Assembly: GCF_036785885.1 (NCBI RefSeq)
Contig: NC_092323.1
Span: 4,814,501-4,878,500 of the forward strand
Direction of reading: 5' to 3'
Length of the DNA: 64,000 nt
Origin: Coffea arabica
Lineage: Eukaryota; Streptophyta; Magnoliopsida; Gentianales; Rubiaceae
Below are positions 1-64,000 of this stretch, piece after piece (within the stretch, counting starts at the first letter, position 1; every line of letters begins with the position of its first letter). Position numbers and translations under genes: made by a program. The notes under the pieces are model-generated. The model was not told the origin of the DNA. It saw only the letters and a program-made list of their open reading frames with translations, and searched no databases.

Positions 1-815
1 ACAATATCACAGTCAATGAGCATGTAAATGGCTACATAGCCTAAATGCTCTGTGCAGCAGTTCATGGTAAAAAATGGACAAATTTGAATTTAGATGATTA
101 GGACTAGATGTTGAACACTATTTTCAAAAAGTGATAAAATTTGTCATGTTTTTGCAATTTGTTCTTTTATTGTCAACATTTGTTGCTTTAACGTCTAACA
201 GTATCTATTGTGCTAGCTCTTGAGCTGCCCAAGTATATAGTGTCATAACTAGAAGAGAGATGCCCGATACAGGTGCCACGAAAATGCTACTGCAGAAAAA
301 AACAAACCCTATACCACCTGTACAATCAAGAACATATAATAGTTTTGGGACGATGCAAATTTTTGGCTGTGGGAGGCCAATTCGCTCCAAATAGATGGCA
401 AGATCTAATTTACGACCACCAAATATTTAGGAGTCCATCTACACATTTGGGTCCTCGATAGGCGCAAGTATCATAAAGGTTACGTATCAAAAAGTACAAA
501 AGTGAGACGGGCCTAAGCAAGCCTTTGACACAAACAATTAAGTAAATCATGAAATCAGAGTTAAGAAACACCAGTTCACTGTTTGTATATAGTGGCCATG
601 ATCACTACAGTTATCGACATTTCAATTGTCAATCAATAGAGGCCCCCACATCCCTAATAATAACAAAAGGGCAAAACCAAAATACTCTCATCTAAATTGG
701 CTGTCGTCATTGACTAACCTCCTAAAATAATGCACACTACTACTACTACTACACAAAAGAGACCTCTAGGCAGCAAAAGTAGAGAACTCCTAGGGAACAT
801 TTAGGGCATGCACTG
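1..815. other. No gene seen; sequence downstream of the CRWN1-like gene
   Basis: Short open frames on both strands show no recognisable protein. A small ACT trinucleotide run lies near 737-753. The last part before 816 is probably the 3' UTR of the CRWN1-like gene, which is read leftward. Nothing else can be supported. Confidence 0.6.
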
Positions 816-1436
816 TCATGTTGTAAGGAAATTCCACACTTTCTTCGCAACGGATACTTCACCAGGGTGATCAAACTCGTCCACCTCATCATCCTCTTCG
901 TATTCGAGAGGTTGACCTTTGTTCTCCACATATCTGTCCTCTCTCGCCCTTTCTGGGGTCCCATTTACCTCATCCCTCGTATCAAACTCAACTTCAACAG
1001 TGTCACTGACACCATCTTGAGCAACTGTTGCATCTTTTAACTGTCACAAGAGGGTAGAAATGGATCAGTGTTAGCAATAAACGTAACTACAAACTGCATG
1101 TGATCCTCCACATGATCAAATCGATTTTCATCAGGGTTCCTCAATACCCCTCTTACCATTGCTACAAGAAACATATTGAAAGAAAAATGATGGAGAGCCT
1201 GGACAAGTGCCTACAGAAGAAGGTGTGCATAGAAAAGTATAAACAAAATCCTTATCATTCAGTTCCCTACTCCAGAAGGGATTAGGGCTGCCAATTTCCA
1301 TTTTCTCTAAAGCCTATCGGCACTCCAAACATTTCCGGCATCAACACCAAACAGAATTTCCAGTTCATGGCAAACCATCTCAAGGCTTCAAATACATAAT
1401 CTAATGCTCAGCAAGAGTAATGGGTCACGCGCACAC

Positions 1437-1471
<35 letters not shown>

Positions 1472-4400
1472 GGGGGTACCATAACAGGACTGTCTGCTGA
1501 AAACTCATGGGCAGTAGGGATGCTTTTTATCTCACCACCATCTCCTTTAGCACCCTCAGAAGCAGAGCCTGCAGCATCAGAATCTCGAATTTCTTCCACC
1601 GAAATCCCAGCAACTTCAACATTATTGGAACGTGTGGCTTTAGAACCAGTTATTTGTTCTACATGACTACTATGGCCACCAATTTCTCTATCTTTCTCCT
1701 TGCTGGGATCAGACAAGACTCCATTAGCAGCTGCTGCAGCTGCACTGGACCACAACAAATGCCTTTTCAGTATTTAAGATTGATGGTTGAAGGATGAAAC
1801 AAAAGGCAGGGGATGGGGTGTAACACAATGCATGTGAAATAAGAAAGATGGCAAAGAGATGTTATTTGTCATTAAATTAAACTCGTGAATGAAAACTGGT
1901 GGTCCAAAAAACAGGATCTGGAATTCCTGTAGCATCTGGAGTCTAATTTAGTTTTCAAAAGGTCACAAACCAGACACAAATAAATACTATACGTTCAAAT
2001 AAAGCAACATACCTTCTAGGTCGCCGGAGATTGTATCGTTTTTCACCAAGAGTTTGAACAGGTGGTGCTACTCTTCGTCTCCTTTTCCGGTGCCCTTCAC
2101 CGGTGACGCTACCAGAATATCCACTATATTCACCATCATGCTCGCTGGGGGTTGCTTGTGATGTTTGTGTGAGGTTTCTCTTTCTTCCGTTTACCGCTGC
2201 TCCTGATTCTCCACGACTTTCTTCGTTAACAAAAATATTGCCATTAACACGCTGACCATCGCTCTCAACAAAAGCATCCTCATCAATAACCCTGCGGCGG
2301 TCTGCAACAGACACCTTCCCAGACCCTTCTCTATTAATTTTAGGCCTCCCTCTCTTACCATGTCTCCTCTTCTGTACCTTTGGATTAGAATGCTGGGACC
2401 TACGGTCATTAACTGATGGATCTGGACCAGCTTCGAACTCCCTGGTGCTGTTGTCAGACTGAATTCTTTGGATATCAAGAGAATCTTCTGCAACTCCAAA
2501 AGAAATTTTCGGTTCATTTTCACTGCTCGGCAATGTTTTTCGTGATTCTACATTAACAAGACTCCCAGGCAAGGAAGCTCCGTCAGTCAGACCTCGAGCA
2601 GCAGTAAATTCAATCTTTTTGCCGGGCGAGAATCTGAATATGCTTGAAGTACACTTTCGAAGCCATGATATAGTCCCACCAGAAGCTGGGGAACCTAATT
2701 CAACTGCGCTGGGGGATATCTCTATATTTTCTGTCTCAGAATTGCCATGAGCAGCCCCCCTCAAATAATTCTCAGCTATTTTTGGCAGCACAGGTGCCTC
2801 TAGATTGTTGATCCCATCCAAAGATTGAAGATCAGATGTCACAAACTCACGAACTAATTCTGCACAACTTTCGCAACTCTTCTGCTTGTCAACAAAAGCA
2901 ACAAATCTTTCTCTTTCTTTGACAAGTTGTTCTCTCTGATCTTTCAACTTCTTACTAAGAACAACAAGCTCATCAATATCCTTGCGCATTTCACCATGCT
3001 GCACCTCAAGCTGCTTCTTGTTTGCAAAAATTTCCTGCTTTTCATTCTCTAAGGCATGTCTTTTGACCTTCAACTCTTCCATTTCTTGATGGATTGCATT
3101 CTTGAGATTATTGATGTTGTTAAGTTCCCTTTCTCTGTCTTGTTCAAAAAAATTCTTCATCTCATGCAGTTGATTCTCCATCTCTTCCTGCTTCTTCTGC
3201 ATATCAGACTCAAGTTCCCTTTTCCGGATTTCAAAATCATCCAGCATTTTGCTTCTCTGACTTTCAGTTTTTTCAGCTAGTATAGTCCTTTCATGCTCCA
3301 TTGTGGCAGCAAATGAATGCCTAGCCACTTCAAGAGATTCCAACTCTCTTCTAACATAATTCTCAGTTTCCAATTTCTCATTTTTCAACCTTTCCTCTTC
3401 AGCCCATCTCATTTTTTCAAAGTAGTTTTTCTGTTCGGCAAAATCAGCAAGTTCTTTCTTAACCTCAGTTTGTTTCACATCCAGCTCTTCCCAGTCTTTC
3501 TCAAATCTTAATCTTTCCTGCTTCAAATCCTCAGCCTCCTTTAGCAGCAATTCACTTTGGAGCCTACATTTGTCTATCTCTTGTTTGAGTTCTAACTGTA
3601 GCCGAGCATGTTCAGATCTTTCATCTACAGTTACTTTCAGCTGCTCCATTTCTTCACGAATCTTCAATTGCTGGTTTTCTATATCAGATCTTGTTTTCTC
3701 AAGCTCAATCTTGAGAACAAGCAAACTCTCTTTTTCAGCAAGAGTTTGCTTCCTCTCAGTCTCCATGTCCTTTTCCTCAACTTTCAAGGACTTCTCCCTT
3801 TCTTTCAAAGCTTTTAACTTCAATTCAAGTTCATTCTCTCTCTCTCTCACTTTCTCTGATTTCTTCTCCAAAGCCTGTTCTCTTTTCCTGATTTTCTCTT
3901 CCATGTGTTTAAGTTCAGCTTCCTTCTTGAGCACTTCAGCTGCCTTATTTTCCATGTCCAGATACAAAGATTTCCTTCTCTGTTCCATCTCCAATTCAAA
4001 CTCCTTTTCCTTTGTATCCAAGGTTGTCTTGTGTTCATCTAACAGTTTCTGAATTTCCACCTGAAGACACACCCATGGTAAAAGAAAAAGTCAAAAGCAT
4101 GACTATGGCATACATAAGAAAATACTTTCCAGCAGGCAGTACCAAAAGAAGCAAGAGGAAGCAAAATAAGGTCTACAAACATTATAATTGCATTAGAACC
4201 CTAATCATACTAGATCAGTTTCTACAATGGTCCAGGAAAAGATTTAATAAAGAAAACAACAGAGTTCAAAATTTACATGTTCCAAAACTGAACCAACTCC
4301 AAGGATCAATTTTGAAAGAGTATTGAACAAACAAACATGACTAAAAGCATGAAAAGCTTTGGTGCTAAAAATCACTATCTATTTACAAACTACTTAAACT

Positions 4401-6613
4401 ACACAAAGCCACAGCAGTAAAACAAAGATAAGAGTATGTCCTACCATCAAATGTCTCAATGTTAAACTGGCAAAGGCAATCAGGTAAACAAATAAACAAA
4501 GTACAAGTACTCACTTTCTCTCTCATATTTAGCTTTTCCTCTAGTTCAATCAATTGCTTCTCCTTCAATTCCAAGCTATTTCTCGTTGTATCAGCTTCCT
4601 GCAACAAAGTAAACACAGATAAAACAAAAAAGGACCAATTAAGGATTTAAGAGTAGGCAAGACGAGAAAGAAACTTACCTTCTCCATCGAAGACAGACTT
4701 GCTTGGCGGCAGCTCATGTCTTCCTCTTTTTCCTTCAGACTTAAATTGGCTACATCAACCTTCTTCTGCACATCTTCAAGTTCTTTCTGTTTCTGCTTCC
4801 ACAGATTATCATACTCATTTGCCCTCTTCTCTCTCTGATGAAGCAACCTTCGAAGTTCAGCAAGTCTTTCTTCTCCCTCCTGTAACTTTTGTTCCCACTC
4901 TCGCAAGTCTTCCCTTTGTTTGGACAAAGATGACTCATGCATGTCACGCCTGGAAAAAGAGGAGAAATTATCAGTGAGAAACAACATATTATTGTCAACG
5001 TAAGGAATTCACCAGTCAATTAAGAGAACCCGAACAGATTCACGAGACACAAAGATAAAGGAAATGAAGCATTTGTAAACAGTGAAACATACTCTGCAGC
5101 AAATGATGACCGCTCCCGTCGAAGTGCAATTTCTTGAGCCACCAATTCCTGAGACTTCCTTTCAATTTCTGAACTCTTTCTGTTCACCTCAGCAAACTTG
5201 GCATCTGTTGCATGCAATTTCGCTTCTACCTCCAAAGATTTCTGTTCAATGCTAGCAACCAAAGATTCTGCTTCAGCCAATTTTGAATCAGCTGTGAATT
5301 TAATTTCAGCATATTCCGAACGCATCTCGCGTAGGGCTTTCTCTAACTGCAGTAATTAACAACCAACAATAACCTTGACTAAGAATAACCATGTACTTAA
5401 ATGAAAGCATAAACTTAATATCGCTTCCTAATCTTTTGTAGTTAAGCATGAAAATAGGTGGTCAAAAATGTATAAAACTTCCCCAAAGTGTCGCCAAACT
5501 ACTGAAAAAAGTGTCAAAGAAAATAATCTTCTGAAGGCAAAAAAAATCAGCATGGACTAGTAGAAAATTCTTCAAAAAGGAAAGAAGAAGATATCAATTA
5601 CAAATGAAATAGCAAAGAAGAAATCATACATCAAGCACACACTGCTTTTCAATACCCAATGCATTCCTCAAATTCTCTTCACGCTTCTCCACTTCAGTGA
5701 TGGCAATGAAATGTGCAGATTTCTCTCTTTTATATGCATCATCCAAATCTGCTAAAGCTCGCTTTAGTTCTTCATACTTGCAAGTCCACTCCTTTTTTTC
5801 AATCAATAGGAGGCCCATATTGTACTGGTATTCCAAAAGCTGTGAACAAATCCACCAGTCAGGCCGAAAAAAAAAAAGGGTATATAACACAATCAAGGTT
5901 CCTTTTTAATCTCCCAGGACAGCCTAAAAGAAACTTAATGTGCATAACCAGATGGCAGTAAACAAATATACAGACGGAATCAAATGCAGAATCAGGAGCA
6001 TACGAATTGCAGGTTTAAAACCATAACTGGCATAAAATCACAGCATCTAGTCACTGGAGATAACTCCTACAAGGTAATACAACGTAGAGTGCAGGTGCAT
6101 CAAAACGAAGCTCTGCACCATTAAGGAACTCAAATACTACTAGAACATTGGTCCTACAACAGTCACATAGTTAATCATTTTTATCTAACACATTAAGATA
6201 AAGCCAATTGCACTAAAAAAAAAAAAAACCAAGAAGGTCACAAGATCATTAAACTATCGGTAAATCGCACAAAAACTCAAAGCAAATCACTCTAACCCAA
6301 CAAGAAAAAAAGAACAAAAAAAAGAAGTAAATTTGCATTTGCTGGTGAAGTAAATGTTCTTACTCACCTCATTTTCAAGCTTGCTAAGCTTGTCGCAAAC
6401 CGCTTCCTTATCCAACTCCGCATACTTTTCAGCAGCCAAACTGTCGGGAGTAGATTCAATAAAAAGCAACCCTTTGTCCTTCCCAACAGTAGTCTCCCCA
6501 TTTCTAGGGCTGGAATTGCCCGGTGCAGAACCAGACGCAATTGCCGACCCATTCTGTTCCCTCCTCGGATTGAGCGACCACCCTGACCATGGCTTCCTCT
6601 GCGGCGTAAACAT
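816..6613 (-). CDS. CRWN1/NMCP1-type nuclear lamina-like coiled-coil protein, 8 coding exons
   Basis: Plant functional analogue of lamins; the family lies at the inner nuclear periphery and shapes nuclear size and chromatin. Coding exons on the minus strand: 6613-6368, 5839-5630, 5346-5093, 4949-4679, 4598-4515, 4060-2013, 1744-1480 and 1040-816. All junctions are GT-AG and phases add up to 1200 aa, close to the family's 1100-1200. Seen: the [14 protein letters not shown] start typical of the clade; a charged coiled coil from about residue 70 to 750, including [20 protein letters not shown] and [19 protein letters not shown]; a conserved SDLQSL near 765; basic nuclear-localisation stretches near 918 ([11 protein letters not shown]) and 1013 (RKRRRR); RYNLRRPR near 1035; and a C terminus ending in [11 protein letters not shown], like the conserved end of CRWN1-3. 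The CRWN1 clade fits better than CRWN4. The first exon could start only at this ATG. UTR ends are not determined. Confidence 0.95.
1435..1471. repeat. GT/GA compound microsatellite next to a splice donor
   Basis: A run of GT repeats passes into GA repeats. In the direction of the CRWN1-like gene it is a CT then CA tract starting a few bases after the donor of the exon ending at 1480, preceded by a short C run. Confidence 0.9.
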
Positions 6614-8419
6614 CGCTTAAATTTCCGAAATTGATCCTCTGGAATTCCTCAAACTCCAGATCGCGGAATTCAGGAACAACTTCATAAGAAGAACAAAGTC
6701 TGAGTTTTTACAGTAAATTCGACAGTCTGTTAGTATCAGCAAGGATGAAAGGGAAAGGAAAAACCCTTAAATTGTGAAGTAAACAACACAAAAAACCCTA
6801 GCCGGACGTGAACAGAGTTCCCAAACTCCGGCCAATATGAAAGGGGTGAAACCCGATAACGTCTCAAAACCAACTTCCACTCTTACTTTCTCTCTCTATC
6901 CCTCCGCCTTTTTTTCCAGAGCCACCTTTGTGGTGTGCGCGGATGCCTCACGTTCTTTCCCTTTTTTATTTTTGCTTTGTTTTTTAAGTCCTCTTGATGG
7001 CCCGACAGCAACTCCGATATGTGAATTTACCTCCGCTCTCCTCATTTTATGCGGTCTTTTATCCGTTAATCAGGGATATTTTTGGGAATTCGCTCGGCCG
7101 CCTTTCGGTTACAACGTGGGTTCCGACAGTTTCCTCGTATAGTGACGAAAGGGTCCCCGGATTGTTCAAGTCACTACTGAAACGGGGGATGGTAAATTTG
7201 GGGAACTGCGGGGATGAGATGGTCATTGAAGGAAAAGGAATATACTGAATTGAAATGCCAAGGTGTTGATGTGCTGGTTGGATCAGGTCAGGAGCTTTGG
7301 GAATGAGGCGCCTGGCTTACGCTGCAGAAAAGCAAAAGCGGGGATAAGTACCTCATTCTTTCTTTCTTCTTACAAGTAATCGGTAATCTAATCTCCTGTG
7401 TCCCATGTGGCTTCAATGGGGGTTCGTGATGGGGCCGGGCTGGGCTGGGCTGGGAACTTCCTGTTTTTCTCTATGCTCATTTCTTTCTCTTCTTTATTTA
7501 TTTATTTTTTTGTCTGTAAGCCCCTTTGCTCATTTCTTGTTTCTGTCTTTTTTTTTTTAAGGTTGTTACTGTCTTTTTCATTAATAAGACTTTAAATGAG
7601 TCATATCTTTTATGGCTTGGGGATCAAGGAATAATTAAATAATGAATTCTAGTCGAAATCAGCAAAATAAATTATTGTGAAGCAAGTACCAATTATGTCT
7701 GTTCTATGATAACTCAGTTGTAATGAATTGTGATTAGATTGGACCATCGGAAGTGTTAATTTATTAACTCTACATTTGAAGAAGTTTGAGCATAGAAGAG
7801 TTCCCTCTTTTTTTTTTAGTTGGAACAGATTATGAGCTGTCACCCATAAAGGGTGACTAACATTAACTCCAACTTAAATAGATCGAGGCCTCCTTTTAAT
7901 CAAATTAAGTTTATTTTTATCAAAAAAAAAATTAACACATGAGATGAGATTCCTCTTAATGATCTCCAATACAATATCATTTTATTAAACTCTTAATTAG
8001 ATATATAACCAAGTGCAATATGCACCACATCATAAAAACGAGGCTAAGAAGTCTTGATGACCCTTGAACTTTTAGTGCGTAAAGTTTTAGCTCTTGAACA
8101 ATAATTATGAAATTTTTGACCTATGATCTATCAAATGTGCAAACCATTGATCCCTCAAATTTCAACTGTTATCTTTGACGAAAACACTATCAAGTGCGAT
8201 GGACGAGGAAAATCAAGAACAATATAATATATCTCTCTCTCTATCTCTCTTTTCCAACTCTCTTTCTGAGTTGAATCTCGAAATGAAACCTAACAAATAG
8301 AGGAGTTGGAGGAAATTTTTGCAAAAACCAGAAAGCTGCTGTTTAAATTAGCCCACATGGGCTTCCATGTCCAGCCCACCCAAGCCTTAACCAAAACCGC
8401 AATCCAAAGAGGAGCAGTG
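6614..8419. other. Intergenic: CRWN1-like upstream region, no further gene
   Basis: This holds the 5' leader and promoter of the CRWN1-like gene, then AT-rich DNA with homopolymer runs and a CT microsatellite near 8230. Open frames here have no recognisable product. I see no other gene. Confidence 0.6.
6790..6802 (-). promoter_or_regulatory. Telo-box-like motif upstream of the CRWN1-like gene
   Basis: The plus strand reads AAAAACCCTAG, about 180 bp upstream of the CRWN1-like start codon. Telo-boxes (AAACCCTA) are common in promoters and leaders of plant growth-related genes. This is a motif match only. Confidence 0.4.
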
Positions 8420-8431
8420 AACATTATCAAC

Positions 8432-8626
8432 CAACACAAGTTGGTTCAGTTGGCAAGAATAAGTTACTTCTTTATAAAATATCATGTGTTCGAATTCCGC
8501 TGCTGATGTGAGAACTGTGTTGATGGACGATCTATAAGTACCTCTATAAGTGACTTATGGTCCTAGAGGCCGAGTCAGTGACCGGAGTTGAATCTACCCT
8601 TTTTTTTAACAAAAAAAAAAAAAGCA
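8432..8626 (+). mobile_element. tRNA-derived SINE with target-site duplication
   Basis: The head contains a polymerase III A box (TTGGTTCAGTTGGCAAG, from 8441) and B box (GTTCGAATTC, 8488-8497) about 45 bp apart. The 3' end is A-rich (8609-8623). It is flanked by a 12-bp duplication, AACATTATCAAC at 8420-8431 and AACATCATCAAC at 8627-8638, with one mismatch. About 195 bp, normal for plant SINEs. SINEs are non-coding and mobilised by LINE proteins. Confidence 0.85.
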
Positions 8627-8638
8627 AACATCATCAAC

Positions 8639-9988
8639 TTCGTTATGGCATCCTAGATAGAGGAAACCCTTGAAATATCTCCAACAAAGCAATATGTACC
8701 AAAACCATCCTGTAATGTTTTAATGATACCACAGATAATTCATTCCCTTAAATCAAGAACTAAAGAATTCTTCCAGAAACATCTAAATTAAAAGATCTTA
8801 TCCTTGAAAAGAAAAAAAAATCTAGATAAAATTGCAGAAGGTGTAGCCTTTAAGCACAACAACGAGTTAAGGGTTTTACAAAAAGAGAAAGACAAAAAAA
8901 AAAGATAAAAGATAACAAAAAATTTAGAAAACAGAGGAAGAAAAAAATATGAAAAGAAGAGTGAGTGAGAGAGCGTCAAGACAAAATGTCTCTCATTGGC
9001 CCTTGATTTTATGTTGTCATGTCGCATTTGATGGTGTTTCCGTCAAACATGACTGTTCAAATCAACAGAAGGATCAACGATTTTCACTTTTGATATATTG
9101 AGAATCAAAAGTTTCATAATAATTATTGGAGGGTTAAAACTTTATGCAACTAAAAGTTTAAGGGTTAGCGAGACTTTTTGCCCTAAAAACTAACAATTGA
9201 GCACCCTAAGGGATTGTCCATTGAATATACAAACCACTAATTAATTGCCCCTAATAATGTTACTTCTCTAACCAACTCCGAGTTGCTCACTAGGTGAAAT
9301 ATAAAGTACAAGTGAAATACAAAGGATATGCATCACCCGTTCGGTCTAAATAGGATTCTCTCCCTTCAGCCCTTTTTGATCCAATTAGGCCCTTTTTAGT
9401 ATAGGATAAATTAGGAGTAGGAGTTGCTGATTGACCCCAAATACATAATATATACATATATATATGTATATATATATATCACTTTTCTAAAAGGGTAACA
9501 CTCCAAATGGGCTGATTTCATAGGTAAAGGATTACATGCACAATCCACTGTGGCGTGGGGTTGGGATGTCATTGGGCTGACTTCACGAAAGCCCGATATG
9601 CATGTCCATGTGCAATGGCCCAGACGACCGACAACGCATAGGATTAAACTCAGCCGACGTTGAGCAGGGTTAAGAGCTTACGACAAGAGACGTAAGGTAG
9701 AGTGGACTTTTTTTGGAGTCCAGCGTGGCACATGAAAGTCTAAAACTGATGCTTCCTCGTTGCTACTATGAAGAACAAAAGACTCTTGGAAATCCAGAGA
9801 GAGACGTGGTGACCACATCCTGTATATTCTTTTCTTCAATAGAAGATCAGTTCTCGTGAAAAATTTGTTGTCCTACTAATTCTCAGAGCTTTTTTGCTTT
9901 TTTTTTTTTGTGAAAACCCTAGTCTCTGTAAAAATCTGCAATAGGCAACAGAAAATTCATATTCAACTCTTTAGTTTAATACGGGAAA
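8639..9988. other. Intergenic: upstream region of the cytochrome b561 gene
   Basis: No gene seen. An AT microsatellite lies near 9444-9480. A telo-box-like AAAACCCTAG at 9913-9922, about 70 bp before the b561 start codon, probably lies in the leader or core promoter. Confidence 0.6.
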
Positions 9989-12124
9989 ATGGCGGTACCG
10001 GTTGTGAGATTTCCGATATACGGAGTGGTGAGGATACTGGGGATAGCAGTGACAGTAACAGTGCTAACGTGGACGGTTCATTACAGAGGAGGATTGGCCC
10101 TCGTCTCCACCAATAAAGACCTCATCTTTAATGTAATTACTATTCCACTTCTATCTATTGTTTTTTCCTTTTCCTTTTCCTTTTATGGGGAATTCCCGAA
10201 AATTTCAATTATTTCTTTCTTCCAATTATCGACTTATTTGCCACCTGCATTCTATGAATCAAGCACCGGTGGATCCTTTTATTGTTTCTTTTGGGCTTTG
10301 AGGGGTTTTAGCATTGAGTTTTGTCCTCTATGGATTGTTCCGGATTGTTTATTGAATTTTGGTTTTTCATGTTTTGTTCAGGTTCATCCAGTTTTGATGG
10401 TGATTGGCCTGGTACTTCTAAATGGTGAAGGTGAGAATCTTCGTTTGAGTACTGAACTAAGGAGTAATCGACCTCTCCCATATTAATCCTATCCTGATTT
10501 GTTCATTATTGATTCATTTCATTCATCATGTATTCAGGAGCACGCATCTGTATTGCTTTCTGATATCTTCGTAAGTAATTGGTTTCTTGAGGTTTAGTTT
10601 TCATCATTTGTGGAGGCCTATTAGCTGTCAGATCAACACCTTAAATCGAAAGGCTAATGTTTAATTTTATTGAATCTTCAATCTAAGAAAAATTTGGTAA
10701 CTGGTAATCACATTAATCCTGAACACGTCTAATTTGTTGCAATGTTGGAGGCTGCCTAATGCCTAGACTTACGGCTGGTTGATTTGCATTTCTATTTCTT
10801 AAGTTTGTTGAGTCATTCACCGATATTACAGTCTCCCAGCTAAAAGATGAAGTCCAGATAGCATTTGTAGTCGAGGCCTGATAAGGAATGTGCTGTATCT
10901 GTGGTGATATCCGGGCTACAAGTTGGCACCTGGATGACTTGCATTGTCATTTCCCAATGGGTCATTTTTGGGAGTTAAGTTATGAACCCCAAATAGGTGT
11001 CGTAGAACAGGCTTGGTACGCAATGTACATCATCAAAAGCCTAATTTGGACACCCATACCATGTCTTTTGCTAATCTCTGTCAATCTGCATCAAATTCTG
11101 TTTTTCTAGTTTTAATGTTTGTGTTTTTCATATGGATAACTAACTTCCTGAACCATTAAGGCAATCTTTTCCGTGATAAGTAATAGTTTTTCTCAGAAGT
11201 TTCAGAAATTTACACGCAGCTATATCATCAAGTTATTAAAGAAACTGCTAAGAACTTTATAAGAACTATTCCCAGTTTGTCAGATATCTATATTTATGTC
11301 AGTTGTCATGAATATTCTCGAGGCTTGTCTGTTAATCTGGTGATGGATATCGCTTTTTCAAATGTGTTGGCTTGTAATACTTCTTAATGTAGTCTACGTA
11401 GCTGATGTTGTCAGAAATGTGGTTTTTAATTACTTTGTCAATTCTTGCAGCTATGCTGGCATACAAGACAGTCCCCGGAACAAAAAGCTTCAAAAAATTA
11501 GTTCACCTCCTCCTGCAATTCTTGGCCCTCTCTTTTAGTGTAATTGGCTTATGGGCTGCATGGAAGTTTCACAATGACAAAGGAATCGACAACTTCTACA
11601 GTCTTCACTCGTGGCTGGGTTTAGCTTGCCTTTTCTTGTTTGCCATTCAGGTGCTTCTAGGAGCTTTTTGTTTTGCCTTCCCATTCACCCACCCTCTCAC
11701 CCCCCAACCCAAGTCCACATCTGTTTCCTCCTTTATGTTCTCCTAAAATTTGCACCATGATTGTTGATGGATTAGTATTTCATGACCGCATATTAAATTA
11801 TTACGTTCTGTAGTGCAGTGGGCTGCTGGATTTGTAACGTTTTGGTATCCAGGTGGTTCAAGGAACAGCAGAGCTAGTCTGCTGCCATGGCACGTGTTCT
11901 TTGGCGTCTATATATATGCGCTTGCTATTGCCACTTGCACTACTGGTATTCTAGAGAAGGCTACATTTCTTCAAACCAACCAGATCATGTCACGCTACTC
12001 CAAAGAGGCATTGTTGGTAAACTCTTTAGGGATCTTGATTGTTGCTTTGGGTGGTTTTGTAATTCTTGCTGTCATCTCACCTGCTAACGGTAAAAGTGAT
12101 GTTACAAAAAGCACAGTGGAGTAA
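9989..12124 (+). CDS. Cytochrome b561, ascorbate-dependent transmembrane ferrireductase, 4 exons
   Basis: Moves electrons from ascorbate across a membrane, usually the plant tonoplast, to monodehydroascorbate or ferric chelates through two haems b. Exons: 9989-10132, 10382-10430, 11451-11650 and 11819-12124. Junctions are GT-AG and in phase, giving 232 aa, normal for the family. Seen: about six hydrophobic segments; the N terminus MAVPVVRFPI followed by LTWTVHYRGGLAL; and four histidines in conserved settings expected to be the haem ligands, HPVLMVIGL, HLLLQF, LHSWLGL and LPWHVF. LAYKTVPGTK matches the ascorbate-side loop and WYPGGSRNSR is also characteristic. It most resembles Arabidopsis CYB561A/ACYB-2. 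The 49-nt second exon is easy for gene finders to miss. It converges with the eIF2B delta gene. Confidence 0.95.
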
Positions 12125-13156
12125 GCATTGACTGGAATGCTTTTGAAACCTTTTGAGGTTTAACCTGCTTCATGCCTTTGGGGTGAATTTGTAAAGAATA
12201 GAAAGTTTTCAGGGTTGATATTGCAATAAACATTTCATCGGCTGCCAAGCCGATGGTATTAAATACAGGATTGAGTTCTGCCAAGCCATGTACTCACTGC
12301 ACTGAGATTCCAGCAAGCTTCACGCCTCCGCATTCCGCACCCTTTCTTTGCCCGTATCAGGCAGGTGTACCTTCATGCATGACCTTCGACACAAGTGCAC
12401 CTGGTTTCCTTGCCTCTACTTCTACGGTTTCCAGCGTCCATTTTTTGCCTTAAAGAGGTACCAAACTTGTCATGGGATTTGACTTTTTTGACAGGGCAAT
12501 TGCATGGTTCAAAATTGATATATTATTGAAAAATAGCTGCAGCATCCTCTTTATTTTTTTGATGATATTACTAATTTTTTGATAGTTCCAAATTCAAGAT
12601 AGATCGAAAAATGTAGTGTATTTTTTTCATCGGAACAATATATTAAATCGTCCACTCCTTTTTGTGCTTGATGAAACTTTGTAAGTATGCTCCGGCGATT
12701 TTTTTATTTTTTCAAAAAAAACTCTCGTACATTTTAAAACACCAAAAATAGGCAGGATGTTGCAGTCTTTCCGTGGTTAAACTCAGCGACGTATCTCAAA
12801 TCTACAAAAAAGTGAGGTGCCCCGGAAATAGTCTAGCGGCGGATAGAATGTTAAACTAACGACTTTATGGAGAGCAAAAATTGCAAATTTCCTTAAGAGG
12901 GCTAGAAAGCTCATAACAACGTACATATTTTCCTAAAACTGCTCGGAGAGGCGGACGAAACGCACTCTTCACAGAGTCAGGTGAAAATAGAATCAAACCA
13001 AAAACATAACGTACATGGAAAAGACAACTCATTATTCCAAAAAAGAAATCAAGGAGAAACTAATTTGAAGTTGCTGAAGATTGTCAATATCTCTCTGTCA
13101 TCCTCAAGAACCACCACTGAAGCTTCAAATAAATGTATAGTAGGTGTTATATTCCG
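12125..13156. other. Convergent intergenic space between b561 and eIF2B delta genes
   Basis: The 3' UTRs of the two converging genes probably occupy both ends. The middle is AT-rich with homopolymer runs. Short open frames have no recognisable product. Confidence 0.6.
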
Positions 13157-16100
13157 CTATGTCCATAGATGTTCTCTGCGGTATTCTCGAACAATGACAG
13201 GTACGCTAGTGGGAGGTATCTGGAAATGTTTAAAGATTACGGTTAGCAAATTAAGGCAAAACGCCATTTGGTGCAAACATGCACAATGCCACTAAGATGA
13301 GGATATAGAGAGCGGAGGGAAGGGGGGCATCAAGGAAAAAACACCAGGATATGCCCACGTAAGGACACAGGACAAGATAATAAAGGAAACGGGGCCAGAG
13401 TAGACTTCCTTGACTGCATACACAAACACTGTGGTGCAGCACATGGTTCTCAATTGAGTTATTGCAAGCATGTACCCCAGTCATATTATAAGCAATCAGG
13501 GAAGATAACAAGTACTCTTTTCTTTCTAGTAAATCTATTATAAAACTTACTAACACTTACCATACCATAATCTGTGATGATCATCGAAACATAATCTGAT
13601 GGTGTTGCATCATAACTGTTACAATAAAATTAAACAATGAGCATACATAGGTTATGGATATGGTACCCGAAATCCATGCGATAACCACACACACACGCAC
13701 CCCACCCCACCCCCCCCAAAAAAAAGAACCCTCACTTACATGAGGTTCAAAAGCTGCAAATTATCACTATTGGCCCAATCATCCAAAGAGTCAATTTCTT
13801 TCCTACCAGGAACCTTTGCAATCATGTCTGGATCACCTGCAGTGTTATAAGGGCAGCTGAATAGTAAGAAAAATGATGACACACAGCCATATTACATTTT
13901 AAACGGATTCCATATGATTTGCAAAAGTAAATGCATACCAAGTTCATTAGAGCAAATTGAATCGAGCTGCACCCTTTCATGAAACTTATAGGCTTCACAA
14001 CATATAAGTACTGGAACTCGGAACTGGTGAGCAACCATTGCAACACAAGCAGTGCCAACCCTCGAGTAAACCGTTCCATTAGACAATACTGAGGAAGCAC
14101 CCAAAAATACTCGAGTAACTTCATGCATTATATAAGAAACAGCATTTATGTGAGTGTATGTACAGCTAATACCCTTTCCTACCAATCTGCGAAGTAACAG
14201 CTTCCCTTCAAGCTTTGGACGTGAATCGACTACCACAACACGGAAATTTTTGCCAAGCTCATGGGCGTGTATCAACAACAACTCAACAGCAGAGGATGAT
14301 CCATATGTGAGAAGAACATCGCCATCCCTAATCTTTGTTACAGCATGTCTGACTATTACCTTATCAGCTAGAATTATCTTCTCATTGATAAATCGATCAA
14401 TATCTGACAAAAGAATTGCTTTTGCCTCTGATTCAGACAAGGCCAAAGATAATTTGGCAATTTTTGATTTAAGAAATCTAATAGCATTGCCCATACTGAT
14501 TGAAAGGGGTCTGCACTCAATCAGAAAAGATACATAAGAATTTATTTTCGAAGTCAAGTCCCTAATAAGAGCTTTTTCAGGCGGTGTTGAGTAGTCTTTA
14601 ATTGACTCTTGAAATGCTTGAAGCATAGCAATACAGCGCGCATTGCCACCAGATATATCACCAGCTAGATACCTCAGACCAACCTGATTATAGGTACATA
14701 AATCACAACTAGTGTCAGGTCAAGATCCCAACGAAAATAGGAAAAAGAAAATTTGAAAATTGTATTACACATCAGAGTTGATAACAGTTGCTGCCTCTCT
14801 AATGGACCACATCAGATTAAAATGTGAATATTTAGCCAAAAACTTTCAAACATAAATATTTCCACACCCCACCCCCCCCCCCCCAAAAAAAAAAAAAAAA
14901 ATAAACTTCATGGTATTAGTATCCACAAAAGATAAGTTCTTTAGCCTCACCTTATAAACAGCAGGATGAACAGGATCTAGTTGAAACAGCTTCGATTCAA
15001 GTTCAGGGAGCCTTGTTCCATGTTCATACTGAGGTAAATGCCTAAACAGTTCAACCCTGTTCTTTGCTTCGGTCTGCTTAACAACAGATCGTTTCTTTGC
15101 CTTCTCAACTCGGCTCTTATCATCAAACTGCATACGGGGGTGAGGGACATCCTTCTTCCTGTCTTTGTCTTGTGGACGATCACTGCCTCTTTTTTCAGAA
15201 GCTGCAACAGGAGAGTTATCCTTCTTCTGTGGAGAAGCCTTTGCAGCCTTCCCTGGGTTTGCATTTGCTGAAGAACCCAAACCAGATGAAGCAGCTGGTG
15301 TCTTACTACCATCACCTGCCCAATAATTACCAAAAAAAAAAAATTATGCAATTGCCTTCACGGAGCACAAAGGCAATGTATATACCAAGAAAAGGATGAT
15401 TTTATTATACTTGAACACAACAATGGCCCAAAAATACTATGCTATGATGAGCAGTGATATTGGTTTGGACAATATAAAGCTGATACTAATGACAGTTTAT
15501 AAGATCACCTCGAAAAATTAAGCACACAATGACAGCTATTGAGTACTTGAGTCACTAATTAATGAATAAATGTCTCATCACTGGTGTCAATAAGAATTCT
15601 ATCAGAGTACAACAACAGAATTCATTAAAGTTCTCAGGTGGAGGGGAAGCTACTTCCCGAAACAACAGTCAAGGTTCTATTTAGCTTGGAAAAAAAAAAA
15701 AGAAGCTCTTTTTAGCTTGGAAAAAAAAAAAGAAGCTCAGTATCATTAGCTTAGTAAAGGCACACTCTTTGAATTAACCAGGAAACTGCATTAGAAAATG
15801 TACTTTCCAAAGAAAGTTAAGAGATCGAAAAAGCACTCTACGATCCTCGATATAGAAGAAAGAGTTCGGGAATTACTAAATATGGGACTATCGAAATGCA
15901 TTCACTCGTGTACACGGAAACCTTTGACAGGACTCGGAAGAAAAAAATCAAACTGGAACTTGATATGACCTTTAGTTGCAGCCTTTGCTGCTCGTTGAGC
16001 TTCTTGAATTGCACGCCTTTCTGCTTTTGTGGTCTGCTCTTTCAGTGGCTTCAAACTGGCCTTGGATCCCGTCTTCGATCGCTCCTTCTGCACTTCAACA

Positions 16101-16787
16101 CCAGCTCCGCCATCTTTTTCTATATTTCGTCCAAAAAAAAATTATAGCATCAACCACCCACGGAAAAAGATAAGGCAAGGCCATAGATGCCCAAAAACCG
16201 TGCCGAAGCTTGAAGAATAATGGTGAAATCCAGTATATCAATGGGAGGAGAAGATGAGAAAATATTTGCAAGGATAGAGGAGATAATTTACCTGTTATGC
16301 CAGGGGGCATGTTGACAATGGAGACGGTGGTTAAACTACTAGCCGGGAAATTATTCTGCTTAAGGGATGACATATCAAATCCACCAGCTGGCAGGGAGGA
16401 AGCAAATTTACCAGAATTGCTCCGGCGAGCAGTCCAATTAGGGGAGAGAGCATCGTCAGTGAACTCTGAGGCCGTGGGAGCGACAAACTCGGAGGGATTG
16501 TAGCTGCCGACGGGGATAGAGTCGCGGGCGGCCCGCATAGGGGAGAGCGGGGCAGCAGGAGAGAAATGGGGCCCGCGAGCAAGGTCGGCGGAAAGGTGAC
16601 GCGGCGGAGGAATCATCACCGGGGACAGAGAGTTGCCGGAGGGGGAGATTTCAGAGACAGGAGGGGAGGAGGAGGCCGGATGGGGTGGACCAGATTGGGA
16701 CCGGTCGGGTGGTGCCCCGGGCGCGAAAAACCCGACTTGTCTGACCTTGGGGTCGCTCACGGCCCGCGGGACTCGGCGAGTTTCCAT
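13157..16787 (-). CDS. Translation initiation factor eIF2B subunit delta, 7 exons
   Basis: Regulatory subunit of the eIF2B GDP-GTP exchange factor, acting in the cytosol to recycle eIF2. Exons on the minus strand: 16787-16292, 16119-15970, 15315-14951, 14683-13939, 13836-13740, 13615-13561 and 13219-13157. All junctions are GT-AG and in phase, giving 656 aa, the usual plant length. Seen: a Pro/Ser-rich N terminus (residues 1-165), then a Lys/Ala-rich basic stretch with [14 protein letters not shown], then the C-terminal IF-2B domain with [65 protein letters not shown] and [14 protein letters not shown]. It ends in [18 protein letters not shown] telo-box-like motif lies just before the start codon. 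Confidence 0.96.
15689..15740. repeat. Short tandem duplication in an eIF2B delta intron
   Basis: Two copies of TAGCTTGG followed by an A run and GAAGCTC, offset by about 31 bp, lie between the second and third coding exons. Probably a replication-slippage product. Confidence 0.8.
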
Positions 16788-16794
16788 CTCTGCG

Positions 16795-16807
16795 GTTTAG
16801 GGTTTTG
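16795..16807 (-). promoter_or_regulatory. Telo-box just upstream of the eIF2B delta start codon
   Basis: Read on the minus strand this is AAAACCCTAAACC, ending 8 bp before the ATG. Telo-boxes are enriched near starts of plant translation-machinery genes. Motif match only. Confidence 0.55.
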
Positions 16808-17690
16808 CTATTACTGCGTAGGAGCTGGACATCTAAGGTTTAGGTCAGTGGAGGTGGAGGAAGTGGCAGAGTGGCTTTTCAGGTGGAAGGAACATTTAGA
16901 GGAGATTGCTATGCTTTTTTGGATCAGGATGACAAGTAGCAGTTGATTACTCAAAGTTAGGAATTGGGACTTGGGAGGAAGAAAAGTGAACTGTAAATTA
17001 AAAAAAAAAATTCAATGGTGATGAGTGATTCACTTATTCATGACTTGAACAACGCCTGGTTTGAGAGTTTTTGTAATTTACTTCTTAAAATTTAACAGGA
17101 GAACGGTGGAATTTAAAAGGCGAAGGAAAATATGAATCCAAAATTTTTTAAGTTCAGATGTTTGGTAAGCAAGCACACAGAGGCGCATCCGGACATAAAA
17201 AAAATGAAGAAGAAAAGAGACAACAGTCAATATTTACGATTGATGATCGCTTTTGAGATTCTAGCAGTTGCAGAGTGGGTCGGATTGCAAATTTTAAAAG
17301 ACTTCCTATCACTTTCTCGTCGCATTTGCGAGGGGAAAAGAGAACATGGTTTCTTTTTCTTTTTCTGACTTTGAGTTGAGAGACTCGCGAACAAGGCTGC
17401 TGCAAGTGTCCAATCCAATCCAATGCTGGTACTGATTTTTTTTTTTTTTTTTTTCCAATCACCATCCAAACTAGGTCTGGGAGATTACCATGACCCAGAG
17501 AGACCTCAGCAATAAGGAAAGCCATAACTTAGGACCGAATTGTTCATCATTGCAACGTCGAATATGTTAAAAATTCCACGGACTAGCGTACAAGCAAGCC
17601 ATGACATGAAAAGAAAGCAGCAGCTTCACTACATGAATAATAGTAGTACAGAAATCAACAATCGTCTTCCAATAATTCCAGCTAACTGTT
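16808..17690. other. Intergenic between eIF2B delta (5' side) and UMP1 (3' side)
   Basis: Contains the eIF2B delta promoter and probably the UMP1 3' UTR. A T-run lies near 17438-17455. No further gene seen. Confidence 0.6.
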
Positions 17691-19806
17691 TCATGTGAAA
17701 CTGCGGCAGACTGGTCCCTTGGAAATTCCAAGACGCACTTCCATTCCATGATGCATGTCAGCCGGAGTGAAACTTTCAGAATCCCTTGGATCTGCCACGA
17801 ACATTAGGGTGACTAGTAAGCAATATGAACCAATAAGAAGCCACAATCACAATCTCATACTAATCATTCCACACAACTTTGAAATATTTCACACTGAAAT
17901 CCCAATGAACCCGTTGGAAATCAAGTCAAAATTTTCAGTTATAACATCCAACTTTGTTTTTGGAGTTTGGAAGGGGAAAAATAACAAGAAAGATCCACAA
18001 ATATTTTAGAACAAACTTGTCTAAAGAGTTAAAAAAAAAAACTAATCCAGTTGCTGTTCGTTACCATTGAGATAATCCTCGAAGCCAAAATCTTCCAAAG
18101 CCCCAGTCATAGCCTCTAACCCCAAATATGATGATGGAATCGCACCAGCTGGTCTTTGAAATCTCCTGAACAGAGATTATGAAAAGACAAAATGAGCTTC
18201 AAAGTTCCCATTAAAATGGTCTAATCATATATATAAAAATACAAGGATGCTTCCTTTGAACTCTGTTGTTTTCTTGTATGTTTCATCGTTTCCACAGAAT
18301 AAAGAATACATAACACGAGAAGGCTTTGGAAGACTATCCAAGTTGCTGAAGTTGATACAAAAGAATCATACAACACACGCAACTTATAGTGCCCCAAAAA
18401 CAGTTAAGAGAAAATCTCTCGAACATCAATCACCTCAAATATACATCATACACGCAAGATAGAAATAGATAAACTATTACTTTCATATTGAGACTAATAT
18501 ATATAAAGCACCAGCCTGATGTTAAAAGAAGCTGTCACATTATGTTTTGCATATTCTACCCCCATATGGTGAACCACTAAACCACTATGAAACTATCACA
18601 GCAACACTCATATTTTTCAAATTATTTCCAAAGTCATGACTACCAATAACTTGAAGATCTTTCTTCAAAATCATCTATTAATTTTGGTTAAAATATGCAC
18701 AGACATAGTGTGCTTCTCCCACTAATATTCAATAAGCACGGGCACAAGATGGTAAGAGCTGAATAGTTAAAGTGAGCCATCAACAAGAAGAATGTAGATG
18801 TTGCAAGAAACAATTGAAGATGCAATTTCACAGCCTGAGATAGAACCAACGTTAGAAAAGTCACTTTTTCCAACTCTAGACATTTCATGTGTGCAGTTAA
18901 GTAGCATGGCAAAAAGGAACATTATGGCATAAAGAAAAGCAATAAGAGGAAGCTGAACAGGGGACCCAAAAAAAAAAAACCCCCTCAATTGGTTTGTTTA
19001 TGTCAAAAGGATCCAGGATTAATGATCTCGTTCCTGCACAAACCATCAACATTAATTCCTTATTCCCTCCAAAAACCCTCCTTTCTAAATTTTTGTAACC
19101 TTCAACAGTTTAAATTCATACTGCCACACAATAGAACCGTATAGATTGAGACACGCTACTCACTAAGACCAGATCCAATTCAAACATTAGATATCATAAA
19201 GTTCATCGCCCCAATTTCTATTCGAATTTTAAGGTATAAAGCAAAGAAAAACACCGTCAAGCTAGCAACTTATTAACGAGCATAAATGACACAAATAATA
19301 CTGAAAGAAAAGGGAAAAACCTAAATTGTAAAGAAGCCCTAAATCATCAATAAAACCCATTAATCACAGCCACTATATAACAAGACTGTAACTTTCAGCC
19401 AAAAAAAAGCAAAAAAGAGATGAGAAAAACACAAACTTGGAGAGGATTTCTCGATCGAATTCCATCTTCAAAGGGAAAGCCGACCCGTAAGCTCTGGCCA
19501 GAATCTGCCTCTTCATCTGCTGCTGCCTCACGTGCGTCTAATGTCATTGAAATACACAAAAAAAAAAAAAAAATGGCATCCAATCCATATATAAAAAGCT
19601 CGATGAAAATAAAATACTTAAAAAGCAATAATACACAAAACAATTGGTAATTGAACAAGGATAGAGAGGAATAGTACAGTATGATAAGCAGATTCAAGGG
19701 GATGCGATCCAACGATTTCTCCTTTGACGCTTTGGAGTCCGAATCGGAGCGTATCGAATTTGGGTTCCCCGATTTCCTGAGTGATAGTCTTCAACTGCTC
19801 TTCCAT
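17691..19806 (-). CDS. UMP1/POMP proteasome maturation factor, 4 exons
   Basis: Short-lived chaperone that guides assembly of the 20S proteasome core and is degraded on completion. Exons on the minus strand: 19806-19678, 19537-19437, 18165-18065 and 17791-17691. Junctions are GT-AG and in phase, giving 143 aa; the Arabidopsis proteins are about 141. Seen: FDTLRFGLQSVKGEIVGSHP near the N terminus, then MKRQILARAYGSAFPLKME, then FQRPAGAIPSSYLGLEAMTG, then ALEDFGFEDYLNDPRDSE, then MHHGMEVRLGISKGPVCRSF. These are the family's conserved blocks in the right order. None of the exons gives a long open frame by itself, so the gene is invisible without splicing. The three downstream coding segments are each exactly 101 nt. 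Confidence 0.95.
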
Positions 19807-20011
19807 ATTTGCTTTTTCCTCCCTTTTTCTTTGCTTGGTTTTTCTGCGTCTCCTTTCAGTTTCTTTAATACATGTCAGCAGCTAAGGGTATTTCAAAGAG
19901 GAGAGATTAGGAGGAAAACTTTGTAAACAAGAAAGGGTCGGTGGGCAGAGTAATACGGCGTCGTTCTTTAGGTGATTTCGGCCATTTTGAATGACTCTTG
20001 TGTATGATCAT

Positions 20012-20066
20012 GAGGCCCGTTTATATAAGGCCCTAAGAAATTAAAGCCCAATTTTTAATGGGCTTG
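20012..20066 (-). promoter_or_regulatory. Probable UMP1 core promoter: TATA box and site-II-like GGCCC elements
   Basis: On the minus strand a TATATAAAC sequence (20019-20027) lies about 215 bp upstream of the UMP1 start codon. Four GGCCC or TGGGC-type elements surround it (near 20013, 20029, 20044 and 20060). Such site II elements bind TCP factors and are common in plant housekeeping promoters. Use is inferred. Confidence 0.5.
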
Positions 20067-20872
20067 AGACACTCGTTTTCATAGAAGTGTATAATACCTG
20101 TTCAACCCGAACAGATTACGCATTGCACCCATGAACTAACCTGCTCCTTTCTTGTAGATGTGTTGTCCTTCGTTTTCCCGACACCAATATTTGGGCCAAT
20201 CCAGAATAGATTATCCCTTAAATATTGGACCCGCAAAGAATAACATTGGAAAATATTCTGGCAAATATTAAATCAACTTTGTCCTCTTGCTGCATTCCTC
20301 TTCGGTCTCATTTTCATATGGGTTATTTAAATCCAAAGTTAAGACCCAAGTTGGGGAGAGGAGCGGGCGGGGGGCGGGGGAATTACTTTGATTAAGGCAA
20401 GAATGAAAAAAATTTAATAACCAATATGACAGTTTGTGTGAATTTTGTTAAAATTATATTACAACAATAACAACCAGATGACGAAAGTTTTAAAATTCCT
20501 TTTTTTCCCTATATTTTCAAGTAGTACTTGGCTTCATTTGAAATATGGGATCATATATAAACTAAGTGATGATTGTAGACTTTAACAACTCAGGGGATAA
20601 AGTAAATGAACATGGGAATTTTCAGAAATTTAAAGGGTGAAATTTTAGGACAAGGTTGAAAATTTAAAATTTGTTTTCAAGTCAATTTTGAAATTTCTTC
20701 AAAGTTGGGGAGGGTGCAATTGCCTACCTACACTTGAATGTGGCTCTATCACGGGCAATAATGTAGCTACAATTTTAAGTTTTAACGCATACTTTTTAAG
20801 GCCAGTTTGATAAATCCAATGGTCAGACAAGGATTTTTAGAGTTTTTTTCTACCATCAAGTTCAAATTTCGA
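20067..20872. other. Intergenic upstream of UMP1, no feature seen
   Basis: AT-rich sequence with a short G-rich run near 20370. Open frames have no recognisable product. Confidence 0.5.
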
Positions 20873-20890
20873 ATTTTACGTCTTGTAGTT

Positions 20891-21094
20891 TTTTTTTTTT
20901 TTTTTTTTTGTTTACACAGGGGTGTCCCGATCAATCCTTACGGGGCCCGACTAATCCCCTGCGGTCCGGCCAGGCGCTCCAACCCAGCCCAAGCACGATA
21001 TGTGCGCGGAGGAATCCAGCGGAGCAGAGACTCGAACTTGGGACCTATTGGTCACCGTTGGGAGGTGCTACCGTTGGACCATTCACGCGGGGGC
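20891..21094 (-). mobile_element. GC-rich tRNA-derived SINE with 17-bp target-site duplication
   Basis: Read on the minus strand, an A box (TGGTCCAACGGTAGC, near 21072-21086) precedes a B box (GTTCGAGTC, 21029-21037) and the element ends in an A tail, seen as the T run from about 20889. It is flanked by TTTTACGTCTTGTAGTT (20873-20889) and TTTTACGTCTTATAGTT (21095-21111), one mismatch in 17. About 204 bp. Its GC content is well above its surroundings and its sequence differs from the SINE at 8432. Confidence 0.9.
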
Positions 21095-21901
21095 TTTTAC
21101 GTCTTATAGTTGAAGGTGAAAAAGGCGCGGGAAAAGGTGGGGGGTTTAAAAAAAAAGGAAAAAAAAAAAGCTAGTTCAATAAGATCAACTTAATGATACT
21201 AAGTGATGAAGCATCTTCTTTTTTTTTTTTTCGTAAAAAAAAAATGCAGTATCTTCTATTAGCCCAGGTCAATAAGCTAGTAAAGGAAACATACTCCGTC
21301 AGAACTCAGAAGAGCTATGTGCCTTGCTATTTAATTTAAATCCTTCCGTACCGACACCATTGCATAAAATAAGAGATTTGATTTGATCTCTGTTCTACTT
21401 CACAAGTACATTCTGACATTGCAGCTTGCACGGGACCAAAAATTGTATTCCTATGCAGGTAATTACTTAATTTTTAGATTTTTTTAAGGAAACATATAAG
21501 TTACTGGTGCTGCTTAGAAAAATTCAATTTCGTCTGGAAACGAGAAATATGCGCTTCAAACGTGAGCAAAGTTGGTCCGGGAATGACATCTTCTTGTTCC
21601 ATCGGAATGTGTATCCTTCGATCTTCAAGTTCTCAGTACTGACCAATATTCATCGTTGTCTACTGACCAGTGCAACTGTACATTGGCACCACTTGCTTTT
21701 GAAAAAAATTCAAAAGAGATATTAGAACACCTGTTTAATCTAATCAGGTTTGTATATCTGTTAGACTCTTACACAGTCTCTTGAAACTCCTCCTCCATAT
21801 AGAATATGATAGATTAGGTTATACAAATATTATCGTTGTCTGAAAAAATAATAATCAGCACATTTTTCAACTATCTAAACAATATTCATATTATTTGGCT
21901 A

Positions 21902-22046
21902 GTTTGGATAGTGATTTATTTGCAAAATTTTATTTATTTGTATCATCAATACATTTTTTAACAACCATTTTATTTTACATATATCACATTAAAAAATAAT
22001 ACAATATTTTTTAAAAAAGTTATCTCAAATAATCAACTATCCAAAC
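21902..22046. mobile_element. MITE-like element with inverted ends
   Basis: Starts GTTTGGATAGTGATTT and ends with the near inverse AATCAACTATCCAAAC. About 145 bp, AT-rich and non-coding. No clear target duplication was seen, so the superfamily is unknown. Confidence 0.55.
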
Positions 22047-22258
22047 ACATGAATATATGTTATGAGGTTGGCATTTGTTAAGTTTTTTTGTTATTGTATT
22101 TACGTCTCCATTGCTTGAAGTGTCGTTGGTACATACGAATGTTACAAAACTATCAGTTTTTTATACATGAGTCATCTCCTTAATTCTCTTACTTTTCTTT
22201 ATTTTGTTCTTGGGGTTTTCTATCTTCAATGTTTAAATAAACGAAACGTAATCATACT

Positions 22259-22439
22259 GGGTGTGTTTGAATAGAGTATTATTTGAAAAATTATTTAGAA
22301 TAAATATTGTAACACTCTTTATAATGTAATATATACGATATGACGAAAAAATAGTTAGAAATATAAAAAGTGATTGAAATACAATATTTATGATGTAAAT
22401 AAAAGAATATTTAAAAAAAAATTATATTCAAACATACTC
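22259..22439. mobile_element. MITE-like element, GGGTGTGTTTGAATA family
   Basis: Ends are GGGTGTGTTTGAATA and the inverse of GAGTATGTTTGAATA. A 3-bp ACT flanks both sides (22256-22258 and 22440-22442). About 181 bp, non-coding. A relative lies at 32091-32259. Confidence 0.6.
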
Positions 22440-22985
22440 ACTATTGCTTGGTGCTTAAAGGTCAGTTGGCACTTTCAACCACAATATTACATTTGCGAAA
22501 CAAATTGGTCAATTGATTAAATGACCTATACAATTGGTATGGGACAAGTTTAAAGTTTTATTAATACCTAGAGAAAAACAAAACTCTTAAATATACAACT
22601 CAGTAAAAGCTCAAACCATATTTTCATTTTTTTTCCTTCTTGTTTTGGTATGTGAAGCCAGAAGTACAATATTGCTAGTTCGTGCATAATAGATAATTAT
22701 AGATGTATGGAAGGAAACACTGGATCTTGTGTCCCCACCTTCCCCAATTATTCTTGTTGCTGTTGCTTAAGAAAATGTGTGTAATGCTGCACGAATACTG
22801 ATGTTCCCTTTAGATTGCCATTTTTAGGAATTTTTATTTAAAAAAAAATGTACTGTAGCAATTTTATATATGTAAGATAAAAAATAATTAAAAAACGTGT
22901 TCATGAAAAATGTAAAAATTTTTCTGTGAAAAACTACAATCCAAATAAGGCCTGAATTTTTTCTTTAGCAGAATAGGAAAAGTAG

Positions 22986-23207
22986 CAACCACGAGCCACC
23001 ACCAATGCATTAAGACTTGGTGGGTAAACCCTTGCCTCCCACAATTTGCCACAATTAAATGTGCTTTGCTTAAAAAATTCAGGCCGGTACGTAGTGCATC
23101 TGTCTAATCCGGTGGTGGTTCAGTCCCCTCCGAATTACCCCAGGACCTTTTCAGGCCCTCCCCCTCCCCATAGTATAGGAAACTATCGTATCGACAAAAA
23201 AAAAAAA
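22986..23207 (+). mobile_element. SINE-like retroposon with 15-bp target-site duplication
   Basis: Flanked by GAATAGGAAAAGTAG (22971-22985) and GAATAGAAAAAGTAG (23208-23222), one mismatch. It ends in an A run after GTATCGAC. A B-box-like GGTTCAGTCC lies at 23117-23126. The A box is not clear, so this may be a diverged SINE or a composite. About 222 bp. Confidence 0.7.
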
Positions 23208-23302
23208 GAATAGAAAAAGTAGTATTATTATATATAAAATATAGTACTCCTTTCGTCCCATATAAAAAATAGGAAAAGTTGTAGTATTATATATAAAATA
23301 TA

Positions 23303-23570
23303 GTGCTCCTTCCATCCAATTTAAAATATCGCACTTTCTAATTTGAAATGTCCCAAAATATTTGTCATATTGAGAAAATTAAAGCACCTTTTAGTCTCTT
23401 CTTCCAATATTGTCTCTCCTTTAATAATATGTATACTACCATTCAAATTCAAATTTTGAATTTGTCGGGATAAGATTATAAAATGAAGTACAAACATTAC
23501 AATCAAACCATTGTTTTTTAAAAAAGTGGATTCGTGAAATTTGACAAAATAACTGGGACAAAAGGAGCAC
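23303..23570. mobile_element. Stowaway-like MITE (Tc1/Mariner type)
   Basis: Ends are GTGCTCCTTCCATCC and the inverse of GTGCTCCTTTTGTCC, the typical CTCC(T/C)TCCGTCCC-like Stowaway ends. A TA lies on the left side. About 268 bp. A partial second copy of the same end lies just to the left, at about 23246-23275. Confidence 0.65.
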
Positions 23571-23690
23571 TGGTAATACATTTCTTTATGTTGATACTGG
23601 TAAGTGGTTGATACATTTCTTTTATGTTGATACTGGCAAGGAGTACTGGTAATACATTTCCTTATGTTGATACTGGTTACCACTTACCAG
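23571..23690 (+). repeat. Three-copy minisatellite
   Basis: Three imperfect copies of a 35-40-bp unit containing ATACATTTC...TTATGTTGATACTGG lie head to tail, starting near 23572, 23607 and 23647. Non-coding. Confidence 0.85.
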
Positions 23691-26600
23691 TAGCAGTATT
23701 ATAGACTTAGTTGTGTTAATGAATCACAGCAAAAACAGGGAGTTTGTCCGAGTCGAAGTACCATTATCACCATACTGATATGGGCTGATGATACTGCGAC
23801 TTCCTACTGTTCAACTCCACTCCATCACGCAAACAAAGAAAGAAAAGAAACCTAGCCAGTTGCCTGCCAGTAGCCACACCTCTGATTTCGCACTTGTTTC
23901 CAGGTAACCAATACTACCAGTACATAGTAACTACTCTGAAAACGATCCAACATCTCACTATACTTGGAAATACAAATTTTTTTAAAAAATAAAGAAGAAG
24001 GAGAAAAAAGAAGTTCTACTACCCTCAACATCAGACAACTAGAGAGAGATCTCTTGTGGGCTTTTGCTGTCTGTTACTATTAGCATTCACCACGAATAGT
24101 CAATTTTGAAAGCAGCATTTGTTCTTTCCATATTTGAAGACTTGTCTATTTCTCAATACATGTCTATTCACCTTCACTACTCATCAGCTGCATTAAATCT
24201 TGTTGAAGCTTATATATATAATTGGACAGGGTGCGATGGTACTTATAAGGTTTTACGGCGGTGAAGTTACTGTTACTACCCTAGACAGCTTCGAATTCTG
24301 TTGTTACAGATGTTCCTTCTTTAGTTTCATCTTCTCAGTACTAGTTTCACATATTATAAGAAAAAAAGCGTCTACAATTCCGTGTTCTCCCGGCGGACTC
24401 CACAACAGCAGTACTATTGGCTGCACAGTATCTTGCTGAGCCGTCGAGATCAACACTGCATTTGACATATTGATCTCGGATGCATGACAATACCTTTCCA
24501 ACTCCGCGTAAGTTGAACTTTATCTCAGATTTCTTTTGGATCGATTTTCCTTAGCTAACGTGATTTCTTCTCAAGATTGGTCACAGTATGGTTTGCTTGC
24601 ATTTAGTTAGATGTTTCTAGGTTTCCTTGTTGAAGCTTTGTTTAGTTGTATTTGAGTACATTGCCCGGATGTTTGTGATGTCTCTGCAAATGGATCTCAA
24701 CTATCAAGCCCAGCTGTCCAGGAAACCTTTGACTGCAAGAATATTTTATCAGTGTATATTCTTCATAGTATGTGAATTTCTGTAGTACCAAACTCGACAA
24801 CCACACGCAAACATTAATTTGACCATTAATCGACTAAATACGTTGTGCGGGATTAAACCCTTTCCGGTGCTGTTTTATCAAAGGCAGAAGCATCCATAGA
24901 CAGGGACTTGTAGATATATCAAAAGATATACTAAGTTTTCACCGCTCCTTTTTCTAGGGTTTAGCAGATGGCTTGACATGCTATATAGTATCCACAGGAT
25001 TTCTTGGTGGAAGCTTCTTTTACATGGTTAAGAAGTAACAGGAATCTTGAATGTCCGAGAACTTGATAAAGAGTAATCTCAGAACTCACGAAATATGGTG
25101 TCTTGTGGTTGCTCCAGCATGCTTGGAAGTTTAATCCTCAATCAATGTTGGATCACGTTCTCATTTCCGTTCATTCAAAATCTACAAGACGGATACTAAT
25201 TAGGGCCTATTGTCATTTAATTCCGCTTTTTAAGGGCTACAAGAAAAAATGATCATTTTAAAAAGTTGTTTAGCTATTGACATGGTGTTTTTGTCTATAA
25301 GTTTTGTAAATTCAGACACTGTTCTTGCCAGTTGCCAGTGGCTATAGCTGTTTTTGAGAATCTGACTTCTCAATAAAAAAAAAAAAGAGTTAAAACTTAA
25401 AAAGAAGAGAAGTAAAAAATGTAAACAAGAAAAAACCCCAAATCTGATTTTAAAATTAAATGCCATAGAGAAGAACTACCGGGTGCAAACTTGGACATCT
25501 AGCTACCTGAAAAACGAAGAAATTTATTTGTGAATTGAAAGAGTTTACAGGGGGGAGAATTACTAAAACCTAAAAGTTCACTTTCTAATAACATGGGTAT
25601 TAAACGCTTGACAGGCCGCATTTCTAATTTCTCTTTCTCTAATGCAGAAAAAGGCAACACCAAAAACAAAGTAGAAAAAAAAAAAAAAAGGAGATAAATT
25701 ACATCAATAGTTTCTTCACCAGAGGTAAACGTTGATAGCCTATTGCTATGGTGTCAAATTTTCAGATGTCATCATGCAGGTTTTTAGATAAACTAGCAAG
25801 TACGGTAGAAAAAATGTGATATTCAACCATTGCACTCTATGAAACGTTCTTCCTTGAAAGCAACAAATTCTAGCAAAAGTTTGCATAAATTTAAGATTGT
25901 AAACAAGTTTTTCCTCCCTGGCATAATTTTCGTTAGACAATTTTTCCTAGTACTTGTTTGTAGCATGTATACGTGTCTACACGCACACACAGAGACTCGT
26001 TTTTTTTTTCCCCGAAATTTAGTTTGAAAAACCACATCACATTTAGGTTTTCACCAAAAAAAAAAATCAGATTTAGGTTTTCAACCTGGATTGGTAGCTT
26101 TCTGCTTTTGATTACGTTGCACAACCCTATACTACTAAATCAGCATAAAATTCTAGAAGAGCTTGGGATATGAAGACAAAATAAAAAGAAAGGAGATAAT
26201 ACTGGTACAACCAAATTCCAACACCAGGATTCGTGAAGTTCAAATTAGGATATACTCCCAAGCCGAAATACAATTTTTGAGCCATCCCTGTACAAGTGTC
26301 CGGGAATACAAAAATGAAGACAAAATAATGCCCTTGCCCATATACTATATCACGCACATCTAGCGATTTCTGGCATCTTTTTTTTTTTATAAATTTTTTT
26401 TGGTGTAGAAAATGAACATTAAAGGAGAAGTTCTAAATAACAAGTCAAAGAAAGGAAAAACTTACATTTCACTTTATAAGACTTATGGCCAAATTCTTTG
26501 AGCTTCTTTTAGTATAAACTCGTATTTACACGGAAACTTGTGGATAACATGAAAGCCAGTCACAGTTATGAAAGTTCAGAAAATAGTTGGGGGTGTCAAA

Positions 26601-27063
26601 TAGCTCAACTTCTGCTTCATCAATCAAAACATGAGTTATATATGTTGATGGATTAGCTTATTGAGTTATATTTGTGAAAGAGGGATGCCCGCAACAACTT
26701 CAATTTTTGGCAGAATTAGGTGATGTGATTCCGATGACAAACAAAGGTTGGCCAAATTAGTTAAATGCTCATTAAAAGGAAAAGGAAGTTCTGAATTGAC
26801 GTGGTAACAAAACTTTCCATGTTTAGACTGGCTACTTTCACATAGCAAATTATATCCCAAAAAAAAAAAAAAGAAAACAAGAAAAAATTAGGAAAAAAAT
26901 TTCCAGATATGGAGAAACGGATCATGAACGTGCAGTACAGACAAAGAAATATCCGCTCAGGAATACAAAGAAGATCAAAAGAAAATTTCACCTTCAAGAT
27001 TACAGGGTTCTGGAGTTTCAAACTGAACCCCCCAAAATATAAATTGAAGGAGAATTACAAGAC
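23691..27063. other. Intergenic stretch downstream of the TCP gene, no gene recognised
   Basis: AT-rich sequence with several A runs (near 25377, 25676, 26863). Short open frames show no recognisable product. A small hairpin with a 9-bp perfect stem, CGAGATCAA, lies near 24444-24478; function unknown. Confidence 0.5.
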
Positions 27064-28403
27064 TTACGTGGATCTATGAATCTGCCTGCCACATGGAACT
27101 TGATTGTTGTTGCTTTTGTCCTCGGAAGGCTTCCCGCAAAATTGAAGTACTACAAAGAGATTTATGGGGATGAAGGAAAAGATCAACATTAAAGTGGTAA
27201 TTGAGTGTGTACACAACTTTACTTCCATATTATTCTTAATGGGTATTCTGAGTTACCTTTTGTTGAACTCGTGTTGGTAACAGCACATAAGCTAGAAGAT
27301 GTCATGCTGCTACTAATGCCCCAATTTCCATTCGTAACAAGTGACCAGCTGTCGAAATTTGGACTTGCTTCTTTGGAGAGAATGAGGTTTCTCTGAAAAC
27401 CTAGGATCGAAGAAGGCTTCGGCTTTCTTATGATCCTTGGGGAGTCTTGAGATATTTCTTCCGCGCCTATTGCGCCGGCTCGAGGATTAAAACAGAAAAA
27501 TCCATCATCCTCTTGGATACTTGCATTCAACTTCAAGGAGGAGATCGTACCAAGCATGCTGGAGTCTTTAGTTTTGCAAGTGCCAATTTGGCTCCAAGCT
27601 GCAGGCTTTGTATGGTCTGGACTGAGGGGGATTAGATCAGGTGACTTCTGGTCAATACTCAGCTTCCTCAGGGAAATTTTTTCTCTTGTTCTTTCCCTAG
27701 CTCTTGCTCTCGCCTTTGCCCTAGACTCTTTTACAAGTTTACTTAATGCAACCATCTTTGGATTTTTTGCTTGATTAGTCTTCTTTCTCTTCCTCTTGGA
27801 AGCTGTCTTCTTTGATTCATCTTCTTTAGTGTTTGTTCCTGCAGCCACAACATTGCCTGCTTCAGACCAAAAGCATAGACACTTTGCATTTGCATCATGA
27901 TCAGTATCCTTCATGTCTAGTAGTTCCTTAATGGCAGCTTTTGACTTGGTGAGCAGCCAATCTAGAGTTTGGCTTGCTTTATCATAGCCTAGCAAGTCTT
28001 GAAGACCGAAAAACTTTCGTGCAATGTCCATGGACAGCCTAACTCTCCTATCCCTTGGACCTTGGGCTGTACAAATCTTGCTGTGCCGATCCCTTTTCGC
28101 CGGTTGCTTCCTTCTATAACGTGTGTGGAGAGGAGTAGCACTAGATATTTGTGGGTTGTTGGTCGATGCAGTAGTTGTCTTCTTGGTTGAAGTGGGAGTC
28201 GTCATCGTGTTGGCAGTTTCGATCATGGGCGCTACAGCAAGGTAATGAGAGAGCAGATCCTGGTGATGAAGAAGAAGAAATGCTTCATTATTGCCATTGA
28301 GGCCGAGGGTACTGGAAGTAGAGGAGGAGGTGGTGGAGGAGGGAGGGTACAGGTATGGTGAAAGCTGTGCAAAATGTGTAATCTCACTGCCAGAAGAGAA
28401 CAT
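27064..28403 (-). CDS. CYC/TB1-class TCP transcription factor, BRANCHED1-like, 2 exons
   Basis: DNA-binding regulator; BRC1/TB1 proteins repress axillary bud outgrowth. Exon 1 is 28403-27257 and exon 2 is 27149-27064, joined by a 107-nt GT-AG intron with matching phase, giving 410 aa. Seen: a TCP domain at about residues 103-162 starting [20 protein letters not shown], with helices [17 protein letters not shown] and [16 protein letters not shown]; and an arginine-rich R domain at about 221-242 ([20 protein letters not shown]). TCP plus R domain defines the CYC/TB1 class. The region between them has [10 protein letters not shown] where relatives have an ECE motif. The short last exon encodes [16 protein letters not shown], like the FGKPWE-type tail of BRC1 proteins, which supports BRC1 over CYC2 types. 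Without the intron the frame would read 12 more residues and stop at 27219; I prefer the spliced form. The 5' neighbour region is the long gene-poor stretch. Confidence 0.9.
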
Positions 28404-28781
28404 TTTTTTGTTTCTTTTTAGTATTGGGCGATCAGTTAGCTAGCAATCCTACCAACACTCAACAGTCACCTCAAGATTCTCAGAGATACAATACTTATGA
28501 TTAGCAGGCTCCATGAACTTAGGCATTCATCAGCTTGAGAATACATATCTGTGTTAGAAATCTGTTTTTTGTCTAGGGCTAGGGTTAGGAAAGTGGTATT
28601 ATTGAAGGCAAATGACGGAAAGGGGATTCAGAATCCATGTGCTGAGTGGGAAGTGTTGGAGAGGGGTCAGTGTCGCCTGTCACGTTGATAAGTGATTCCA
28701 TTTGGGGAATAAAATAGGGGCAATTAGCAATTTTTCCTTCCGTTCTGTTTTTAGCAAAATTTCCGACCAATTTCTAGATGG
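28404..28781. other. Upstream region of the BRC1-like gene
   Basis: Probable leader and promoter of the TCP gene. No TATA box could be assigned with confidence. Confidence 0.4.
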
Positions 28782-28928
28782 GAAATATTTTTGTACCCTA
28801 TTTTAGCATAATTGCACACTATTTTTTTTTTTTGTATCTCATCCTATAGTTTGATAAATAAAAAATATATGACTAAAATGATAGTAGGAGTGTGAATAAC
28901 AAAAATGGGAGTATAAATAATATTTTCC
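28782..28928. mobile_element. MITE-like element, related to the one at 48491
   Basis: Imperfect inverted ends: AAATATTTTTGTACCC on the left and the inverse of AAATATTATTTATACTCCC on the right. The internal sequence (GTGTGAATAACAAAAATGGGAG) resembles the right end of the element at 48491-48606. About 147 bp. Confidence 0.5.
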
Positions 28929-31900
28929 TTTCTGAATCACGTGTGATTATTATAGATGGTCAATTATTTGTTGAAGATTTATATAGTCGAATTCAATTGT
29001 GTTGACAGATATGGATCAATTTTTTAAAAAAAATATGTATGTACAAATGAAATTCAATTCGTTTTCAAAGAATGTCCGAAGTTTAATAGTGGATCCTGGT
29101 GTTTCTATATATTTATGAAAATTTAACTGCACAATAAATCGAACCTTACCTATGATTAACTGGTGCCTTGTGATGATTTCATTGCTGGATGGAGGAAGAT
29201 TCATATAAACAGAGAGCAAATTGGGACTTAGTCAAGGAGCTTGACCTGCATCATAGTTGCTTCAGATGATGACTGTTGTATAGAATACTGATCAATATAA
29301 TATGTGTATGGTATAGTTCCATCCTGATGTAGTGTTTGAAGTCTTTGTATTCCTTGTATGCACTCAATTTGCTGATCAATGAGAAGAGAAAATTTGCCCC
29401 AAAAAAGAATAAAAAAAAAAGATGATTACGCAAATGGCTATAGACAGGAAAGAAATTTATCATAGTTGAGTACGCAAACAAATGGTCTCTTCGCTTTTGT
29501 CATATTCAATATTATTGTTTCTCAATATCAAGACCAGCTTCTTAATGCTTGAGTCCAAATTTTGTCATAGAATTTTCTTTGACACATAATATTACTTCGC
29601 CATATGTATGTAATTTCTTCAATTGCAGAAAAATGGCTACTTCCCCTGTGTATAATCTGTGTTGCATGCAGATGAGTGGGAGCGCAAAATCCAAATCACT
29701 ACAAGGTCCTGTGTCACTTCGGAACAAGAAACTCTAGCGAAGAAAACAAGAATGTCAAGAAAAATTTTAAAAAAAAAAACAGAAAAGTGGGTTTAAATCC
29801 AAACCTCTTAGATGACAATAGTTAAAAAGGAAAAAAAAACACACAGATATACAACAGATACATAATAATACACAAGAACAGAAAGGAACATAATAAAGAT
29901 ACAATGAACGCAGATATTTTTACAAAATATACACAACTAATGTCTAATCTAATCTGATCTAATCACTAATTGATTGAGTCAGTCAAGGTAAATATCACCA
30001 TGTTGACTCCTAATATACAAGATACATATCTTAACAGTAAACGTGCACCAACAACAAATGGTCCTCGTAGGGTTTCCATGTCCTTGAGCTGTACGTCGTG
30101 GGCCTGACGGTCGACCATGCATCAACAGTACAAGGCACAATCCTGGGGCTGTTCCTGTAACTGTGCAAGGAGGCTCCACGTATTGTCGAAGATCTCAAAG
30201 CAAACGACAAATTACTACTTGTCCGTTGCCTTCGGAAGCATTCAACATCTTCATAAAGTATTGCCTTCTGAATCATTCAACATCTTCACAACCGCTGCTG
30301 TTTTCTGCTTTAGCGATATGCTTTGACACATCTTCTGTAATTAATTCCTGTTTGAACTGGCATACAGGTCTTTTTCTCTCCTTTTTCATGTACTCATCTA
30401 TCAATATGTAAGACCTGAGACCTTAAGTGAGTGAGCCGTCGTGTCTTTCCGTACAGGTAAGCTAAGAGCTAGCTTGTATTATCTTGATGGAGTATTTGGA
30501 GTCTTGGATATTACTGGTAGTCCATATATGATGTACCCTATCAAATAGAGATATCTCTTAGTAGTTCTTAACCGAGGACAAACACCTATACCTTTCGACC
30601 CAAAAGTGGGATGCGTTTTGACGTTTTCCAATAAGAATGGTTTTCAGGTTGATACTTGGTAATTTTGCATGAATTTTTCTAACAGCAGCACTCATTGGTT
30701 TAGTTAAATTTCACATTTTCAAAACAATACCCAACGCTTGCAACCTCCTTATTAAGATTAGCATATATTCTGGCCTTCCTAGTCCCGTTAACCAGGTGTG
30801 ACTTGATAGTTTCTCGAATCTTGCTAAATGAACAACTTTCTGCAAGTCATTTTAGGAATTTAACAAGCGGGGAACAAAAAGAGGATTTGAACATAGAATC
30901 CTAATCTTTTAGATCCCAATTTTAACCATTAGATCAAAACTTTTTTGGGCTACCGTCTAAATTGTGGTGCACTGCTATCAAGACTTTTTCGGCTACTGTC
31001 TAAGCTGTGGCGCACTGCTATAAACAACTTTGTGATCATTTAGGGACCTTGAAGATACTCGTAGGCGATTGTCATCGTTAGTCTCAATTTTTATTTGCTT
31101 CCCAGTATTGGAGGAGACGAAGTTGATCTGATGATAAGTAGTTTTTTTTTTTTTTTTTTGAGGAAAAATATGTAGCTATTATATGCCATTTTGAACGACA
31201 TCTTCCAGAGTTGGTCAGAAACGATTAAACCAAGAAAAAAAAAAAAAGGAGTTTTTAGCAGCTGATAGTAAGAACAAATTCTAAAACTTCTCATACTTCC
31301 GAAAACCTGATTGGATTTTCAATATAACAACTTTGTATATTGCGCATTAGTCCTTACCATGTTGTATGTCACCGCAGCCTTGTTCCATAAACCCTAGCTA
31401 ACGTCCAAAGGTTTAAAAAGAGGAAGCGTTGGACAAATATTTGGACTTTCTTTTTACCGAGTTTCCTGTGCGTTGTGGTGTATCTCGTCTTGTCTAAAAT
31501 GAGATCCCTCAGCGGCTCAGCCCTCAGGTTAACGTAATAGCCTACGAACGAGAAGGACATTACGGGAATCTGGAAATCGCCAACCTGTTTGATTTACCAG
31601 AACAATTCTCAGACGTCTAACCTTGCGGAGTGTTGTGAAAATAAAATAAAATAAACGATCAGCAATTGTCATACAGTACAGCAGTAGTAGGAAAAATGTG
31701 TCAGCTGCTCCAGAAGAGTCATTCCACCGTTCAAAGTCAAGCTGGACCTGCTCATTAGCTTTATGTCTTTACTTATATCTAGTACCATCATTATTTCACT
31801 ACCCCAATAGGAGGCTCATTATCTTTATGTCTTTACTTATACTACTATTTGTTAGCTAGTACCATCATTCTTTCCCTCCACTAACAGAGGCTCGTTATCC

Positions 31901-31936
31901 TTGCGTCTTTAGAACCATCATTATTTCACTACACTA
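28929..31936. other. Gene-poor stretch, nothing recognised
   Basis: AT-rich with A and T runs. An 81-codon minus-strand frame at 30031-30276 looks compositionally normal but resembles nothing I know and has no supported splice partners. No other feature seen. Confidence 0.45.
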
Positions 31937-31945
31937 TTTGGAATA

Positions 31946-32995
31946 GGGATAATTTCAAAAACCTCCCATGAGGTTTTTGACTATTTTACTGGCATCCCTT
32001 CGAATTTCAAGAATTACACTAACTTCCCTTGTGATTAATTATCTTGTAACATTTAGGTGCAGTTGATAATTGAAAATTGATATTAGGAGAGAGTGTGTTT
32101 GGATAGAAGATTATTTGAAATAATTATTGTAACGCTTTTTGTGATACGATGTATATAAGATAATAAGATGATTGAGAAGATAAAAAGATATATTGGAAAT
32201 TGTGTTTGTGATATAAATAAATAATTTTTTTTTCAAATCATGGTTATCCAAACACACTCATATGATTCCATTATTGTCTCTCATATATTACATTATTTAA
32301 TTAATTTAATCTTAAACCACATATTAAAGAAACGCACTAAAATTAATGTTTGTCATTAAGGATCAAATCTAATATAGCATCAAAAAATAGTACTTTATCA
32401 TTTTATTTTTGTCACTTAATACAATATTCAAATTACTCTTGTTAGTTACATACCCATTATCAAACGTAATCAACAACAAATAATCAAAAAATTTGCAATC
32501 AAAATATTACAGAGAACAAACTTTAACATCATAAATATTCTTGTCAACATATTAAAATTAATTGTTGAGATTTTTATGGTATTAAAATTCATGCTTTGTA
32601 ATATTTTGGTTACAGGTTTTTTGATTATTTGTCGTTGATCACGTTTGCCAATGAGTTTGTAACTAAAAAAGCAATCTAGATCTTACATTAAGTAAAATAT
32701 GTAAAATAATATACTAGTTTTGATACCATATGTGATTTTATCTCCGATGATAAATAATAAATGCTAGTGTTTTTTAATGTTTGAACAGATATTAGATTAA
32801 TTAAATAATCTAATAGATGAAGGGTAATGGTGAAATTATATTATCTTTTCTATTCTAATATTGCTTTTAAATTGTTGGTTAGATTTAGATGTTACAAGAT
32901 AATAAAATTTAAGGGAGATTAGTATAATTTTTAAAATTTAAAGGAAGATCAGTGAAATAGTCAAAAACCTCAAGGGAGCTTTATGAAATTATCCC
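31946..32995. mobile_element. Non-autonomous Mutator-like element (TIR element), 1.05 kb
   Basis: Ends are inverted: GGGATAATTTCAAAAACCTCCC on the left and its near inverse, ending GAAATTATCCC, on the right, with similarity continuing for about 60 bp. The termini match those of the element at 33343, so both belong to one family. Flanking 9-mers TTTGGAATA and TGTTCAATA agree at 6 of 9, a possible decayed duplication. No transposase is visible. A small MITE sits inside at 32091-32259. Confidence 0.7.
32091..32259. mobile_element. MITE-like element nested in the Mutator-like element
   Basis: Ends are GAGTGTGTTTGGATA and its exact inverse TATCCAAACACACTC. About 169 bp, non-coding; same family as 22259-22439. 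Its position inside a larger TIR element shows it arrived later. Confidence 0.65.
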
Positions 32996-34018
32996 TGTTC
33001 AATACCATTACTTTCTAATCTTAAGTTGGTTCGTTCGCTGCCAAGATGCTACTAGGCATAAAGATTCTAGTTACGGGGCAATAAGCCCCAACTTGCACCC
33101 AATCCCCCACCCCTTTTCACGCCCTTTTCGTTCCTCCTCAATTGTACTTACTAGCCCTAATGATTTACACGATGAGTTAATTGTATGTAACATTTCTGTG
33201 TAGTTCAAACATTTTTTTGGTGGTCTCCTGTTGACGAGTTTATCCACTTATCTTGAATTCCTGACATTTTATTATTACCAAAAAGAAAATTCCTGACATT
33301 TTACAATCATTTAATTTCCACTTCTTTATCCCAGCAAAATAAGGGATAATTGCAGAAACCTCCCCTATGGTTTGAAAAATTGCACTAACATCTCCTGAAC
33401 TTACTAATCCTTTGCAAATTCAGTCCAAACGATTAAAATATTGTTTTAGGGAGAAAAATTAGAATTTTGTACCAGATTTGCCCTTTGTGCTACATGTCCA
33501 ATGAATGACAAAATACTACAAATCAATTAACAATTAATAAACTTTAAGGGGTGTAGTTTATGGGCAAATACGCATTACCTATTTAAAATACCAACTCTTT
33601 ATGGGTATTTTACTTTCAAATATTTAATTTATGATAAATATATCAATGTTTGTAAGTAAAATTCAAAAAGTGTTACAGAAATATTCTTACAAAAAGGAAA
33701 TCGGTAGGTTATCTATTTAATATAAATTAAATATTTAAAAAAAGGCCCATAAAGTATTAATTCTTTATGGTTTTCATCCATTAGATGAGTAAAGTATTAG
33801 CTTTTTATGGACATTTTATTCTGAATCATTTAATTTATGTTAAATACATAAATGTTTGTAACTAAAATTGAAAAAGTGTTACATTAATATTTTTACGGAA
33901 GGGAAACTAGTAGGTTTTGTATTTAACAAAAATTAAATATTTGAGAATACAAAGATTTGAGACAAATCTTTTGAGATATCCCAAAATCGAAAATATGACA
34001 CTTTCAATGAGATGGAAG

Positions 34019-37000
34019 TAGGCACGGCCACGGTTCAGGAACCGTCGGTTCTGGTTCTTCAAAGAGGTAGAACTAAAACCGCACCATATAAGATGGTTCT
34101 GGTTCCAGAACCTTCGATTCTGGTTCTTCAAAGAGGTAGAACCAGAATCGCATAGTTCTGATTTTGGTTCCTTATGGTTCTGGTTTCCGGTTCCGTATGG
34201 TTGTATACAATTTTATTTAATTTCTTATCCTTACTAATTTTAATACGAATATAACAATATATTTAAAATTTCAAATAAAATGTAAAAAAATAAATACAAA
34301 ATAAAGATCATATTTTAATTTTATTATTATTCTACAAAGTAAGAAGTAATAAATAGATAATATAAATTTTATGAAAAGTACATTACATTGTCAAATTTAA
34401 AAATACATTACACTATCAAATGGTTGTTATGTGTTGACTTTCTTGAGTTGGACAATCATCAATGTTGAAGATTCCATTTGAAGAAATATTACAAAAAATA
34501 TTTTTTTGCTTGCTTGATTTTGAAGATGAGCTACTACCATCAAAACTTATCATTTGATAGCAAATAAGCAAAAAGAAAATTGTAAGTAATAATTTAATAC
34601 TTACAAAATATAATGATACATATTAGATGAATAGAAAGAATTAAATAATTAATAAAATATATAGAAAGTCCATAAAATTTAAACTTTCTTAAAACCTATT
34701 AAAAACAACTATTTTTTTTTAATTATCTCACTACTTATATTAATTATTTTTAACGGTTCTGAAACCGACGGTTCTGGTTCTGGTTCTATTTTTTATAGAA
34801 CCAGAATCGGAACCTTTATCCAAGGTTCTACCACAGTTCTGGTTCCGGTTCTGGTCCGGTTCCAAACGGTCCGGTTCCGGTTCGGTTCCCGGTTCCAAAT
34901 AGAACCATTGTAAGAACCCGTATTTTTCTCATTTTCTAGGTTTTATTATCTTTCATGGCTTGTTTTCTGCATTTTCGTGATTAGGAAAAATTCTAGATAC
35001 TTTTAAGGAGCAGATATAGTTTTGAGATGATTTTTCTAGTATCGAATAGGTTTTGAGAAATTAAGAGCGTATACCGGACGTGGGACCCACTAGTGCGAAA
35101 AGTTCGAAAAAATTCGGCAATCTAGGTTAACTTTTGGATATTGAAATTAGTTTACCGGGTGTTAAGAGATAAGTAGATGTTACAATTTGGATTGGTGTGA
35201 GAGGAAACAAAGTGATAGACTTGCATTAAATAAGTGACAAGTGTCACCATTTGATTGGAGGGACTTGTAAGACTACTATTCATTTTCTTACCATTGACCA
35301 AATAAATCAAAAAAATACCAAAAATTCACCATTTTCTCTTCCTCTTGGCCGAGCTCTTCAAGCAACAAAAGAAAGAAAACTCTTCAAGTTTTTGGTTTCA
35401 ATCTTGCTTCAATCAACTCACTCAACCATCCAATCTTGTTTTTGCTCCATAAAATCACTTAAGGGAGTGATAGTGAGGTGTTGTGTGGAGTTATTTGGAA
35501 AGCTAAGAGGACTAGTTGCTCTCTCTCTTTTGTTTCTAAGGTGAGTTGTGAAGAACCCCTCTCCTCCCTCTAATGATGCTTAATTTATGCTTAGTGGTGG
35601 AATAAGATGCAACTTTATGGATTATATTGTGATTTTTGGTTGAATTGGTGAACTTTTGTAATTATTGGGGATTTTTCTGTTTTAATATGAATATGATTGT
35701 GTGGCTATGTATGATGATTGGAAATGGTATGTAAGGGATATAGGAGGTGGAAAAAGTGGATAATTGCAAGCAATTTTTGTTTTGGAAGAAAATTGAAAAA
35801 ATTAGGGTTTGATGTTCTTCATTCTGCCCGGTACTGTAGCTCATATCTATGGGCCGAATTGGCCTTGGATTAAAACATGAAAGTTGTAGGGAATGATATT
35901 TTAGAGGGTCCTGCAAAATTTTAGGTCAATCGGAGTAGCGTAGCTTGAGAAAAGTCGAAATTACCTTTGCTGTCCTGGTTTTACCCGAATTTGGGAATTG
36001 CTTCTGTAATTGGTTATTTTGGTTAGGAATGCTTGCGAATTGGTTGTTGAGGTCTTCTGATGAAATGTAGCCCTGTTTCTTACCTTTCAGCCGGTTTTGA
36101 AATTTCTGGATTTGGACTTAGGTAGGCTTATTTATGATGTTTAAACCAGAATGCGTTTAGTGAATCTGTTTTTCCGGTTCTGGTGTAGTATCTTGCATTT
36201 TTGACCTTGTTACACTCGAAACTGGATAGAGTTGCCTTCTGGAACATTGTAGCCCTATCTCTTAGCTTCGAAACGGTGGGTCTTGCACCTTAATTCGATA
36301 AGCGTAGTGCCATTGGCACCATTACCGGAAAATGAGGTCAAAAACTATTTTTTTCAGGGCTAAAGCTAATTCCATTTCCGGATTTTCTGGTTTTCCCCTA
36401 ATGCTTGTATATGCTTATGGAACCCTATTGGGGTCGTGTTTGGCATTGGTTTATGGCTCGTTATCGAGTCTCATTGTACTTGTTTGCATGTTTTAGGGCG
36501 TGACGGTGGTTCACGACGTTCTTTTGACGGAAGTGCATGAAACACCATTTGCAAGCTTGGTGAGTGTACTACTCACTTGTGTGTTACTATATAGCTTTGA
36601 TACTTGAACTTGATGAGTTGAATGTTAATTGATTGAAGTGAGAGCGTACTTTATCACTCTCACTTATTGTTTATCATGTTATTGGAATGTTACATGAAAT
36701 GTTACATGAAATGAAAGTACTTGACTTGGTGTCGATTGGACGAGTATCCAACGACTACAATTGTTATCATTGAGCTCAACCCCATTGGTAGTTGATTGAA
36801 TCGAGCCGGCGAGGGTTTGGTCGTGCCAATTAATGATCCTTGGGGAAATGTTATATGGAATATTGTAGTATGAGAGACTCTCGATTCCGGTATACTCGAG
36901 TAATACTACAGCGCAAGTATTTGGAGTTCGGGCCCGGTAGGGGGATGTTAGGTGGAAGGAATGGAAGTAAAGTGAAGTCTACGGTTGGTTACTTTTAAAC

Positions 37001-37667
37001 ATTGACGGAGAGTCAATGAGTTTCGATCAAGAATGCAAACGAGGAAAAGGGCTCTTGAGAGCCGCCCGTATCCTTTTGTCACCACCATTCATGTGTGCCT
37101 TTGTTTACTTTTGATGTATTGAAATGAAAAGCTTGATGCTTATATGAACTTGGTTGCTTGAGTAGTATTATCTCACTGGGCAATTAGCTCACTCTATTCC
37201 TTTTGTTTTCCTTACAGGAAAATAAATACTTTTGGACTGCAATTGATAATTGGTTGCTGAAATGAGCTAGTTGGACATATCTTTTGTATAGCTCATTTAT
37301 TGAAACCCTAAATATACTTTTGGGACCGTTTCTCTTTTGATTTGGCAACCAGACATGTATCCACTTTTGAATATTTTTGTATGCCACTTTGGCTTGTCAA
37401 TGCTAAGTTTCAAGATGTGAATGTTTGCTTGATATTTGGTTGGGTTCTGACGGGTCGGTTACTATTCATGGCCGACTTCGGATTTCATTTCTTTTATTTT
37501 TTTTATTTTGACATTTTGACTTGTTTACGCGCGTTTATAAGTTCCGGAACGCGATAGATCGCTCTAAACTGCACCGTTAGTCCTGGCGAGAGTTGAGCAG
37601 GCAGTCCGCTAACCCCTTTAGTTCGCCTTAGGGGAAGGTGGGGCTATCACAACCATAGCCATGCCTA
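34019..37667. mobile_element. hAT-like non-autonomous transposon nested in the Mutator-like element
   Basis: Left end TAGGCACGGCCACGGTTC and right end, inverted, TAGGCATGGCTATGGTTC, 15 of 18 identical. The 8-bp flanks GATGGAAG (34011-34018) and GATGGAGG (37668-37675) agree at 7 of 8, the size expected for hAT. Subterminal zones (34031-34200 and 34750-34903) carry many GGTTCTGG/GGTTCCGG repeats, like transposase-binding arrays. No transposase gene is seen. Its own length without the LTR inside is about 0.9 kb. Confidence 0.85.
34909..37651. mobile_element. Solo LTR of an LTR retrotransposon nested in the hAT-like element
   Basis: Fossil. It starts TGTAAGAACCCG and ends GGGCTATCACA, so has the TG...CA termini of an LTR, and is flanked by a perfect 5-bp duplication ACCAT (34904-34908 and 37652-37656). 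It is 2743 bp with no internal coding region, so it is a single LTR left by recombination. Length and terminal sequence suggest a Ty3/Gypsy element, family not certain. It is younger than the hAT-like element; the intact flanks suggest moderate age. Confidence 0.85.
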
Positions 37668-38587
37668 GATGGAGGGAGTAATAAATTAGCATTATCATAC
37701 CTTATTAAGACCATAGAAGCATCCTTGACGTAGTGTTAATTTAACAATTTCATTTGAATTCAAAAGTACTTTTCATATTATGCACTGCAACAAAAATTGA
37801 GCAATAGCTATGAAACTTTCAGCGAGGACTCCAAAATTTATCGGTAGAGTGTATAATCAAGCAAAGGACTTTCAAACTTCTCGCCCAATTTCAGAAGCCC
37901 ACTACAATTAGCGGGAAATAGTTCATGCTATAGGATGACTATAGTTCCTGCTTTGGTAAAATAAAACAATGACGGGCAGTGAGGCTTCGATTTCTTCAGG
38001 AGCAATTTCCCTTCTTCTTTCCATTAGGGAGAGAACCTCAAATTAATTTTTAGACCTTTGACCGATGAATAGTGCACCAATTTATTTTTTCGTATCAGTT
38101 TTGTGGTAACAGTTACACACACAATCAAAGATGTTTGAATTTTTTTTTCCTCTCAATATTGATTAGTTGGTTTAAAGGCTCAATTCTTTACCAAAAAGAG
38201 AATTTTTCTTCCACATTTTTAAATTAAAATCCAAGTAACCTAAAAATTAAGAACCCATTTCATTTTTAGAAGAAAATACGGTATATGTAAAATAAAGGGC
38301 TTTCACGTAATTGAAAATTTGTATGATAGCATGACATATATAGGTGTGAATATTCAGTGGATTAGGTAAGCGCTCATTTTGTCATTCATTGGACATGTAG
38401 CACAAAGGGCAAATCTGATACAAAATTCTAATTTCCCTCTCTAAAACAATATTTTAATAATTTGGACTGAATTTGCAAAGGATTAGTAAGTTCAGGAGAG
38501 GTCAGTGCAATTTTTCAAACCACAGGGAAGGTCAGTGCAAGTGTTAGAAACCTTAGAGGAGGTTTCTGCAATTATCCCGCAAAATAA

Positions 38588-38851
38588 AGATTGGAGATTT
38601 GTACTGTCACATTTTCCAACTTTGGGCTGCCTGGTATGAAATGGGCATCTGACCAACACTGTCAGCATCTTGGGCCTCAAATAAGTAGAAACAATTGCTA
38701 ACCCAAGCGCAGACCAGAAACCCATTCTGTAGCCGGTACTACTTCAATTGGGTTAGACCTCTGCTGTGGTTACAAATGATTGATTTTTTTTTTTTTTAAC
38801 TTACCTTCCACCTTGCAACCCCCGCCCCAAGTACGTGTCGTGAAGGGGACA

Positions 38852-38883
<32 letters not shown>

Positions 38884-39815
38884 ACTTAGAACATGATTAA
38901 CTAAAAGTTTGTAAGGTCCTTCGGATACCATAATAACGTATTTATAGCCAATGATGAGTTGTGGGTCATTAAATAAGAAAATATGTATATTCCTTCTTTT
39001 GTCTTTTTCTTTTTTTTTTTTGGAAAAAAGAAATATGGACAAGACTTTATAAGAGGTCGATATGACCACTACTTTGCATTTTTTTTCCCACATAGTGGGT
39101 GCTTCAACATAGAATTTATTTGAAGAATTGAACTAAGTAACAACTTTTGCATGGAAAAACGTGGCATCCATGCTTCTCTCGGACTTGGATTTAAATTCGA
39201 AGGCTGGGAACATGAAAAGGACTCCATCTTAGAAATTAGAAAGGATTCAAAAACTCATATCATTTTTCTTCAAGTCCTCCCCCAAAAAAATGAAAGAATT
39301 CCCAAAACTTAGTTAAAAAAAAAACTCCCAAACTGGGAGTATTTGCTTTCTTTTGTCTAGGAATGCATACGTAAAATAATGCAAGCTTGTTTTGTGTTGG
39401 TCATAGTTGTATTTTTATGAGAACTAAAGTTAATTAACAATTAACCTTTTTTTCCCCCTTTTTGCTTTGGGTAAATACAACTGGACTTAATTCACTAGTC
39501 TTAACGTGAGGGAGTGATGGACGGTGCGGACGCGTTGATCTCATGTGCGCATGAAATGGAGCAGGAGATAGTGATTTGTGGGACTTTGTGCTTACGGGCT
39601 TAAGCCCAAACATTTCAAATATGGGCCAAGTGAAAGGTCCCATTGTCTCACGCTTTGCTTGGAGATTACGTGAAACGTCAAATTCATGGTGGGCCTTGCG
39701 CACGTGATTGCAGATAAAGCTTCCATTGACCGTCAAAACCTTTTTTTCCCCAAAACATCTGGTGGCAACTAAGTTGGCACCGGAGGTTAAATACTTAAAT
39801 CAGAATGATATTTTT
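38588..39815. other. Gene-poor stretch, no gene seen
   Basis: Contains an AT/GTAT microsatellite near 38851-38884. Open frames show no recognisable product. Confidence 0.5.
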
Positions 39816-40784
39816 TTTGTTTGGTCTAACTACGCCGGTTTAGCAAATAAGTTTTTTTAGTGTTTATCTAAAATTTTACTGTAATTCACTGTAAAAGTTA
39901 TAGAAAAATTTTTGTAAGATGAATTTTTTTTTATCCTTTTTATTTTCTTTCTTTCATTCTCTTTTTTCTTTTCTTTCCTCCTTTCCTGCTTCTTCTCCCG
40001 CCCCCTCCCCTTTCCCTCTCCTGAAACTGTCATTGAAGCAGCAAAAGAAAACTTTTTTTTCCCTTTTTTTCTCTCCCCCTCTCCTGCCCGCCACCTCTCC
40101 CTCTCCCTCCCCTGCCACCGCTCTTCTCCCTCTCCCCCTCTCCTCTCCTCTCCCCTTCCCCTTCCTTCCCCTTCCTTCCCCTGCTACCCCTATTCTCCCT
40201 CTCCCCATCCCCTTCCCCTTCCCTCACCCGCCAACTCTCCGTCCCCCCGGCAAATGAAGCAACAACAGAAACTTTTTTTTTCCAATTTTTCCTTTCCCTT
40301 TCCTCTCCTTCTCTTGCCAAACAAAGCAGCAACAGAAACTTTTTTTTTTTTTTTGCAATTTTCCCTCTCCCCCTCTCCTCCCCTTCCCCCGCCACCCTCA
40401 CCCTCCCGCGGTGTGATCTGGTCTCGCGACCAGATCGGCCAGAGAGAGAAAGGAAGGGTGGTGGGAGAGGAAGTGGGAGAAAAAAAAAGGGAAGGATGGT
40501 GGGGGAGGAAGAGGGGAAGAGGGAGAAAGGAAAAAAAAAAAATAAAACCGGCACCGAAAGAGGTTATCAGTGCCGAAACCGACAGCGGAGGTGGTGGTGG
40601 GTTTGGATGGGGGAGGAAGAAGAAGAAAAGGGGAAGAGAAATTTTTTTTTATTTTTTTTATTTTGAAGTGTGTAGGTAAAAAACTTCTCATGAGAAATTT
40701 TTTTAGGTTATTGTAGATAAAGTTAGTAAAAAACTAGTATAAGACAAACTTGAGTAAAAACTCAAGCGCCAAACAGGCCCTACA
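39816..40784. mobile_element. Possible foldback element with pyrimidine-rich left arm and purine-rich right arm
   Basis: From about 39919 to 40396 the plus strand is almost all C and T; from about 40439 to 40650 it is almost all G and A. Between them is a perfect 9-bp palindromic stem GATCTGGTC (40415-40423 and 40428-40436) around a 4-nt loop. Outer sequences TGTTTGG (about 39818) and CCAAACA (about 40772) are inverse and nearby T-rich blocks match loosely. Three copies of GAAGCAGCAACAGAAAC followed by a T run lie in the left arm. Boundaries are uncertain and no target duplication was found. Confidence 0.45.
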
Positions 40785-43619
40785 TTTTGCGCCCCAATGT
40801 GAGTATCATTTGCACTTCACTTTCTTGAATGAGGACTATCAATGGGGTTGAACCATCCTGTGACCCTGGCGTGTTCGGTCTGAGAAAAAAGTCCACTAAA
40901 TCTAATTTTTAATTGAGTTGGGCAGAGTTTGGGATATGAATATTGATTTGAATTAAATATGAATCAAGTTCAAACCTTACTAGGTTTATACTCCCGCATG
41001 TATATAAGTATAATTATATGTGTGTATATAAAACTTACAAGTGTACAAATTATAACATAAAAGATTAATAATTTTTATATATATAATTTTATAGTAATTC
41101 ATAATTATTAAATACATATCATCTATAATTGTGAACTCAATTATGAGTTTATGTTGAACTCGATGTGAACCTAAAACTCATATAAAAGTGTGAGCAGAAT
41201 TTGAACCTTCTAGTTTGGGAATTACCCGATCAGCTAACAACACTGAATACCAAACCTAGAATTATACTAGAGAAGTTTCAAAACTTTTCGAAGGCCCATA
41301 GGGCATCTAACGAACTTCAAAATGCTAGGCGGTGTTTGGATTAAGAAATTAGGCCGAATTTTTGAAAATTTTAGAACTTTTTTTAGATTCTTTAAAAAAA
41401 AAATTTCAGCACATGTTAAATTTAAGAAGCGAAGAGGCTGCAGAGGGATTAAAATCTAATATCTCTGATTTTTAGAATTTCAACCTTAATCATTAGATCA
41501 AGGTTTTCTCGATAATTTTTCTTAGATTATTTGAATTATTTAGAAGGTATTTAGTTCTTCAGTCCACTAATTATCTGAATACGTATGAACACAAATAAGT
41601 GGTGAATTACAACTCTAAATACTTCCTAGCTCACTTATACAACCTAGAGAAATTTGAGAGAATTTCAAATTTTTTTGCCATCTCCCTGGCTCCAAATGCC
41701 TACTAAAATTTTGCGGAAGGTGTATACTGAGAGATAAGAAAGTGCACGACTGGAGCCGAAATCCCCATGCGGAAGATAAGCCAGTTTTACCCCATCGCGA
41801 TCAATAAGATCATTTCCAGCTAATTTTGAGCTCAAAGATTCGGTTTCGATTTGTCATTTTATCTTTTGGAGAGTACCTAATCGAAATAGTAGTGCTACTA
41901 CTAGTAGGATTCAGTCTCGTCAGTGACATGATCATCGTCCACGACTACTCACACGTGCTCTAAAGCTTTTGGGGAGTCTTGGAGAGCTGACCCACGCCGA
42001 CGACTCTTCACACAAATGATCATTAATTCTGGTCTCACTAAAAAATGATTTTTATTTTATTTCTCTTTTAAGTTTTCCGGGTGAGAAGGGAGAACTAAGA
42101 ACTAATAAATGATTGGCGTACCATCATCACATCTCAGAGCGGTGGCCAGTCTAGTCAAGAATAGCCACTTCCAGTTCACGGAAAATTGTTTGTGTTACTA
42201 ACACTAGCCCAGGGGATAGACAAACCCTCAGCAATACTCCCGTCTGCATTGCAATTTTTTGAATTTTTTTTAAAAAAATAATGTAATAATTCGATACATG
42301 TGAAATAAAATGATGATTAAAACAATATATTTATAAAAAATATTGATAAAAAATGACTTTTCAAACTTACTCGCAGCCAGGTGAACAGTGAAGGTTGGAA
42401 ATACTGCAGTAAGTGACACTTTTTTAGTACACTTGGGTGCGATTAGGATTCTAAGTCCAACAAATGAATTAATTCAGACACGCCTTCTCAATCATAATAC
42501 GGAAGATTAAAACTCGAGTAGGTTGAGCTTCTTGGCCTGTAGTCATGGAGAAGAATAACAAAACTTGAGCAAATCCAAATTCACAAGCAGTGTCCATTTT
42601 CGTTGATTATGGTGGTATCCTTCACAATAATATTGGCAAATTTTTTCTAGTGGCTCTGCAAGTGGAATAGGATGCAGGCGTCCTCCTTAGCCAGTCAGGA
42701 AATGACAGACTAAGTAAAGCTAGCAGTGATGGTTGATCATGGATTGCTGCATGAAAAGATCAACAGCACAGGCCACTCTTGCAGGTGTTCTGGAATTCTT
42801 ACCCGTATCCCGCAATAGAGCTGAGGATGGAGAAAAAATAAAAGAAGTCGCGAAATTAATTAGGGGAACAGAAAATATGAATATAAATCTATACGGGACA
42901 AGTACTTCATTATTGTTTTTCTGTGGAGTAATTGTACTACACTACTATTCACACTGCTTCCGCAGTAAGTAGCCATGCTTCGAAAAGTAATTCAACAGTC
43001 TTGCAATTGTACGTATCACTGTACTTTTACAAGAGTCATTCCATGAATAATATAACCCTTCTCAGCTCTCCTCTCTTCACCAAAAGAAAGACTCACTAGA
43101 AGGAAAAAGTAAAACCAAAACAATAAAAATAAAAACTACAAAACTTGAAACCTACAGAAAAATAGGCACAAAAATCGAAACTTTTTTTTTTTTTATCATA
43201 TATGCAAGCAGTAGTAACAATAATAATAATAACAATAATAATGCCTCGTGGACTTCAAGACTAGGTGTACTAATTAATACATTTCTCTGTACAGCTTAAT
43301 CTGCTTGCAAGTTGCATGGAGCCAGGAAAAGGATAAGAAAAGAAGACTCCAATTGGTGCTTTCTCGCATCTCTGCTTGACATAATCTTAATGTCAATCGG
43401 TTAAGAGTAAGAGTCTTGAAAACTCTCCCTGTTCTCCATGCAAGTTACGACAAGCTAAAGTAAGGTAGCATCTATACTAATGCCTAAAGGCTAGATTAGC
43501 TTAACGTACAACTCTAGAAGATGGAGTCTATTTGCCAGTAAGTATTTACAGTCAATTTTGGATGAAGAATGTTTGTCAGTGAAAGAGACCATGAGATCCC
43601 TCTTCAATCTTCAGGAACT
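40785..43619. other. Gene-poor stretch, no gene recognised
   Basis: AT-rich DNA. A 79-codon frame at 42733-42972 shows no known domain. A short AAT/AAC run lies near 43218-43242. The last part is probably the 3' UTR of the DVL-like gene. Confidence 0.5.
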
Positions 43620-43772
43620 TCACTCATGCCAGCATAGAAGCATGACAACGCATCTTCTCACTATGTAAAGCCTTCCTCTCTGTTCTTTGAGAAATCTTCC
43701 AAGTCTTCTGCGAGTGTTTGACCACTTCTTCTTAGATCCTCCAGCGGCTGCTTTGCTGATCTTGGCATCCAT
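43620..43772 (-). CDS. DEVIL/ROTUNDIFOLIA-like (DVL/RTFL) micropeptide
   Basis: Small plant peptide family that, when over-expressed, limits polar cell proliferation and alters organ shape; members are often plasma-membrane associated. Single exon, 50 aa from [17 protein letters not shown]. Seen: a basic N-terminal half and the family's conserved C-terminal domain [18 protein letters not shown] followed by LCWHE and stop. The W-x-x-x-R-R and Cys-Val-Val-Met-Leu-Leu-Cys-Trp signature is diagnostic. The open frame continues upstream in phase to 43883, but that part is hydrophobic and unlike the family, so I chose the ATG at 43772. The protein ends soon after the conserved CW, shorter than many relatives. 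A TATA-like CTATAAGAAG lies about 190 bp upstream on the minus strand. Confidence 0.88.
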
Positions 43773-43956
43773 ATTTGATGGGCTACGACTTTCTTGATCG
43801 AAATGTGAATATGGAAAGTAAAGGATTAAAAAGACTAAGGAATCGATAATGTGCAATGATCTTTGTTTTAGCAGAATATACAAGAAACACTCGAGAGAAT
43901 GAAAGGGTGGGGGGCGAGCAGTCGTGTTTCAGAGGTGTGGGCAAAATGGCCCTTCT

Positions 43957-43968
43957 TCTTATAGAAGA
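43957..43968 (-). promoter_or_regulatory. Candidate TATA box of the DVL-like gene
   Basis: CTATAAGAAG on the minus strand, about 190 bp before the chosen start codon, which would leave a leader of about 155 nt. Motif match only. Confidence 0.3.
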
Positions 43969-46129
43969 GGAAGAGGAGACTGGAGAGGATGGCCGGGTGG
44001 TCCAAAGCAACAAGGCATTCCTGTAGGGGCCCCGTCTACATGACAACACTTGGAAATTGGAATCTCCTTCTCCTCTCTCTCTGCCACATCCTCAACCTCT
44101 GGTTCAAGATTGATTATTAATCTGACAAGAAGATTAATTTGGACATCATCCCACGAGATGGTTGGTCGGCCATAAATGACATAGGGATAACATCCTAATA
44201 TTAATTTAAGTAGCCCTGTCTTCAAAGTTTCATTTGGCTCCAAAAAACACCCAAAAAAAAAAAAATTGGTTTCAACGTTTACTGGCAGCTCAGTAGTAAA
44301 AAAAAAATAATTATGACTACAGAATCATGTGTGCGCCCCGGCTATCGGCAAAGGCAAACACGACCACAATCTTTCTGCATTCTTGAATTAATAAGAGAAT
44401 TAAGGATTTTACTGTCTTTAACTAATACTGGAATCAAGACGCTGCAAAAGACTAAACAGAGTTCGTCTTGCAAGCAAAACGCTTAATTTATCTCTTGTCG
44501 CTTCTTCTCTTTTATTTTTGACGGGAGCGAGAGAGGGGTGTGTTTCTGCAGTGTCCTCGTGCTTTCACCTCTCTTTTCAGCTCGTCCAGGATTGGTATGG
44601 TCTAACATGCAGTTGTGCACGAGCAAGTTATTCAACGATCGAGAATCTAAGTCACTGCCGCATATCCATCCCCTGCCACAATAGTTCACATTTGAGAAAG
44701 GGACTCTTGAAGAGGGACAGCCTGGAGACATGACATTTAGGATCATAAAATATGATCATTAGCTGAAACAAATAAGCATTACAATTATTAATCAGGAGGG
44801 TTGCTTTTATTCAACCAAGTCAGCAAGCTGTTTAATTAAACCATGGCAACCCCTTACATGTCTTGCCCAGTGCCAACAATTCATAAGTAATTGTTGTCAG
44901 CTTTTATAGCAAGAGAAGTGCAATACATTTAGGTACTGGGCTATCAAGTTTGACCACCATCTTATTCAGTAATTCTAACGTATTTATGATTGTTGATATT
45001 AAATACCAGAGCAATATTTGGTCCCCTGTAGTTCAATAGTATTAGTAAGATGTTGTAACGACTAGTTGCTTTCGCCCCCAGAAAATTCAGTACTACAATC
45101 TGTTGTGCAGAAACAGGTCAGCTGCGTTACTCGTCAGTGAAATATATTCACCACCATAACAGAAAAGCATGGTAAAGGAAAGGAGGCGAGAGAAGGAACC
45201 TTGATCATCAAAGGAGACAATGAAGAGTTAAAAATTAAATTTTATACTACGTATTTGTATATAAAGCAAGAGTAGATAAATAACAACATTATTTAAACCG
45301 CTGAGAATTACTAACAGAGGGTGGGCCGAATTGGTTCTTGCTAATTTTGAGTGTAATATATAATCTGAGAGTAGAAAAAGACAGCGTTGTACAGCACAAG
45401 GAGGACCATTGGCACTGATACTCCCGTGACAGATATGGTCTCCTGCCTGCTGCGTTTCGAAAAGCTAAAGCAACCTGGAATTTTTTTTTTTTTGGTGTTC
45501 TTCGACCCTCGTTAGATGACTTTTGCTAATACTTCCGCGTCTTACATAAATTGCAGACACCAGGATCGTCTTAGTAAGAAGTGAAACGATTTGCAAAACC
45601 TCTGTTTTGATTAGATCAAGAGATTCCGTATCTGGACTGGTCCATAAAATGAAGTTCCTGGAAATGAATGACTGTCAAGTTCATTTAATCGGATAAACAA
45701 TCTTCATACTTGCCGCCTTCCCAGCTTCCCTTTCACAAATTGCCGAGTATCTTCCCCTCTTATGAGATTCGAGTACTGCAATATATAATTAATTGGCGAT
45801 TGTAGGATTTGTAGCTGAGCAGGATCCATCTCATTTGACCAATGGCTATCAGTACTCGGGTGGACGAATCTTGTAGCGGAGCTACGACCGCTTAGTATTT
45901 GTTTATTTCCTTCTTTAAGGTTTATAAAATAAACAAAAAGTGACTTATTTATGTGAATATTCTCTTGTTGGGCCTAATGCGAATAGGGTCGACCATGTGC
46001 CAGAAACGTGATACTAGTGGCCAGGCTAACGTCTAGCATCCTTCGTCGTTGAGATGCTGTTATTTGGGCCTAATGTTGGTTGGGCTGGGCAAGGAGCAGT
46101 GCGTAGAAATCAGCAGAAAAAGGGAATCC
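43969..46129. other. Intergenic between the DVL-like gene and tRNA-Asp
   Basis: AT-rich with several A runs. A 94-codon minus frame ending at 43959 has no recognisable domain and overlaps the likely DVL promoter. No other gene seen. Confidence 0.5.
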
Positions 46130-46134
46130 AAAAA
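46130..46134 (-). terminator. Polymerase III terminator of tRNA-Asp
   Basis: Five T residues on the minus strand begin 6 nt after the tRNA 3' end, the usual polymerase III stop signal. Confidence 0.75.
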
Positions 46135-46139
46135 CTTTT

Positions 46140-46211
46140 CGCCGTTGCCGGGGATCGAACCCGGGTCTCCCGCGTGACAGGCGGGGATACTCACCACTAT
46201 ACTACAACGAC
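46140..46211 (-). tRNA. tRNA-Asp (anticodon GTC)
   Basis: 72 nt on the minus strand, starting GTCGTTGTAGTATAGTGG and ending CCCCGGCAACGGCG, with no intron. The acceptor stem GTCGTTG/CAACGGC pairs apart from a G-U, and the T arm carries GGTTCGATCC, which is also the B box. The anticodon GTC lies at 46176-46178. The A box TAGTATAGTGG is intact. CAA 4-6 nt upstream of the 5' end is the usual plant start-site motif and a T5 terminator follows, so the gene looks functional. Confidence 0.98.
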
Positions 46212-47087
46212 AAGTTGATGTCCACCATCACAATGCAATGCATAGGAACGAGAAGAAAGCCTGTTTAACAAGTTAGAACCTTGGAGCTTCTACTTCACGA
46301 AAAAGAAAAAAAGGTCAAAAGTCATCCTTCGGTCAAATACATTACTGTGCTCCATTCCGTCTCCGTGTTTCTTTCCTATAAACATTTTTCAAGGCTCGTT
46401 TGGAAGAGTCCGTGAAATTTCCCCGACTTACTATTATCTTTCCGAAAGTTAATTAATTGTAGAAAGGAATCGTTTACTCGCAGGTTTTGATCTGCTAAAA
46501 TTTTATTCAAGATTTAATGTAGTGTAGACTATTGAAAGATTCTGCCGTCATCTTATAGTACTAGACATCAAAGTTAATAATTTTGGATATGGGTATTTGT
46601 ATATAATCGTCAGGATAGTATGTTATTTTTATTATCAATTTTTGGGATAGAAAAATTCTTGTTTGGATTGTTATATTTTGAAGGATCTTCATTTCATTTT
46701 TTTATGAGTACTCTTTTTATATATTTTTTAATCACTTTTTTACTTCGTATACATCACATCTTAAAAAAATTTTGTTAGTTCAATAATTTTTCTTCAAAAA
46801 CTTCACAAAAAAATGCAGTCTAACCGGGCTATAAGTTTAAGGGAGGTTAAGCCATTTCAAAACTAAGGCAATCCATCAGCCTCCAAAGGTTCAAGTACTT
46901 TTAAGAAATTACCTATCAATAGGACTTAAATTGCAGCAGATTTCGAGCTTAAGGGTGCCATCCAACTTTTGTTGGCAACTTTTTCCTTTTCCAAATTGCA
47001 TCGACATTATTGTTGTCAAGAAAATAGAGAATTTGCAATAACATCTACCTTCTATATAAGAAGAAAGCCAAGTTACTATAACAGCCC
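46212..47087. other. Intergenic, no gene seen
   Basis: AT-rich. TGTTTGGATTG near 46660 and CAGTCTAACC near 46816 may be the ends of a degraded MITE. Confidence 0.4.
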
Positions 47088-47094
47088 ATCTTTT

Positions 47095-47130
<36 letters not shown>

Positions 47131-47253
47131 CACATATTTTTTACAACTAGAATTTTGGTCATTTTAGCTAAAATTTTCCTTCACTTTTATATATTGCACA
47201 TATTTTTTACAACTAGAATTTTGGTCATTTTAGCTAAAATTTTCCTTCACTTT
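47088..47253. repeat. AT microsatellite followed by a 66-bp perfect tandem duplication
   Basis: An AT run (47093-47128) leads into two copies of a 66-bp unit beginning ATATTGCACATATTTTTT, at 47125 and 47191. The copies look identical over nearly their whole length, so the duplication is recent. Confidence 0.9.
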
Positions 47254-48490
47254 TTTGATTCAATTTGGCCAAAATGATTAAAATATTTTTTCCCTTCAGA
47301 AAATCAACTCCATCTCTTCTTCTTCATCTTGCAGCAGCTGCTGTTATCCCTTGCTTTTTTTTATTTCTATTTTTAAAAACTAATCTAACTAAAATTGGTG
47401 CCATGTTCTTTTTTTTTTCCCCTTTGAAATGATTAACTACTTAGCAAAGAAAAGTCTTTATTATTTTTTTATCCCATTTTACATTTTCTTTTCTGCCTTT
47501 TTTTTCTTCATCACTAATGTCTCATGTTTGCTCCATTCTTCGATCATAGTGTTATAGTTAACTGGCATTTGTTTGTTAAATTTGTAGGATGACGTTGTAA
47601 TTTGGTATTTCATTATGGATAAAAAGGTAAAATGTTCAATTATGTAAAAAGATCTTAGAATTCATTTTATACCATTGGTCATCTTCTATGAAGAATAAAA
47701 TAAAAATTCATTTTTTTCTTTTCTCTTCCCAGGATTTGATTTCTTACTTCACATTTTTCCCTTCTCTTTGTTTTTTGGTTACATTTTGTAATTATCTACA
47801 ATTTTGTGTATTTTTTTAGGAGAAAAGATATATCGAACGATGTTTCCACTAGGATAAATCTAACTAGGCATTCTTTACCTCTGTTTTTCTTTGTTTCTTT
47901 CTTTTCCTCCCATTTTTGCAATTACTTTATGGTCTATTCAATTTAATTGAAGGATGCAATAAGATTTTGTATGTATTTAAACTAATGTTAATTTTTTTTT
48001 TGTTTTTTAATTACTCGAGTGATGTAGTATCAATTGGGTTAGCATACAAGGATTGTAATTGGTGGTGGAAGTCATAATTGAGACTTTTAGCTTAGAGCGT
48101 GACTTTATAAAAAAAATTGTTAGAAAATTCAATTTTGATTAGGAAGATGTTTTTGTAATAAAAAAATGACTCGGTTCTAATTTGTATATGTAGATCATGA
48201 AACGTAGCAATTCCTATTTTTATCTAAACTTGCTATTTATATTATAGATTGTGCCATGTCTTAGTGGCTTTCTAAACTTTTTTTCATTATTAAAGTACTG
48301 GAAGTATTATGACTGCTTTTGGTTTAGTTACAACTAAAACTGCTATTAATATAGCAATGCACTTATATTGTGTTTATTCTCTTTTCTTTTTGGGTATCAT
48401 CATAATAGTGGTTCAAAAATCTTTATTCAAATCACAATAAATAGGGGGTTGATTTCATAGATGGAATTTTTTTCATAACAAATTTTAAGA
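47254..48490. other. AT-rich intergenic stretch, no gene seen
   Basis: T-rich on the plus strand with short homopolymer runs. Nothing recognisable. Confidence 0.45.
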
Positions 48491-48606
48491 AAAATTTTAT
48501 TTATACTCCATATTTTGTTAATTGTATTCTTACAATAGATAAAAACTATATGATAAAATAATAATAAAAGTGTGATTAACAAAAATGTGAGTTCAAATAA
48601 TATTTA
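48491..48606. mobile_element. MITE-like element, related to the one at 28782
   Basis: Left end ATTTATACTCCATATTTTGT and right end, inverted, ATTTGAACTCACATTTTTGT are similar, as are the middle parts of this and the 28782 element. About 116 bp. Confidence 0.5.
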
Positions 48607-49376
48607 TCAATTTTAATTATTTTGATACTCAAATTTTCTCCTATATTTCTATTCATTCATCATATGCCAAAATATTTTGATATTTCATGTTCGACTAAAT
48701 TTCTGGCAATGGACCTAATTTTGCGTTAGCTGAAGAAAGATACTAGAGCGTCGAGTCAGTTTCTTGAGTCAAACTAGGAATCCGTATATATAACACTTCA
48801 CCAATCCTGCAGTCCATCACAATGATGATGATTGATGAAGTATCACTCCCAAGTCCCAACTTATTCCGCAACGACGAGGAAAGCGCATCAAACAACTTTA
48901 AAAAAAAAAAAAAAAAAAAAGAAGCCTCTCAATAAATCTCTTCATTATATGGAACGGAACCAAGATAGAACTCTTTGAAACTGCTTCACCAATTCCTTGT
49001 ACGTGAAGATTCAGAAAGTTTTGTCACGGAGAAAAAAAAAGAAAGAAAGAAAAACTATCCGAATAAACAACCAGTCAGCTTGCGGCTTTGAGCTTCTCGC
49101 CAATTTTTCCTGTCCATTTTTCTGTCCCTGTATCTCCTTGTCAGCGGACTAGACCCCACCATGTCATCATAGAGTCAAAAACCACAGCTCCCCAGTTTCG
49201 ACCCTCCTTTCCTTCCCCCCTCCTCTTTGGAGGGCCTGCCCAAAGTCCCCCTCTTTCGCTCTTTCTCCGCAGTCAGTAGTCAGCTTCCCTAGATAACCCA
49301 CCCAAAAACAGCAGTGAAACACCTCCACAGACACAAAAACAGCTGATTCGGAGTTGGGATTTCTCCAGTTTTTCAA
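48607..49376. other. Upstream region of the UPF0496 gene
   Basis: Includes the probable leader, CT- and CA-rich near the gene, and a run of about 20 A residues near 48901-48920. A TATATAA sequence near 48788 is too far from the ATG to assign with confidence. Confidence 0.45.
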
Positions 49377-50612
49377 ATGGGTAGTCAATTTAGCAAAACC
49401 AAGGGACAGAGCACGCTCACCCCACCGCATCGACAGGGCAGCAACTCCAGTCACAGCAACCATAGTAGTAGTAATGGGGAAAAAGCTGAGGATGTCGCCT
49501 CCGAAGCTGATCTGAGCTCCTACGAAGCCGCCTGCCAAGCCGATCCACAGCTCCGGTCTTTAGACGCCACTCTCCAGGAACGCACCAGCCGAGCCATCAA
49601 CTCTATAGCGGTAGGCCTCGACTTCAGGGCCCTCTCCCTCGACTCCCTCCGGGAAGTCACCGAATGCTTGCTGGAAATGAATCAAGAAGTAGTCAACGTC
49701 ATCCTCCAATGCAAGAAAGATATCTGGAAAGACCAAGACCTATACGATCTGGTCAACGATTACTTCGAGAATAGCCTTCAAAGTTTGGACTTTTGTACTG
49801 CCCTCGAAGCTTGCCTCAAGCGTGCCCTCCACACCCAATCCATTGTTCTCCTCGCCTTGCAGAAATTCGAGGAGGAAAATGAAAATGCCCAAGCCCATTC
49901 CCAAGAAGAATCCGTCAATCCTTATCCGAAAACCTTACAGGAGTTGTCCAATTTTAAGGCCACCGGCGACCCTTTTACTCAGGAGTTCTTTTCCTTGTTT
50001 CAAGATGTCTATAAGCAGCAAGTTTTGATGTTAGAGAAACTGCAAGCTAAAAAGAGGAAGCTTGACAAGAAATTGAAGTCAATGAAGGGTTGGAGGAAGG
50101 TGTCTAATGTTATTTTCATAGCAGCTTTTGTGTCTGTTTTGATTTGCTCCGTCGTGGCTGCGGCCGTCACGGCTCCGCCGGTGGTGACGGCATTGGCTGC
50201 GGCAGCAGCGGTGCCATTGGGGTCGATGGGTAAATGGTTGAATTCTATTTGGAGTAAGTGCGAGAGGGATTTGAAAGGGCAGAGGGAGGTTATTTGCTCG
50301 ATGCAGATTGGGAATTACGTAGTGATTAAGGACTTGGATAGCATTAGGGTGCTTGTGGATAAGCTGCAGATTGAGATTGAGGCATTGCTGCAGACAGCTG
50401 ATTTTGCCATGAGGGAAGATGAGGCTGTGGTGATCGCCGTGACTGAGATAAAGAAGAAGGTGAATGGGTTTATGAAAACCATTCAGGATTTGAATGATCA
50501 TGCTGACAAGTGTAGCAGGGATATTAGGAGAGCGAGGGCAGTGATTTTGAGGAGGATTATCAATTATCCCAGTGGCTCAGATCAGAGCAACGGTATGCCG
50601 TTTTTGTCATGA
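49377..50612 (+). CDS. UPF0496/At14a-like (DUF677) membrane-associated protein
   Basis: Family of plant proteins, including Arabidopsis At14a, with a region of similarity to integrins; proposed to link plasma membrane and cytoskeleton, but the biochemical role is unsettled. Single exon, 411 aa. Seen: MGSQFSK start, a fit to the N-myristoylation pattern (Gly2, Ser6); a Ser/His/Asn-rich low-complexity stretch to about 45; a helical domain with DPQLRSLDATLQERTSRAI and DFRALSLDSLREVTECLLEM, typical of the family; a Lys-rich coiled coil near 215-240; a hydrophobic pair at about 245-287 (VIFIAAFVSVLICSVVAAAV, then an Ala/Val-rich segment); and a C-terminal helical half. It starts at the first in-frame ATG, right after the pyrimidine-rich leader. 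No neighbour suggests a specific role. Confidence 0.93.
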   Translation: MGSQFSKTKGQSTLTPPHRQGSNSSHSNHSSSNGEKAEDVASEADLSSYEAACQADPQLRSLDATLQERTSRAINSIAVGLDFRALSLDSLREVTECLLEMNQEVVNVILQCKKDIWKDQDLYDLVNDYFENSLQSLDFCTALEACLKRALHTQSIVLLALQKFEEENENAQAHSQEESVNPYPKTLQELSNFKATGDPFTQEFFSLFQDVYKQQVLMLEKLQAKKRKLDKKLKSMKGWRKVSNVIFIAAFVSVLICSVVAAAVTAPPVVTALAAAAAVPLGSMGKWLNSIWSKCERDLKGQREVICSMQIGNYVVIKDLDSIRVLVDKLQIEIEALLQTADFAMREDEAVVIAVTEIKKKVNGFMKTIQDLNDHADKCSRDIRRARAVILRRIINYPSGSDQSNGMPFLS

Positions 50613-51108
50613 CTGTGTTATGTTGACTGTCAGTTCCATTCAACTCGTGAACTCTGTAAAGTATTTTGCTGATATGCACATTGGGTCTATAATTTTTTTT
50701 TCGAACCCAGTATCAATAATGATAAAAAATCATTAATCTTCCACAGTTGAGGATACCTAGCAGTTTACATTTTTTTTCAAACATGTTCTATTTCTTATCA
50801 GAGCTTATGGACGTTAGTAGCTTTTTGCTTTTGTATGTTTCCGCTGGTTTAAGTTTTAGTTCTGCCTGATATTGTAGCGGAGCATTTGTTTCTAGAAAAT
50901 ATTAGCGGAGCATTGTGTCTGAATGAGTGTTTACTGGTGTTACCTAAACGAGAAGCTAACTCTCTGTGTGTGCGCGCGCGCGCATGTGCGTGTGGGTGTG
51001 TGTGACATTTTTGGTGACCATATATTCTCAGGATAAAGGATGTCTTGTACAGGCTTGTTTCTCAGAAAGGTTTGGTTGTCTGCTTTGCTAATTTCGAAGG
51101 AGCTCCCA
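50613..51108. other. 3' flank of the UPF0496 gene
   Basis: Probable 3' UTR followed by intergenic DNA. A GT/GC microsatellite lies at about 50965-51003. Confidence 0.5.
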
Positions 51109-51112
51109 CTTA

Positions 51113-51385
51113 GGGTGCGTTTGATAAAACTGAAGTATGAAATCTGAAGTCTGAATCTATTAAGTTATTGAATTGTTAAGTATTAAATCTAATACATTTG
51201 AGTGCATATCATATTCAGTGATAAGTGAATAGTTTATCACTTAATTTTGGGAGTAAGTTTTGTCTAGGAAATTCAGTGCCATTTAATTAATTCAGATGCT
51301 CAATTTTTGGTTATTAAACTGTTTGAATACATTAAGATATGAACCCATTAACTTTAAGTACTGAACTGAATTATCAAACAAGGTC
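51113..51385. mobile_element. MITE, PIF/Harbinger-like
   Basis: Ends GGGTGCGTTTGATAA and, inverted, GACCTTGTTTGATAA. Both sides carry TTA (51110-51112 and 51386-51388), the 3-bp duplication known for PIF/Harbinger. About 273 bp, AT-rich, non-coding. Confidence 0.65.
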
Positions 51386-51388
51386 TTA

Positions 51389-52778
51389 GTTTTGTATTTT
51401 GGAAAGAAGTTCTCCACTGTTTTGAACAGCAAAAGAAATGAGCAATAAGCCCATATTTCCATTTTTCTGGTTCAGTTGAAACCAAATGCATTATGGTGAG
51501 CCTGAACGTTGTAGCTTTTATTTGGGAAAATAAGAAAAAAAAAGATCGTGCAGTTTAGATCTATTTGACTCCGTTTGACAACTAAAGGAGTTTAGATCCA
51601 TTTGACTCTGTGTGACTGAGAAAGAAATGCATGTGTTTTCCTCCTCCTGGTACGGTAGACCATCATCAATTACCACATTTGAGGGTACCTTATATGTTAG
51701 TTTAGCGTTCAGGAACAAATTTATCACAGCCATCCATATAAACATCGAGGCTCCAATTGAAAATGCTCACTCTCTCGAGGCATGTGAGAGCATGAAAAAT
51801 GAATATTTTGTTGGTGGCTCAGATAGTGAAGTTCCAGGATTGAGATTTGTGGATATGGGTTTTGTGAGCATCAGATTTCTAAGTTGATGAAGCATGTAAA
51901 GAAAGAAGTGAGCATGATTTTTTCCCACTCTGAGAATGCTACTACAATTCCATTGCAAACAAAATTGAAGGATGCGACTTTTTAAGTTTTACCTATTGTG
52001 GTGGTGTCGATGCCATTTTGGTCAAAGATGTGAAAAAGGTTCTCGTCTAAAATCCGTATGTCTTGTAAGGACAATCAAATAAGAAGTCTCCGGCGTCAGT
52101 GCAGGTAATTAACTGCTGGCTGGTTGAGCTAAATCACAACCGGCATCTTGTCTTTGGAACTGCAACTCCGGTTTGTTTCTTCATATCTCGGATCATTTGC
52201 TCATCTCTTGAAACTTTTCAAATTAACGCAGCATCCGGTTCTTTATTTTTCTTCCCCTTTTTTGGTTAGCAGGGAGAGACTAATGTCTCCTGGCTAGCCA
52301 CCCCCACAAACGTCAGCACCAAGTAGTTGTTGTGAACATAGGTAATAAATTTATGGTATACCTTAATAAATTTAGGGCATACCTTAAACGTCCAAGTACT
52401 CAGCCATTACTTGATCATCTCTCTCCATCTCTATGTTTGTACTAAGTCGTAGATAAACTAACAAACGTAGTTAGGGTGGAGAAAGGAACTAATCCTGAAT
52501 CGCTAAGTGAATTGGATGAGTTTCGGTTCACGATTTAACCAGTTCAACTTGTTAATTGAGGGATCTGATGATCATCAAGTGGTGTGGCAAAATATGGATC
52601 AATTAAGTCTTTGAAAATTGGGTTTACTTGAATGTAAGCATGACAGATAGCGTCCAATATTCAATTGCTACAAAGGCCATAATTTTTTGTCTTAAAATGC
52701 AATGTGCAGAGCTGGAATGAGCGGGGAGAGTGTCATAAATGTTGATAATGGACCGTGACGCTATATACAGTGGTGTAA
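51389..52778. other. Intergenic, no gene recognised
   Basis: A 91-codon plus-strand frame (51612-51887) resembles nothing I know and has no supported splice context. Otherwise featureless. Confidence 0.45.
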
Positions 52779-52780
52779 TA

Positions 52781-53009
52781 CTTTTTCTCTCCATTGAAAT
52801 TGTTGTGCTTTTTATTTTGAGATATGTCAAAATATTTGTATTTATCAAAAATTATCCCTATCTTATCTATATTTTATACTAAATTAAAATTTGAATTTTG
52901 AATTTTAGAGGGCAATCTTGAAAATAAATTTATTAACACTACAATCACGCCACTATTAATAAGTTAGAAGTAAAAAATGCGACGAATAATTTATAAAGTA
53001 TGGAGGGAG
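52781..53009. mobile_element. Stowaway-like MITE
   Basis: The right end GGAGGGAG followed by TA and the left end TA followed by CTTTTTCTCTCC are imperfect inverses, with similarity continuing for about 50 bp. TA on both sides is the Stowaway target. About 229 bp. Confidence 0.65.
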
Positions 53010-53011
53010 TA

Positions 53012-54294
53012 TATGATAATGTTGTTTACTATAATTTTTCCAAATTTAACACTAAGGGGATGCTTACTACAAATTCAATTGCAAGACATGACTGATGCGA
53101 CCGTGACTTGCAAAGTAAGAGCATCACCAATGGAGGAAAAAAAAAAATATGAATGACTTAAGCAGAACAGATTAGGGTTCGTCAATCGAGCTAAATAAGC
53201 AAATTATAGCCCGCTCGTACATTTAGCAAACAAAATTGTGACATCAGACTATCATTCTTGAAGATAATTATAAATTGGGTAAAATGCACAAAAGGCCCAT
53301 GTGGTTAAACAAACTTACAAAAATACCTCCTTTAGGTATCTCGTAACTTAAACTAATTTGAAAATGTAATGAAAAACGTCTGAATGTATGAGTTTGAGAT
53401 ACACGCGCCTCTTTCGCGAGTATTTGTATTGGAAACAAGTAAAATTTTAGTTGATATATTTATTATATCCTTTAAAGGTAAAATGTAAGAAAAGCCCCCG
53501 TGATTAAGTGAACACACAAAAAAAATCCCTATAATTTTAAAACTACGTATCGGTATTTTGTAATTTGAACTAATTTGAAAAAGTGATGGTTACTTCTTTA
53601 TTTGTCCCTCCTAAAATATTTGAAATTTTTATGCTTATCAACTTTACTTCTCAATATTTTTGAAATTCTCTTTCTCATAGATATTGTCCATTTAAAAATT
53701 TTTAACATGTCTTTCTTATTTACATTGGCCTCCCTTAATAAATTAAGAATTCTTAATTCTTATGCTTCATAAAAGTGTTAGATCTAATTAAGGTAAATTA
53801 TAGACATAAATAAAAAAAATCTCTTTTGACGTTGCTAAACTACCACTCTATATTATAACATAATTTAGACGTCAAAGTATAATTGAAATAACAGAAAAAA
53901 TATGCTAAATATAAGCGCTTTTTGATTGTAAATTTACTAAAATTATATTTGATGTGATGTTGAAAATTGACCCATTTAACTTTAAGGTCTTGACTACGCT
54001 ATTGAGGTAGAGATAGGGAAAGGAGAGAGAAAGAAGAATGGTAGTTGAAAGCGAAGACTAGTGACAGCAATTGGTAACTATAGGAGGCTTTTCTCGCGAG
54101 TTGGCTTAATTACAAAGGTTTTTTTTTTTAATACAAATTTGCTTAACTAAAGTGGTTGTTAGAAGGCTTTTTTTTACTTGTATATATTAAAGTAATTGTA
54201 TCATTTTATTTGCTTTCTTACTTTTGCCGATGTTCGTCATTATCTTATATTAATTCAAACCAGGAGGTTCCAGAGTATATGATTTGAAAGTATA
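53012..54294. other. Intergenic with degenerate repeated blocks, no gene seen
   Basis: Two similar blocks (near 53280 and 53480) read TAAAATG(CA)...AAAAGGCCC/AAAGCCCCC, and a roughly inverted T-rich counterpart lies near 54118-54175. Probably remains of an old TIR element; ends could not be fixed. Confidence 0.35.
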
Positions 54295-57200
54295 CTAGGC
54301 ATTGTGCCCCGCGAGTTTCGCGGGGTGCCCATTATTGATTGTTTTGTTTAAGGATAATGGAAGATTTATTTAATAATTAATGTTTAGAGTGTTTTATATG
54401 ATAGTAGAGTTGGAATAATAAATAGAGGAACAATATATTGGATTAATATATTTATAAATAGATATAGTAATATTGTTGTGATTTGTATTTAATTTTTTAA
54501 GAGTAACAGGATGTAAATATTATTTAAATTAATGGAATGTAAATCATTTTTTCATAGTTGAGATAAATTAATAATTCGAAATAATTTCGATATGTTTATT
54601 TTTATATTGTTAAATATAAGTGGAAGTAGAATAAAGAAAATTTAGGGAATAGATAATTGCTATGTGCAAGAAGTTATAGTGGACATGTTTAATTATGATT
54701 GTTGGATAAAGTCTCTGCTGAAGAGCTGCAGATGATAATTGTTTTCATTGAGTAGAGTGAACAGGATGACACTTCCTTTATGTAAGAAGTGTTTTTGTGC
54801 GAATATTGGCCAACCTTCTGTTATTTCTATTCCTTCTAGCTGAAAGATCCATCGAGTTTTAGCATGATAGCAATTGATAACTCCTATGTTGTTTGTTTGT
54901 ATATGCGAGGGTATATCACCAATGAGTACCTGAGATAGAAAATAGGGAAAAAAATGTAGTTGTATTATGAAATGAGAGTAGCAATGTAGTGCATGAATTA
55001 TATTGATTGGAATGTAATTTGTATGAAACTCACCAAAGATTCAAGATCGTGTGTTAGATAGTGGAAGAGTTTAGTATTGAAAAACTAAAAGAAAAGAAAT
55101 ATAGTGAAGAATATAAATTCATAAATATAATATATACAAATTAATGATTTTTAACAATTTGAAATTATAAATTTAGAATCATATATTTGTATTTATTGAT
55201 CGAATAATTGTTTTTTGAATCAATAAATATTGGATTGATTTAATTTTAAGTTTATATATATTAGATACATGTCAAGTACATATGATTTTCATTCATTTGT
55301 ATTAATATGAAATAGTATAATCAATTTATATATATTGACTGCATACACATAGAATTTGTATTCATTTGCATATATTAGATGCACGTAGGATTTTTAGCGA
55401 TTTGCATATTTTTTCATATTTAATATTTTTGCTAATATATACATTTTGGAGAAAATTAATTAAATTTATATATATTAGATACATGTTAAGTACATATGAT
55501 TTTCATTGATTTGTATTAATACGAAACAGTATAATTAATTTATATATACTGATTGGATACACATAGAATTTTTATTCATCTGCATATATTAGATGTACGT
55601 AGGATTTTTAGGAATTTGCATATTTTTTCATATTTAATAGTTTTTCTAATATATATATTTTGGAGAAAATTAATAAATAAGTGAATAAATATAAAAAGAA
55701 GGCTATTTTATGTATTAGATGTGCATAGCATTTTTAGTGATTTGCGTAATTTTTTAACTGTTAATATTTTTGTCAATATACACACTTTCGACAAAATTAA
55801 TAAATAAGCGTGTTAATAAATAAGCGGATAAATACAAAGAAGGAAGGAAAATTATAAATATACAAATAGTCTCAAAATTATAATTATTTGATATAAATAA
55901 CACTTATTATACATTCATACAAGGTACTATTATTAATTTATATATATTAGATATGCGTTAAACACATATAATTTTCATTGATATGCATTAATACAAAACA
56001 ACATAATCGATTTATATATATTGATTAGATACATATAGAATTTTTATTCGTTAGTATGTATTAGATATACATAGGATTTTTAGTGACCTGCGTAATTTTT
56101 TGATAGTTAATATTTTTTTCAATACACACACTTTTGACAAAGTTAATAAATAAGTGAGTTAATAAATAAGCGGGTAAATATAAAGAAGGATGGAAAATTA
56201 TAAACATAGAAATAGTGTCAAAATTATAATTATTTCACATAAATAACACTTATTATATGTTAATACAAAGTACTATTATTAATTTCTATATATTAGATGC
56301 ATGCTAAACATATATGATTTTCATTGATCTGCATTAATACAAAACACCATAATCGATTGATATATATTGATTAATATGTTTGTGTATATAGCAACCTGCA
56401 TGTTTTTTTGATATTTAATATGTTTGTTAATATACACATTTTAGAGATGCACATAGGATTTTTAGCGATTTGCATATTTTTTTCATATTTAATATTTTTG
56501 CTAATATATACATTTTGGAGAAAATTAATAAAATTTATATACATTAGATACATATTAAGTACATACAATTTTCATTGATTTGTATTAATACGAAATAGTA
56601 TAATTGATTTATATATACTGATTGGATACACCTAGAATTTTTATTCATTTGCATATATTAGGTGTACGTAGGAATTTTAGGAATTTGCATTTTTTTCATA
56701 TTTAATATTTTTGCTAATATATATATTTTGGGGAAAATTAATAAATAAGCGAATAAACATAAAATGAAGGTTATTTTATGTATTAGACATGTATACCATT
56801 TTTAGTGATTTGCATATTTTTTTAATAGTTAATATTTTTGTCAATATACACACTTTCGACAAAATTAATAAATAAGCGGATAAATATAAAGAAGGAGAGA
56901 AAATTATAAATATACAAATAGTCTCAAAATTATAATTATTTGATATAAATAACACTTATTATATGTTAATACAAGGCAGTATTATTAATATATATATATT
57001 AGATATAGGTTAAGCACATATAATTTTCATTGATCTGCATTAATACAAAACAGCATAATCGATTTATATATATTAATTAGATACATATAGAATTTTTATT
57101 CGTTAGTATGTATTAGATATACATAGGATTTTTAGTAACCTGCATAATTTTTTGATATTTAATATTTTTTTTCAATACACACACTTTTGACAAAGTTAAT

Positions 57201-59361
57201 AAATAAGTAAGTTAATAAATAAGCGGATAAATATAAAGAAGGATGGAAAATTATAAACATAGAAATAGTGTCGAAATTATAATTATTTCACATAAATAAC
57301 ACTTATTATATGTTAATACAAAGTAGTATTATTAATTTATATATATTAGACGCATGCTAAACATATATGATTTTCATTGATCTGCATTAATACAAAACAC
57401 CATAATCGATTTATATATATTGATATATATTGATTAATATGTTTGTGTATATAGCAACGTGCATGTTTTTTGATATTTAATATGTTTGTTAATATACACA
57501 TTTTAGAGATGCACGTAGGATTTTTAGCGATTTGCATATTTTTTTCATATTTAATATTTTTGCTAATATATACATTTTGGAGAAAATTAATTAAATTTAT
57601 ATACATTAGATACATATTAAGTACATACGATTTTCATTGGTTTGTATTAATACGAAACAGTATAATTGATTTATATACTGATTGGATACACCTAGAATTT
57701 TTATTCATTTGCATATATTAGATGTACGTAGGATTTTTAGGAATTTGCATTTTTTTTTCATATTTAATATTTTTGCTAATATATATATTTTGGGGAAAAT
57801 TAATAAATAAGCGAATAAGCATAAAAAGAAGGCTATTTTATGTATTAGACGTGCATAGCATTTTTAGTGATTTACGTATTTTTTTAATAGTTAATATTTT
57901 TGTCAATACACACACTTTCGACAAAATTAATAAATAAGCGGATAAATATAAAGAAGGAGAGAAAATTATAAATATACAAATAGTCTCAAAATTATAATTA
58001 TTTGATATAAATAACACTTATTATATGTTAATACAAGGCAGTATTATTAATATATATATATTAGATATAGGTTAAGCACATATAATTTTCATTGATCTGC
58101 ATTAATACAAAACAGCATAATCGATTTATATATATTAATTAGATACATATAGAATTTTTATTCGTTAGTATGTATTAGATATACATAGGATTTTTAGTAA
58201 CCTGCATAATTTTTTGATATTTAATATTTTTTTTCAATACACACACTTTTGACAAAGTTAATAAATAAGTAAGTTAATAAATAAGCGGATAAATATAAAG
58301 AAGGATGGAAAATTATAAACATAGAAATAGTGTCGAAATTATAATTATTTCACATAAATAACACTTATTATATGTTAATACAAAGTAGTATTATTAATTT
58401 ATATATATTAGATGCATGCTAAACATATATGATTTTCATTGATCTGCATTAATACAAAACACCATAATCGATTTATATATATGGATATATATTCAATGAG
58501 TATTAGATCGATTGATTTGTAAGTAAATGTTCTTGGAAAAGATAATACTTGCATTAATCTTTTGGCAATTAATAAGATTATAAAATTTAAAGATAACACA
58601 ATTTTGGAGAGCCGGTTTTGTCATTGATATCAAGAATTAATAATGTTTCATTGAATAGCATATATGAATAAATACTTATTTGATGATGAAGTAATTTATT
58701 TATCGATTAATCAATATCATAGTAAAAGCCAACAAATAAATAATGTAATACATAAAAGTTATACTGTTGTGTATATATTAGGTGGATATAGAATTTTTAT
58801 TGATTTGCATAATTTTTTGAAAATTAATATCTTTCTTAGTATATAAAAGAGCAAAAGAAATTATATTTTGAAAAAGGAAAGATTAATACAAAGTTAAAGA
58901 AAGAAATTATATATGCTGAAGGAAGTTAATTAATAAAATTCATAAATTAGTATCTGTAATTTTTGTGAATAGAGCCCGACAAAGATTGGAGCAACGAACG
59001 ATGCACAGGAAACAAAACGATCAGATAACAGTTGGAGCGGCAAATTTTTGTCAATAGTGCCAGATAACAATTGCAGGAACGAAAGATGAACAGCAAACAA
59101 AAGCCTCGGATAACAATTGAACCAACAAAGGATGGGCAGCAAACAAAAGGACAAAATTGAACACAAAATTACAAAGAAACCAAGAGAAGGGCAGAATTGG
59201 AAGAAGAAAACAAAAGCAGAAATGAGCAAAAAAGCCGCAGCAGCCAAAACGGCTGTAGGGGAGCTGCGAAAGGACCAAAAAGGACAAAATGAGCCGTGAA
59301 ACCACAGCAAAACCGGCACAATCAACTATTCATCAGGCTTCGCGGCTTTAAGTAGTTTAGA
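54295..59361 (-). mobile_element. Non-autonomous Helitron, both ends present, 5.07 kb
   Basis: Read on the minus strand it starts TCTAAACTACTTAAAGCC (5' end at 59361), like the TCTATACTACTATTAAA start of plant Helitrons. It ends with a hairpin (CCCCGCGA, 3-nt loop, TCGCGGGG; 54307-54325) followed 8 nt later by CTAG at 54298-54295. The host base is A before the 5' end and T after the 3' end, the A-T target of Helitrons, with no duplication. No Rep/helicase coding region is visible, so it depends on another element. Most of the inside is a tandem array. A short three-copy repeat (CGAA(A/C)GATG...CAGCAAACAAAA) lies at 58990-59150. Confidence 0.85.
55240..58490. repeat. Higher-order tandem repeat inside the Helitron, unit about 1.06 kb
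   Basis: The block containing GTAGGATTTTTAGCGATTTG recurs near 55377, 56448 and 57511, and the block with CCTGCATAATTTTTTGAT near 56084, 57138 and 58199, a period of about 1055-1070 bp. Each unit itself contains related sub-repeats marked by TATATTAGAT(A/G)CATG...TTTTCATTGAT, spaced about 250, 455 and 351 bp in a fixed order. The last copy is partial. Very AT-rich and non-coding; open frames here are copies of the same repeat. Confidence 0.9.
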
Positions 59362-59772
59362 TAAATCTCCTGTAGGTTAGCTTAATACACGAGACTTTTC
59401 TGTATTGCACCCTCGTATACTTGTGCCTTCGTTAGCTCCGGACCTGGAGGAGTGTGGGCTTGCACAGGCTTAATGATTGTACAGGTCCACTATATTTAAT
59501 TAGTCGAGGGATCAAATAAAGAATTGAAGCAGCTTCAGTTGAGATAAATGTGAACATGGACAGCACTCCATGATATGTGAGAAATCCGAAGAAAACCAGA
59601 AGGGAGAAAAAAGAAGAAGAAAGCTAAAATTTGGCACCGCCATTGCTTAATCTGTTTATTTTCCAACGAACTTTCTTCTTGGTGGAAAAGATTTTACGTA
59701 GCAACACACAGAGTAGTTGATCCTGCAGCTGCTGCCTAGCTGTGTCATATTTTCCAATGAAAAATTTGATCT
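59362..59772. other. Upstream region of the PPR gene
   Basis: About 410 bp between the Helitron 5' end and the PPR start codon. It must contain most of the leader. An ATG at 59757 opens a 13-codon upstream frame that overlaps the main start codon in another frame. Confidence 0.55.
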
Positions 59773-62152
59773 ATGTTTACTTCACATGGCAGCAGTAGAT
59801 TTCTTAGAAAGTTCCAGTGCTTCGTCGTTGTACGCCTTGATAGGCCTAATGGTGGGTATTGCAAGATTACCACCGATTGTATGTATTCCTCTCCAAAACA
59901 CGAACACCCGGAACCTGTTCGACAAAACTCCCCAAAGACGAAGAAATCTTCCAGATTAATTAATAAACGAGATGCAGAGCCTAAAACATATATGAGGGAC
60001 ACCATCACCAAAATATCCAATATATTGCGGTATTCAACATGGGATTCGGCTAAAGACCAGCTAGAGGGGCTTGCTATAAAGTGGGATTCTTTCACTGTTA
60101 ATCAAGCTCTCAAGACCCATCCACCAATGGAGAAGACTTGGTTGTTTTTCAATTGGGCCGCCGGGCTAAAAGGGTTTAAGCACGATCGTTTTACTTATAC
60201 GACTATGCTGGACATTTTCGGGGAAGCCGGGAGGCTGTCATCAATGAAGTATGTATTTCAGCAAATGCAGGAAAAGGGAATAAAGATTGATGTAGTTACT
60301 TATACCTCTCTTTTACATTGGCTGTCTAATGATGGGGACGTCGATGGGGCAATTAACTTGTGGCTGGAGATGAGAGCAAAAGGATGTCATCCAACAGTGG
60401 TGTCCTACACTGCATATATGAAGATCTTGTTTGATCACAACAGAGTTAAGGAAGGCGTCGAGGTATACAAGGAGATGCTTCAAGCTGGTTGTAAGCCCAA
60501 CTGTCACACATATACGGTTCTGATGGAACATCTTGCCAATGCTGGTGGGAGTTAAACTTCTGAACGTCTTTCAAACTTTTTGCTTTTGCTGTATTTGTGT
60601 TTTTGTACCACTTTTCTTATTTCTTCGTTTTTAATTCTGTTTTATTCCTTATTGTCGTGCTCAGATTGGTGAATTTTACATATGGGTTCCTGTACTGTTA
60701 CATTACATTTAAGTCTGGGAACTGCATTTTACTTTTTTTTACAGTTTTGCCTTAGCTTTTCTTTGGGGCTTAGCTTTAGAGATTGTAGTTTAATTTCCAT
60801 TAGAATGACCGTACTTAATAACTAGCCATTGTTAGAGTGACATGCTGGGAACCTTGTGCAGTGAGCTGAATATTAACCCGTTCCTTTTCTTAGGAATGGT
60901 TAGCCTATATGGCCCTTTGCCATGAATTTAATTTCGTTTTTATCTTTCCTACTATATTTCCGTTTTCTTTAAATAAAGCTACTTATTCTTAGTTTTCATT
61001 TATTTCACTGAACATCAAAACACATAATGCTCATTTCCCTTCATCTTAGCTACAATTGACTGCACAATAATGCTGTAGATTTGCTAACTGTACTGGGCTG
61101 TGGATGGACTTTATATTCATGCTGTAAAGTTTTCTTAATTGACTTCAGGGAGATTCAAAGAAGTTATGGAGATCTTTAGCAACATGCAGAAAGCAGGGGT
61201 ACCACCTGACAAAGCTACTTGCAATATTTTGGTTCGAAAATGTTGCAGTGCAAAAAACATAGAGACAATGCAGCAAATCCTCCAGTACATGAGAGAAAAG
61301 GCTCTTGTCCTTCGTATTGGTGTTTATCGTGAAGCTCTTGAAACTTTGATGGCTGCTGGAGAGAATGATATGCTCCTTAAACAAGTTAATAACCATTTAT
61401 CTGTGGAAAACATTGAAAATGTAGAGAACAATAAATTTGTAGGTTTCACTGGGGACAATATATCTTCTCTGGATAGAGCACTTGTTTTGCACTTATCAAG
61501 CAAGCAAAATCTTGTAGCTATTGACTGCTTGCTAGCTGACTTGAGAGGCAAGAGTATCAAATTGGACTCTGGAGTAATTTCCTTGATTATAGAAGTAAAT
61601 TGCTCTCATTGCAGACAGGTTGGAGCTTTGACAGCATTAGAATACAGTGTAGAACTAGACATAGAAGTTGAAAGAACTGCATATCTAGTTTTATTAGGTT
61701 TACTTATTAGAACAAATTCCCTTGCAAATGTTGTGGATGTTGTTTATGTAATGGCTAGAACAGGAGTATCCCTTGGTACTCACCTAAGTGCTCTGGTTAT
61801 ATATCGTCTTGGCTGCGCCAGAGAGCTTGGTTGTGCTGTAAAAGTATTTGGTTTATTGCCTGATGAACAAAGAAGTACTACTACATATACTGCACTAATT
61901 GCTGCCTACTTCTCCGCTGGTGATGTTGACAAGGGGCTGAAAGCCTTTGAAACCATGAAAAGGCTGCAAATTAATGTTGCACTGGGGACATACCGTGTGC
62001 TCATAACTGGCCTTGAAAAAAGTGGCCAAGTTCACAAGTTGGACACTTATAGGAAGGAGAAGAAAATCCTGCAGGGCAGAAGCTGTCCCCAAGACGTTTC
62101 AAGTGAGGAAATGATATGTAACCTTCTATTTGCTGGTGATTTTCTAGTTTGA
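59773..62152 (+). CDS. P-class pentatricopeptide repeat protein, 2 exons
   Basis: PPR proteins bind organelle RNA and act in its stability, splicing or translation. Exons 59773-60544 and 61149-62152 join in phase (GT-AG), giving 591 aa. Seen: a basic, Ser/Arg-containing N terminus compatible with an organelle transit peptide; PPR motifs from about residue 139 (FTYTTMLDIFGEAGRLSSMK), 174, 209 and 244, with the intron inside one repeat at ANAG/RFKEVMEIF; a degenerate middle (about 320-480); and further PPR-like repeats near the C terminus (TTTYTALIAAYFSAGDVDKG). No E or DYW domain, so not an editing-type PLS protein. It may be the counterpart of Arabidopsis At2g01390, but this is recollection, not a search. 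Unspliced, the first frame would stop 3 codons past the exon end. Confidence 0.92.
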
Positions 62153-62636
62153 CATGGAGGAAAACCAAATAGATGGTCTGAATGTTACGACTTTAATGGA
62201 GCATTGAGTTTATCTATTTCCAGCCGTCGAGCATTTTTCGTGTGATTCATGTTGCAATTGCCAATCGTAATAGATTGGCACTAGTTTTGAATACAGATTG
62301 ATCAAGTCATTGTGCTTGCGATGCATATAGTTTCTGGATGATTTGTTTTTACTCTGATAAAGTAATTCATGGATCGTGACTCTTGCAAACGCATCATAAC
62401 AGGTCGAACAAATCAAAGAATTACTGCCAAATAGCTGGCAGCACAAACAATTATTGCTGATAGAATGGGTTGCTCATACATCCATTTTTGGTTGGAAAGG
62501 TGTATGATGACTTGTTCAATACTACGTAAGTGCTAACTGCTTAATCATGTGATGCTTCTCCAACTCCAAGTTATGGGTATGGTAGCGTGGGATTAAAACC
62601 TGGTTCGTATCTGAGGTGTTCTTCTTATGTCCAAGT
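62153..62636. other. 3' flank of the PPR gene
   Basis: Probable 3' UTR, then intergenic sequence. No other feature seen. Confidence 0.5.
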
Positions 62637-62652
62637 GCTCATCTCTGCATTT

Positions 62653-62898
62653 TTTTTTTCCCGAAACGGTAGGAATTTTATATCATCACAAAACTATACA
62701 GTTTTGGAGCAAGGGCTCCTATCTTTACAAGAGTGCGTTTAGCACTATGGGGTGGAGTAGTTCCGCTCCATGTCACAAAAGTTCAAAAGAGCAATTTTGC
62801 TCAAGCTGTAGCACAGGCTATCAGTATTCTACTTCAACCTAACAAAAGAGCACATTCGAAACCATAAGGTCATTTTCTGGATGTCCTCCATTATAGCA
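62653..62898 (-). mobile_element. Poly-A retroposon, probably a 5'-truncated LINE 3' end
   Basis: Flanked by a perfect 16-bp duplication GCTCATCTCTGCATTT (62637-62652 and 62899-62914). On the minus strand it ends ATAAAATTCCTACCGTTTCGGG plus an A tail, like 3' ends of plant L1-type LINEs. About 246 bp without coding capacity. A SINE using the same tail is possible, but no A and B boxes are clear. Confidence 0.75.
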
Positions 62899-62914
62899 GC
62901 TCATCTCTGCATTT

Positions 62915-64000
62915 GCTGTGGTGTTCTTTGTTAAATTCTTGGATTAGTAGGATTCAGAATGCATTGATTGATGTTGAGCAGATGCCAAGACAAGAATAGG
63001 AACGTCTTCTGCGTATTCATGCTCGTCTGGTCTGACATGATTGCTTGCAAGGTTGTAGCTATAGCAGTATTAAATTTTGATATTGTGAATTGCTTCCGTC
63101 AAAGCAGAATGGTATTCTTTTTTATGGAATAATCAGTGTGACTGACAAGAGAAATGACTGCTTTAGGCATAATTATGTAGAGCCTCTTGTTTGGAGATAT
63201 TTTAGAATTCAGTTATTATTTCGAAGAATTCATTCCCTTCTAGGAACTTTTGCCGTCCGGTTGATAGATAACCTTGTAACTCGCTAGATTGCTGTTGTAT
63301 GGACACTAGTAGGCTAAGGTTCTTTAGAGATTGCAAATTCGATTCACTTGTTCCATGATCTCAGATGCTGTTGGTTGCGAGCAGATCAGCAGCCTCACGA
63401 TGTGGGCTTTATATATTTATCTTGAAAAAGAAAGGGCATATGCTGAATTCGGCTTATCCGTTGTATAAAAAACTTGCTCATGATCCATATTTTCCTACTT
63501 CACTTGACTATAGTTTGTGTGATGCTGAGATCTTCTGGAAGAATTAGTCTTCGAAAATGGCAAAGACCACGGTTTTAACAGCTCTGCTTAGAAAATGGCA
63601 AGATTTTTCAGGTGGTGGCCACGCGACGCCTTTCAAGCTCCCTGATCATAATCTACCGAACTATAAACGCTGCAGACTGCTCAAGTGCGGCATCTCATGT
63701 ACTACTGTCAACCATCCACTGATAATCTAGTAGATGGGAAAAAGAATTGACTACTGTCATTCAATCTCATCCCGATCACTCAAATTTTCTTTACTTCTTT
63801 TTTCGCCTGATAATCGCTCAAATTCTCTTTCTGTGATCCTCATCATATTTTGTTATCCACCGTCTCTCACGTATCTTTCTTGTATACATTCATAACCTAC
63901 CGGTGCTTCTTCTTTCCCTTTTTCTTTTTGTCGGGTTTAACTTTTTTTTTTTTTTTTTGTCGGGTTTATGCTGATTTACGCCTTTAGCTGTTGACCCTTC
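62915..64000. other. Right edge of the window, no gene recognised
   Basis: Short open frames show no recognisable product. At 63925-63968 the sequence TTTTTGTCGGGTTTA is repeated on both sides of a T run. Confidence 0.5.

Follow-up and report, generated by a model that had tools for sequence, protein, structure and literature searches.

Within the window, the 64,000-nucleotide stretch of Coffea arabica contig NC_092323.1 that was analysed as a whole, a non-autonomous Mutator-like element (MULE) encloses a non-autonomous hAT-like element, which itself encloses a 2743-bp TG...CA unit best read as a solo LTR (Table 1). Between the MULE and the hAT-like element the nest probably holds one further, partly recognisable layer, the end of a Stowaway-like MITE. 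The arrangement is very probably a stack of separate transposition events that involved the MULE, the MITE end, the hAT-like element and an LTR element later reduced to a solo LTR.

The layer borders are based on the nest locus, the ends of a neighbouring MULE and two MITE-like sequences elsewhere in the window. A first-pass annotation had described a nest of three layers, each with its own target duplication. All three duplication pairs and all borders are recovered at the positions it assigned: the MULE flanks are a perfect 9-bp pair of GCAAAATAA (9/9), the hAT-like flanks match at 7 of 8 positions and the inner flanks are a perfect 5-bp ACCAT pair (5/5). Alignment of the ends in reverse complement also pairs the MULE arms (152/165) and the hAT-like ends (15/18). 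The element ends, the duplications and the subterminal repeats of the hAT-like element thus bear out the three classes and their nesting, but the MITE-like layer and the neighbouring MULE had been missed.

Table 1. Features of the nest and of the neighbouring element (positions in the window)
Feature	Position	Strand	Basis or remark
Left 9-bp target duplication of the MULE, GCAAAATAA	33334..33342	+	
Right 9-bp target duplication of the MULE, GCAAAATAA	38579..38587	+	
Non-autonomous Mutator-like element	33343..38578	.	Inverted arms, 9-bp duplication, end motif
Left MULE arm	33343..33514	+	152/165 aligned positions identical to right arm
Right MULE arm	38376..38578	-	One 31-bp unit more than left arm
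Stowaway-like MITE, subterminal part, left of the hAT-like element	33955..34018	-	Similarity to 23306-23366 and 52792-52839
Left 8-bp duplication of the hAT-like element, GATGGAAG	34011..34018	+	
Non-autonomous hAT-like element	34019..37667	.	18-bp inverted ends, GGTTC clusters
Left 5-bp duplication of the inner unit, ACCAT	34904..34908	+	
2743-bp TG...CA unit, read as solo LTR	34909..37651	.	Ends, flanks, no terminal repeats
Right 5-bp duplication of the inner unit, ACCAT	37652..37656	+	
Right 8-bp duplication of the hAT-like element, GATGGAGG	37668..37675	+	
Terminus of the same MITE, GATGGAGGGAGTA, right of the hAT-like element	37668..37680	-	2 mismatches in 14 to TACTCCCTCCGTCC
Probable second MULE with related ends	31946..32995	.	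Flanking 9-mers only 6/9

Borders and classes of the elements

The outermost element measures 5236 bp with its inserts and about 1.58 kb in its own sequence, with the inner duplications each counted once. It starts with GGGATAATTGCAGAAACCTC... at position 33343 and finishes with the reverse of the same sequence at 38578. Its inverted arms measure about 172 and 203 bp; they are 92% identical over the aligned positions, and the outermost 21 bp match perfectly between the two ends. The extra unit of the right arm lies at about 38528-38558, after the first 20 bp, and a related direct repeat is present. One account of MULEs gives as their hallmarks long terminal inverted repeats, typically of 100-500 bp, and a duplication of 9-11 bp (PMC3310237); the outer element has both. 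The 22-bp MULE end motif, with up to three mismatches, occurs at four sites in the 64 kb where 0.01 are expected, a count reached by none of 100 shuffles, and these sites are exclusively the two ends of the nest MULE and the two ends of its neighbour. In its long inverted arms and 9-bp duplication the element resembles other non-autonomous MULEs with long inverted ends; it differs from them in the 31-bp excess of the right arm and in having no transposase or captured gene in the reading frames scanned.

The neighbouring element, 1050 bp long and 338 bp upstream of the left 9-bp duplication of the nest, is probably an older MULE with ends related to those of the nest MULE. Its arms agree with each other at 111 of 147 positions, and in all four comparisons with the arms of the nest MULE the similarity exceeds the maximum of 200 shuffles. 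The interiors of the two MULEs show similarity below the shuffle maximum in either orientation. The duplication of the neighbour is weak, since 1.6% of random pairs reach the 6/9 agreement of its flanking 9-mers and a 7/9 match becomes available at shifted borders.

The sequence proper of the hAT-like element consists of positions 34019-34908 and 37657-37667, which together give 901 bp. A by-eye count on the joined sequence finds 15 of 18 positions shared between its inverted ends, TAGGCACGGCCACGGTTC and TAGGCATGGCTATGGTTC; the three differences are all C/T. The end motif with up to three mismatches has one other match in the window, at three mismatches, with 0.10 expected in all. Counted on both strands, the pentamer GGTTC appears 12 times within the initial 192 bp of the element and 15 times within the final 179, and is absent from the middle 530. 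Clusters of subterminal motifs are usual in hAT elements. Inverted ends of 5-27 bp are among the features listed for the superfamily (PMC10741241), and the short inverted ends here are accompanied by an 8-bp duplication at the proposed borders. The 901-bp element therefore fits a non-autonomous hAT, sharing with such elements the 8-bp duplication, the short inverted ends and the clustered subterminal motif; it differs in that no transposase is found in the reading frames scanned and in that its right end is split by the inner insert.

When the hAT-like element is removed and its flanks are joined, the apparent end of a Stowaway-like MITE comes into view. The 8-bp duplication of the hAT-like element forms part of GATGGAGGGAGTA (in reverse, TACTCCCTCCATC). 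The conserved Stowaway end TACTCCCTCCGTCC is given by a primer for Stowaway ends in carrot (PMC3695323), with the start of which TACTCCCTCCATC agrees at all but one base; one end here matches the conserved sequence with two mismatches, one of which falls on the last base of the hAT-like element. At up to three mismatches, the window contains four sites of the Stowaway end motif where 1.42 are expected; as many arise in 7 of 100 shuffles, so that the motif by itself is not significant window-wide. One of the four sites, however, coincides exactly with the border fixed by the hAT-like element. The DNA beyond the other side of that element resembles Stowaway-like sequence beside the site at 23304 and at 52776-52840, the latter lying at the far end from the Stowaway site at 52998 in one and the same sequence. 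The similar segments, on the reverse strand, pair 33961-34021 with 23306-23366 and 33962-34009 with 52792-52839.

An ungapped comparison of the sequence joined across the hAT-like element with that starting at 23304 gives 47 identities in 69 positions, where the window mean over both strands is 18.8 (sd 3.8). Local alignment of the joined site yields a score of 64 with the 23.3-kb sequence, for which 300 shuffles peak at 35, and of 59 with the 52.8-kb sequence, for which they peak at 43. The 52.9-kb end of the 52.8-kb sequence gives a negative result (26, shuffle maximum 32), the inverted arms of the 52.8-kb sequence do not rise above shuffles (19, maximum 42), and a search for the left MITE end in the left interior of the MULE, at 33500-33960, stays within the shuffled range. 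A Stowaway-like end within the MULE is thus well supported; the evidence covers this one recognisable end rather than a complete MITE insertion. The likeness to Stowaway MITEs, which are of the Tc1/mariner type, lies in the terminus GATGGAGGGAGTA, the reverse of TACTCCCTCC..., and in a subterminal resemblance to two further MITE-like sequences of the window, and the difference lies in the single recognisable end in the nest.

The other MITE-like ends also bear on how many bases the hAT-like insertion duplicated. Against the 23.3-kb sequence, the alignment gives 66 with nine bases removed at the junction, 65 with eight, 65 with four and 64 with seven; against the 52.8-kb sequence it gives 64 with nine and 59 with eight. 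Nine is slightly above eight, which is not decisive for the exact register of the duplication.

The inner 2743-bp unit begins with TGTAAGAACCCG, finishes with GGGGCTATCACA and interrupts the hAT-like element 11 bp inside its right end. The nest contains 104 TG...CA pairs with perfect 5-bp flanks, and the ACCAT pair is weak when taken alone. The inner borders are nevertheless confined, because hAT sequence lies on both sides of the unit: the hand-chosen stretches 34895-34930 and 37630-37670 contain one TG and four CA, and the ACCAT pair is the only one that matches, where 0.007 are expected. The border is ambiguous by one base, in that a 6-bp AACCAT or a 5-bp AACCA also fits if the TG...CA rule is set aside. 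In one survey, LTR duplications were of 5 bp in 87.2% of cases (PMC6911290), and the unit has the TG...CA ends together with a duplication of the 4-6 bp (mostly 5) that marks a solo LTR. A solo LTR is the best reading of the unit. The LTR-LTR recombination is inferred from the absence of an internal region and of a second LTR. The TG...CA ends, the 5-bp duplication and the absence of terminal repeats of its own are shared with plant solo LTRs; the unit differs in that no relative was seen to place it in a lineage.

Pfam searches at an E value of 0.05 on 10 stop-to-stop reading frames of 52-104 amino acids within or overlapping the nest returned no family; these are 10 of the 26 listed, and the remaining 16 include some of up to 101 amino acids. 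Captured genes or a transposase in the nest are rejected for the 10 frames scanned. Because no transposase domain is found in them, the transposases would have been supplied by autonomous relatives elsewhere. In the window at large, a Pfam scan of eight reading frames gave families for five (a TCP transcription factor, an initiation factor 2 subunit family member, a DUF677 protein and two PPR stretches) and none for three; the families point to plant nuclear DNA.

Searches of non-plant collections were all negative and say little, as no plant genomes were included: the MULE end has no exact match in non-plant genome and viral contigs, an exact scan of viral contigs finds no copy of the joined MITE end, and a distant search of plasmids returns no match to the 2743-bp unit. 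In the literature, six of the end sequences led to a single paper, on wasps, through a match to one term.

Order of insertion and alternative readings

In the simplest history, a non-autonomous MULE with long inverted arms inserted first and copied 9 bp of its target, as the sequence shows. Its interior holds the apparent end of a Stowaway-like MITE, the other end of which is not recognisable. The 901-bp non-autonomous hAT-like element then entered this MITE end, copying 8 bp, as is again shown by the sequence. An LTR retrotransposon next inserted into the hAT-like element, 11 bp short of its right end, and copied 5 bp, which is shown as far as the borders go. LTR-LTR recombination would finally have left the single LTR, and autonomous relatives elsewhere would have provided the transposases.

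The first-pass annotation had considered the order of arrival fixed and had drawn it from the duplication lengths. The lengths identify the class of each element; the order of the insertions follows from containment. Containment does give the sequence MULE, hAT-like element and LTR, but the order of arrival at the locus is not fixed by it, since a loaded MULE could have moved here later. One published tool likewise reads nesting order from containment (PMC2672092), and a maize annotation peels off copies by order of arrival (PMC8547701).

The MULE may instead have arrived already loaded, bringing the whole nest, or all of it except the LTR, in one event, and the layer order would then hold only for the element's own lineage. 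The two outer ends are intact, whereas the hAT and MITE elements would be expected to be stuck, each having one end interrupted by the next insertion, the hAT end by the LTR and the MITE end by the hAT-like element. The perfect outer duplication beside one mismatch in the hAT duplication also favours a loaded MULE. The mismatches number 0 of 9 for the MULE, 1 of 8 for the hAT-like element and 0 of 5 for the LTR-like unit, and the first two figures carry little weight: at the hAT rate of 1 in 8, no mismatch in nine has a probability of about 0.30 (by arithmetic) even at equal ages. The duplications are too short to decide the order of arrivals. CpG depletion was rejected as an age ladder, as the observed/expected ratios (0.48 for the MULE, 1.07 for the hAT-like element and 0.74 for the LTR) are not monotonic and the GGTTCCGG-rich ends confound them. 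The simple order needs fewer steps, and arrival of the MULE in loaded form is unlikely. That the MULE acted as a vehicle, taking the Stowaway end, the hAT-like element and perhaps the LTR in one jump to a new site, is judged quite improbable; if true, whole nests could spread together, and the depth of nesting would not tell when a layer reached a given locus. Among the literature entries inspected, none seemed relevant by title to loaded or composite MULE movement.

For the inner unit, the alternative to a solo LTR is another mobile element with TG...CA ends, such as a DNA transposon of the Ginger type or a short but complete retroelement. Ginger elements likewise have TG...CA ends and duplications of 4-6 bp (PMC10741241), and no relative with an internal region came to light that would speak for an LTR element. 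The inverted ends of Ginger elements, however, are given as 40-270 bp (PMC10741241), and a small complete retroelement would carry LTRs of its own. Comparison of the first and last 300 bp of the unit gives 29 as a direct repeat (shuffle maximum 43) and 19 as an inverted repeat (shuffle maximum 33). With neither kind of repeat rising above shuffles, a Ginger-type element or a small complete retroelement is very unlikely, and both candidates were rejected for want of terminal repeats in this comparison and among the 5 longest of 9 inverted pairs from a repeat scan. The solo LTR is retained as the best reading.

That the flank matches are due to chance and at least one layer is misdrawn, a reading to which the abundance of TG...CA pairs with perfect 5-bp flanks in the nest lends itself, is extremely improbable, given the single fitting pair at the confined inner borders and given outer two layers whose ends are set by inverted repeats and whose flank matches are equalled by only 11 (9/9, MULE) and 345 (7/8, hAT-like element) of 400,000 random position pairs from the window, in which the 9-mer GCAAAATAA occurs four times.

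Implications

Nesting is common in plants, with 1491 nested LTR pairs analysed across 12 plant genomes in one study (PMC6911290), and nested insertions into Stowaway elements have been described in carrot (PMC3695323). The elements of the present nest are all of known kinds, and nested elements of such classes are ordinary in plants. Like the plant nests described in that study and in maize (PMC6911290; PMC8547701), it consists of elements within elements ordered by containment; it differs from them in being made mostly of small DNA transposons around one LTR-like unit.

The general picture of plant genomes is unchanged by this locus. Its value is that of a clean worked example, in which the duplications let the layers be peeled away and the peeled site exposes a hidden MITE end. 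It is of use for annotation, and it cautions that the order of nesting is one claim and the order in which elements reached a locus another.

Genomic surroundings of the nest

The transposon nest, in which a Mutator-like element (MULE) holds a hAT-like element and an LTR-like unit, begins ~4.9 kb from the TCP ORF, on the ORF's 5' side, and there is no evidence that it affects this gene. The tandem-array region is AT-rich, with two copies of the shorter unit and ~8 of the longer (65% matches). Of the two window sequences compared with the putative Stowaway-like MITE end inside the nest MULE, that at 52785-53013 has no inverted arms exceeding shuffles.

Features of the interior, genes and comparison sequences
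Feature	Position	Details
Stowaway-like sequence	23304-23568	borders set by eye; served as comparison
TCP transcription factor ORF	27222-28439	minus strand; Pfam E 3.6e-43
Inverted repeat GAGTGTGTTTGGATA...TATCCAAACACACTC	32091-32259	169 bp; left part of neighbouring MULE
Direct repeat	33573-33741, 33779-33947	169 bp; nest MULE, left interior
tRNA-Asp (GTC) gene	46139-46212	minus strand; Rfam match 46140-46211
Stowaway-like sequence	52785-53013	borders set by eye; served as comparison
Tandem arrays	55246-58486	214-bp and 347-bp units

Interior of the elements

The direct-repeat copies in the nest MULE are 78% identical at a spacing of 206, and the stretch holding them also contains many inverted repeats. 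Within the LTR-like unit, a splice-donor-like AAG/GTGAGT (35541-35546) and an acceptor-like TTTTCCTTACAG (37206-37217), both noted by eye, could be chance occurrences. Visual inspection of the inverted repeat in the neighbouring MULE revealed no target duplication. This repeat is probably a MITE, and the neighbouring MULE is therefore probably nested as well.
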